From: Anaerofustis stercorihominis
GTDB taxonomy: Bacteria; Bacillota; Clostridia; Eubacteriales; Anaerofustaceae
DNA length: 43,469 nt
NCBI RefSeq assembly: GCF_005844425.1
Contig: NZ_SPHL01000015.1
Coordinates: 1-43,469, forward strand
Reading direction: 5' to 3'
The notes beneath the pieces are model-generated. The model was not told the origin of the DNA and ran no database searches. It was given only the letters and a program-made list of their open reading frames with translations. Positions 1 through 43,469 of the stretch are shown here, piece by piece (positions within the stretch are counted from its first letter, which is position 1; each line of letters opens with the position of its first letter). Both the position numbers and the translations under genes were made by a program.

Positions 1-75
1 TATAATATCATTTTTTGAGCTTTGTAAATTGAATGTATAAATATGCTTTTGATTTTCTTTTCTTTTTGTAATCAT
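1..75 (-). CDS. 5' fragment of an unidentified protein
   Basis: A minus-strand reading frame starts with ATG at 75-73 and stays open for 25 codons to the window edge (begins MITKRKENQKHIYTF). A purine-rich GGGGG stretch lies about 8 nt upstream (86-82), and a TATAAT box reads on the minus strand at 122-117. The gene would be divergent from rbgA. The fragment is basic and polar and I do not recognise it. The start signals rather than the protein support it, so it could still be chance. Confidence 0.42.
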   Translation of the reverse strand, partial: MITKRKENQKHIYTFNLQSSKNDII

Positions 76-116
76 TTCCCTGCCCCCTTTGTTTCCATGA
101 ACATATTGTTTTCTTT

Positions 117-237
117 ATTATATACAAAAACTTGAGATTTTTTTTGTCGAATAATTGATATATTTTTGACAAATGATTATCTTTCAAGAATAAAATCAAT
201 AAAAAGCTTGTTTTTGTTTTTATTTTTCCTTTATAAT
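117..237. promoter_or_regulatory. divergent promoter region upstream of rbgA
   Basis: Minus strand: TATAAT at 122-117 for the leftward gene. Plus strand: TTGTTT at 208-213, 18 bp, TATAAT at 232-237, then a GAGAGG ribosome site before rbgA at 287. A second plus-strand candidate is TTGACA at 166-171, but its TAAAAT (191-196) is 19 bp away. The rest of 1-286 holds no other convincing gene. Confidence 0.45.
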
Positions 238-286
238 AAAATAATTCAATAAAAATATATGTAAAATTTAACATGAGAGGTTATTT

Positions 287-1114
287 ATGAATATTCAATG
301 GTATCCGGGGCATATGGCAAAAGCTACAAGACTAATAAAGGAAGATTTAAAGAATGTAGATATTGTTGTAAAATTACTGGATTCAAGAGCTGTTATAAGA
401 AGTGAAAATAATGATTTTAATAAAATATTAAATCAGAAAAAATTTATAAGAGTATATAACAAATGTGACTTGGCTGATGAAAAGGAAACTATAGAGTGGC
501 AAAATTATTTTAAAGAAAAGGGTGAGGATGTTTTCTTTATAGATTCTATGAGTAGAAAAGGAATAAATGAAGTTTTATCTTACTTAAATAATATTAAATC
601 AACATTTAGAGCAAATAGAGAAGTAAGAGCCATGGTAGTGGGGATTCCAAATGTGGGTAAGTCGATGTTTATTAATTCAATAACAAAAAAATCCAACGCA
701 AAGACAGGGAATAGACCTGGGGTGACACTTTCAAAACAATGGATAAAGGTAAAAGGAGAAGTTTATCTATTGGATACACCGGGAGTTCTTCCTCCAAAAT
801 TTGAAAATTTGGAAGATGGGGTGTGTCTTGCTTCTATTGGTTCTGTAAAAGATACAATTTTGGATAGAGAAGAATTATGTCTTAAACTTATTGAATTTTT
901 AGTTGAAAGATATCCAGATAAATTAAAAGAAAGATACAAACTTGAAAGTGTTGAAAAAATGCCTATAGAAGTTTATGAAGATATAGGTAAAAAAAGAGGC
1001 TTCTTATTAAAAGGCGGGGAAATTGATTATTTAAGAACTGCCGTTACGGTTTTAGATGAATTTAAAAACGGTCTTATTGGTAAAATTTCTTTTGACAGGG
1101 TTTGTGATTTATAG
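287..1114 (+). CDS. rbgA: ribosome biogenesis GTPase RbgA (YlqF)
   Basis: Circularly permuted GTPase of 275 residues. Visible motifs in permuted order are NKCD (G4, residues 58-61), GIPNVGKS (G1/P-loop, 119-126), the Thr of GVTLSKQW (G2) and DTPG (G3, 163-166). The N-terminal WYPGHMAKA sequence is typical of the YlqF/RbgA family. RbgA drives a late step of 50S subunit assembly. The C-terminal 100 residues match the length of the ANTAR-like RNA-binding tail in the Bacillus protein. It is followed after 9 bp by the RNase HII gene, an order common in Firmicutes (ylqF-rnhB), so the two are very likely co-transcribed. Confidence 0.95.
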   Translation: MNIQWYPGHMAKATRLIKEDLKNVDIVVKLLDSRAVIRSENNDFNKILNQKKFIRVYNKCDLADEKETIEWQNYFKEKGEDVFFIDSMSRKGINEVLSYLNNIKSTFRANREVRAMVVGIPNVGKSMFINSITKKSNAKTGNRPGVTLSKQWIKVKGEVYLLDTPGVLPPKFENLEDGVCLASIGSVKDTILDREELCLKLIEFLVERYPDKLKERYKLESVEKMPIEVYEDIGKKRGFLLKGGEIDYLRTAVTVLDEFKNGLIGKISFDRVCDL

Positions 1115-1123
1115 GAGTAAAAA

Positions 1124-2260
1124 ATGATAGATGTTAAAAATACAAAAGTCAGTGAATTAAGAAAAATCATAAATGAGATAAATGTTGAAGAATATGAAGA
1201 ATATATTGAATTATTCAAATCTGATGGAAGAAGAGAAGTTGAAAAGTTTGCTTTAAGGCTTCAAAAAAAATTAGATCAATATAATAAAGAGTTACAAAGA
1301 CTTGAAAATATTAAAGAGTACGAAAATAGTCTTTATGATAAAGGTTATAAGCTTATTGCCGGTATAGACGAAGTTGGTAGAGGCCCTTTAGCTGGACCTG
1401 TTGTTACTGCTGCCGTTATTCTTCCAAAAGACAGCAAAATAATGTATATGAATGATTCAAAAGCCTTAAGCTCGCAAAAGAGAGAAGAAATAGCTTTAAA
1501 GATAAAAGAAGAAGCAATAAGTTATGCTTATGGAATAGTTGATAATAATGAAATAGATAGAATTAATATTTTAAATGCAACTAAAAAAGCTATGCTTGAA
1601 GCTGTAAATAAATTAAGTGAAAAACCGGATATGATTTTAATAGATGCTGTTCATTTAGATACTAATATAAAACAGAAGTCTTTTATAAAAGGGGATGCAA
1701 ATATTTATTCGATATCAGCTGCAAGCATTATTGCAAAAGTTCATAGGGATCATATGATGGATGAATATGCAAAGGAATATCCGGAATATGGCTTTGAAAA
1801 GAATAAAGGTTATGGAACTTTTGACCATGTTGAAGCCATAAGAAATATTGGTCTTTGTCCTATTCATAGAAAAACTTTTACCGAAAATATAATAGACAGC
1901 AGGGTAAAACAAGGCAGAAATTATGAAAAAGTTGTTATGAATTATTTGGTTAAACATGGATACAGTATTTTAAATAAAAATTATAAATGTAAATATGGTG
2001 AAATTGATATAATAGTTAGAAAAGATAATTTAATTGCTTTTGTAGAAGTAAAAGGACGTCATAAAAATATTATAGCACCTAAAAGTTATGTGGATGAAGA
2101 AAAAAGAAAAAGAATAATAGACAGTGCAAAACAATATTTAAAAGAAAAGAGTTTAAATGATAAGTTTAAAATTCGTTTTGATGTAGTAGAAATAACTGAT
2201 AAATCAAGAGGAACTTTTGATGTTAAAGTTATAGAAGATGCATTTAGAGAAAATAAATAG
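1124..2260 (+). CDS. rnhB: ribonuclease HII fused to a YraN/UPF0102 nuclease-like domain
   Basis: A 378-residue protein. Residues 1-70 resemble the N-terminal extension of Firmicute RNase HII. Residues about 75-258 are the catalytic domain with GIDEVGRGPLAGP (acidic D82, E83), LIDAVHL (D174) and the SIIAKVHRD region (D209). RNase HII nicks RNA-DNA hybrids and removes misincorporated ribonucleotides. From about residue 265 the chain continues, without a stop or new start, into a complete YraN/UPF0102 domain with NYEKVVMNYL, YGEIDII (E293, D295) and VEVKGR, the signature of the restriction-endonuclease-like fold. In many genomes rnhB and yraN are separate neighbouring genes; here they form one ORF. 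The YraN half has no established function. Confidence 0.93.
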   Translation: MIDVKNTKVSELRKIINEINVEEYEEYIELFKSDGRREVEKFALRLQKKLDQYNKELQRLENIKEYENSLYDKGYKLIAGIDEVGRGPLAGPVVTAAVILPKDSKIMYMNDSKALSSQKREEIALKIKEEAISYAYGIVDNNEIDRINILNATKKAMLEAVNKLSEKPDMILIDAVHLDTNIKQKSFIKGDANIYSISAASIIAKVHRDHMMDEYAKEYPEYGFEKNKGYGTFDHVEAIRNIGLCPIHRKTFTENIIDSRVKQGRNYEKVVMNYLVKHGYSILNKNYKCKYGEIDIIVRKDNLIAFVEVKGRHKNIIAPKSYVDEEKRKRIIDSAKQYLKEKSLNDKFKIRFDVVEITDKSRGTFDVKVIEDAFRENK

Positions 2261-2281
2261 TATATTATTGTCTGAAAACTT

Positions 2282-2328
2282 AATACTTTTCAAAATATTT
2301 AGAATATTATTGAAAAGTATTTTTTTTT
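2282..2328 (+). terminator. intrinsic terminator after rnhB
   Basis: The 12-bp arms AATACTTTTCAA (2282-2293) and TTGAAAAGTATT (2310-2321) are followed by a run of T to 2328. The 16-nt loop is itself a near-palindrome (AATATTTAGAATATT, 2294-2308) resembling a CodY box. Confidence 0.85.
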
Positions 2329-2348
2329 AGTGTAATATGGTAATAGTA

Positions 2349-2354
2349 TATAAT
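2349..2354 (+). promoter_or_regulatory. probable codY promoter -10 box
   Basis: TATAAT lies 16 bp upstream of the codY start and only a few bases from its AGGAGG site (2357-2362), so the 5' UTR would be very short. The -35 region (about 2326-2331) is poor, so the assignment rests on the -10 alone. Confidence 0.45.
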
Positions 2355-2370
2355 TTAGGAGGACATTTTT

Positions 2371-3141
2371 ATGGAATCGATTTTGCTCGATAGAATAAGA
2401 AAGTTAAATGAGATATTAAAACTTACAGCCGTTGAAGTAGTATCTTTTGAAGAGTTAACAAATGAGTTGAGTAAAATTTTGAAGGTAAATGTATACATAT
2501 CCGAAAATGACGGAACAATTCTTGCTTATTCAACAAGTGACAGGTTTAAATGTGACTTGACTTACTATCCTAATGAAGAAGCTCATTTTCCTCAAAATTT
2601 TACAGAGAAATTACTTTCTTATACAGACACAGTAGAAAATATATATGAAGAAAGTCCTATTTGTACTTTTGGAAGCCAAGGACCTTGTGTTTATAAAGAT
2701 AGATATATGACTATAGTACCAATAAACGGTTTAGGAGAAAGAATCGGAACGTTATTATTCAGCAAATATGGCGGAAAGTTTGATGATGATGAGATTATAT
2801 TATGTGAATATTCTGCTGCCATAGTTGTTATGGAACTTTTAAGATATATTCAAGATCAAAGGAAGAAAAGCAGTGCTGATATAGCGGCTGCGAAAATGGC
2901 CCTTTCAACTTTATCATACTCTGAAGTTGAAGCCGTAAAAATGATTTTTAAAGAAGTTGAAAACGAAGGACTCGTTGTTGCAAGCAAAATTGCCACAGAA
3001 GCTCAAATTACAAGATCTGTTGTTTCAAATGCACTTAGAAAGCTTGAAAGTGCAGGTATCATAGAAACAAGATCTCTTGGTATGAAAGGAACGTTTATAA
3101 AAATAGTTAATCAAGAATTAAGAGCTCAATTAAATCAATAA
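2371..3141 (+). CDS. codY: global transcriptional repressor CodY
   Basis: 256 residues, the usual CodY length. The N-terminal GAF domain (about 1-155) senses branched-chain amino acids. The C-terminal winged helix (about 180-256) carries the conserved recognition region ASKIATEAQITRSVVSNALR and the wing LESAGIIETRSLGMKGTF. CodY, loaded with branched-chain amino acids and in many species GTP, represses nitrogen and amino-acid genes in rich conditions. A consensus-like box (2294-2308) sits just upstream, so autoregulation is possible. Another box lies at the gdhA promoter in this window. The gene stands alone, between terminators. Confidence 0.96.
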   Translation: MESILLDRIRKLNEILKLTAVEVVSFEELTNELSKILKVNVYISENDGTILAYSTSDRFKCDLTYYPNEEAHFPQNFTEKLLSYTDTVENIYEESPICTFGSQGPCVYKDRYMTIVPINGLGERIGTLLFSKYGGKFDDDEIILCEYSAAIVVMELLRYIQDQRKKSSADIAAAKMALSTLSYSEVEAVKMIFKEVENEGLVVASKIATEAQITRSVVSNALRKLESAGIIETRSLGMKGTFIKIVNQELRAQLNQ

Positions 3142-3166
3142 GACACTCCTTCGAGTGTCTTATTTT
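3137..3166. terminator. bidirectional terminator between codY and the PTS operon
   Basis: A 12-bp perfect stem, AATAAGACACTC (3137-3148) and GAGTGTCTTATT (3153-3164), with a 4-nt loop CTTC, is flanked by T/A runs on both sides. It overlaps the codY stop codon and abuts the stop of the convergent IIC gene, so it serves both. Confidence 0.88.
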
Positions 3167-4415
3167 ATACAAATAATGATGTTATTTTTACTATAACCCA
3201 TGCTATGAATTCTCCACCTCCGCTTAATGCCGATACTGACTGTGAACCTGTTTCTACCAAACCACTTGCTTGTCCGACAGAAGTAAATAAAGGAGCTAAG
3301 TCTGTAGCTATATATAGCATTCCTATAATGACAATTATGCCTATAACCAAAGATCTAAAAGAATTTCTTCTTGCCGCCAATACAGCAGGTGCCATAAAAT
3401 ATGTAAGAGAAGGTAAATCAGTAAAAGGAAGCAATTTGTTTCCCGGTAAAATTACCGCCAATATTAGCGTTATCGGAACCATTACCATTGCAATTGTGAT
3501 TATTTCTTTGTCTCCTAAAAGTATTGCCATATCCATACCTATATTAACTTTTCTGCCTGGGAATTTTTTGCTCATGAATGACTGTGCAGCATTTGAAAGA
3601 GGGCTTAGTCCTTCCATTAAAATTTTTACCATTCTAGGTAATAAGAACATTACAGCTCCCATGCCTACTCCTGACATTAAAGCAGCTTCCCATCCTTGAC
3701 CGGAAATCAGAGTCAATATAAATCCGAGTATAAAACCTAAGAATATCGGTTCGCCTAGGAAAGAAATTTTAGGGTTTAGTTTAGTCAAACTGAAATGGAC
3801 TTTATTTATTCCTGGTATTTTTTCTATTAATTTATCAATACCCATGCATATATATAACACTACGGGGAAAGATTGAGTTGTTATGGTTACACCAGGATAT
3901 CCCAAAAAATCTTTTATCCTTTCTGCATGTTTGTCTGCGAGTAAAAGTACTATTCCTCCATATAAGCCTCCGGCAATACATCCCATTACGAAATTACCTG
4001 TAAGAGCATATACTAAAGCTCCTCCCATAATAAAATGCCAGAAATTCCAAAGGTCAACATTTAATGTATCTGTTAATTTAAAAATCATCATTAATATATT
4101 TATTGCAATTAAAATTACGAAAAGAGCAACAACTAAACTTCCGTTGCTGAATGCTATGCCTGAAGATACAGGCCATCCCATATCATATGTATCAAGTGCT
4201 AAATGCCAATTTTTTTGTAAGCCTTCAATTATAGGTGTTAAATACGTTCCCATTGTCCCCGTAACCAAATTTATACCTATAAATCCTACACCAACCGTAA
4301 GCCCGGCTCTTAAAGCTTTAATTGGTTTCATTTTTACTATAATTCCTATTATAAATATTATTATAGGCATCATTACAGATGCGCCTAAATCTAATATTGT
4401 TTGAATTATTTCCAT
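3165..4415 (-). CDS. PTS galactitol-family transporter, EIIC membrane subunit
   Basis: A 416-residue polytopic membrane protein with about ten hydrophobic segments. It matches the galactitol (Gat/SgcC) EIIC family in length and in the repeated glycine-rich segments (for example GLTVGVGFIGINL and the FIMGGALVYALTGNFVMGCIAGGLYGG region). EIIC forms the channel that carries the sugar alcohol while IIB phosphorylates it. It is the last gene of a four-gene minus-strand operon (regulator, IIA, IIB, IIC) with 14-15 bp gaps. The start has an AAAAGGAG site. Substrate cannot be read from sequence; the neighbours argue for a polyol rather than ordinary galactitol use. Confidence 0.9.
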   Translation of the reverse strand: MEIIQTILDLGASVMMPIIIFIIGIIVKMKPIKALRAGLTVGVGFIGINLVTGTMGTYLTPIIEGLQKNWHLALDTYDMGWPVSSGIAFSNGSLVVALFVILIAINILMMIFKLTDTLNVDLWNFWHFIMGGALVYALTGNFVMGCIAGGLYGGIVLLLADKHAERIKDFLGYPGVTITTQSFPVVLYICMGIDKLIEKIPGINKVHFSLTKLNPKISFLGEPIFLGFILGFILTLISGQGWEAALMSGVGMGAVMFLLPRMVKILMEGLSPLSNAAQSFMSKKFPGRKVNIGMDMAILLGDKEIITIAMVMVPITLILAVILPGNKLLPFTDLPSLTYFMAPAVLAARRNSFRSLVIGIIVIIGMLYIATDLAPLFTSVGQASGLVETGSQSVSALSGGGEFIAWVIVKITSLFV

Positions 4416-4429
4416 GTTTTTTCTCCTTT

Positions 4430-4729
4430 TTATTTTCTTTGTTTTAAAGTTTCTGCAATTTTTTCATAAAGTTGTTCTGTGTTTAGGTTCATTAAAATCG
4501 GTACTGCATCAAAAGTCGGAATTTCTTTTGTTTCTACACTGTCAATCGGAGTTGTATGAATGATTATATCCGGAGGATTGTTTTGTATAAGTCCGCCGGC
4601 TTCCGAAACGTTGGCTTCCTGTATGTTTACGTCATTTATTCCGAGCTCTTCAAGACCGTCTTTTAAACGCTGCGCTACTAGTGTTGATGTTGCGATTCCG
4701 CTGCCGCAGATAGATAGAATATTGTACAT
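4430..4729 (-). CDS. PTS galactitol-family EIIB subunit
   Basis: A 99-residue cytoplasmic phosphocarrier. The phosphorylated cysteine is C8 in the P-loop-like sequence ICGSGIATSTLVA, typical of the Gat/lactose-like IIB fold. It takes phosphate from IIA and gives it to the substrate bound by EIIC. It lies 14 bp upstream of the IIC gene and 15 bp downstream of IIA. The length is normal for a free-standing GatB-type subunit and no key residue is missing. Confidence 0.92.
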   Translation of the reverse strand: MYNILSICGSGIATSTLVAQRLKDGLEELGINDVNIQEANVSEAGGLIQNNPPDIIIHTTPIDSVETKEIPTFDAVPILMNLNTEQLYEKIAETLKQRK

Positions 4730-4744
4730 TTCTTTACTCCTTTC

Positions 4745-5191
4745 TTATAAATATTTTTTTATGGCTGCAAGAATTTCATCTTTTGTTGCTGCCGTTGAAA
4801 GCATATTCATTGATTCTTTGTCCTGTGTTATAGAAATTACGTTTGAAAGCAAAGGTAATTGCTTTTTCCCGTCCGTAAAAACAAGTCCGAAAACGTACTT
4901 TACCTGTACGGTTTCTTTTGGATTAGCCATTTCTTTAAAAGGGACGGATTCTTTTAATTGAAAAACGATTATACACGGTTTTATTACATGCTTGGGATCT
5001 GTATGTGGTATTGCAATTGACCACGGTTTTATAGGAAGACCTGTAGGACTCAATTCTTCTCTTTCTAAAAGGGCTTCTACATAACTTTTTTTTACATATC
5101 CTTTTTTATAAAGTATATTACCTATTTGAGTTAAAATATCTTGGTAATTTTTTCCTTTTACATTAAGATAAATATTTTTTTCGTCAATCAT
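4745..5191 (-). CDS. PTS galactitol/fructose-type EIIA subunit
   Basis: A 148-residue protein of the mannitol/fructose IIA superfamily (PTS_EIIA_2). The active-site histidine is H63 in SIAIPHTDPKH, and the preceding EREELSPTGLP segment is typical of the family. It accepts phosphate from HPr and passes it to C8 of the IIB protein. A second, related IIA domain forms the C-terminus of the regulator encoded immediately upstream, so the locus carries one IIA for transport and one as a sensor. Confidence 0.92.
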   Translation of the reverse strand: MIDEKNIYLNVKGKNYQDILTQIGNILYKKGYVKKSYVEALLEREELSPTGLPIKPWSIAIPHTDPKHVIKPCIIVFQLKESVPFKEMANPKETVQVKYVFGLVFTDGKKQLPLLSNVISITQDKESMNMLSTAATKDEILAAIKKYL

Positions 5192-5205
5192 TTTTTGTTC
5201 CTTTC

Positions 5206-7197
5206 TTAAATGAATTTTTGTGTACTACATATAAATTCTTTATACGTTTTTGAATTTATAAGAATATCAATATTGTTTTTATCTTTTGTTAAATTATTTA
5301 TAAATTTGAAAAAGTTTCGTATAAATGTTTTTTCATCTTTTTTTATAGCTAAAACAAATATCATTTTTACTTTAAAATCTCCCCATATAATCGATTGCGG
5401 GGTAGTTATAACTCCAATTTTTGTTTCGTTGGAACATGCTCTTATGGGATGGGGGATTGCTATAATTCCGTCTATCACGGTATTGGATAGTTTTTCTCTT
5501 TCGATAAGTTTGTTTAAAAAATCATTTTGTACATATCCCTTAAGATACATTGCATTTGAAATTAAAGATAAAGCGTCATTTTTAGTTTTTATATTTAAAT
5601 TTGGGAAGAACAAATCTTTTTCAAATTTGTTTAAAATATTGCTGTTGTCGTTTGAATTTTGAGATTTTAAATAAATTTTTTCATTTGCCGTTTCTTCAAT
5701 TAATTCCGCAAGTTTTTGTTGTTCTTCATTTGATAAAACCAAGCCTATTTGCATATACTTTATATTTTTTTTGTCAATTAACTCTTTTTCGACCTTACAT
5801 GTTGATAAAATCAAATCAGATTCTTCCTGTAAGGCTTCTTGTATTTTATAAACGGGATAATGTCCTATAATTTCTATGTTTGATGAAAATATATTTTTTA
5901 GATTTGATATTAATAAATTTGTATAACTTGTTTTTAAATGCGATATTATTATTGTTTTTACTCCGCTTTCACCGTAATGAAGTTTCATTCTTTCGATTGC
6001 AGCCGCTATATGAGCGGCTATATAACTTAATTCACTTTCATTTAATGTTATGTTTAAAACTTTTTTAAATATTTCATATATGTGTAAAGAGAGTTCGAAT
6101 ATGAATGTATATTGTTTTTTTATTATTTCCAATATAGGACTTTCCGCTAATTGCTGATATTTTACTCTGTTAATTAAAGCTTGAATATGAAAAGCAAGTC
6201 CCGTAAACAATTCATCATCGGTACTTAAATCCAAATTATAGTCATTTTTTATGTTTAGTATTAAAGATTCCACTATTTCTATTATTTGTTTTGAGCATTC
6301 TTTTTTTGTTTCACCTGTACTTTTTTCCGTCGGATTAAGTAAATTGACAAATGATAATTTTATTGCTATCTGACATATTTCATTTTGTTTGTATTCGTTT
6401 GTTTCGATTTCTTTTCCTATAGTTTTTTCATAAATGTCATTTGATGCTTCATAAAGTTTGTCGTTTTCCTGTTTTTGCTTATCATTTATTGAAATTATTT
6501 TTTTGTTTAAATTAAGGCGTATCTGTGCAATAATGATGTATACTGATATATCTGCTATTGCGCTGTCATCTAAATTTAAAGAATACTTTATTGCAATGGA
6601 TTCTATTATTTTTTTTGTTTCTTCAAAATCGTTGTTTGTGAAAAAATCGTTTGTAATAAATAAGTTTTGTTTTTTTGCATCGTATTTTAGCATTATTATT
6701 TCATTTAAAAGAAATCTCAGAGTTGTTTCATTTCCGATAAGTTCTATTCTGCTTTTTTTTCTTCTGATATCGATTGAAGGATAAATGCTTTTTATCATTT
6801 TTTTCATGTTTTGAATTTCTGTTTCAAGAGTTGTTCTGCTTATATACAATTTTTCTTCAAGTTCAAATAAATCGACACTGTTTTTTGAGCATAAAAGTAT
6901 TGTAATTATTTCATAAACTCTTTCATCTTTTTGTTTTTTATATCCTTCATATTGTGAAAGGATGTTATTTAATAATTCTTTATTTTTAGATTCAAGTTTA
7001 TATCCTTTTCCTCGTTTGGAAATAATCTGACAATTATATTGTTCTAAAATGTAATTTAAAATGCCTATATCATTTCTTACGGTTCTGTCGGAAATTCCCA
7101 AGAATGTCGATAACTTTGTTCCCGATACATATTCTTCTGTTATTAAAAGGTATTTAAGCATTTTTCTTTGTCTTGGCGAACAGTAGAAAAGATTCAT
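5206..7197 (-). CDS. PRD-containing PTS-regulated transcriptional activator (LicR/MtlR type)
   Basis: A 663-residue modular regulator. It has an N-terminal winged HTH (RQRKMLKYL to ISDRTVRNDI), a second HTH-like segment, two PTS regulation domains with conserved His (GLAFHIQALINR and IAAHIAAAIERMK), a IIB-like domain (from VKTIIISHLKTS) and a C-terminal IIA domain with an intact active site (IIAIPHPIRACS). The frame extends upstream to 7293, but that extra part covers a promoter; ATG at 7197 has AGGAGG 8 nt upstream and is the real start. The IIB-like domain shows no cysteine at the phosphorylation position. It is first in the operon with IIA-IIB-IIC and divergent from the catabolic genes, which it probably also controls. 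Confidence 0.9.
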   Translation of the reverse strand: MNLFYCSPRQRKMLKYLLITEEYVSGTKLSTFLGISDRTVRNDIGILNYILEQYNCQIISKRGKGYKLESKNKELLNNILSQYEGYKKQKDERVYEIITILLCSKNSVDLFELEEKLYISRTTLETEIQNMKKMIKSIYPSIDIRRKKSRIELIGNETTLRFLLNEIIMLKYDAKKQNLFITNDFFTNNDFEETKKIIESIAIKYSLNLDDSAIADISVYIIIAQIRLNLNKKIISINDKQKQENDKLYEASNDIYEKTIGKEIETNEYKQNEICQIAIKLSFVNLLNPTEKSTGETKKECSKQIIEIVESLILNIKNDYNLDLSTDDELFTGLAFHIQALINRVKYQQLAESPILEIIKKQYTFIFELSLHIYEIFKKVLNITLNESELSYIAAHIAAAIERMKLHYGESGVKTIIISHLKTSYTNLLISNLKNIFSSNIEIIGHYPVYKIQEALQEESDLILSTCKVEKELIDKKNIKYMQIGLVLSNEEQQKLAELIEETANEKIYLKSQNSNDNSNILNKFEKDLFFPNLNIKTKNDALSLISNAMYLKGYVQNDFLNKLIEREKLSNTVIDGIIAIPHPIRACSNETKIGVITTPQSIIWGDFKVKMIFVLAIKKDEKTFIRNFFKFINNLTKDKNNIDILINSKTYKEFICSTQKFI

Positions 7198-7263
7198 TAG
7201 AAATACCTCCTTTCTCTTATCTTTAATTTGAAAAGTTTTGTTAATTTCTTTTGTTGTAAATTC

Positions 7264-7293
7264 ATTATACAGAATGCTCCTTTTTATTATCAA
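7264..7293 (-). promoter_or_regulatory. promoter of the regulator-PTS operon
   Basis: On the minus strand TTGATA (7293-7288), an 18-bp spacer and TATAAT (7269-7264) precede the regulator start at 7197. A dyad site (7302-7321) lies immediately upstream of the -35 box, a position suited to an activator. Confidence 0.72.
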
Positions 7294-7301
7294 ACTTATA
7301 A

Positions 7302-7321
7302 TTTCCGTTTACTTGCGGAAG
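7302..7321. promoter_or_regulatory. candidate operator, site 1
   Basis: TTTCCGTTTACTTGCGGAA (plus strand) contains a TTCCG/CGGAA dyad. It matches site 2 (7464-7445, minus strand) at 15 of 19 positions. It sits next to the -35 box of the regulator operon. Confidence 0.5.
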
Positions 7322-7444
7322 AAAATAGATTTTTTATTATTTTATTTTTAAATTGGGAAAAACCTTTGTTTAAATTTATATTTTTAATTTATTAATGTGC
7401 ATTAATAAAAATTATATAAAGATATTGTGAAATATTTTTGTTAA

Positions 7445-7464
7445 TTGCCGTATGTATACGGAAA
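7445..7464. promoter_or_regulatory. candidate operator, site 2
   Basis: Read on the minus strand this is TTTCCGTATACATACGGCA, with a perfect CCGTAT/ATACGG dyad at 7448-7461. It lies upstream of the dehydrogenase-aldolase genes. The poor plus-strand promoter candidate nearby (TATACT at 7497-7502) would suit activation. Confidence 0.5.
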
Positions 7465-7536
7465 TATTTGGTTTGTATTTTACTTTTATGTTGTTTTATA
7501 CTTTCTGCAGATTTAATAATACGGAGGTGAATTTTT

Positions 7537-8571
7537 ATGAAAGCAGCAGTACTTAATAAAGCTGAAGATTTGAAAATTATTGATTTGGAAATGCCAAAAG
7601 CAAGAGACGGTGAAATTATTATGAAAGTAAAAAGTGCCTTAACTTGCGGTACGGATGTTAAAACATTCAGAAGAGGGCATCCTACAATTCCTTTTGGAGG
7701 AAATAAAGTGGCGTTTGGGCATGAAGGAAGCGGGATTGTATATGAAGTAGGAAGTGGGGTGTCAAATTTTAAGGTAGGAGATAGAATAGCTGCACATAAC
7801 ACAGCTCCTTGTCATTCTTGTTATTCATGCAGGGTAGGAGATTATAGTATGTGTGATGATTTAAAACAAATACGAGGAACATGGGCGGAATATGTAAGAA
7901 TACCTGCCGAAATTGTTAAAGAAAATGTTTTTAAAATTCCAGATGATATGTCACATAAGCAGGCAGCACTGTTAGAACCTCTTTCATGTGCTGTTTATGG
8001 TGTTGATTTATCAGATATTAAACTCGGAGATACAGTAGTAGTAAACGGATGTGGTCCGATAGGTTTAATGATGTTAAAATGTGCGAAGTTGAAAGGAGCT
8101 ACAGTTATAGCCTGTGATTTTACGGATTTAAGACTTGAAACCGCTAAAAAACTCGGAGCCGATATGATTGTAGATTTGAAAAAAGTTGATGATCAAGTCG
8201 AAGCGGTAAGAGACCTCACTCCTTATTCAAGAGGCGTTGATGTTGCAATAGAAGCAACCGGAGTTCCCGAAGTATGGGAGAAAAATATGTTAATGGCAAG
8301 AAAAGGCGGTATGGTTATGGAGTTTGGCGGATGCAAACCTGGTACAACCATAACAGTAGATACTAAATTACTTCATTATTCTCAGCTTACAATTAAGGGG
8401 GTTTATCATACTACACCTAAACATGTAGGAATGGCTTTTGAACTTATTAAAAGAGGAGAATTTCCTGAAGATTTAATGATAAACAAAAGCTTTAAACTAG
8501 ATAATGCTTTGGAGGCATTATTGTCCCACGCAAACGGAGAAGTCATAAAGAATGAAATTAAAATAGATTAG
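7537..8571 (+). CDS. zinc-dependent polyol (polyol-phosphate) dehydrogenase, MDR family
   Basis: A 344-residue medium-chain dehydrogenase. Catalytic zinc ligands are C37, H62/E63 in the GHE motif, and E147. The structural-zinc cysteines C92, C95, C98 and C106 are all present. The Rossmann motif GCGPIG (171-176) followed by an acidic D194 predicts NAD rather than NADP. It resembles sorbitol/L-iditol and galactitol-1-phosphate dehydrogenases, which oxidise a secondary alcohol to a ketone. It is first of three plus-strand genes divergent from the PTS. The inferred role is oxidation of the PTS product, a polyol phosphate, to a ketose phosphate. A GGAGG site precedes the start. Confidence 0.88.
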   Translation: MKAAVLNKAEDLKIIDLEMPKARDGEIIMKVKSALTCGTDVKTFRRGHPTIPFGGNKVAFGHEGSGIVYEVGSGVSNFKVGDRIAAHNTAPCHSCYSCRVGDYSMCDDLKQIRGTWAEYVRIPAEIVKENVFKIPDDMSHKQAALLEPLSCAVYGVDLSDIKLGDTVVVNGCGPIGLMMLKCAKLKGATVIACDFTDLRLETAKKLGADMIVDLKKVDDQVEAVRDLTPYSRGVDVAIEATGVPEVWEKNMLMARKGGMVMEFGGCKPGTTITVDTKLLHYSQLTIKGVYHTTPKHVGMAFELIKRGEFPEDLMINKSFKLDNALEALLSHANGEVIKNEIKID

Positions 8572-8583
8572 GAGTTTTTAAAT

Positions 8584-9231
8584 ATGATTAAATATAAAGA
8601 AATAAGAGAACAAGTTTTAAATGCAGCATTGAGGTCTAATGAGCTTGGTTTGATTCACGGTACATCCGGAAATATTTCCGTTCGTGATAAGGAAGATAAT
8701 GTTGTGGCAATTACACCGAGTAATATCGCATATGAAACAATGAAAGTTGAAGACATTGCGATTGTGGATATAAATGGCAAGTGGATAGACGGAAATTTTA
8801 AACCTTCAAGTGAAACGCCTATGCATACTGCAGTTTTAAGACGTAGAGATGATATAAATGCAGTAGTTCATACACATTCAAAATATGCAACTGTTATGTC
8901 TATGAGATGCAAGCAACTTCCTAGAGCAACTGTTCCTTCAAATATGTATTATCCAATAGTTTGCACTACCGAATTTTTTCCTCCTGGAAGTGAAAGGTTG
9001 GCCCAAACAGCAGTTGACGCAATAGGTATGGATAATGATGTTACTCTCTTAAAAAATCACGGACTTTTGGCAACTGGATGTGATATTGATTCGGCAATGA
9101 CTTGTGCAATTTATACTGAAGAATGTGCAGAAATTTCATATTTGGCATCTATTGTCGGATTTGATGATTTTATCAGTGAAGAAGATGCTTTGTATATAAG
9201 AAATATTGCAAAAGGAGGAAATGCTGTATAG
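8584..9231 (+). CDS. class II aldolase, fuculose-1-phosphate aldolase family
   Basis: A 215-residue AraD/FucA-type enzyme. The phosphate-binding GTSGN (26-30) and SSE (75-77, catalytic E77) are present, as are zinc ligands H96 and H98 (VVHTHSKYA) and H159 (LKNHGLLA). This family splits ketose 1-phosphates into dihydroxyacetone phosphate and an aldehyde (lactaldehyde from fuculose-1-P, glycolaldehyde from pentulose-1-P). The neighbouring dehydrogenases make aldol cleavage of a ketose-1-phosphate the likely role. The epimerase members of the superfamily share the zinc site, but the FucA-like spacing favours an aldolase. The gap to the upstream gene is 12 bp. Confidence 0.87.
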   Translation: MIKYKEIREQVLNAALRSNELGLIHGTSGNISVRDKEDNVVAITPSNIAYETMKVEDIAIVDINGKWIDGNFKPSSETPMHTAVLRRRDDINAVVHTHSKYATVMSMRCKQLPRATVPSNMYYPIVCTTEFFPPGSERLAQTAVDAIGMDNDVTLLKNHGLLATGCDIDSAMTCAIYTEECAEISYLASIVGFDDFISEEDALYIRNIAKGGNAV

Positions 9232-9243
9232 CATTTATATACT
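9211..9243 (+). promoter_or_regulatory. hairpin between Shine-Dalgarno and start codon of the iron ADH gene
   Basis: AAAGGAGG (9211-9218) lies inside the end of the aldolase gene, 25 nt from the next ATG (9244). The small hairpin ATGCT-GTAT-AGCAT (9221-9234) lies between them and contains the aldolase stop codon. If folded, it brings the effective spacing to about 11 nt. No nearer Shine-Dalgarno is visible. Confidence 0.45.
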
Positions 9244-10416
9244 ATGAATAATTTTGAATATTATGCCCCTACAAAAGTCGTTTTCGGTAAAAATGAATTT
9301 GAAAATTTAGGAAAAGAAGTTGCCATATATGGTAAAAAAGCTTTGCTTGTGGAGCAAAACGGACCTTTGGATGATATGGGTGTATTTAAAAAAGCAATTA
9401 AAATAATGAAAGATTCTAATATTGCAGTATTTGAATTAAAGGGTATTGAAAGCAATCCAAAACTTTCTAAGATAGAAGAGGGAATAAAAATTGCAAAGGA
9501 CAAGCAAATAGACGTTATTGTTGCAGTAGGAGGCGGAAGTACGATTGATACCGCAAAAGCCATAGGTTTTGGGGTAAAAAGTGATGGTGATATATGGGAT
9601 TATTTTAGTTTGAAAAAGACCATAATCGATACTCTTCCTGTGATTGCGGTTTCTACAATTTCTGCAACGGGAGCAGAAACCTCTATGCATTGTGTGGTTA
9701 CAAACGATAGAGATTCAGACAATAAAAATTGGTTAAAATGGGCTTTGCATGATGTGCATTTGTTTCCCAAAACAGCCATCATAGATCCTATTCTGTTATC
9801 TTCGGTTCCCAAAAGATTGACTGCTGCAGGTATGGCAGATACAATATCTCATATTATTGAAGGGTATTTTGACGGTGCTCCGAACAATCCTATATCAGAC
9901 AGGATAGGAGAAGGTATTGTATGTACGGTTTTGGAAAATGACAATGTTTTGGATAACTTGTCAGATTTAGATGCAAGAGCAAATATTGCTTGGGCATCTA
10001 CTTTGGCAATGAGTGGACTTCAGGATTGCGGTCGCTATAATGAGGGATTTCCGGCTCATTGGATTCAACATGCCGTCGGAGCAATGACTGATTCTTCGCA
10101 CGGTGAGGGGCTTGCTGTTATTAATCCTTCATGGTTGTTTATGCAAAATGAGAAAAATCCTGAAAAGTTTGTTCAATTTACAAAAAGAGTTTTTAACATT
10201 GAACAGGGAACAATTTCAGATGAAGAGTATGGTAAAAAAGGTATTGAGCTTTTAAAAGAGCGTTTTGTTTCCTGGGGATTACCTTCGAATTTATCGGAAC
10301 TTGGAGTAAAAGAAGAAATGATTGATGAAATTGTGGATAAAGTTATGACCAGCAAAGAAACATATGAATTTAATCGAAATGAAGTAAAAAAAGTTTTATT
10401 AAATTGTTTATATTAA
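9244..10416 (+). CDS. iron-dependent alcohol dehydrogenase (aldehyde reductase)
   Basis: 390 residues, normal for the Fe-ADH (DhaT/FucO/BDH) superfamily. The nucleotide site GGGST lies at 96-100. Metal ligands D199, H203, H272 and H286 show the FucO-like spacing (ADTISHIIE; AHWIQHAVGAMTDSSHGEG). The overall sequence is closest in style to the YqdH/butanol dehydrogenase branch. In this operon it probably reduces the aldehyde released by the aldolase to an alcohol (1,2-propanediol or ethylene glycol), using NADH made by the zinc dehydrogenase. It is the last gene before a terminator. Substrate is inference. Confidence 0.88.
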   Translation: MNNFEYYAPTKVVFGKNEFENLGKEVAIYGKKALLVEQNGPLDDMGVFKKAIKIMKDSNIAVFELKGIESNPKLSKIEEGIKIAKDKQIDVIVAVGGGSTIDTAKAIGFGVKSDGDIWDYFSLKKTIIDTLPVIAVSTISATGAETSMHCVVTNDRDSDNKNWLKWALHDVHLFPKTAIIDPILLSSVPKRLTAAGMADTISHIIEGYFDGAPNNPISDRIGEGIVCTVLENDNVLDNLSDLDARANIAWASTLAMSGLQDCGRYNEGFPAHWIQHAVGAMTDSSHGEGLAVINPSWLFMQNEKNPEKFVQFTKRVFNIEQGTISDEEYGKKGIELLKERFVSWGLPSNLSELGVKEEMIDEIVDKVMTSKETYEFNRNEVKKVLLNCLY

Positions 10417-10445
10417 TTTAATATAATATTCTCCTTTAAAATTTT

Positions 10446-10469
10446 AAGACGCCCAAAGGCGTCTTTTTG
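10446..10469 (+). terminator. intrinsic terminator of the catabolic operon
   Basis: AAGACGCC (10446-10453), loop CAAA, GGCGTCTT (10458-10465), then a T run to 10468. Confidence 0.9.
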
Positions 10470-10547
10470 ATTCGTTCAAAATAAAAACATGTATTATATT
10501 ATGTTTTAAATTAAATATATTTTGCAATAATAGTATTTATAGCTTTG

Positions 10548-10576
10548 TTGACTTTTAAATACATATATATTAGTAT
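10548..10576 (+). promoter_or_regulatory. promoter of the AI-2E-family gene
   Basis: TTGACT (10548-10553), 17 bp, TAGTAT (10571-10576), with AGAGG before the ATG at 10604. Confidence 0.55.
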
Positions 10577-10603
10577 TAGTTAATAAAGAAAAAGAGGTTT
10601 TAA

Positions 10604-11749
10604 ATGTATAATTTAGGAAAAAACGAATGTAAGAAAATTATATTGTTAATAACTTATGCAATACTGTTTTATTATTTTGTAACAAATTTTAGCAGTGTGT
10701 TAGGTGTGTTAAGTACAACTTTAGGAATTTTATCGCCTTTTATAATAGGTTTTGCTTTAGCATTTATACTAAATAAACCTTTTGTGTTTTTTAGGGATAA
10801 AGTTCTTGGGAAACTAGCAGATAAAAATAAGAAAAAAGAAAGACTGGGGCTTAGAGCCGGAATTGCAATATTATTGGTATATTTATTGGTTATCATATTT
10901 TTAGTATTAATATTTTCTTTTGTTCTTCCACAGTTTGTAAAAAGTATTTCAGGGCTTATAAATTATATCCCTCAGTATTCAAAAGAGTTATTTAATACAA
11001 TTGATAATATGGTAGATAAAGTAATAATAAATGAAACGATGCTAAAGACTATTGAGAAAACAAGTACTTCGATTGCTTCAACTATGAAAACTGTTCTTTC
11101 TAATGCGGTACCTGCAATTGTTTCTTTTATTTCAAATTTTGCATCTAACGTTATAAATATTGTTATTGCTGTTATAGTATCTATATATTTATTATTTGAT
11201 AAAGATCATTTGAAATATCAATATAGAGTTATTGTAAGAGCCTTTTTAAGTGAAAAAAATGCAAATAGAGTATTACGCATTACAGAACTTACATCTAAAA
11301 CTTTTTCCGATTTTATAGGAGGACAAATTATAGATGCAATTATAATAGGAGTTTTATGCTCAATAGGTCTTGCGATATTAAATATTCCTTATGCATTGTT
11401 AATTGGTACTATAGTTGGGTTTACCAATATAATTCCATATTTTGGACCTTGGATAGGTTCGATTCCAAGTGTGTTTATTTTGTTTATGGTAAAACCTATG
11501 TATGCGATTATATTTATAATATTTGTTGTTATATTGCAGCAAGTTGATGCAAATATTATATATCCTAATGTTGTAGGAAGTTCTGTTGGTCTCGGAGCGT
11601 TATTTGTAACTTTTTCAATTATTGTAGGTGGAGGTTTGTTTGGGCTTGTTGGAATGATTTTAGGGGTTCCTACATTTGCTGTAATATATACATTGGTTAA
11701 AGAAAAGGCGTATAAAAATTTAAAGAAAAAGAATATTACAAAAGTATAG
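10604..11749 (+). CDS. AI-2E family (PerM/TqsA-like) membrane transporter
   Basis: A 381-residue membrane protein. It has two N-terminal helices, a basic loop, a third helix, an extracytoplasmic amphipathic region (about 125-185) and a C-terminal membrane block carrying family features: DFIGGQIIDAIIIG, FTNIIPYFGPWIGSIP and VGGGLFGLVGMILGVP. The family includes TqsA (autoinducer-2 exporter) and various ion or unknown-substrate carriers, so only the family can be assigned. It is monocistronic, with its own promoter. It sits where gmk is found upstream of rpoZ in many Firmicutes. Confidence 0.88.
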   Translation: MYNLGKNECKKIILLITYAILFYYFVTNFSSVLGVLSTTLGILSPFIIGFALAFILNKPFVFFRDKVLGKLADKNKKKERLGLRAGIAILLVYLLVIIFLVLIFSFVLPQFVKSISGLINYIPQYSKELFNTIDNMVDKVIINETMLKTIEKTSTSIASTMKTVLSNAVPAIVSFISNFASNVINIVIAVIVSIYLLFDKDHLKYQYRVIVRAFLSEKNANRVLRITELTSKTFSDFIGGQIIDAIIIGVLCSIGLAILNIPYALLIGTIVGFTNIIPYFGPWIGSIPSVFILFMVKPMYAIIFIIFVVILQQVDANIIYPNVVGSSVGLGALFVTFSIIVGGGLFGLVGMILGVPTFAVIYTLVKEKAYKNLKKKNITKV

Positions 11750-11755
11750 TAAACC

Positions 11756-11783
11756 TTGACAAATACAGGCTAAAAGATATAAA
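11756..11783 (+). promoter_or_regulatory. promoter of the rpoZ-priA housekeeping operon
   Basis: Perfect TTGACA (11756-11761), 16 bp, TATAAA (11778-11783), about 35 bp upstream of the rpoZ start. No further convincing promoter or terminator is seen until after thiN. Confidence 0.75.
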
Positions 11784-11818
11784 ATAATATTTTAGAAAAG
11801 ATAAAGGAGATGCACGAT

Positions 11819-12088
11819 ATGTTTACAATGATAAATCCCCCTATAAATGAACTTTTAGATAAAGTAGATAATAAATATGTTCTTGCAATGCTTGTTGCAA
11901 AAAGAGCAAGAGAACTTTATGAAGGAGACGAACAACTTGTCGACGAACATTTTGTAAATCTTATTACAACAGCAGTTGAAGAAGTATATGAAGATAAGAT
12001 TGGATACTATTTAATTGAAGAAGGAGATAGAAAATATAGAGTACACAAGAGTGTTGATTTAAATGAAATGTTAAACAATTCTTTATAA
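11819..12088 (+). CDS. rpoZ: RNA polymerase omega subunit
   Basis: A small omega subunit of 89 residues. The core INELLDKVDNKYVLAMLVAKRARELYEG is the family signature; omega stabilises assembly of RNA polymerase around beta'. An upstream in-frame ATG at 11810 is directly adjacent to the GGAG (11806-11809), too close to be used. ATG 11819 has 9 nt spacing and is chosen. The C-terminal third after the core (EEVYEDKIGYYLIEEGDRKYRV) is less conserved. It is immediately upstream of priA; coaBC, often found between these genes in Firmicutes, is absent here. Confidence 0.9.
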   Translation: MFTMINPPINELLDKVDNKYVLAMLVAKRARELYEGDEQLVDEHFVNLITTAVEEVYEDKIGYYLIEEGDRKYRVHKSVDLNEMLNNSL

Positions 12089-12106
12089 TTAATACAGGAC
12101 TAACTT

Positions 12107-14536
12107 ATGATAGCAAATGTTTTGATTGATACCTTAGGTGTGGTAGGAGATAAAATATACGATTATAAAATACCAGATAATTTAATAAAAGATATTGAAA
12201 TAGGCAAGAGGGTTCTTGTCTATTTTGGTAGAGGTAAGAATTTAATTCCTGCTTTGGTTATAGGTATAAATGAAAATAGTGAATATGAAGAAAACAAAAT
12301 AAAAGACATAGTAGAAGTTTTGGATGAAGAAGTAATTGTTCATCAGTATTTAATTGATTTGATTAAATATATGAGGGACAATTATTTTTGTACCTATATT
12401 GATGCATTAAGATGTGTTCTTCCGTCTTTGGAACAAGTTAAAAGAAAAGAAACTTATTCCTTAATTGAAAATGATAAACAAATAGATGAAAAATATGGGT
12501 TAATTATAGAGCTAATAAAAAAGAGAAACTCCCTTGCAAGTTTCGATTATTTAAAGTCAAAACTTAATTTATCCAAAAGTGAATTAAAAGAAGAAATATC
12601 ATATTTGGTTAAAAAGGATATTATTTCAAAACAAGTATCATATTATATTCAAGAAGAAAAGAGACAAGAAGTTGTTTCTTTAAGCGGAAAATATGAAAAT
12701 ATTGAAGATTATTTGAAAAAAATAAGAGCAAACGCCATAAAGCAAATTAGTGTAATAAAAGCTCTTGAAAAAGGAGAGCTTTATTATGAGAAGTTAACTA
12801 AGCTTACAGGTGCAAACAGAAGCATTATAACAAAATTATCTGAAATGGAATTAGTTAGGACTTATTTTATAGATAAAGATGATGAATTTGATTTAAGTCT
12901 AAAAGAAGAACATAAAGATGTTATTTTAAATGAAGAACAACAAGGAGTATTAGATTCATATTTTAATGAAAAAAATACAAATAAATTTCTTCTTCATGGA
13001 GTTACTGGAAGCGGTAAGACTGAAGTATATATAAAAATGTTTAAAGATCAGATAAATAAAGGGAAACAGTGTTTATTTCTTGTTCCTGAAATTGCTCTTA
13101 CTCCTCAAATGATGAGAAATATATATTATAGATTTAATGGTGAAGTTGCAATTATGCATTCAAAACTTTCCATGTCAAAAAGAATTAAAGAGTGGGACAG
13201 GGTACGAAGCGGGAAAGCAAAAATTGTTTTAGGGGCAAGAAGTGCGTTGTTTATGCCTTTTAAAGATCTTGGACTTATGGTTATCGATGAAGAACATGAA
13301 AATACTTATAAGTCATCTCACACTCCAAGATACGATACAATAGATCTTGCAAATTTTATTTCTGATAAAACAGGTGCAAAACTTGTTCTTGGAAGTGCTA
13401 CTCCAAGCATAGAAAGTTACTATAAGGCTTTTAGAGGAGAATATAGACTTCTTGAGATGAAGAAAAGAGCTAACGGAAAAGATTTTCCTAAAGTTCATAT
13501 TGTAGATATGACTGATGAAATGAGAAACGGAAATAGATCTCCAATCAGCCGTTTGTTGAAAAAAGAAATAGAATTAAGATTGAAAAAAGGAGAACAAAGT
13601 ATTCTTTTTATGAATAGACGTGGATTTTCTACATATGTATTTTGTAGAAAATGCGGATACATAGAACAGTGTCCAAACTGTGATGTGTCACTTACCTATC
13701 ATGCAAATACAAATTCTTTAAAATGTCATTATTGTGGATATGAAAAAAGTTCTCCAAATATTTGCCCTGAATGTGGAAGTGATAAAATAAAAAGAGCGGG
13801 GACAGGAACGCAGAAAATAGAGTCTCATGTAAGAACTATGTTCCCGGATGTAAAAATTTTAAGAATGGATTTTGATACAACCAGAAAAGCAGGAAGCATG
13901 GAAAAAATACTTTCTGATTTTAGAAATAATAAGGCAGATATATTGATAGGAACGCAAATGGTTGTTAAAGGTCATGATTTTGCAAATGTGACTTTGGTTG
14001 GTATACTTCTTGCAGATACTGCACTTAATTTCCCTGATATAAATTCACCTCAAAGGACATTTCAGCTTTGCACTCAAGCCTCAGGAAGAGCAGGAAGAGC
14101 AAGTAAAGAGGGAAGCGTAGTAATGCAGACTTATTCTCCTAAGAATAAAACATTGGTATATTCTTCAATGCACGATTATAAAAAATTCTATGCATATGAT
14201 ATTGATTATAGAAAAAAGATGAATTACCCTCCTTTTTCTGAAATTCTGGGAATATTTATTGCAAATGAGTCGGAAGCAAAAAGTAATGAAGATATAAATT
14301 TCGTATATAATAAAATAAAAGAACTTTTAAAAGAAAAACAAAGAGAAGACGTAAAGCTTTATCAGCCTATGGAAGCTTTTATACATAAATTAAAAAATAA
14401 ATATATTATGCATATACTTTTAAGGTATAATGTAGATGATGAAATAAAAAAAGATATTAGAAAAATTTTTAGTGAAGTAAATAAGGAAATATCTTCAACA
14501 ATATTTGCTGAGATAAATCCTGTTGCTTTGTTATAG
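12107..14536 (+). CDS. priA: primosomal replication-restart helicase PriA
   Basis: 809 residues. The N-terminal DNA-binding domain (about 1-110) is followed by a winged-helix region, then the helicase core with Walker A GVTGSGKTEVY, Walker B DEEH, LGSATPS, and the late QMVVKGHDF and QASGRAGRA motifs. A cysteine-rich zinc insertion is complete (CRKCGYIEQCPNC, then CHYCG and CPECG). PriA recognises stalled forks and reloads the replicative helicase. It is second in the rpoZ operon, 18 bp after rpoZ, with 9 bp to def. Its own ribosome site is weak (an ACAGGAC-like sequence), suggesting translational coupling or low expression. Confidence 0.96.
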   Translation: MIANVLIDTLGVVGDKIYDYKIPDNLIKDIEIGKRVLVYFGRGKNLIPALVIGINENSEYEENKIKDIVEVLDEEVIVHQYLIDLIKYMRDNYFCTYIDALRCVLPSLEQVKRKETYSLIENDKQIDEKYGLIIELIKKRNSLASFDYLKSKLNLSKSELKEEISYLVKKDIISKQVSYYIQEEKRQEVVSLSGKYENIEDYLKKIRANAIKQISVIKALEKGELYYEKLTKLTGANRSIITKLSEMELVRTYFIDKDDEFDLSLKEEHKDVILNEEQQGVLDSYFNEKNTNKFLLHGVTGSGKTEVYIKMFKDQINKGKQCLFLVPEIALTPQMMRNIYYRFNGEVAIMHSKLSMSKRIKEWDRVRSGKAKIVLGARSALFMPFKDLGLMVIDEEHENTYKSSHTPRYDTIDLANFISDKTGAKLVLGSATPSIESYYKAFRGEYRLLEMKKRANGKDFPKVHIVDMTDEMRNGNRSPISRLLKKEIELRLKKGEQSILFMNRRGFSTYVFCRKCGYIEQCPNCDVSLTYHANTNSLKCHYCGYEKSSPNICPECGSDKIKRAGTGTQKIESHVRTMFPDVKILRMDFDTTRKAGSMEKILSDFRNNKADILIGTQMVVKGHDFANVTLVGILLADTALNFPDINSPQRTFQLCTQASGRAGRASKEGSVVMQTYSPKNKTLVYSSMHDYKKFYAYDIDYRKKMNYPPFSEILGIFIANESEAKSNEDINFVYNKIKELLKEKQREDVKLYQPMEAFIHKLKNKYIMHILLRYNVDDEIKKDIRKIFSEVNKEISSTIFAEINPVALL

Positions 14537-14545
14537 GAGGAATAT

Positions 14546-15055
14546 ATGGCACTTAGAACAATAAGAACAAAAGAAGATGAAATTTTAAGAAAGAAAAGTA
14601 AAGAAGTAAAAAAAATTACTCCAAGAACTCTTGAACTTATAGATGATATGCTTGAAACAATGTATGATGCAGAAGGTGTTGGTCTTGCTGCCGTTCAAGT
14701 GGGAGTTCTTAGAAGAGTTGTAGTTATAGATATTGGAGAAGGTCCTGTTGTACTTATAAATCCTGAAATTATAGATAAAAGCGAAAAAGAATACCTTGAA
14801 ATTGAAGGATGTCTAAGTGTTCCGGGAGAACAAGGTTTTGTATTTAGACCAGAAGAAGTTACCGTTAAAGCTTTAGATAGAGATGGAAAAGAACAAATTA
14901 TTGAAAGCAAAGAAAGATTTTTCTCTAAAGCAATTTGTCATGAACTTGAGCATTTAGATGGAATATTATATACAGATCATCTTGTTGAACCAAGTGAAGA
15001 ACAAATGAAAGAAATTATAAGACAAAGAAAAATTGAGCAAGAGGACGAAGAATAA
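14546..15055 (+). CDS. def: peptide deformylase
   Basis: A 169-residue metalloenzyme that removes the formyl group from nascent peptides. All three motifs are present: GVGLAAVQ (44-51), EGCLSVPG with metal ligand C89, and HELEH (H132, E133, H136). The C-terminal tail is acidic and lysine-rich. GGAGG precedes the start. The stop overlaps the fmt start by one base (TAATG), coupling the deformylase to the formyltransferase that creates its substrate. Confidence 0.97.
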
Positions 15056-15993
15056 TGAGAGTAGTATATATGGGAACTCCAGAGGTTGCTGTTAAACCTT
15101 TGGAAAAACTTATTGAAAGTAATCATGAAGTTTTACTTACAGTTACACAGCCTGATAAGAAAAATTCAAGAAGAGGAAACAAGGTTATATTTTCTCCTGT
15201 TAAACAATGTGCTATTGATAACAATATAGAAGTATTTCAACCTCAAAGAGTAAGTGATGAAGAAAATTATGAATATATAAAATCATTTAATCCTGATGTT
15301 ATTGTTGTTTGTGCTTATGGACAAATTGTAAAGAAAAATATACTTACACTAGCAAAATATGGAGCAATAAATATTCATGCATCATTGCTTCCTCATTTGA
15401 GAGGAGCTGCTCCTCTCCATAGAGCAATTATGCAAGGGGATAAAGTAACAGGTGTTACAATTATGCAAATGGATGAAGGTCTTGATACAGGAGATATGCT
15501 TTTAAAAGGTGAAATAGAAATTGATAATAAAATGAATGTAGGAATTTTACATGATAAAGTTGCTTTGCTCGGAAGTGAACTTATAGTTGAAGCTTTAGAT
15601 AAAATAGAAAAAGGCGAAATTAATCCTGAAAAACAAGATGACAGTAAATCTAGTTATGCAAATAAAATTTTAAAAGAAGATTGTCACATAAATTTTGATA
15701 ATAATGTAGAAGATATATATAATATGATAAGAGGATTGAATCCTTTCCCTCTTTCATATGTAAACTTAGATGAGAAAAACATTAAAATATATGAAAGTAT
15801 CATTAAAAAAGAGGAAATAAACGAAAAATGTGGTACAATTCTTTCATATAGTAAAAAAGATAAAGCGATTTTGGTTGCTGCCAAAGATGGTATTGTCGGT
15901 ATAAAAGAGCTTAAAATGCAAGGTAAAAAGAAAATGGACGCGGCAAGCTTTTATAACGGCAACAGGGATATCATAGGCAAAATTTTTGAATAA
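15055..15993 (+). CDS. fmt: methionyl-tRNA formyltransferase
   Basis: 312 residues. The N-terminal formyltransferase domain has the 10-formyl-THF-binding and catalytic sequence INIHASLLPHLRGAAP (106-120) and the downstream QMDEGLDTGDML motif. The C-terminal OB-like domain (from about residue 205) contacts tRNA. It formylates initiator Met-tRNA. It is translationally coupled to def by a one-base overlap; def-fmt is one of the most conserved bacterial gene pairs. Confidence 0.97.
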   Translation: MRVVYMGTPEVAVKPLEKLIESNHEVLLTVTQPDKKNSRRGNKVIFSPVKQCAIDNNIEVFQPQRVSDEENYEYIKSFNPDVIVVCAYGQIVKKNILTLAKYGAINIHASLLPHLRGAAPLHRAIMQGDKVTGVTIMQMDEGLDTGDMLLKGEIEIDNKMNVGILHDKVALLGSELIVEALDKIEKGEINPEKQDDSKSSYANKILKEDCHINFDNNVEDIYNMIRGLNPFPLSYVNLDEKNIKIYESIIKKEEINEKCGTILSYSKKDKAILVAAKDGIVGIKELKMQGKKKMDAASFYNGNRDIIGKIFE

Positions 15994-16013
15994 AATAAAA
16001 AGGAGATAAATAT

Positions 16014-16706
16014 ATGTTTTTTAGTTATTATTATGGAGGATATTTTATAATTTTAATTCCTGCTATTATTCTTTCACTTTATGCAAGTATAAAAGTAAAT
16101 TCAACTTTTAGCAAGTATTCAAAAGTTCGTAATAGCAGTGGGCTTACAGGATATGACTGTGCAAGAAGAATCCTTGATATGAATGGTTTAAGTTATATTC
16201 CAATTGAAAGAGTTTCAGGAAATTTAACTGACCATTATGATCCTGGTAAGAAGGTTTTAAGACTGTCTGAAAGTGTTTATGATGTGGCTACAATATCGGC
16301 AATAAGTGTTGCTGCTCACGAATGTGGTCATGCAATTCAACATCAACAAGAGTATGCGCCTTTAAGCATGAGAAATGCTATATTCCCTGTTGTTAATATA
16401 GCTTCATATGCTTCATGGGTATTTATTTTACTTGGAATAGTGCTTAGTTCATTCTCATTCCTTGTTCCATTGGGTATAGTTTTATTTGCAGCAACTGTTG
16501 TATTCCAACTAATTACATTACCGGTTGAATTTGATGCAAGTAACAGAGCTGTAAAAATATTATCTCAAACCGGAATGGTATTTGGTGGAGAAGCTAAGGC
16601 TGCAAAAAAAGTTTTAAGTGCTGCTGCTCTTACTTATGTTGCTGCTGCTTTATCTGCAGTTTTACAACTTCTTAGATTAGTTTTAATTTTTGGTGACAAC
16701 AGATAA
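16014..16706 (+). CDS. membrane zinc metallopeptidase, YugP family
   Basis: 230 residues with an N-terminal membrane helix, the zinc motif HECGH (H102, E103, H106) in SVAAHECGHAIQHQQ, and three further hydrophobic segments. This fits the Zn_peptidase_2/YugP family found between fmt and rsmB in many Clostridia. The QEYAPLSMRNAI and FDASNRAVKIL segments are family-typical; the downstream E in LPVEFDASNRA may supply the third ligand. The substrate is unknown. It lies within the rpoZ operon with an AAGGAG site. Confidence 0.88.
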   Translation: MFFSYYYGGYFIILIPAIILSLYASIKVNSTFSKYSKVRNSSGLTGYDCARRILDMNGLSYIPIERVSGNLTDHYDPGKKVLRLSESVYDVATISAISVAAHECGHAIQHQQEYAPLSMRNAIFPVVNIASYASWVFILLGIVLSSFSFLVPLGIVLFAATVVFQLITLPVEFDASNRAVKILSQTGMVFGGEAKAAKKVLSAAALTYVAAALSAVLQLLRLVLIFGDNR

Positions 16707-16730
16707 AAATAAAATAAAGGAAATAAATTT

Positions 16731-18083
16731 ATGGCGAAGAACATTAAAATCTCACCTTCAAGAGTGAGTGCGTATAAAGTATTAAATGAAGTATTTTTAA
16801 CCGGTGCATTTAGCAATATTTCTCTAACAAAACATTTAAGAGCAATAAATATTGAAGCTGACAGAAGACTTTGCACAAATATAGTTCATGGTGTAATAAA
16901 AAAATTTAATAAACTTGAATATATTTTGTCAAAGTTTTCAAAAATGCCCGTAAATGAACTTGATGAAAGAGTTAAGATAAGTATTTATATAGGTTTATAT
17001 CAAATAGTATACCTTGATAAAATTCCAGAATATGCCCTTGTAAATGATAGTGTTAATTTAGTTAAAATGTTCGTAGGTAAAAAAGCTTCCGGCTTTGTAA
17101 ACGGGATTTTAAGAAATGCTTTAAGAAAAAAATATGAATTAAAAGAAATAACTTTTAGTGATTATTATGATATAATGAATTATGAATATGGATTTAAAAG
17201 AGCTTTGGTTGAGAAGCTCTTATTGTCATATAGTAAAGAAGAACTTCTTTCGTATGCAAAATTTTCTATGTTACCTCCAAGTCTATCTCTTAGAGTAAAT
17301 AATTTAAAAACAACAAGAGATGAACTTATTGAAAGATTTAATATAAAAGGTTTTGAAACAAGAAAAACTTTTGTTCCTGAAGGGGTTGAAATTACATCTT
17401 CTCTTAATGTTACGTTAACAGAAGAGTATAGAAAAGGACTTTTTTCTATTCAAGATAGTGCAGGAATGCTTGTTTCATATGCATTAGATGCAAAAGAAGG
17501 TATGAGTGTTCTTGATATGTGTTCTGCTCCTGGCGGTAAAAGTATGCATACAGCAGAAAAAATGAACAATAAAGGAAGTATTATATCTTGTGACATATAT
17601 AAAAAGAAACTTGAAATAATGGATTTTAGAGCAAAACAGCTTGGTATAGATATAATAAAAGTAAGAAAACAAGACGGAACAAATTTCTGTGAAGAGTATG
17701 TTGATAGCTTTGATAGAATAATTTGTGACGTGCCTTGTTCTGGGCTTGGAGTAATTAGAAGAAAGCCGGAAATTCTAAAATATTATTCAAATGAAAAAAT
17801 AGATGAATTAAAAAATATACAATATTCAATTTTATCAAATGCGGTAAAATATTTAAAAAAAGACGGAATTTTGGTTTATTCGACTTGTACTATAAATAAA
17901 GAAGAAAATGAAGATATATTAAACAAAGTTTTATCTGAAAATGAAAACTTGGTTTTAGATTCCATAAATCTGCCTTTTGAATTTGAATATGATAAAGAAA
18001 TGGCAAAAAAAGGAATATTAAACGTACAAGGAGATAAAAATAATACAGATAGTTTCTTTATTTCAAAAATAAAAAGAATTTAA
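16731..18083 (+). CDS. rsmB: 16S rRNA (cytosine-967-C5) methyltransferase
   Basis: 450 residues with an N-terminal NusB-like RNA-binding domain (about 1-150) and a C-terminal SAM-dependent domain. The SAM site is MCSAPGGKSMH. The two functional cysteines are in DVPCSGLGVIRRKPE and YSTCT. It methylates C967 of 16S rRNA, near the P site. The gene is preceded by AAGGAAAT and sits between the peptidase and rlmN genes, as in related genomes. Confidence 0.95.
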   Translation: MAKNIKISPSRVSAYKVLNEVFLTGAFSNISLTKHLRAINIEADRRLCTNIVHGVIKKFNKLEYILSKFSKMPVNELDERVKISIYIGLYQIVYLDKIPEYALVNDSVNLVKMFVGKKASGFVNGILRNALRKKYELKEITFSDYYDIMNYEYGFKRALVEKLLLSYSKEELLSYAKFSMLPPSLSLRVNNLKTTRDELIERFNIKGFETRKTFVPEGVEITSSLNVTLTEEYRKGLFSIQDSAGMLVSYALDAKEGMSVLDMCSAPGGKSMHTAEKMNNKGSIISCDIYKKKLEIMDFRAKQLGIDIIKVRKQDGTNFCEEYVDSFDRIICDVPCSGLGVIRRKPEILKYYSNEKIDELKNIQYSILSNAVKYLKKDGILVYSTCTINKEENEDILNKVLSENENLVLDSINLPFEFEYDKEMAKKGILNVQGDKNNTDSFFISKIKRI

Positions 18084-18090
18084 TGGGGAT

Positions 18091-19122
18091 ATGATGAAGA
18101 ATTTATTTGGACTAACGTTAGAAGATTTGGAAAAAATAGTCATAGATGAATTTAAGGAACCTAAATTTAGAGCAAAGCAAATTTTTAAATGGCTTTATTC
18201 TTCTTATGTGAAAAATATCGATGAAATGACAAATTTATCCTTAAGTTTAAGAGATAAGTTAAAAAGTAAATATTATATTTCTCATTTACAACTTGAAAAG
18301 AAATTTGTTGAAAAGGGAAGTAATACAACAAAATTTTTATTAAAAACCGAAGATGATATTTTAATTGAAAGTGTACTTTTAACTTATGAGGCAGGCTCGA
18401 CTCTTTGTGTTTCTACTCAGGCAGGTTGCAGGATGGGATGTGTTTTTTGTGAGTCAGGTAAATGCGGATTACTTAGGAATCTTACAAAAGGTGAGATTTT
18501 AAATGAAATTTATCTTGTAAACGAGATTGAAGATATAAAGGTATCAAATATTGTTTTGATGGGAAGCGGAGAACCTCTCGATAATTATGATGAGGTTATT
18601 GGTTTTTTAAAACTTGTAATGGATAAAGATACACTAAATATGTCAAAAAGAAGTATTACTTTATCTACTTGTGGTTTAAAAGATAAGATTTATCTTTTGG
18701 CAGATAGCGGATTAGATATTAATCTTGCTTTATCTCTTCATGCTCCTTTTCATGAAATGAGAGAAAGTATGATGCCTGTGGAAAAAGCAAATAATATCGA
18801 TGATGTTTTACAGGCAACTTTTTATTATAGATTTAAAACCGGAAGAAGAATAACATATGAATATTGCTTAATAGAGGGAAAAAATGATACAATAGAGTGT
18901 ATCAATAGACTTTATGAATTATTTAAAGATACTGATGGACTTATAAATGTAATAGGGGTAAATGATAATTCCAAAGAAACGGTAAATGACAAATATATTC
19001 ATATATTTGTAAATAAACTTAGAAAAAAGGGAATAAACGTTACGCTTAGAAGAAGACTAGGAAGCAGTATAAATGCTGCTTGTGGACAGCTTAGAAGCAG
19101 ATATTTAAATAAAGAGGTATAA
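18091..19122 (+). CDS. rlmN: 23S rRNA/tRNA adenine-C2 methyltransferase, radical SAM
   Basis: 343 residues. The radical-SAM cluster is C113-x3-C117-x2-C120 in AGCRMGCVFCES. The C-terminal catalytic cysteine that carries the methyl group is C331 (INAACGQLRSRY). An N-terminal helical accessory domain precedes them. RlmN methylates A2503 of 23S rRNA and A37 of some tRNAs. Two adjacent ATG codons (18091, 18094) are possible starts; the ribosome site (GGGGA) overlaps the end of rsmB. Confidence 0.95.
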   Translation: MMKNLFGLTLEDLEKIVIDEFKEPKFRAKQIFKWLYSSYVKNIDEMTNLSLSLRDKLKSKYYISHLQLEKKFVEKGSNTTKFLLKTEDDILIESVLLTYEAGSTLCVSTQAGCRMGCVFCESGKCGLLRNLTKGEILNEIYLVNEIEDIKVSNIVLMGSGEPLDNYDEVIGFLKLVMDKDTLNMSKRSITLSTCGLKDKIYLLADSGLDINLALSLHAPFHEMRESMMPVEKANNIDDVLQATFYYRFKTGRRITYEYCLIEGKNDTIECINRLYELFKDTDGLINVIGVNDNSKETVNDKYIHIFVNKLRKKGINVTLRRRLGSSINAACGQLRSRYLNKEV

Positions 19123-19124
19123 AG

Positions 19125-19856
19125 ATGAAATTAGTTGGAACCAGTGATGTTGGTATGCTTAGAGAAATTAATCAAGACAGTTTTTTAATGCTTGAAAATA
19201 AAGAAAAAGAAATTATTGCATTTGGCGTTGCTGATGGTCTTGGAGGACATAATGCCGGAGAACTTGCAAGTGCTCTTTGTATGGATATTTTAAGAGAGTA
19301 TTTTAATATTTCTAATAAATTTTATGAAGAAATGAAAAAGGAAGTAAAAGGCATTATTGAATATGCAAATAAAAGAATCTTGGATTTTGCTAATGAAAAC
19401 AAAGAAGCAGCAGGTATGGGGACTACTCTTACTTTGTGTATATATCATGAGGGAGAATGTTTTATAGTTCATATTGGCGATTCAAGATGCTATAAAATAA
19501 ATAAAGATGAAATAAAACAAATTACGGTTGATCATTCTTTGGTTTCACATATGGTTGCAAGCGGAGAAATTACAAAAGAAGAAGCAGAGCATCATCCAAA
19601 CAGGAACATAATTACAAATGCTCTTGGTACACAAGAAGAGTTCTTTATTGATACTTATGTTGAAAAGTTAAAAAAAGGTGATATTATTCTTATTTGTTCC
19701 GATGGTCTAAGCGAACATGTTGAAAATGAAGAAATAAAAGAAATAGTAAATAGTAATGATTTGGATACAGCAAAACATTTACTTGTGGATAAAGCAAATG
19801 AAAACGGCGGAAGTGACAATATAACTGTAGTATTGTTTGACGGAGGATTAGAATAA
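19125..19856 (+). CDS. stp: PP2C-family Ser/Thr phosphatase (Stp/PrpC)
   Basis: 243 residues with the PP2C metal-site motifs: EINQDSFL, VADGLGGHNAGE, GMGTTLTL, HIGDSRCYKI, CSDGLSEHV and GGSDNITVVL. It dephosphorylates substrates of the partner kinase PrkC. The downstream prkC start overlaps its stop, so the two are co-translated. The gap from rlmN is 2 bp. No truncation is seen. Confidence 0.95.
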   Translation: MKLVGTSDVGMLREINQDSFLMLENKEKEIIAFGVADGLGGHNAGELASALCMDILREYFNISNKFYEEMKKEVKGIIEYANKRILDFANENKEAAGMGTTLTLCIYHEGECFIVHIGDSRCYKINKDEIKQITVDHSLVSHMVASGEITKEEAEHHPNRNIITNALGTQEEFFIDTYVEKLKKGDIILICSDGLSEHVENEEIKEIVNSNDLDTAKHLLVDKANENGGSDNITVVLFDGGLE

Positions 19857-21823
19857 TGATGATAGGAAGAGTTTTAAACGACAGATATGAAATAGTTCAA
19901 TTTGTCGGACAAGGGGGAATGGCTAAGGTTTACTTAGGTTTTGATAAAGTTTTAAACAGAGATGTAGCCATAAAGGTTCTTCAAGAGGAGTTTACGGATA
20001 ATGAACAATTCCTTAATAAATTTAAAAGAGAAGCCCAAGCTGCAGGAAAATTATCTCATCCTCATATCGTAAATATTTACGATACGGGTATTGATAACAA
20101 TATTTATTATATTGTTATGGAATATGTTGATGGCGGAACTTTAAAAGATTATATTAACGCAAAAGGAAAACTTAGCTATAGAGAAAGTATCAATTATGCA
20201 TTGGCTATTGCATCTGCACTTAGTCAGGCACATAAAAATAACATTATTCACAGAGATGTAAAACCTCAAAATATATTACTAACCAGAGCAAAAAGACTTC
20301 CAAAAGTTGCTGATTTTGGTATAGCACGTGCCATAACATCATCAACAATGACAATGGTAGATGAAACAATGGGAAGTGTTCATTATCTTTCTCCTGAACA
20401 GGCAAGGGGAGGATATCTTGATGCAAGATCAGATTTGTATTCTCTTGGAATTTTATTATATGAAATGGTAACAGGTAAATTGCCTTTCGATTCTGATTCT
20501 CCTGTTGCTGTTGCTTTAATGCAAATACAAGAAGATATAGTACCTCTTAGAGATATAGATCCCGAAGCTCCAAAAGGTCTTGAAGTTATTATTCAAAATC
20601 TTACTGCCAAATCTCCAAATGACAGATATCAAGATGCTGCAAGTTTAATAGAAGATTTGAAAAAAGTAAGAAGTGATTTTAATGCTCATATAAACAGAAT
20701 AGGAATGGATGATACATCACCTACAGAGAGAATTCCTATTATCAGAGATGAAGAAATAGAGCAAGTTCCTAAAAGGGTTCCTCTTGAAAATACTGATGAC
20801 TATGATAAATTAAGAGAAGATGAAGTAGAAAAAGATAAAAAAGATAAGAAAAAGAAAAAGGATAAAGAAGGAAAAGCAAATTGGTTTAAAAAACTTCCTT
20901 TAAAAATGAAAATTCTTACAGGAGTTTTAGCTGTTATGCTTATTGCTGGTATAGTATTTGCAGGAACAAGAATTTTTGCAAAGGAAATTACAGTTCCGAG
21001 TGTTGTAAATATGACACAGGCTGAAGCTATTGCAACTCTTGAAAAGGCAGGGTTAAAAGTAGATACTCCAAAGATGCAAAGTTCTACGGAAGTTGAAGCA
21101 GGTATGGTTATTTCTCAGTCTCCTACCGCAAATACTGTAATAAAATCTTATCAAAAAGTTACTATTGTAGTTTCAAGTGGACCAAAAGATGTTGAAATTC
21201 CTAATGTTGTAGGTATGCAGCAAGAAGAAGCCGAAGCTGCCATTACGGCCCTTGAACTTGAAGTCAAAGTTGTAAGTAAATATAATGATGATGTTGAAAA
21301 AGGTGAAGTTTATAAACAAGAACCAGCTGCAAAAGAAAGCATAAAGCAAGGCGAAACCGTTACTATTTATGTTAGTAAAGGTGTAAGTAAAGTTACAATG
21401 GAAGATTTAAGTGGTTTATCTTTAAGTGAAGCTAAAAGTAAAATCACATCTCTTGGTTTAGTTGTTGGGGATATAGAATATGATACAAGTGAAAAATATG
21501 GAAAAGATGTAGTAATCAGTTCTTCACCAAGTCAATATGAAGAAGTAACAAAAGGTTCAAGTGTTGATCTTGTTGTAAGTAAAGGTTTAATTCAAACTAA
21601 AACAATGGCAATAGATATCGGTGAATTCTGTAATAGTACAGGTAAAAAAGTTAAGGTTGATATTGTTTATGTAGATCCAGATGGAAATACATCAACAGCT
21701 TACAGCGGAACAGTAAAAGATACTGATATTATAAGGGTAACTTTTAAAGGATATGGAGTTGGATATTTTAAAGTATATATTAACGGAAGCGAAAAAGGTA
21801 ATGGAGGAATAGTTACTTTCTAA
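19856..21823 (+). CDS. prkC: membrane Ser/Thr protein kinase with PASTA domains (PrkC/StkP)
   Basis: A 655-residue Hanks-type kinase. It has a Gly-rich loop GQGGMAKVY, K40, E59, the catalytic HRDVKPQN (D134) and DFG (153-155). A very lysine-rich juxtamembrane stretch precedes one transmembrane helix (LTGVLAVMLIAGIVFAG). Three extracellular PASTA repeats follow (starting near ITVPSVV, VEIPNVV and VTMEDLS), then a C-terminal domain of about 80 residues with no family I recognise. PASTA repeats bind muropeptides or lipid II, so the kinase couples the cell-wall state to signalling. Confidence 0.95.
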   Translation: MMIGRVLNDRYEIVQFVGQGGMAKVYLGFDKVLNRDVAIKVLQEEFTDNEQFLNKFKREAQAAGKLSHPHIVNIYDTGIDNNIYYIVMEYVDGGTLKDYINAKGKLSYRESINYALAIASALSQAHKNNIIHRDVKPQNILLTRAKRLPKVADFGIARAITSSTMTMVDETMGSVHYLSPEQARGGYLDARSDLYSLGILLYEMVTGKLPFDSDSPVAVALMQIQEDIVPLRDIDPEAPKGLEVIIQNLTAKSPNDRYQDAASLIEDLKKVRSDFNAHINRIGMDDTSPTERIPIIRDEEIEQVPKRVPLENTDDYDKLREDEVEKDKKDKKKKKDKEGKANWFKKLPLKMKILTGVLAVMLIAGIVFAGTRIFAKEITVPSVVNMTQAEAIATLEKAGLKVDTPKMQSSTEVEAGMVISQSPTANTVIKSYQKVTIVVSSGPKDVEIPNVVGMQQEEAEAAITALELEVKVVSKYNDDVEKGEVYKQEPAAKESIKQGETVTIYVSKGVSKVTMEDLSGLSLSEAKSKITSLGLVVGDIEYDTSEKYGKDVVISSSPSQYEEVTKGSSVDLVVSKGLIQTKTMAIDIGEFCNSTGKKVKVDIVYVDPDGNTSTAYSGTVKDTDIIRVTFKGYGVGYFKVYINGSEKGNGGIVTF

Positions 21824-21824
21824 T

Positions 21825-22703
21825 ATGCTAAAAGGAAAAATTTTAAAAGGAGTAGGCAGTTTTTATACTGTCTACTCTTATAACGATAATAAGGAATATA
21901 CACTTAAAGCCAGAGGGGTATTTAGAAAACAAAAAATAACTCCGGTTGTTGGAGATGAAGTTTTATTTTCTGCCATGAATACCGAGGACGGAAGCATTGA
22001 AAAAATAGAAAAAAGAAGAAACGAACTTATTAGACCAAGTATTTCAAATGTAGATAATATTGTTATTGTGTGTGCATTAAAGCAGCCTGACATAAGTTTT
22101 TTTTTATTGGATAAAATGCTTATTAATGCTTATAACGAAAATGTTGAAATATATATTTGTTTTAATAAATGTGATCTTTGTACAAAAGAAGAAATAGAAG
22201 AAATAAAAAATATATATAAAAATTCAGGTTTTAATTTAATATTTACAAGTAATATTACAAAGGAAGGCATAGAGGAAATTAAACCGATACTTAAAAATAA
22301 AACTACTGTTTTTATGGGAGTATCGGGAGCAGGTAAATCTTCTATGATTAATTCCTTATATGATAATTATAAACTTGAAACATCACATGTCAGCAGGAAA
22401 ATAAAAAGAGGGAGACATACAACAAGACATAGTGAACTTTTCATGGAAAATGAAAATACATTTGTTGCGGATACTCCCGGATTTTCATCTCTTGAAGTTT
22501 TTGATGTAAAAAAGGAAGATTTATATCATTATTATAATGAGTTTATTGAATATATAGATTGTAAATTTCCTAATTGTGTTCATATAAACGAACCTGTGTG
22601 TGGCGTTAAGGATGCAGTTAAAGATGGAAAAATCAATATTACAAGATATAATACATATAAACAAATTTTTGAAGAAATTAAATCAAAGGAAAATAAATAT
22701 TAA
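21825..22703 (+). CDS. rsgA: small-subunit ribosome biogenesis GTPase RsgA
   Basis: 292 residues. An N-terminal OB fold precedes a circularly permuted GTPase with FNKCDL (G4), GVSGAGKSSMIN (P-loop), the basic switch segment KRGRHTTRH and DTPGFSS (G3). The C-terminal zinc knuckle reads CKFPNCVHINEPVC. RsgA checks late 30S maturation. The gap from prkC is one base and the stop overlaps the thiN start. The epimerase gene rpe, which often follows rsgA in Firmicutes, is missing. Confidence 0.96.
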   Translation: MLKGKILKGVGSFYTVYSYNDNKEYTLKARGVFRKQKITPVVGDEVLFSAMNTEDGSIEKIEKRRNELIRPSISNVDNIVIVCALKQPDISFFLLDKMLINAYNENVEIYICFNKCDLCTKEEIEEIKNIYKNSGFNLIFTSNITKEGIEEIKPILKNKTTVFMGVSGAGKSSMINSLYDNYKLETSHVSRKIKRGRHTTRHSELFMENENTFVADTPGFSSLEVFDVKKEDLYHYYNEFIEYIDCKFPNCVHINEPVCGVKDAVKDGKINITRYNTYKQIFEEIKSKENKY

Positions 22704-23335
22704 TGAAATTTTTAATGGTCAGCGGCGGAGAAGTCAGCGATTATAATTTTTTGAAAAATGAAATAGATAAGTTTGCACCTGATTATATAGTTGCAATAGA
22801 TAAAGGTGCAAATCATCTTAGTAAAATAGGAATAAAAGCAGATGTCTTAATAGGGGATCTCGACAGCATAGATATTAATTTAAAAGAAAAATATAAAGAT
22901 AAAATTTTAAAACTACCTGTTGAAAAAGATGATACCGATACGGCTGTTGCTCTTGATTATGCTATGGATAATGGAGCAAAAGAAATTAAAATATATGCAT
23001 CGGTTGGTTCTAGATTTGATCATACATATGCTAATGTCTTATTATTAAAAAGAGCCCTTGATAAAAATATAAAATGTACTTTAATAAACGAACAAAATAA
23101 GATTAGTTTACATAATAAAAGTTTTAGTATAAAAGAAATGGTTGGAAGTACAGCATCATTTTTTGCATTTGACAAACCTGTTACTTTAACTTTAAATGGA
23201 TTTTATTATCCTTTAGATAAATATCTTATGAAAAAATATGATCCTTTAGGAGTAAGCAATAAAGTAACAAGTAATAATGCAGAAGTTATATTTGAAGAAG
23301 GAGAGCTTCTTAGTATTATTGCAAGGGATAAATAA
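22703..23335 (+). CDS. thiN: thiamine pyrophosphokinase
   Basis: 210 residues with the TPK signatures AIDKGANHL, DVLIGDLDSID, KDDTDTAVALDYA and GSRFDHTYANVLLLK. It converts thiamine to the cofactor thiamine diphosphate with ATP. It is the last gene of the long rpoZ-to-thiN run, overlapping rsgA by one base. No thiamine riboswitch is seen, in keeping with transcription from upstream. No clear terminator follows; rpmB has its own promoter. Confidence 0.93.
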   Translation: MKFLMVSGGEVSDYNFLKNEIDKFAPDYIVAIDKGANHLSKIGIKADVLIGDLDSIDINLKEKYKDKILKLPVEKDDTDTAVALDYAMDNGAKEIKIYASVGSRFDHTYANVLLLKRALDKNIKCTLINEQNKISLHNKSFSIKEMVGSTASFFAFDKPVTLTLNGFYYPLDKYLMKKYDPLGVSNKVTSNNAEVIFEEGELLSIIARDK

Positions 23336-23386
23336 GGGAAAAAATAAAAAAATATATAAAAATGTTTAAAAAATATACAAATAGGT

Positions 23387-23415
23387 TTGCATTTAGTTAA
23401 AATCTTTGTTATAAT
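23387..23415 (+). promoter_or_regulatory. rpmB promoter
   Basis: TTGCAT (23387-23392), 17 bp, TATAAT (23410-23415). The predicted 5' UTR is about 48 nt and ends in a strong AGGAGG site. Confidence 0.78.
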
Positions 23416-23470
23416 ACTATGTACTGTGAATAAGTAAGAAATTATGTTTTAGATATAGGAGGAATATATT

Positions 23471-23659
23471 ATGCCTAAAGAATGTTATGTATGCGGTAAA
23501 AAGATTACAAGCGGTAACCAAGTAAGTCACTCAAACATTCATACAAAAAGAACTTGGAAACCTAACTTAAAAAAAGTAAGAATCGTAGAAGATAATACAA
23601 CAAAAAATGTACAAGTTTGTACAAGATGTTTACGTTCAGGTAAAGTAGAAAGAGCGTAA
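23471..23659 (+). CDS. rpmB: 50S ribosomal protein L28
   Basis: 62 residues, full length for L28. The sequence has the L28 features CYVCGKKITSGNQVSHS, then RTWKPNLKKVRI and CTRCLRSGKVER. Both cysteine pairs (CxxC and CxxC) are kept, so this is the zinc-binding version. It is a stand-alone gene with its own promoter and terminator. Confidence 0.97.
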   Translation: MPKECYVCGKKITSGNQVSHSNIHTKRTWKPNLKKVRIVEDNTTKNVQVCTRCLRSGKVERA

Positions 23660-23682
23660 GTTTAATTTAATATACGATAAAT

Positions 23683-23709
23683 AAAGATAGTTTTTAACTA
23701 TCTTTTTTT
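23683..23709. terminator. intrinsic terminator of rpmB
   Basis: AAAGATAGTT (23683-23692), loop TTT, AACTATCTTT (23696-23705), then T to 23709. It also lies just past the stop of the convergent small gene and may serve both. Confidence 0.85.
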
Positions 23710-23710
23710 A

Positions 23711-23881
23711 TTACCTTCCTATATTATGAAAATTATCTTTGAACATATGGAAAAAACAATAAATTACACCTGCAATTATTAATGCATACCAAATCCATTT
23801 AGGGAAAACTAAAATAAGTAAAATAAATATGATACAGGCAAGAAGACAATCGATAATTAATCTGTCGTTGTGGCAATTCAT
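23711..23881 (-). CDS. 56-residue membrane protein of unknown function
   Basis: A small ORF with a very strong AAAGGAGG site (23896-23889), 7 nt before ATG. The protein starts MNCHNDRLIIDCLLACIIF. It has two closely spaced hydrophobic segments (about residues 8-25 and 30-44) separated by FPKW, and ends with a short charged tail. I recognise no family. It is followed by the bidirectional rpmB terminator. Its upstream region contains a perfect 14-bp palindrome overlapping its likely -10 region. Confidence 0.68.
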   Translation of the reverse strand: MNCHNDRLIIDCLLACIIFILLILVFPKWIWYALIIAGVIYCFFHMFKDNFHNIGR

Positions 23882-23900
23882 TTTTACTCCTCCTTTGTTT

Positions 23901-23914
23901 ATACTATATAGTAT
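23901..23914. promoter_or_regulatory. 14-bp perfect palindrome upstream of the small membrane protein
   Basis: ATACTATATAGTAT is self-complementary. It lies 5-18 bp upstream of the AAAGGAGG site of the minus-strand gene, where its -10 box would be expected. It may be an operator or just an AT-rich -10 region. Confidence 0.35.
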
Positions 23915-23946
23915 TAAAGGATTTAAAAATATGTGAATAATTAAAT

Positions 23947-23971
23947 AAAAAAAGCCCTGGTGTAAGGGCTT
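23947..23971 (-). terminator. intrinsic terminator of panE
   Basis: Minus strand: AAGCCCT (23971-23965), loop TACACC, AGGGCTT (23958-23952), then a T run to 23947. Confidence 0.87.
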
Positions 23972-23976
23972 ATATT

Positions 23977-24897
23977 TTAATAGCTATTTTCTATTTCTTT
24001 TATTTTGTCATATAGATAGTCGTTAAGAGGTGTTTCTATATTATGTTTTTTACCTAATTTTTTTATAGTTCCAGCAAAAAGCTCGACTTCTGTTTTTCTT
24101 TTTGCTTTTGTATCTTGACGAAGGGATGGTGCATTGTCTGGGCTTAATGTATCCATTAAAGCCATCCAATCATTTATTTCTATATCTGTAAGTTCTATTC
24201 CTTCCGCTTTTGCGACCTTTTGAACTTCTTTCATAACATTTATAACCATTTCTCTTGGTTTGCCTTGTTTTTGAATTCCTCCGTATGTTGTTTCATATAC
24301 TGCAACTACTTGGTTTACAGCATCGTTTAACATAAGTTTGCTCCAAAGGTTATGTAAAATGTTATCAGGTATTTCGTATGGAAGATTTGAATTTATAAAC
24401 AGTTCCTCTACTTTTTTTACATCTTCTGTTATTATATTGTCTTTGTTTCCATAGCATATTGTTCCAACTTTTGAAAAAGAAACATTGTTATTTTCTTTTT
24501 GAGCATCCATTCCGTGTACTTCGCAGTATAAAAGATGTTTTTCTCCGTAATGTTCTTTTATAATATTTTCACTTTCTATTCCATTCATTACAGATAAGAA
24601 AATGGTATCATCTTTAACAAAATTTTTAACGGATTTTATAGCTTCATCCATTCCGGTAAATTTAACTGCGAATATTATAAGATCCGCTTTTTGCTCATTT
24701 TCTTTATCACATACAAAGTTAAAATTATATTTTTCTCCATTAATAATATAATCCATATTCTTATATTTTTTTACCCTGTCTTCATCAGCGATAAAATATA
24801 CTTCATCTTTAAGATAATCTTGTAAATATGATGCATACATTAACCCTAAAGCACCTGCACCTATTATAAATACATTTTTTATTTGCATATAATTCAC
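23977..24897 (-). CDS. panE: 2-dehydropantoate 2-reductase (ketopantoate reductase family)
   Basis: 306 residues. The N-terminal nucleotide site is IIGAGALGLMYASYL. The central FAVKF, MNGI and SKLMLNDAVNQV features and the C-terminal helical domain fit the ApbA/PanE family. PanE makes pantoate for pantothenate and CoA with NADPH; other family members reduce different 2-keto acids, so the pathway is not certain without panB/panC nearby. It has its own divergent promoter and terminator. Confidence 0.88.
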   Translation of the reverse strand: MNYMQIKNVFIIGAGALGLMYASYLQDYLKDEVYFIADEDRVKKYKNMDYIINGEKYNFNFVCDKENEQKADLIIFAVKFTGMDEAIKSVKNFVKDDTIFLSVMNGIESENIIKEHYGEKHLLYCEVHGMDAQKENNNVSFSKVGTICYGNKDNIITEDVKKVEELFINSNLPYEIPDNILHNLWSKLMLNDAVNQVVAVYETTYGGIQKQGKPREMVINVMKEVQKVAKAEGIELTDIEINDWMALMDTLSPDNAPSLRQDTKAKRKTEVELFAGTIKKLGKKHNIETPLNDYLYDKIKEIENSY

Positions 24898-24902
24898 TCC
24901 TT

Positions 24903-24928
24903 ATCTTTTATATTTTATCATAAAAGAT
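24903..24928. repeat. inverted repeat in the panE promoter/leader
   Basis: Perfect 9-bp arms ATCTTTTAT (24903-24911) and ATAAAAGAT (24920-24928) are separated by 8 bp. The repeat covers the minus-strand TAAAAT (-10) region and lies just upstream of the panE ribosome site. Confidence 0.5.
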
Positions 24929-24953
24929 GGATTTGTCTAAGATATATTAAAAC

Positions 24954-24982
24954 TTTACAAGGTATAAAAACACAGGTATAAT
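24954..24982 (+). promoter_or_regulatory. promoter of the DUF4430/ECF transporter operon
   Basis: TTTACA (24954-24959), 17 bp, TATAAT (24977-24982), about 28 bp before the start codon. No riboswitch fits in this short leader. Confidence 0.75.
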
Positions 24983-25010
24983 TAAATTAATTTAAAGTGA
25001 CGGAGAAAAT

Positions 25011-26048
25011 ATGAAAAAAAGAAATTTTAAAAAGAATTTACCATACATTATACCCATATGTATTTTAGTATTATTTGTTGTATTTAAGCTTTTTACAATG
25101 GATATTTCCTTTGGAGAAATAAAATGTAATTTAAGTGATAATCCGAATATTGTAAGTTTATTAAAGGAAGCAAAAAGCAAAGAAAAAACGCTTCAAATAA
25201 ATGGAGCAATAGGGGATACTTCTTACTGTTATGAATATGAAAGCAGTGATATTACAGGATATGAAAACAGTGACTTAAATTTAAAAAGTTTTGATGAATA
25301 CAATAATAATTTAAAAGAAACTTTGGGATGTGAAAATATTGTATCATTTGAATACAGTGAAAATATAAAATTAAACGGAACTCCTAAGTTAGTATTTTAT
25401 AATTTAAAAGAAGGCAATTATTCTTTATTTGAAATAAGAGAAGGTAATATTTATTATTTGAGCGATACAGTTACAAATAAAAATGAAGTATCTTTTGATG
25501 TATCCAATACTTCTTACGTTTATGTTTTGGCAAGTGGAGTAGATGATGATACTATTTCAAAATTAAAAAATGATAAACTTGAAATAAAAACTTCTTCAGA
25601 TGAAGAAAAGACAAAACTTATTGCTGCAACAGAAAAAAAAGGCGAAGAAGAAAATAATCAAAATAAGAAAGAATATTACTTTAATTTAACTATTGAATGT
25701 AAGGAAGCAGTAGAAAATATTGATTTAATAAAAGAAGAAAAAAGAAAGTATATTCCATCAAACGGATATATATTTGGACCTAAAAAGGTTGTTTTTTATG
25801 AAGGAGAAAATCTCTATGAAGTTCTTTTCAGAGAGTTAAAAAAAGCAGGAATTCCTTTTGATGCGAGTGGGTATAGTGAGTATTCTACGGCATATGTAAA
25901 GGGAATAAATAATCTATATGAATTTGACCTTGGGGCATCTTCAGGTTGGGTTTATTATGTAAATGGAAAGCAGCCTAATTATGGTTGTTCTGATTATATT
26001 CTAAAAAGTGGTGATGAGGTCGTTTGGAAATATATTAAAGGAAGGTAA
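25011..26048 (+). CDS. membrane-anchored protein with transcobalamin-like C-terminal (DUF4430) domain
   Basis: 345 residues. A basic N-terminus and one hydrophobic helix (about 11-30) act as an anchor or uncleaved signal. A middle region of about 190 residues is unassigned, and a Lys/Glu-rich linker follows (about 195-220). The C-terminal domain (about 222-345) has DUF4430 features: VVFYEGENLYEVLFRELKKAG, then YVKGINNLYEFDLGASSGW and VNGKQPNYGCSDYILKSGDEVVWKY. DUF4430 corresponds to the C-terminal beta domain of transcobalamin and intrinsic factor. It is first of four genes with an ECF transporter. The inferred role is capture of cobalamin at the cell surface. Confidence 0.82.
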   Translation: MKKRNFKKNLPYIIPICILVLFVVFKLFTMDISFGEIKCNLSDNPNIVSLLKEAKSKEKTLQINGAIGDTSYCYEYESSDITGYENSDLNLKSFDEYNNNLKETLGCENIVSFEYSENIKLNGTPKLVFYNLKEGNYSLFEIREGNIYYLSDTVTNKNEVSFDVSNTSYVYVLASGVDDDTISKLKNDKLEIKTSSDEEKTKLIAATEKKGEEENNQNKKEYYFNLTIECKEAVENIDLIKEEKRKYIPSNGYIFGPKKVVFYEGENLYEVLFRELKKAGIPFDASGYSEYSTAYVKGINNLYEFDLGASSGWVYYVNGKQPNYGCSDYILKSGDEVVWKYIKGR

Positions 26049-26051
26049 AAT

Positions 26052-26936
26052 ATGAATAACAGGGGGATGTTTGTAAGTTATAGCTCATATGTAAATATTC
26101 TATATTTTATAGGTGTAATGGTTATAAATATGTTTTTTATGCACCCTGTTATTTTATTTATTTCTTTTGTTTCTTCATTAACCTATAGCCTTTATTTAAA
26201 CGGAATGAAAAGCTTAAAATTTGATTTGTTTGTTTTATTTCCTCTTTTATTATTTATCATTCTTGTAAATCCTTTGGTTAATCATCAAGGCACTACGATA
26301 CTTTTTTATATAAATAATCAAATGATAACAAAAGAATCAATTTTATATGGAATATTTGCCGGAATGATGATAATAAATATGTTTTTGTATTTTTCATCTT
26401 TTAACAAAATTATGACAGGGGATAAAATAATGTCTGTCTTAAAGTTTGTTTCAAGAAAGTTATCTTTAATTTTTGTAATGACTTTAAGATTTGTTCCAAG
26501 ATACAAAAACGAATTTAATAAAATTAAGGTGTCTCAACAGTGTTTAAATGAAGGGCTTAATGATGGTAATTTCTTTGACAGAATAAGACATGGTTCAAAT
26601 ATGATGTCTTCTCTTGTTACTTTTGCCCTTGAGGATGGAATTGATACTGCAGATACGATGATTGCAAGGGGATATGGACTAAAAAATAAAAGTAATTATA
26701 AAAGGGAAAAATTTACAAGTGATGATAAAGTATTTTTTACATTGATGATAATACTTTTTTTGATTGTAACAATTGGAATTATTAGAGGACAGTTTTATAT
26801 TAACTTTTTCCCTGATTTTATTTTTACGGAATTATCTATACATAATGCTTTATATTTTGTAAGTTATTTTATTTTTGCAATGGTTCCTATGATAATTGAA
26901 ATAAAGGAGGCTTTGGTTTGGAATTTATCAAAATAG
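26052..26936 (+). CDS. ECF transporter T component (EcfT/CbiQ family)
   Basis: A 294-residue integral membrane protein with about six hydrophobic segments. It carries the coupling-helix motif with Ala-Arg-Gly in DTADTMIARGYGLK, which docks on the ATPase. The second Ala-Arg-Gly-like site is less clear. EcfT links the ATPase to the S component. Its 3' end overlaps the ATPase start by 19 bp. As it is encoded with its own A and S genes, this is a dedicated (group I) ECF system. Confidence 0.9.
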   Translation: MNNRGMFVSYSSYVNILYFIGVMVINMFFMHPVILFISFVSSLTYSLYLNGMKSLKFDLFVLFPLLLFIILVNPLVNHQGTTILFYINNQMITKESILYGIFAGMMIINMFLYFSSFNKIMTGDKIMSVLKFVSRKLSLIFVMTLRFVPRYKNEFNKIKVSQQCLNEGLNDGNFFDRIRHGSNMMSSLVTFALEDGIDTADTMIARGYGLKNKSNYKREKFTSDDKVFFTLMIILFLIVTIGIIRGQFYINFFPDFIFTELSIHNALYFVSYFIFAMVPMIIEIKEALVWNLSK

Positions 26937-28495
26937 ATAATCTTAGTTTTTCTTATCCACATAAAAAGAATGTTTTAAAAAATATCTCTTTTAACATTGA
27001 TAAGGGGGATTTTGTTTTGCTGTTTGGTAAATCAGGAAGCGGAAAGTCTACTTTATTAAAACATTTAAGCATAAGCCTTGCTCCTTACGGAGAGAAAAAA
27101 GGAAAAATATATTATAAGGGAATTGAAAGTGAGAATATTTCTTTAAAGGAAAGATGTGAAAAAATAGGGTATGTAATGCAGAATATTGATGCACAAATTG
27201 TAACCGATAAAGTATGGCATGAACTGGCTTTTACACTTGAAAACTTAGGATATGATAATGCAAAAATGCACAGCAGAATGGCAGAGATAACAAGTTTCTT
27301 TTCTATGTCATCTTGGCTTGATAAAGATACTTCGTCTCTTTCCGGAGGAGAAAAACAAAAATTAAATTTAGCTGTTAGTATGCTTACTTTTCCAGATGTT
27401 CTTCTTTTAGATGAACCTACTTCTCAACTTGACCCTGTAATGAGAGATGAGTTTATAAGGCTTTTGAAGAGAATAAATGAAGACTACGGTACGACAATTA
27501 TTATAACGGAACACTCCTTTGAAGGTATTATTGAAAATGTGGATAAATGTGTACTTATTGATAATGGAAGATTCGTATTTAACTCAGATAAGCTATCCTT
27601 AACTGATGAAATAATAGAAAATAAAAAGCAATATTATGAATTTCTTCCAGCTGTTACAAAATTTGGACATGAGATTTTAAATAAAAATAATATTTTAACG
27701 GTAAATGAAGCAAAGAAGAATTTAATAAAATCAAATATTAATTTAAAAGAAAAGATTGGAAAAATAAAACATAGAAGCAAAGAAAGCATAATTGAAGTTA
27801 AAAACGTTTCTTTTAAATATAGTAAACTTGAAAGAAATATTTTAAAAGATGTATCTTTAAAAATATATAAAGGGGATTTTTTATCTATTATAGGTCCAAA
27901 TGGTGTTGGTAAAAGTACATTTTTAAATTTGCTTATTGGTTCTTTGAAGCCAAATAAAGGGAAAATTATTAAAAATGGAAAAATAGCGATGCTTCCGCAA
28001 AATCCCGTAAGTCTTTTTATTAAATCAAAAGTAAAAGATGATTTATATGATATTGATGAAAATTATATGGAGCTTGTAGATGAGTTTGATGTTTCTTCAT
28101 TAATCGAATCTCATCCTTATGATTTATCCGGAGGAGAGATTGAACTAATGGCTCTTATTAAGGTGCTTTTGGTTAATCCGGATATAATCATTTTAGATGA
28201 ACCAACAAAGGGAATGGATGTAATATATAAACAAAAGCTTGGTGGGTTTCTTAATAAGCTTAATGAAAAAGGTATTACGATAGTTATAATAAGCCATGAT
28301 TTAGAGTTTATTGGAAAATATATTCCGTACTGCTCTATTATGTTTGATATGGATATTATGCCTTTTAAAGAAACCAGAGAGGTTTTTGGGGAAAGTTATT
28401 TTTATACTACCGATATAAATAGAATTACAAAGGATAATTTAAAAAATATAATAAATTTACATGAGGTTTTTATAGATGAAAACAAAACAGTATAA
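26918..28495 (+). CDS. ECF transporter ATPase, two fused ABC domains (A-A')
   Basis: A 525-residue tandem ATPase. Domain 1 has FGKSGSGKST, LSGGEKQKLNLA and LLLDEPTSQLD; domain 2 has IGPNGVGKST, LSGGEIELMALI and IILDEPTKGMD. Both sites look catalytically complete, though the second signature region is divergent. Translation starts at TTG (26918), placed after AAAGGAGG, inside the end of ecfT. It powers import through the T and S proteins. The gene overlaps the S-component start by 20 bp, indicating tight coupling. Confidence 0.93.
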   Translation: MEFIKIDNLSFSYPHKKNVLKNISFNIDKGDFVLLFGKSGSGKSTLLKHLSISLAPYGEKKGKIYYKGIESENISLKERCEKIGYVMQNIDAQIVTDKVWHELAFTLENLGYDNAKMHSRMAEITSFFSMSSWLDKDTSSLSGGEKQKLNLAVSMLTFPDVLLLDEPTSQLDPVMRDEFIRLLKRINEDYGTTIIITEHSFEGIIENVDKCVLIDNGRFVFNSDKLSLTDEIIENKKQYYEFLPAVTKFGHEILNKNNILTVNEAKKNLIKSNINLKEKIGKIKHRSKESIIEVKNVSFKYSKLERNILKDVSLKIYKGDFLSIIGPNGVGKSTFLNLLIGSLKPNKGKIIKNGKIAMLPQNPVSLFIKSKVKDDLYDIDENYMELVDEFDVSSLIESHPYDLSGGEIELMALIKVLLVNPDIIILDEPTKGMDVIYKQKLGGFLNKLNEKGITIVIISHDLEFIGKYIPYCSIMFDMDIMPFKETREVFGESYFYTTDINRITKDNLKNIINLHEVFIDENKTV

Positions 28496-29183
28496 ATCTT
28501 TTATAATTTCCTTTGTTGTACTTTTTATATTGGTTCCTATAATTATTTTTATATCTCAAAGTAACAATTCAAATTACCTTTTACCAAGTTTTATGATAAT
28601 TTTTGTTTCCTTTTTACCTTTTGTGTATATTTTTGAAAATAAAAAGATAAGAGTGAGGGAAATTGTATTAATATCAAGCATGTCTGCAATTGCAGTACTT
28701 GGGAGAATTGTATTTTTCTTTGTTCCTCAAATAAAAGTCACTTCAGCAATTATAATTGTTTCAGCGGCTACTCTTGGGAGTGAAGCAGGATTTTTTATTG
28801 GCGTTGTTTCTGCCTTTGTTTCAAATTTCTTTTTTGGACAAGGAAGTTATACAATATGGCAGATGTTTGCTTTTGGTATGGTTGGTTTTTTAAGCGGAAT
28901 AATTTTTAAGTCTGAAAGGATAAAAAACAATAGAATTTTAGTTTGTATAATAGGTTTTATTTTAACATTTTTAGTTTATGGAGGTGTTGTGAATTTTCAT
29001 TCACTTGTTTTATATACTTCTAAAATTAACTTTGAAAGTTTTAAGGCGGTATACCTATTATCACTTCCTTTTGACTTTATTCATGCTTTATCAACAAGTG
29101 TGTTTTTATGGTTTATACAAAGACCTTTTTTTGAAAAAATTGATAGAATAAAAGAAAAATATGGTATCATATATCATAGATAG
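28476..29183 (+). CDS. ECF transporter S component, probable cobalamin (CbrT-like)
   Basis: A 235-residue membrane protein with two N-terminal hydrophobic helices before an ECF S-type core (VREIVLISSMSAIAVLGRI, GSEAGFFIGVVSAFVSNFFFGQG, and later helices). S components bind the vitamin. Assignment to cobalamin rests on context: the cobalamin riboswitch that follows, the transcobalamin-like proteins on both sides, and the resemblance of the gene set to CbrTUV-type B12 systems. The sequence alone would also allow another vitamin. Confidence 0.78.
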   Translation: MKTKQYKSFIISFVVLFILVPIIIFISQSNNSNYLLPSFMIIFVSFLPFVYIFENKKIRVREIVLISSMSAIAVLGRIVFFFVPQIKVTSAIIIVSAATLGSEAGFFIGVVSAFVSNFFFGQGSYTIWQMFAFGMVGFLSGIIFKSERIKNNRILVCIIGFILTFLVYGGVVNFHSLVLYTSKINFESFKAVYLLSLPFDFIHALSTSVFLWFIQRPFFEKIDRIKEKYGIIYHR

Positions 29184-29209
29184 AATAAAGTTTTTTGTTT
29201 ATATAACTT

Positions 29210-29345
29210 ATTAAATGTTAAGGGAAGCAGGTTGGAATCCTGCACAGTCTGTGCTGCTGTATTAGTGTAGTAAATATCAATATGCCACTTAAAGGGAAGG
29301 CGGTATTTACGTTGAAACTTAAGTCAGAAGACCTATTTAATAAGA
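29210..29345 (+). ncRNA. cobalamin riboswitch
   Basis: The conserved B12-riboswitch landmarks appear in order: AAGGGAAGCAGGTTGGAATC and the CTGCACAG that pairs back, GCTGCTGT, GCCACTT with AAAGGGAAGG, and the closing GTCAGAAGACCT. It lies in the 273-bp gap between the S-component gene and the alpha/alpha-barrel gene, ahead of a terminator hairpin. When bound by cobalamin it is expected to reduce expression of the downstream gene. The GGTTGGAAT loop differs slightly from the commonest GGTGAAA form. Confidence 0.92.
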
Positions 29346-29407
29346 CCTATAAACTCTACACAGGAAATAGAGTATGGTAAAAAATTATATGGTATTTTTT
29401 ACTGCTC

Positions 29408-29436
29408 TAAGCCTGAAAAAAGGCTTATTTTTATTT
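29408..29436 (+). terminator. riboswitch expression-platform terminator
   Basis: TAAGCC (29408-29413), loop of eight, GGCTTA (29422-29427), then ATTTTTATTT-like T-rich sequence, just before the AGGAGG site of the next gene. A second possible stem, GTAAAAAA/TTTTTTAC, lies immediately upstream and could act as the competing anti-terminator element. Confidence 0.68.
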
Positions 29437-29456
29437 AAAATTAGAGGAGGAAAAAT

Positions 29457-30548
29457 ATGAAACAATTAAGAAAAAGAATTATTTTTGCACTACTTTCTTT
29501 ATTGATGGTTCTATCTTTTAGTATGCCTGCTTTTGCATCTAATGCACAAGAAACTTTAACAACTTCACAAAAAGCATTAAATGCCATAAATTCTGCAGCA
29601 ACTTTTAGACTTTCAACTCTTGAAAATCCATCAACAGGAAACAATAACGAAGGAGATTGGTTTATCTTTGCACTTCAAAGAGGTGATGTAGAAATGGCAA
29701 ACAAAGAAGAATATACAAATAAGTATATTTCTAATGTAAAAAGCAATATTTCATCTCTTCAATATCCGTCAGATTACGCAAGAGTGATAATAACTCTTAC
29801 ATCTCTTGGTGTTGATTGCAGCAAAGAATTTGAAGGGGTAAATTTACTTGAAAAAATGCTTGCAGATAAAGCAAGTTTTGAAGGTACATTTGCTTCAAAT
29901 GCAATATATGCTCTTATTGCCCTAAATTGTAATGACTATGATATTCCAAGCACATGCGATATTACACAAGATGATTTGGTATCTGCTTTACTTTCTTATA
30001 AAGATGAAAAAACAAATCTTTTCTATTTTAGTACAGATAAAACATATGGAACGGATTTAGATACAACATTTATGGCAAATCAAGCTTTAAGTTTATGTAA
30101 TGTAAGTGATGATAATTTAAAAACACAAATTCAAAATGCAAAAACAGCTTGTATTGAAACAATAAAATCTTCACAAAGCGCAAGCGGAGCAATTAGTTCT
30201 TATGGAATGGATAATGCTTGTACAACAGCTCAAGCAATTGTTGCATTAACACAAATGGGAGAAGATGTTAACAGTTATCAAAAAGACGGTAAAACATTAG
30301 TAGACGGCCTTCTTTCTATGCAAGATAGCAATACAAATGGTTTTATAGGATATACAGGTAAGGCGGATATTCAAACGACTGATCAAAGTTTATATGCGTT
30401 AGTTGCTTATTCAAGAAGTGAACAAGGCTTAAATACTTTATTTGATATGAACAGTACAGATACATTATCTTTCGATCCTGATTCATTCTCTGCTAAAGTA
30501 GATAAATTCTTTGATAATATAAAAGGATTTTTCCAAAGATTATTTTAA
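29457..30548 (+). CDS. secreted alpha/alpha-barrel protein resembling the transcobalamin/intrinsic-factor alpha domain
   Basis: 363 residues with a clear signal peptide (cleavage after AFA, residue 27). The mature part carries repeated helical hairpins of the prenyltransferase/squalene-cyclase type: FASNAIYALIALNC, TTFMANQALSLCN, TTAQAIVALTQMG and TTDQSLYALVAYS. The same fold forms the cobalamin-binding alpha domain of intrinsic factor and transcobalamin. It ends in an amphipathic aromatic tail (KVDKFFDNIKGFFQRLF). It is directly controlled by the cobalamin riboswitch. The inferred role is extracellular cobalamin binding together with the DUF4430 protein. Confidence 0.82.
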   Translation: MKQLRKRIIFALLSLLMVLSFSMPAFASNAQETLTTSQKALNAINSAATFRLSTLENPSTGNNNEGDWFIFALQRGDVEMANKEEYTNKYISNVKSNISSLQYPSDYARVIITLTSLGVDCSKEFEGVNLLEKMLADKASFEGTFASNAIYALIALNCNDYDIPSTCDITQDDLVSALLSYKDEKTNLFYFSTDKTYGTDLDTTFMANQALSLCNVSDDNLKTQIQNAKTACIETIKSSQSASGAISSYGMDNACTTAQAIVALTQMGEDVNSYQKDGKTLVDGLLSMQDSNTNGFIGYTGKADIQTTDQSLYALVAYSRSEQGLNTLFDMNSTDTLSFDPDSFSAKVDKFFDNIKGFFQRLF

Positions 30549-30560
30549 TATTTAAATAAG

Positions 30561-30593
30561 AAAACAGAAGTTTTAAGGCTTCTGTTTTTCTTT
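30561..30593 (+). terminator. intrinsic terminator of the B12 locus
   Basis: AAAACAGAAG (30561-30570), 8-nt loop, CTTCTGTTTT (30579-30588), then a T-rich tail. Confidence 0.87.
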
Positions 30594-30646
30594 GAAAATT
30601 TTACAAAAAAATAATTGAAAAAATTTTAATATAGATAAAATAATAC

Positions 30647-30675
30647 TTGTATATATAAAAAAATTGTATTATAAT
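30647..30675 (+). promoter_or_regulatory. gdhA promoter
   Basis: TTGTAT (30647-30652), 17 bp, TATAAT (30670-30675). The predicted transcript begins near 30682, giving a leader of about 120 nt. Confidence 0.75.
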
Positions 30676-30689
30676 ATGTGAAAGTTTTG

Positions 30690-30704
30690 AAATTTCAGAC
30701 ATTT
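30690..30704 (+). promoter_or_regulatory. CodY-box-like site at gdhA
   Basis: AAATTTCAGACATTT matches the known CodY consensus (AATTTTCWGAAAATT) at 12 of 15 positions. It lies about 8 nt after the predicted transcription start, a position for repression. Confidence 0.5.
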
Positions 30705-30723
30705 TAAAGCTAAAGGTGTTAAA

Positions 30724-30788
30724 ACATAAAATATCTAATAATAATTAAATATTTTATGTCTTAATTTGCCTTAATATATAAAATATTT
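30724..30788 (+). promoter_or_regulatory. gdhA leader with mutually exclusive hairpins
   Basis: Element A, ACATAAAATAT (30724-30734), pairs with ATATTTTATGT (30749-30759). The overlapping element B, AAATATTTTAT (30747-30757), pairs equally well with C, ATAAAATATTT (30778-30788). C ends just before the GGAGG site. A:B and B:C cannot form together. Confidence 0.5.
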
Positions 30789-30804
30789 AATTTGGAGGAA
30801 CAAA

Positions 30805-32148
30805 ATGGATTATATTAATAAAGTTTTAGAACAAGTAAAAGCTAAAAATCCAAACGAACCGGAATTTAATCAAGCTGTTATGGAGGTACTTGAAAGTTTA
30901 AGACCTGTTATTGAAGCTCATCCTGAATATGAAGATATGGGTATTCTTGAAAGAATGACAGAACCTGAAAGAGCAATTATGTTTAAGGTTCCATGGGTTG
31001 ATGATAATGGTAAAGTACAAGTAAATAGAGGTTTTAGAGTACAATTTAATGGTGCTATCGGACCTTACAAAGGTGGTTTAAGATTCCATCCAAGTGTTAA
31101 CTTAAGTGTAATTAAATTCTTAGGTTTTGAACAAGTATTCAAAAACTCACTTACAACACTTCCTATAGGTGGTGGTAAAGGTGGTTCTGATTTTGATCCT
31201 CAAGGAAAATCAGATGCTGAAATTATGAGATTTTGTCAAAGTTTCATGAGTGAATTATATCGTCATATCGGACCAGATGTTGACGTTCCTGCAGGGGATA
31301 TTGGTGTAGGCGGAAGAGAAATCGGATACTTATACGGACAATACAGAAGAATCAGAGGCGCTTTTGAAAACGGAGTGCTTACAGGTAAAGGAATTCCTTA
31401 TGGCGGAAGTTTAATCAGACCTGAAGCAACAGGTTATGGTGCAATGTACTATGCTGAAGAAGTATTAAAAGTTTTAAATGATTCTTTTGAAGGAAAAACT
31501 TTAATCGTAAGTGGTTATGGTAACGTTGCTTGGGGTGTATGTAAAAAAGCTAAAGAATTAGGAGCAAAAGTTGTTTCTATTTCAGGTAGAGATGGATATG
31601 TATATGATAAAGACGGAATCAATACAGATGAAAAAATTGATTTCTTACTTCAAATCAGAGAACGTAACGATGTTAAATTAAAAGATTATGCTGAAAAATT
31701 TGGTGCTGAATTCCATGCAAAAGAAAAACCATGGGGACTTAAAGGTGATATAGCTATCCCATGTGCAACTCAAAATGAAATCGGTATTGAAGAAGCTAAA
31801 CAATTAAAAGCAAACGGAGTAAAACTTGTTGTTGAAGGTGCAAACATGCCAACTACTCCAGAAGCAATGGAATATTTTAAAGAAAATGACGTAATTTTAG
31901 GACCTGCAAAAGCAGCAAATGCCGGTGGTGTTGCAGTATCAGCTTTAGAAATGGCTCAAAACTCAATGAGATATTCATGGAGTGCAGAAGAAGTAGATGC
32001 AAAATTAAAATCTATTATGCAAAGCATTCATGAAAACAGTAAAAATGCAAGTGAAAAATATGGACTTGGCTATGATTTAGTAGCAGGTGCAAACATTGCA
32101 GGATTTGAAAAAGTTGTAGAAGCTATGATTGCTCAAGGTATCTATTAA
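30805..32148 (+). CDS. gdhA: glutamate dehydrogenase, probably NADP-type
   Basis: 447 residues, the hexameric GDH length. The active-site region reads LPIGGGKGGSDFDP, with the substrate-binding sequence VQVNRGFRVQFNGAIGPYKGGLRFHP before it. The Rossmann site is VSGYGNVAWG, and the late ALEMAQNSMR segment is family-typical. It interconverts glutamate with 2-oxoglutarate and ammonia. The length and motifs fit the 50-kDa bacterial class often annotated as NADP-dependent; cofactor preference is not proved. The gene is monocistronic with a GGAGG site and strong terminators on both sides. Regulation by CodY and by leader structure is possible. Confidence 0.96.
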   Translation: MDYINKVLEQVKAKNPNEPEFNQAVMEVLESLRPVIEAHPEYEDMGILERMTEPERAIMFKVPWVDDNGKVQVNRGFRVQFNGAIGPYKGGLRFHPSVNLSVIKFLGFEQVFKNSLTTLPIGGGKGGSDFDPQGKSDAEIMRFCQSFMSELYRHIGPDVDVPAGDIGVGGREIGYLYGQYRRIRGAFENGVLTGKGIPYGGSLIRPEATGYGAMYYAEEVLKVLNDSFEGKTLIVSGYGNVAWGVCKKAKELGAKVVSISGRDGYVYDKDGINTDEKIDFLLQIRERNDVKLKDYAEKFGAEFHAKEKPWGLKGDIAIPCATQNEIGIEEAKQLKANGVKLVVEGANMPTTPEAMEYFKENDVILGPAKAANAGGVAVSALEMAQNSMRYSWSAEEVDAKLKSIMQSIHENSKNASEKYGLGYDLVAGANIAGFEKVVEAMIAQGIY

Positions 32149-32192
32149 TTAAATTATTTAATTATAAATGATATATCATCTATTTAAACTTT

Positions 32193-32216
32193 AAAGGACC
32201 TTTAAAGGTCCTTTTT
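32193..32216 (+). terminator. intrinsic terminator of gdhA
   Basis: AAAGGACC (32193-32200), loop TTTAAA, GGTCCTTT (32207-32214), T to 32216. Confidence 0.9.
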
Positions 32217-32315
32217 AATTTTGTATAAAAATAAATTTTATGTAATTTTAAATTAAATTTTTTATAAAATTAATATTAAATTTTAAAGATATAAAAATAT
32301 GTAAGAGAATATTTA

Positions 32316-32344
32316 TTGACAAAAAAATTTTTAAAGAATATAAT
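32316..32344 (+). promoter_or_regulatory. consensus promoter of the mgtE operon
   Basis: TTGACA (32316-32321), 17 bp, TATAAT (32339-32344): a perfect consensus promoter. The transcript should begin near 32351, giving a leader of about 167 nt. Confidence 0.88.
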
Positions 32345-32350
32345 GAAATA

Positions 32351-32517
32351 ATTAAGAAAACGAAAAGGTGGTGAAGAAAATGGATGCAGGAAGTAGTATT
32401 GGCATTGAATCCGGGGGGCGTATGAAATCGGTATTAAATGTACTGCTTTTTTTGTGCGTTCATTTTCTACCAACATTATAAGCTCTCGTTTGATGTTTTG
32501 TATCCAATTTTTACAAA
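32351..32517 (+). promoter_or_regulatory. structured mgtE leader RNA (candidate metal-responsive element)
   Basis: Long-range pairing is possible between AAACGA (32358-32363) and TCGTTT (32486-32491), continued by GGTGG (32367-32371) with CTACC (32467-32471, one G-U). Inside, AAGTAGTA (32391-32398) pairs with TACTGCTT (32441-32448, one G-U) directly before seven T, like an attenuator. The 3' part (AAGCTCTCG) recalls the end of the M-box magnesium riboswitch, but the conserved M-box core is not recognisable. The leader also contains a 33-codon ORF. Confidence 0.45.
32380..32481 (+). CDS. 33-residue leader ORF upstream of mgtE
   Basis: ATG at 32380 follows AGGTGG with 8-nt spacing. The peptide starts MDAGSSIGIESGGRMKS and ends with a hydrophobic segment (VLNVLLFLCVHFLPTL). 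It is in the same frame as mgtE but separated from it by two stop codons. Its ribosome site lies in the proposed closing helix of the leader. It may be a regulatory leader peptide, as known for some Mg transporter genes, or a chance ORF in a structured RNA. Confidence 0.4.
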   Translation: MDAGSSIGIESGGRMKSVLNVLLFLCVHFLPTL

Positions 32518-33855
32518 ATGAACAAAGGAGAATTAATTTTAGCGTATTTAGAAAATCGTGATTTTAGAAGTATAAAAAATACGATAAAAGACATGAATTT
32601 TGCGGATATTGCTCTTCTTTTTGATGAAATATCTTTAGAGGATATACCGCTTATTTTTCGTGTTTTACCAAAAGATACGGCAAGTGATGTTTTTGTTGAA
32701 CTTGATAATGAAAAAAAAGAATATTTAATAAGAAGTTTTACGGATGAAGAATTAAAAGAAGTTTTAGATTTAATGTTTGTTGACGATACTGTAGATATTA
32801 TAGAAGAAATGCCGGCAAATGTTGCAAAAAGAATTTTAAAACATACTAAATCCGATACAAGAAAATTAGTTAATGAGATTTTAAAATATCCTGAAGATAG
32901 TGCCGGAAGCATTATGACAACTGAGTTTGTTTCTCTTAGAAAAGATATGGATGTTTATGAAGCTTTTTTAAAGATTAAGGCGACCGGTGTTGATAAGGAG
33001 ACTATATATACTTGTTATGTAACAGATAATACAAAAAAGCTTATAGGTATTGTTTCCACTAAAGATTTACTTCTATCCGACATGGAAGAAAAAATAGAAG
33101 ATATAATGGAAACAAATATAATATATGTAAATACCGTGGATGATAGAGAAGAAGTTGTAAAAGTATTCGATAAATATGACTTTTTGGCAGTTCCGGTAGT
33201 TGATAATGAAAGAAGACTTATAGGTATTGTAACAGTTGATGATGCTATTGATGTAATCGTACAGGAAGATACAGAAGACTTTCAAAAAATGGCTGCTATG
33301 GCTCCAAATGAAGATACTTATTTTAAAACTTCTGTCTTTACACATGCAAAAAAGAGATTTGGATGGCTATTATTTTTGATGCTATCTGCAACTTTTACTC
33401 AAACTATAATAACCCATTATGAAGCCGCTTTTGCAACTATACCTCTTCTTGCTGCGTTTATTCCTATGATAAGTGATACAGGCGGAAATTGTGGTTCTCA
33501 AAGCGCTACAATGATAATAAGAGGTATGTCTTTAGATGAAATAAGACCAAGAGATATTTTAAAAGTAATATTAAAGGAAAGTGAAATATCTTTAATGGTC
33601 GGTATTGTCTTAAGTGTTGTAAATGGAATAAGAATAATTATTACATATCATAGTTTTGTTTTGGCATTGGTTCTTGGACTAACTTTAATGTGTACTGTAT
33701 TTATGTCGAAACTTTTAGGCGGTATTCTGCCAATGATAGCAAAACAGGTTCATTTAGACCCTGCTGTTATGGCATCTCCGCTTATTACAACCATAGTTGA
33801 TGCATGTTCTTTGATAATATATTTTAATATAGCAATGCATATACTAAAAATTTAA
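32518..33855 (+). CDS. mgtE: magnesium transporter MgtE (first copy)
   Basis: 445 residues: an N-terminal alpha-superhelical domain (about 1-125), two CBS domains (about 130-255) that sense cytosolic Mg, a plug helix and five membrane helices. The selectivity region PMISDTGGNCGSQSATMIIRG is present. MgtE is a Mg channel that closes at high internal Mg. ATG 32518 has no Shine-Dalgarno; a strong AAAGGAG lies 6 nt inside the gene instead, so the true start is uncertain. The N-terminus aligns with the second copy from the ATG within two residues. It is followed after 11 bp by a paralogue. Confidence 0.94.
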   Translation: MNKGELILAYLENRDFRSIKNTIKDMNFADIALLFDEISLEDIPLIFRVLPKDTASDVFVELDNEKKEYLIRSFTDEELKEVLDLMFVDDTVDIIEEMPANVAKRILKHTKSDTRKLVNEILKYPEDSAGSIMTTEFVSLRKDMDVYEAFLKIKATGVDKETIYTCYVTDNTKKLIGIVSTKDLLLSDMEEKIEDIMETNIIYVNTVDDREEVVKVFDKYDFLAVPVVDNERRLIGIVTVDDAIDVIVQEDTEDFQKMAAMAPNEDTYFKTSVFTHAKKRFGWLLFLMLSATFTQTIITHYEAAFATIPLLAAFIPMISDTGGNCGSQSATMIIRGMSLDEIRPRDILKVILKESEISLMVGIVLSVVNGIRIIITYHSFVLALVLGLTLMCTVFMSKLLGGILPMIAKQVHLDPAVMASPLITTIVDACSLIIYFNIAMHILKI

Positions 33856-33866
33856 AGGAGAGTTAT

Positions 33867-35198
33867 ATGGAAGAGAAAATATTAGAATTACTTAAACAAA
33901 GAAATTTTTTTGAGTTAAAAAAATTATTGGAAACATTGAATCCAGCCGATATAGCTTCTCTTTTTGATGAAATATCCACAGAAGATGTATTGCTTGTTTT
34001 TAGATTATTACCAAAAGAAACAGCTGCGGATACTTTTGTTGAATTGGATAATGATAATCAAGAATATCTTATAAAAGCATTTAGTGACGAAGAACTTAAA
34101 GAAGTATTAGACTTATTATTTGTGGACGATACTGCGGATTTGGTTGAAGAAATGCCTGCAAACGTAGCAAAGAGAGTACTTAAACATACAGATATTGCTA
34201 CAAGAAAAATGATTAATGAGATACTTAAATATCCTGAAGATAGTGCCGGAAGCATTATGACAACTGAGTTTGTGTCTTTAAAAAAAGATATGACTGTTTT
34301 AGATGCTTTAAATAAAATAAAAGCAACAGGGGTAGATAAGGAAACGATATATACCTGTTATGTAACAGATAATACAAAAAAACTAATTGGTTTGGTTTCC
34401 ACAAAAGATATTTTATTATCCGATATGGATAAATATATTGAAGATATAATGGAAACGAACATAATCTATACTCATACTCTTGCAGACCAAGAAGATGTAG
34501 TTAAAATGTTTGATAAGTATGACTTACTTGCAATTCCTGTTGTTGATAAAGAAGACAGGCTTATCGGTATTATCACGGTTGATGATGCTATCGACGTAAT
34601 CAGAGAAGAAAATACCGAAGACTTTGAAAAAATGGCAGCTATGATGCCAAGTGAAGAAAGTTATTTTAAGACTTCTGCATTTAAACATGCAAAAAACAGG
34701 ATAATGTGGCTTTTATTTTTGATGTTATCAGCAACAATGACTCAAGCTGTTATAACTCACTATGAGGCTGCTTTTGCAACTGTTCCTTTACTTGTAGCTT
34801 TTATTCCAATGATTACAGGAACAGGAGGAAACTGCGGTTCTCAAAGTTCTACAATGATAATCCGTGGGCTTGCTTTGGATGAAATAGAACCTAAAGATAT
34901 ATTTAAAGCTATGTTAAAAGAAGGAGAAATAGGTCTTTTGGTAGGTGTTGCTCTTGCTGTAGTAAACGGAATAAGAATAATGATTTTTTATCATGATTCC
35001 GTATTGGCTTTAGTGCTTGGAATAACACTTGTTGCAACCATTATTATGGCAAAATTAATGGGGTGTGTTCTTCCTATATGTGCAAAGAAATTAAAACTTG
35101 ACCCTGCTATTATGGCTTCACCATTAATTACGACTCTTGTTGACACTTGTTCTATTTTAATTTATTTTAACGTTGCACTTCAAATTATGAATTTATAA
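33867..35198 (+). CDS. mgtE: magnesium transporter MgtE (second copy)
   Basis: 443 residues, with the same N-domain, CBS pair and membrane domain (PMITGTGGNCGSQSSTMIIRG) as the preceding gene. The two proteins are clearly a tandem duplication. A 47-nt stretch is identical between them (32884-32930 and 34227-34273), in a region coding for the end of the N-domain. This copy has a normal AAAGGAG site 6 nt before ATG. Both would be co-transcribed from the consensus promoter; whether they form mixed dimers is unknown. Confidence 0.94.
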   Translation: MEEKILELLKQRNFFELKKLLETLNPADIASLFDEISTEDVLLVFRLLPKETAADTFVELDNDNQEYLIKAFSDEELKEVLDLLFVDDTADLVEEMPANVAKRVLKHTDIATRKMINEILKYPEDSAGSIMTTEFVSLKKDMTVLDALNKIKATGVDKETIYTCYVTDNTKKLIGLVSTKDILLSDMDKYIEDIMETNIIYTHTLADQEDVVKMFDKYDLLAIPVVDKEDRLIGIITVDDAIDVIREENTEDFEKMAAMMPSEESYFKTSAFKHAKNRIMWLLFLMLSATMTQAVITHYEAAFATVPLLVAFIPMITGTGGNCGSQSSTMIIRGLALDEIEPKDIFKAMLKEGEIGLLVGVALAVVNGIRIMIFYHDSVLALVLGITLVATIIMAKLMGCVLPICAKKLKLDPAIMASPLITTLVDTCSILIYFNVALQIMNL

Positions 35199-35226
35199 AA
35201 TAACCGGATAATCCGGTTATTTTTTT
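35199..35226. terminator. bidirectional terminator after the mgtE pair
   Basis: AATAACCGGA (35199-35208), loop TAA, TCCGGTTATT (35212-35221), T run to 35226. It overlaps the stop of the convergent hypothetical gene. Confidence 0.9.
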
Positions 35227-35603
35227 AATGCTTTTTTATACATATATTTTAATTCTTTTGTGATATTATCTTTTTTCCCATAATATTTTTCTCTTTCTTT
35301 TAAAGCTATATAAATGCTTAAGCTTTCGTAATATTTTTCGTTGATCTTTAACACTTGGTGCATAGATGTTATTTTTTCATTAAAATGACAATGATGGTTT
35401 TTTCTTTGTAAATCATAATAATTTCTTATATGGTTTGTAATGTTATATTTAAAGTGTTTAAAAATGTTTGTATTATATTTGTCTAGATTTTTTTTATTTG
35501 TTATTTCCCTTATTCCATTGTTTAGATAATTAAAAAAAAATTCTTTTTCTATTGATTTATTACAAAGAAGTTGTGCGTTTATCTTTATTTCTTTTATGTT
35601 CAT
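35217..35603 (-). CDS. hypothetical protein, 128 residues
   Basis: I do not recognise this protein. It is highly basic and rich in Asn, Lys and Tyr. It has no signal peptide or membrane segment, contains a His-rich patch (RKNHHCHFNEKITSMHQ) and is probably largely helical. The start is well supported by AAAGGAG 6 nt before ATG, with a TGGTATATT extended -10-like sequence upstream. It stands alone, convergent with the mgtE pair, and shares their terminator. Confidence 0.65.
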   Translation of the reverse strand: MNIKEIKINAQLLCNKSIEKEFFFNYLNNGIREITNKKNLDKYNTNIFKHFKYNITNHIRNYYDLQRKNHHCHFNEKITSMHQVLKINEKYYESLSIYIALKEREKYYGKKDNITKELKYMYKKALKK

Positions 35604-35766
35604 TTTCTGTCTCCTTTAAGATAAATATACCATGTTTTAAAGAAGAAAAATTAACGACTAATTGTAAGTTTTTTATTATTAAATTAAGATTAAATTAAAG
35701 TATATTTGTTAAAAATAAAAAAATAATGTGATAAAATATAAAATAAAACTTTTATGGAGTGTAGAC

Positions 35767-37047
35767 ATGAAATTTGATATAAATAAAGAATATGCTCTTG
35801 CTTTAAGCGGAGGTGGAGTAAGGGGTGCATACCAAATAGGAGTATGGCGTGCTTTAATTGAAGAAGGAATAAAAATAAAAGCCGTTTGCGGAACCAGTAT
35901 TGGTGCTATAAACGGAGCATTGATTGCACAAGATGATTTTGATATGGCTTTGAAACTTTGGAGTGAACTTACTCCTGATATTGTTTATAACAAAGAAAGT
36001 AATGTAATAGACAGAATCAGGGATATTTCAAAGCTTGAAACTCTTTTAAAAGATAATCTTGATGAAGAGAAAATTAGAAACAGTGATATTGATTTTGGAC
36101 TTGTAACTTTTAATTTAACAACAAAAGAACCGGTTATAATTTTTAAAGATGAAATACCAGAAGGTAAAATGGCGGATTATATTTTGGCAAGTGCAAATTA
36201 TCCTGTTTTTTATCGTAAAGAAATTGATGAAGAAATTTACGTTGACGGAGGAATATATGATAATCTTCCTAGAAAACCTCTTGCGGATAAAGGATATAAA
36301 GATATTATAGAAGTTGATATTAATCCTCCTTTAAGTGATATAACAAAGAAAAATGTATGTGATGATGTAAATATTTATAATATTACCAGTAAGCATAGTC
36401 TTCACGGACAATTTATATTTAACCAAAAACAATTAAATGATAATTTAAGTAAAGGCTATCTTGATGTAAAACTATATAACGATGAGTTTTTATCTTCACA
36501 TTTTTATGTTAAAAAACCAACAAATAATTATGACATATCTTTGAAACCAAAGGATATAGCAAGGCTTATTTTAGATGATAGATTTATCGGTATATTTTTA
36601 AATAATAAAATAGTTAGAAACTGCATAATATACATTAATGATTATTATAAGTCAAAGAATGGTTATGACGATGGAGATTTATCCATTAGAGATGAAAGGT
36701 TCTTTATGGCTGCAATGGAAATAACAGCAGAGGTTTTAGATGTTGAACCAATAATGCTTTATTCATATGAAGAGTTTAGAGTCTGTGTTGTAAGAGAAAT
36801 ATATAAATTGATTTCTAAAGAAGAAGTAATAACTGATTTAATTAAAAATGGACCTTTTAATTCTAAAAATGATTTAAAAGATTATTTTGATAAGAAAACT
36901 ATCTTGGCATTACTTATCTTTTTAAGCTATAAAAATCAAACTTTGGAAAAAATCATATATAAAATTTCACCTAAAATATTGATATCATTTATTACATCTT
37001 TTATTGTTATGAACAGACTAAATTTTGATTTAGTTATAGAAGATTAG
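35767..37047 (+). CDS. patatin-like phospholipase
   Basis: 426 residues. The N-terminal patatin domain has the oxyanion motif GGGVRG (15-20), the nucleophile elbow GTSIG (S44) and the catalytic aspartate in VDGG (D160), so the Ser-Asp dyad is complete. A helical C-terminal part of about 200 residues has no recognised domain. The frame is open from a GTG at 35728, but ATG 35767 has GGAG with 7-nt spacing, and the upstream part overlaps a probable promoter. No signal peptide is present, so it is likely cytoplasmic or peripheral. The substrate lipid is unknown. Confidence 0.9.
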   Translation: MKFDINKEYALALSGGGVRGAYQIGVWRALIEEGIKIKAVCGTSIGAINGALIAQDDFDMALKLWSELTPDIVYNKESNVIDRIRDISKLETLLKDNLDEEKIRNSDIDFGLVTFNLTTKEPVIIFKDEIPEGKMADYILASANYPVFYRKEIDEEIYVDGGIYDNLPRKPLADKGYKDIIEVDINPPLSDITKKNVCDDVNIYNITSKHSLHGQFIFNQKQLNDNLSKGYLDVKLYNDEFLSSHFYVKKPTNNYDISLKPKDIARLILDDRFIGIFLNNKIVRNCIIYINDYYKSKNGYDDGDLSIRDERFFMAAMEITAEVLDVEPIMLYSYEEFRVCVVREIYKLISKEEVITDLIKNGPFNSKNDLKDYFDKKTILALLIFLSYKNQTLEKIIYKISPKILISFITSFIVMNRLNFDLVIED

Positions 37048-37051
37048 TCAA

Positions 37052-37144
37052 TTATCAACAAATAAACACTGCATAATTAAGGGAAAAACGTGAATTTTAC
37101 TAAAAGTTATCCACATACAAACAAGTTATCCACAGTTTTCCACA
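37052..37144 (+). promoter_or_regulatory. cluster of DnaA boxes
   Basis: Two perfect DnaA boxes TTATCCACA (37107-37115 and 37126-37134) are flanked by near matches TTATCAACA (37052-37060) and TTTTCCACA (37136-37144), all in the same orientation. AT-rich sequence follows to the glnS promoter region. The rest of the 282-bp gap shows no gene. Confidence 0.7.
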
Positions 37145-37329
37145 ATAAAACATATAATTTTAAAAGAAAATGTTTTAATAAGAATTTTATTACATTTTAA
37201 AAATTATGTGAAATATTTGTGTAATATGACTATATATTTGTCATTTTGTTTAAAGAAATAAAAAAAACTTCAAATTTTTGTTAAATTGTATTATAATTAT
37301 TAAGATATTTTGTTTAAGGAGTAAGTAAC

Positions 37330-38988
37330 GTGGGGGATGTAAAAACAAATTTTATAACCAATGAAATAGATAAAGATATAGAAAACGGAGTTTATGCAAA
37401 AGACGAAATTTATACACGTTTTCCGCCTGAGCCTAACGGATTTTTGCATATTGGTCATGCAAAAGCAATATGTATAAATTTCCTAACAGCAAAGAAATAC
37501 AACGGTAAGACAAATCTTCGTTTTGATGATACAAATCCTGCAAAGGAAGATACTTTATATGTTAATGCAATAAAGGAAGATATAAGCTGGCTTGGTTTTG
37601 AGTGGGCAAAAGAACTTCATGCATCTAATTATTTTGATAAGATGTATGATTACGCCGTTGAACTTATTAAAAAAGGGCTTGCTTATGTTGATGATCAAAG
37701 TTATGAAGAAATGAAAAAGAACAGGGGAAATTTAAATACTCCCGGAGTTGATTCACCATATAGAAACAGAAGTATAGACGAAAACTTAAAGCTTTTTGAG
37801 GAAATGAAAGAAGGAAAATATGAAACAGGTTCAAAAGTTTTAAGAGCAAAAATAGATATGGCAAGTCCAAATATGAACATGAGGGATCCTGCTTTATATA
37901 GAGTTGTTCATGAAGAGCATCATAATACTAAAGGTAAGTGGTGCGTTTATCCTATGTATGACTTTGCCCATCCTATTGAAGATGCAATTGAAGGAATAAC
38001 ACATTCTTTATGTTCTCTTGAATTTGAAGACCATAGACCGCTATATGACTGGGTACTTGATAATCTTGATGATTACAAAGAAAAAAGACCAAGACAGATT
38101 GAATTTGCAAGACTTAATTTAACAAATCAAGTTATGAGTAAAAGATATCTTAGACAGCTTGTTGATGAAGGATATGTTGATGGATGGGATGATCCAAGAA
38201 TGCCTACGATTTCAGGTTTTAGAAGAAGAGGGGTAACACCTGAAGCTATAGTTAATTTCTGTGAGGAAATTGGTGTCAGCAAGTCTAACTCAACTGTAGA
38301 CAGCGGAATGTTAGAACATTTTATAAGAGATGATTTAAAACTTAAAGCTGACAGAGTAAATGCTGTTTTAAATCCTTTAAAACTTACAATTACAAATTAT
38401 CCTGAAGGCGAAATTGAAATGCTTGAAATGGAAAATAATCAAGATATAGAAAATGGAGAAAAAAGAGAAGTTCCTTTTGGCAGAGAGCTTTATATTGAAA
38501 GAGAAGACTTTATGGAAAATCCTCCTAAAAAATATTTTAGATTATTCCCAGGTAATGAAGTAAGACTTAGAGGAGCATATTTTGTAAAATGCAATGAAGT
38601 TGTTAAAGACGAAAATGGAGAAGTTGTTGAAATAAAATGTACTTATGACCCTGAAACAAAATCAGGAAGTGGATTTACAGGAAGGAAAGTAAAAGGTACG
38701 ATTCACTGGGTAGAAAGAAGCACAGCGATTAAAGCAAAAGCAAGGTTACTTGAACCTTTATTCAATACAGAAGTTTCAAGTGATAATTTCCTCGATATGG
38801 TAAATAAAGATTCGCTAAACGAAAAAGAAATTTATGTTGAACCATTCCTTAAAAATGCAAAAGCAGGGGATAGATTCCAATTCGTGAGAAATGGATATTT
38901 TAGTGTAGATCCTAAATTATCTAAAGATGAATTAGTGTTTAACAGAATAGTATCTCTAAAATCAAGCTGGAGACCACCTAAAAAATAA
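37330..38988 (+). CDS. glnS: glutaminyl-tRNA synthetase
   Basis: 552 residues, the usual GlnRS length. The class I signature is [15 protein letters not shown] (HIGH at 40-43); the KMSKS counterpart is VMSKR. The GlnRS-specific FDDTNPAKE and the C-terminal anticodon-binding beta-barrels are present. It charges tRNA-Gln directly. Translation starts at GTG after AAGGAG. Most Firmicutes make Gln-tRNA by the GatCAB amidation route, so a GlnRS is a notable, probably ancient horizontally acquired gene. Confidence 0.95.
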
Positions 38989-39012
38989 AAAGAGCCTTTA
39001 GGCTCTTTTTTT
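38987..39012. terminator. intrinsic terminator between glnS and the sigma-like gene
   Basis: AAAAAGAGCC (38987-38996), loop TTTA, GGCTCTTTTT (39001-39010). It is A/T-flanked on both sides, so it can serve both convergent genes. Confidence 0.9.
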
Positions 39013-39307
39013 ATGCTGCACCGCTTCCGAAAAGTACCTGCTCCATTTTTCTTATTGCTGCGGTTTTTATTCTTGAAGTATATTCTCTTGTAAGTTGTAT
39101 TTCTCTTGATATTTGAAGCATATTTTTATTATTTATAAAAAACTCGGTTATAATTTTTCTTTCAAGATTTGTTAAGCAGTCCATTGCTTTATTAATTTTT
39201 TCTACTTTGTCTTCAATTTCTTTTTCTTCTCTAAGTTCTAAAATTTTATTATAGATAATATATTCTTTTAAAAGATGTTCTGTCTTTTTATAATTTTTGC
39301 TCTTCAT
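39011..39307 (-). CDS. sigma-70 region 4-like (ArpU-type) small DNA-binding protein
   Basis: 98 residues. The C-terminal half reads LTNLERKIITEFFINNKNMLQISREI with TREYTSRIKTAAIRKM after it, which matches the helix-turn-helix of sigma region 4. The N-terminal half is charged and helical, with no core-binding region 2. Short proteins of this form occur in phages and mobile elements as late-gene activators. GGAG precedes the start. It is divergent from the S24 repressor, across three shared operators, like a phage control region, although no other phage gene is visible. Confidence 0.65.
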   Translation of the reverse strand: MKSKNYKKTEHLLKEYIIYNKILELREEKEIEDKVEKINKAMDCLTNLERKIITEFFINNKNMLQISREIQLTREYTSRIKTAAIRKMEQVLFGSGAA

Positions 39308-39360
39308 TTTTTTACTCCTTAATTTTCAATTCTTCTTTATTTTCAGTTTTTTCTTTGTTT

Positions 39361-39472
39361 AATATGAATTATATTCATATTTTAATATGTATAACAATGA
39401 ATGTCAATATTTTTATGAATAATATTCAATATTAATCAAAAATATCTTTACAATATGAATGAAATTCAATAT
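39361..39472. promoter_or_regulatory. three matching operators between the sigma-like gene and the S24 repressor
   Basis: The dyad ATGAAT-N3-ATTCA occurs three times. Centres are at 39371 (perfect 9-bp arms AATATGAAT/ATTCATATT), 39422 (TATGAAT/ATTCAATAT) and 39462 (AATATGAAT/ATTCAATAT), spaced 51 and 40 bp. A half site, CAATGAATG, lies between the first two. Confidence 0.75.
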
Positions 39473-39529
39473 AATATAAATATATTTTAAATATTAATAA
39501 CAAAAATGACAATAAACGGAGAAATAAAA

Positions 39530-40123
39530 ATGTTTGGTGAAAAACTTAGAGCGTTAAGGAAAAAAAATAATATGACTCAGGTTGATTTGGCAAAGGCACT
39601 TGACCTTGATAAATCTTCCATTGCAAAGTATGAGAGTGCGGGGATAATACCTTCAGTTGACACTTTACAAAAAATTGCTTCTTTGTTTAAAGTTTCCATA
39701 GATTATCTATTAAATGCACAGCTATATGATATAAACAATATAGTGAATGTTGAGATAATAGGAACTGTTGTTGCAGGAAGAGACGGTATAGCAACTTATG
39801 AATTTCTTGGTGTTTCTCAGGCTATAAACATAAATGACAAAGAAGAATATAAATATCTTAAGGTAAGAGGGGAGAGTATGTCTCCTCAAATTATGGAAGG
39901 AGATTTGGCTCTTGTAAGGCTTCAATCTGATGTGGACAGTGGAGACCTTGCTGTTGTAATAATCGACGGTGAAGAAGGCGTAATAAAAAAAGTGCAAAAG
40001 ACGGAAAACTCTATTTCTCTTATTTCTTTTAATCCAATGTATGAAACAAGAGTCTTTGTAGGAAAAGATATGGAAAAAATTATGATATTTGGTAAAGTCG
40101 TTAAAGTTGAAAGATGTTATTAA
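39530..40123 (+). CDS. XRE-family repressor with S24 (LexA-like) autoprotease domain
   Basis: 197 residues. The N-terminal HTH (residues about 4-60) reads LRKKNNMTQVDLAKAL with LDKSSIAKYES as recognition region. The C-terminal S24 domain has the Ala-Gly cleavage site (A82-G83 in VVAGRDG), catalytic S117 (VRGESMSPQIMEGD) and lysine K153/K154. Such repressors cleave themselves when RecA is activated by DNA damage. ATG 39530 (GGAG, 8-nt spacing) is preferred over an upstream in-frame ATG at 39506. Three upstream operators suggest autoregulation and control of the divergent gene. Confidence 0.9.
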   Translation: MFGEKLRALRKKNNMTQVDLAKALDLDKSSIAKYESAGIIPSVDTLQKIASLFKVSIDYLLNAQLYDINNIVNVEIIGTVVAGRDGIATYEFLGVSQAININDKEEYKYLKVRGESMSPQIMEGDLALVRLQSDVDSGDLAVVIIDGEEGVIKKVQKTENSISLISFNPMYETRVFVGKDMEKIMIFGKVVKVERCY

Positions 40124-40228
40124 CATGTGGTTAATAAAAATTTGATTTGGTTAAATTTCATTCAATAGTATTTCTTTAATATTTTATGTAAAATATTATT
40201 AAGAAAATGTTTTAGAGGTATTAATTAA

Positions 40229-41278
40229 ATGAAAATAGGAAATATTATCAAAGAAAAAAGAATTGAAAAAGGACTTACTCAGGAAAAAGTTGCAAAGTAT
40301 TTAAATGTTAGTGCTCCTGCCGTAAACAAATGGGAGAAAGGATACACTTACCCTGATATAACCCTTATACCACCTCTTGCCAGACTTTTAGGTACAGATG
40401 CAAATACTCTGCTTTCTTTTAAGGACGATTTAAGTAAAAATGAAATAGCTTTTATCTTAAATGACATAACATCAAAAATGGAGAATGAGTCTTTTGTTGA
40501 TGCTTATAATACTGCAATGGAAAGAATAAAAGAATATCCAAACAGTGAGGAATTGATATTTTATTCTGCGTTGGTTTTATCAGGTGGTATAGAGCTTTAT
40601 TATACTTCAAATAAGGATTATTATAAAGAAGAGCTTGATAATCTTTTTAAAAGGGTAATAGATGGGGATAATGACGAAATAAGAGAACAAGCATTAAAAA
40701 TAGTTTGCTCAAAATATATACAAAATAATGAGTTTAATAAAGCTGAAGAAATTATTTTGAAGTTAGATGATAAAAGTTTTGATAATAAAATGTTAAAAAA
40801 TTCTTTTTATCTTAAAAAAGGAGAGTTTGATAAATCTTTAAAACTGCTTCAAGAAGAACTGTTTATAAAAATTACCGAAATACAAAATTTATTACTTTAT
40901 ATGATAAATAATATGCTTGAAACAAATAATGTTGAAGATAGTGAATATATAGCTGGGAAGATGGAAGAAGTTGCAGATGTTTTTAGTATGTGGGAATATA
41001 ATAAATACATAGGCAAATGGCAGATTTTTGTGCATGAACAAAATGTAGATAAAACTATTGAGTTTATGGAAAAGCTTATATCCGCTATGAAATTTGAATT
41101 AAAACATGACAGTATTTTATTTTCAAAAATTAACTATAAAAATAATATGGATATATCCAAACAATTATTAAGAGGTCTTATTCAAGAAGTTAAAACCTCT
41201 GAAGAATTAAGTTATCTAAATAAAAGCGAAAAGTTTTGGAATTTTATAGAAAAGTATTATAATGATATAAAGAAATAA
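40229..41278 (+). CDS. XRE-family HTH regulator with TPR-like C-terminus
   Basis: 349 residues. The N-terminal HTH (about 5-60: KEKRIEKGLTQEKVAKYLNV, then APAVNKWEKG) is followed by about 280 residues of helical repeats resembling tetratricopeptide hairpins. This architecture is seen in Firmicute regulators (including peptide-sensing ones), but there is no peptide gene beside it. It is probably co-transcribed with the Cys-rich mini-protein 15 bp downstream. The gap after the S24 gene contains no clear terminator. Confidence 0.8.
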   Translation: MKIGNIIKEKRIEKGLTQEKVAKYLNVSAPAVNKWEKGYTYPDITLIPPLARLLGTDANTLLSFKDDLSKNEIAFILNDITSKMENESFVDAYNTAMERIKEYPNSEELIFYSALVLSGGIELYYTSNKDYYKEELDNLFKRVIDGDNDEIREQALKIVCSKYIQNNEFNKAEEIILKLDDKSFDNKMLKNSFYLKKGEFDKSLKLLQEELFIKITEIQNLLLYMINNMLETNNVEDSEYIAGKMEEVADVFSMWEYNKYIGKWQIFVHEQNVDKTIEFMEKLISAMKFELKHDSILFSKINYKNNMDISKQLLRGLIQEVKTSEELSYLNKSEKFWNFIEKYYNDIKK

Positions 41279-41293
41279 AAGGAGATAAATATC

Positions 41294-41440
41294 ATGAAAG
41301 ACGAAAGACCTTGCAGTAACCAATATAAGGACGAATGCCCTTGTACATACCCTTGTGATAACCACGGAAGATGTTGCGATTGTGTTGCTCATCACAGAGA
41401 ATGCGGAGGAATTGTAGCTTGTTTGAAACAAAATAAATAA
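41294..41440 (+). CDS. 48-residue Cys-rich protein, DUF6485-like
   Basis: A small protein (MKDERPCSNQYKDECPC start) with eight cysteines and two adjacent histidines, in a pattern C-P-C-T-Y-P-C, G-R-C-C-D-C-V-A-H-H-R. This resembles the DUF6485 family of small putative metal-binding proteins, whose function is unknown. AAAGGAG lies 10 nt before ATG. It follows the HTH-TPR gene by 15 bp and is followed by a strong terminator next to the distal end of the CRISPR array. Confidence 0.78.
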   Translation: MKDERPCSNQYKDECPCTYPCDNHGRCCDCVAHHRECGGIVACLKQNK

Positions 41441-41467
41441 CACACTTTGGGGTGTGTTATTTTTTTA
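41436..41467 (+). terminator. intrinsic terminator next to the CRISPR array
   Basis: AATAACACAC (41436-41445), loop TTTGGG, GTGTGTTATT (41452-41461), T run to 41467. The T run overlaps the degenerate terminal CRISPR repeat. On the minus strand the same stem may help end the array transcript. Confidence 0.88.
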
Positions 41468-43206
41468 CTCAATTTGTTCAGGTACTAAAATCAAATGCAA
41501 ACATTGGTAACTCGTTTAGTGTTTTACAATAACTCAATTTGTTCAGGTACTAAAATATCTGTTCATATTTGTATCAAATGTGCATTGTTTTACAATAACT
41601 CAATTTGTTCAGGTACTAAAATGATATGTATAACAAGGAGGAGTAATAATGTGTTTTACAATAACTCAATTTGTTCAGGTACTAAAATACCGTTCCTGTT
41701 GCCTCAATCCTTAATTTTGTTTTACAATAACTCAATTTGTTCAGGTACTAAAATTTATTTGGCATTATTAATTTAGCTACTTCAGTTTTACAATAACTCA
41801 ATTTGTTCAGGTACTAAAATAAATTGTGCATTTGAGAATTATGATGATGAGTTTTACAATAACTCAATTTGTTCAGGTACTAAAATTTTATCAGGAATGT
41901 CCGAAGCAAAACTTTTGTTTTACAATAACTCAATTTGTTCAGGTACTAAAATAAACTGTTGAGCAAGCAATAGACGGAACTTGTTTTACAATAACTCAAT
42001 TTGTTCAGGTACTAAAATGATAAATGATTTGCATTTATAATGTATTTAGTTTTACAATAACTCAATTTGTTCAGGTACTAAAATTTGTTCTAATGAATTA
42101 TCTATATTATTTTGGTTTTACAATAACTCAATTTGTTCAGGTACTAAAATACTTGATGAGAATTATTTTAATATAGCAGAGTTTTACAATAACTCAATTT
42201 GTTCAGGTACTAAAATAAATATCGGGAATAAGTTAGGTTTAGAATTGTTTTACAATAACTCAATTTGTTCAGGTACTAAAATACATAGTAAAAAAAATGT
42301 GCAAGGAAAATAAGTTTTACAATAACTCAATTTGTTCAGGTACTAAAATCGTTGAAGCGTATTTAGTTCTAGGTATGGCGTTTTACAATAACTCAATTTG
42401 TTCAGGTACTAAAATAATCAAATATTGGGTCTCTTTCTTCTTTTTGTTTTACAATAACTCAATTTGTTCAGGTACTAAAATATATAATTTTCAATTTACT
42501 TTTCATCTTTTGTTTTACAATAACTCAATTTGTTCAGGTACTAAAATTTAACCGAGGATAAAGATGAACAATATATTGTTTTACAATAACTCAATTTGTT
42601 CAGGTACTAAAATTAGGCTCACAAGAAAAAGCGGTTGAAAGGGGTTTTACAATAACTCAATTTGTTCAGGTACTAAAATATTACTCAACCTCGTTATTTT
42701 TCTCATATTGTTTTACAATAACTCAATTTGTTCAGGTACTAAAATGGGAAACTTTGTATTTTTATTAAATCTTTAGTTTTACAATAACTCAATTTGTTCA
42801 GGTACTAAAATAATAATAGATAAAGACGGAACTATTATAGGTTTTACAATAACTCAATTTGTTCAGGTACTAAAATTAGCTTCCTCTGTTAAACAAACCT
42901 ACATTTGTTTTACAATAACTCAATTTGTTCAGGTACTAAAATAGTGCTAATAAATTTTTAATTATAGCTTCAGTTTTACAATAACTCAATTTGTTCAGGT
43001 ACTAAAATCTACAATTCCGGTAAACGAGTTTTTGGAAAGTTTTACAATAACTCAATTTGTTCAGGTACTAAAATAGGCATAATCACCTTATTGAAAATAA
43101 AAAAGTTTTACAATAACTCAATTTGTTCAGGTACTAAAATTAAAGGAGAACAATAATGAAGATATCTTATGTTTTACAATAACTCAATTTGTTCAGGTAC
43201 TAAAAT
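41456..43206 (-). CRISPR. type II-style CRISPR array, 26 intact repeats plus one degenerate
   Basis: There are 26 identical 36-bp repeats, the first at 41521-41556 and the last at 43171-43206, plus a degenerate copy at 41456-41491. There are 26 spacers of 29-31 bp, giving a period of 66 bp. On the minus strand the repeat begins ATTTTAGTACCTGAAC and ends TTGAGTTATTGTAAAAC, like repeats of type II-A systems of the SaCas9/St1Cas9 kind. The degenerate repeat (its minus-strand 3' third lost) marks the leader-distal end at 41456. The leader lies at 43207-43307. The newest spacer should be 43141-43170. Confidence 0.97.
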
Positions 43207-43307
43207 GTCAAATTGCAGAATTTATAAAAATTTTCATAAATTTATAAATTCTCATATTCATAAAAGCACCCTCCTTTTACAATAACTCATATATATTATA
43301 CCATAAT
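43207..43307 (-). promoter_or_regulatory. CRISPR leader with promoter and partial repeat
   Basis: On the minus strand an extended -10, TGGTATAAT (TATAAT at 43300-43295), lies right after the stop of the upstream gene; the -35 (TTTCCT) is weak. Transcription should begin near 43288. That point is inside a 15-nt sequence identical to the repeat end, TGAGTTATTGTAAAA (43289-43275). AGGAGG and a short ORF follow before the first repeat. Confidence 0.75.
43208..43261 (-). CDS. 17-codon ORF in the CRISPR leader
   Basis: AGGAGG (43275-43270) lies 8 nt before ATG (43261-43259). The ORF encodes MNMRIYKFMKIFINSAI and stops with TGA at 43210-43208, one base before the first repeat. The ribosome site and spacing are as good as those of any housekeeping gene in this window. 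The peptide is basic and hydrophobic. It may be chance, but signal quality and placement are unusual for a CRISPR leader. Confidence 0.4.
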   Translation of the reverse strand: MNMRIYKFMKIFINSAI

Positions 43308-43469
43308 TTATGATAAAAGGAAATTGTTTTCTAGGGTATTTAATGTTTCTAAATGCTTTGAATGAATAAACAGATTATCATTAAATATTTTTAATATAAC
43401 ATCACTTTTTATATTATAAATTTCTTCTTTTCCTATTTTATTTATTATCAATTTTAAGATTGTTATTAA
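43308..43469 (-). CDS. 3' end of a gene adjoining the CRISPR leader, possibly csn2-like
   Basis: A frame is open from the window edge to a TAA at 43310-43308 (53 codons, ending ETLNTLENNFLLS). The segment is rich in Ile, Leu, Lys and Asn and looks helical. Its place and direction, immediately upstream of the leader and co-oriented with the array, are those of the last gene (csn2) of a type II-A operon. The sequence itself does not prove the family, and cas2 or an unrelated gene cannot be excluded. Confidence 0.55.
   Translation of the reverse strand, partial: LITILKLIINKIGKEEIYNIKSDVILKIFNDNLFIHSKHLETLNTLENNFLLS

Follow-up and report, generated by a model that had tools for sequence, protein, structure and literature searches.

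A predicted cobalamin uptake locus that encodes an alpha/alpha toroid and a DUF4430 protein on separate chains is a widespread variant of a previously proposed ECF-linked system

Introduction

Can a bacterial ECF importer be supplied with cobalamin by dedicated proteins outside the cell? In the usual description of ECF importers, the S component in the membrane is the lone substrate binder. The question is raised by a locus of Anaerofustis stercorihominis in which the genes of an ECF transporter are accompanied by a cobalamin riboswitch and by genes for two further proteins, a DUF4430 protein and a secreted alpha/alpha toroid. A preliminary description of this locus read these two proteins as the separate halves of an intrinsic factor-like protein that clamp cobalamin and deliver it to the S component.

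Transcobalamin holds its cobalamin between two domains, a toroid and a beta-grasp domain (PMC1796856). Burroughs, Balaji, Iyer and Aravind, who defined this (SLBB/DUF4430) beta-grasp superfamily in 2007, described bacterial fusions of an SLBB domain with an alpha/alpha toroid, encoded in operons with a CbiO-like ATPase and a CbiQ-like protein, as well as second, paralogous SLBB proteins and hosts without B12 synthesis (PMC1796856). They proposed that the bacterial DUF4430/toroid proteins scavenge B12, and that the combined toroid-SLBB version was transferred from bacteria to animals (PMC1796856). The preliminary description held that extracellular capture would be a new mechanism; this claim is not supported, because the core idea had been published as a prediction, for toroid/SLBB proteins encoded with CbiO/CbiQ (PMC1796856). 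No experiments on a bacterial pair of DUF4430 protein and toroid emerged from the literature that we searched, which covered few subscription journals.

Results

Gene Organization of the Locus

The window analyzed here is a stretch of 43,469 nucleotides of A. stercorihominis (assembly GCF_005844425.1, contig NZ_SPHL01000015.1, positions 1 to 43,469), and the locus corresponds to positions 25011-30548. It contains five genes and one RNA element, all on the + strand, in the order DUF4430 protein, EcfT, EcfA, S component, cobalamin riboswitch, terminator-like hairpin and toroid. Every part named in the preliminary description, i.e., a DUF4430 protein, a complete ECF transporter, a cobalamin riboswitch and a secreted barrel within a block of 5.5 kb, was recovered by means of Pfam, RF00174 and a structural model. 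The first four genes are separated by short gaps or overlap slightly, as is typical of a single operon, and both the gene order and the position of the riboswitch are identical in a congener.

The DUF4430-ECF operon is preceded by a near-consensus promoter-like site of its own and has no riboswitch. This site, TTTACA-17-TATAAT (positions 24954-24982, + strand), matches the consensus at 11 of 12 positions and is the best in the region, but it should be read as a consensus match only, the total for the region being no higher than in its shuffles. A repeat search detected an inverted repeat 3' of the toroid gene (positions 30561-30588), which is a likely terminator.

The ECF Transporter and Its Predicted Substrate

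The gene for the transmembrane coupling protein EcfT is located at positions 26052-26936 (+ strand; CbiQ, PF02361, 39.7 bits, cut-off 25). It is followed by ecfA (26918-28495, + strand), which has a TTG start and encodes a single chain with two ABC ATPase domains, as judged from two ABC_tran stretches and matches to ECF ATPase models. The S component gene is located at positions 28476-29183 (+ strand), and the Pfam matches of its product are generic (PF12822, 39.4 bits, cut-off 30.7). When its family profile was searched against all PDB chains, CbrT (6fnp_A) was found with an E-value of 1.8e-17 and the next S component, 4hzu_S, with one of 1.2e-4. By this comparison of sequences, the S component is closer to CbrT than to the other solved S components. 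EcfT, EcfA and the CbrT-like S component appear to form a dedicated ECF importer that is predicted to transport cobalamin.

The gene content of the genome is in agreement with B12 uptake, which the preliminary description had assumed. CobS was not detected in the genome, and neither was a credible BtuC; the single weak FecCD match lies within a zinc/manganese-type ABC cluster and, judging by the neighboring genes, we read it as part of a zinc/manganese-type ABC importer. The genome encodes a MetH-type protein of 793 residues that contains a B12-binding domain and whose gene adjoins a MetF-like gene; this protein is a putative consumer of the vitamin. A full-length MetE was not found in the genome; in its place there are only methionine-synthase-2-like proteins, which are short (about 370-400 residues). 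Taken together, the CbrT kinship, the riboswitch, the lack of CobS and BtuC and the presence of MetH point to cobalamin or a close corrinoid as the likely substrate, and we consider the predicted assignment of the locus to cobalamin strong.

The substrate could instead be another corrinoid, for instance cobinamide or a non-cobalamin cobamide. ECF-CbrT has been shown experimentally to import cobinamide as well as cobalamin (PMC5997447), and cobalamin riboswitches are reported to accept several corrinoids (PMC9600662). Yet a cobinamide-type precursor would probably be left incomplete in a genome without CobS, and MetH requires a finished cobamide, so that we consider this alternative unlikely.

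The DUF4430 Protein and the Toroid

The first gene of the operon (positions 25011-26048, + strand) encodes a DUF4430 (SLBB, transcobalamin C-terminal-like) protein of 345 amino acids. Its DUF4430 domain comprises residues 265-342 (PF14478, 68.9 bits versus a curated cut-off of 23.8), and an N-terminal hydrophobic segment, recognized by reading the sequence, probably serves as a membrane anchor. It is the sole DUF4430 match detected in the genome.

The last gene (positions 29457-30548, + strand) encodes a protein of 363 amino acids with a putative signal peptide (about residues 1-27, read from the sequence) and a C-terminal amphipathic helix (about residues 341-362) that has the highest hydrophobic moment of the whole protein. 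A Pfam search of this protein gave no significant family (PF01122, 12.7 bits versus a cut-off of 25). Among its homologues, 54 of 62 matched SQHop_cyclase_C at E<=0.01 and none of the 62 matched PF01122, while the best matches of its sequence profiles were squalene-hopene cyclase families. Sequence comparison places the toroid outside the animal family PF01122. Neither the toroid profile nor that of the DUF4430 domain reached transcobalamin when searched against the PDB; the kinship of both to transcobalamin is drawn from the Pfam model and from structure only.

An AlphaFold model of the toroid, built from an alignment with 61 homologues, had a pLDDT of 93.2 and a pTM of 0.89. When this model was compared with the PDB using Foldseek, rat transcobalamin was the best match (E 1e-5) and haptocorrin also ranked at the top, with terpene cyclases interleaved. 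Using VIA-align, drimenyl diphosphate synthase came first (Z 23.3), and terpene cyclases and sugar epimerases ranked above transcobalamin (Z 19.6 over 259 residues). The modelled product is an alpha/alpha toroid, as are its structural matches, and the description of the secreted protein as an alpha/alpha barrel is thus borne out. Weak matches to DUF4374/BtuG-like proteins (E 0.16) were taken as chance.

Since cyclases and epimerases outscore transcobalamin in VIA-align, the fold alone is as compatible with an enzyme as with a protein that binds B12. Together with the sequence profiles, these Z-scores would fit a secreted terpene-cyclase or glycoside-processing enzyme whose gene lies 3' of the riboswitch by chance. 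We consider this explanation highly improbable. The class II cyclase motif DxDD is present anywhere in the sequence in just 2 of the 62 family members, while 59 of them contain DxDxT (DLDTT in the toroid of the window); the protein bears a signal peptide, and across the best 80 of 460 related loci (see below) toroids are consistently tied to DUF4430, CbrT-like ECF genes and cobalamin riboswitches. Conserved residues of the family, including W68, R109, D202, T204, Q259 and Q310, are retained in the window toroid.

A Cobalamin Riboswitch Precedes the Toroid Gene

The only cobalamin riboswitch detected in the genome (RF00174, positions 29196-29354, + strand; 67.9 bits, gathering threshold 31.5) is located between the S component gene and the toroid gene. 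An intrinsic terminator-like hairpin of 7 pairs followed by a T-tail, TTTTTATTTA (positions 29408-29427, + strand), stands between the riboswitch and the toroid start codon. This layout places the toroid alone under the riboswitch in this genome and suggests that it is a separately controlled, B12-regulated part of the system. As riboswitch and terminator directly precede its gene, the toroid would be made when B12 is scarce.

Next, the cobalamin riboswitches of related loci were analyzed. These loci were obtained by a genome scan with the S component alignment; the best 80 of 460 were used, a sample biased towards the subfamily of the window itself, and they belong to Clostridium, Paenibacillus, Desulfotomaculum and a large number of uncultured Clostridia. 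With a covariance model based on six cobalamin riboswitches, including that of the window, 35 riboswitches were detected at E<1e-3, spread over 27 of the 80 loci. For 31 of these 35, the first downstream ORF on the same strand encodes a toroid or a DUF4430 protein, or else both in fused form. Such genes make up 17% of the ORFs in the 27 loci, which gives a binomial probability of 2e-20, a value that is weakened by the kinship of the loci. In three of the four other cases a short overlapping ORF precedes a toroid or fusion gene, and the last riboswitch (locus L124) is followed by a gene for a secreted PQQ beta-propeller and then by DUF4430 and ECF genes. Within this sample, the preponderance of such genes behind the riboswitches argues that in this system it is usually the surface proteins that come first under B12 control.

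Toroid and DUF4430 on Separate Chains in Related Genomes

The toroid described above is the only one detected in the genome, which contains no toroid-DUF4430 fusion. We then determined how common this arrangement is, counting gene-content classes in those 64 of the best 80 loci (of 460) that include >5 kb of sequence 5' of the S gene. EcfT, EcfA, a solo toroid and a solo DUF4430 protein, with no fusion, were found in 28 of the 64 loci, and 13 loci contained a toroid-DUF4430 fusion in addition to all of these. DUF4430 plus a fusion was found in 10 loci and DUF4430 only in 4, the others being different. A total of 48 stand-alone toroids are encoded in the sampled loci; for 46 of them a solo DUF4430 gene is located within two ORFs, and none is present in a locus without DUF4430. 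In a Pfam check of ten stand-alone toroids, a DUF4430 domain was absent in all of them, and several bear SLH, Big_2, dockerin or similar surface domains instead. Based on these counts, the split arrangement is real and common and is not peculiar to the genome of the window. As a genomic pattern, the two halves on separate chains that the preliminary description had noticed are therefore found here, as one DUF4430 protein and one toroid, and likewise in many Bacillota.

Natural Fusions and the Question of a Clamp

Natural fusions in which the toroid is followed by DUF4430, the domain order of transcobalamin, occur in the sampled loci (best 80 of 460). One of them, L087 (441 residues), was modelled with a pLDDT of 91.4 and a pTM of 0.71. 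When the model was compared with the PDB, ranks 1 to 15 were all transcobalamin, haptocorrin or intrinsic factor (E 1.5e-12 to 3.2e-10), and the next match had an E-value of 2.8e-5. The isolated beta domain of transcobalamin superimposed on the DUF4430 part of the model with 2.6 A over 107 columns, but with both domains the rmsd to transcobalamin was about 14-15 A, and the placement of the domains is unlike that in the holo crystal structures. VIA-align matched the model to haptocorrin with a Z of 18.2 over 352 residues; at an rmsd of 14.1 A, this is domain-by-domain similarity, and we rejected it as a common domain arrangement. As the model is ligand-free and its domain placement is probably unreliable, it says nothing for or against a clamp.

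Many relatives encode a solo DUF4430 protein beside a complete fusion, which indicates that the solo protein next to EcfT has a further role, perhaps docking or hand-over. It is mainly for this reason that we hold the clamp with no more than moderate confidence. These loci (the 10 with DUF4430 and fusion and the 13 with toroid, DUF4430 and fusion, all from the best 80 of 460) would also fit a relay without a clamp, in which the DUF4430 protein would serve as a membrane-bound receptor, either by binding B12 or through docking to the ECF complex, and the toroid would bind at the surface on its own. The beta-propeller of locus L124, which occupies the usual place of the toroid, and the riboswitch of the window, which would govern the toroid only, point in the same direction. 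Against a relay, no stand-alone toroid of the sampled loci lacks DUF4430 in its locus, and with one DUF4430 protein and one toroid detected in the window genome, the beta-grasp partner, if required, must be the protein encoded at position 25011. On balance, a relay appears less likely than not, and the intrinsic factor-like reading of the two separate chains is plausible.

Discussion

In this work, we analyzed a locus that we consider a real and widespread variant of the system predicted by Burroughs et al., and whose function is predicted. What is new here is the assignment to CbrT, the rule on which genes follow the riboswitches, the count of how often the split form occurs and, for this genome, the predicted control of the toroid apart from the operon. 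The genes, the kinship of the S component, the riboswitch, the toroid fold and the recurrent toroid-DUF4430 pairing were computed; from these we infer cobalamin binding by both proteins, the clamp and the hand-over to the S component. We think it likely that the locus serves ECF uptake of cobalamin (or a corrinoid), and that DUF4430 protein and toroid bind cobalamin outside the cell, most probably together, and pass it on to the S component.

The following scheme would account for the layout. The ECF/DUF4430 operon would be expressed from its own promoter, and when B12 is low, transcription would continue past the riboswitch terminator and reach the toroid gene. The toroid would be secreted via its signal peptide and, given the hydrophobic moment of its C-terminal amphipathic helix, may remain near the membrane. 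It would bind cobalamin jointly with the membrane-anchored DUF4430 domain, as suggested by fold, co-occurrence and natural fusions, and the operon structure suggests that this complex would hand cobalamin to the CbrT-like S component. The ECF module would then power import, as is established for ECF-CbrT.

The locus resembles the systems described by Burroughs et al. (PMC1796856) in having beta-grasp and toroid domains that are predicted to be extracellular, ECF genes in the operon and a proposed role in B12 scavenging in Gram-positive bacteria without B12 synthesis. Their description is of fusions, along with second, paralogous SLBB proteins; in contrast, in the window genome toroid and DUF4430 are found only on separate chains. 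With ECF-CbrT of Lactobacillus delbrueckii (PDB 6FNP, PMC5997447), the locus shares the S component family and ECF-driven import. However, in that organism one ECF module is common to several S components, whereas here a dedicated module is encoded together with a DUF4430 protein and a toroid that are predicted to act outside the cell. Animal transcobalamin, haptocorrin and intrinsic factor (PF01122 plus DUF4430) likewise consist of an alpha/alpha toroid and a beta-grasp domain, and they are the best of all PDB entries for the L087 fusion, which has the same domain order; unlike them, the window proteins are two separate chains, and the toroid scores under the PF01122 cut-off. Finally, the predicted surface capture of B12 for an importer is similar to that by BtuG and BtuH of gut Bacteroides (PMC6143338, PMC8941943), although these are proteins of Gram-negative bacteria that have other folds and feed BtuB/BtuFCD.

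It is conceivable, with chances that we put slightly short of even, that in many Gram-positive bacteria a solo toroid and a membrane-bound DUF4430 protein close over cobalamin and hand it to a CbrT-type S component. If so, the ECF transporter would possess a dedicated binding protein outside the cell, with the toroid as the B12-regulated part. The split form offers separable parts for binding experiments. Should toroid and DUF4430 indeed bind and deliver cobalamin, an ECF system would gain a capture step outside the membrane, and the bacterial counterparts of intrinsic factor and transcobalamin would become directly testable.

Variation in and around the Toroid Loci

The secreted, stand-alone alpha/alpha toroid protein of the window (29457-30548, + strand) ends in a strongly amphipathic C-terminal helix (residues 341-362, AKVDKFFDNIKGFFQRLF), through which the protein could be tethered to the membrane; it lacks SLH, sortase and lipobox signals. 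Further downstream lies a pair of adjacent genes (32518-35198), whose products of 445 and 443 residues are closely alike at their C-terminal ends, and the first of which looks like an MgtE-type magnesium transporter gene.

Among the related loci (L-numbers; the best 80 of 460 in the S-component scan), L104, L113 and L135 have a tandem pair of cobalamin riboswitches preceding one gene, encoding a toroid or a toroid-DUF4430 fusion. At L124 (5169-10702), the cobalamin riboswitch is followed by a secreted PQQ beta-propeller, in the position that the toroid takes in other loci, and then by a DUF4430 gene and the ECF genes.

Within the window's family, three genomes contain a MoxR ATPase-DUF58-transglutaminase operon that encodes, besides a stand-alone toroid, a large secreted protein (L053, 4365-12274; L054, 2028-9952; L055, 3493-10898). 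The large protein of L054 has a DUF4430-like match, and at that locus a DUF4430-EcfT-EcfA-S cluster immediately adjoins the operon.

Finally, L066 (9374-14508) and L062 (9418-14180) encode an additional, longer S component that has an insertion and adjoins a very large protein, in which no toroid was detected and which in L066 bears DUF4430 and a PQQ-type propeller. This system is possibly a sister transporter with a different corrinoid preference.
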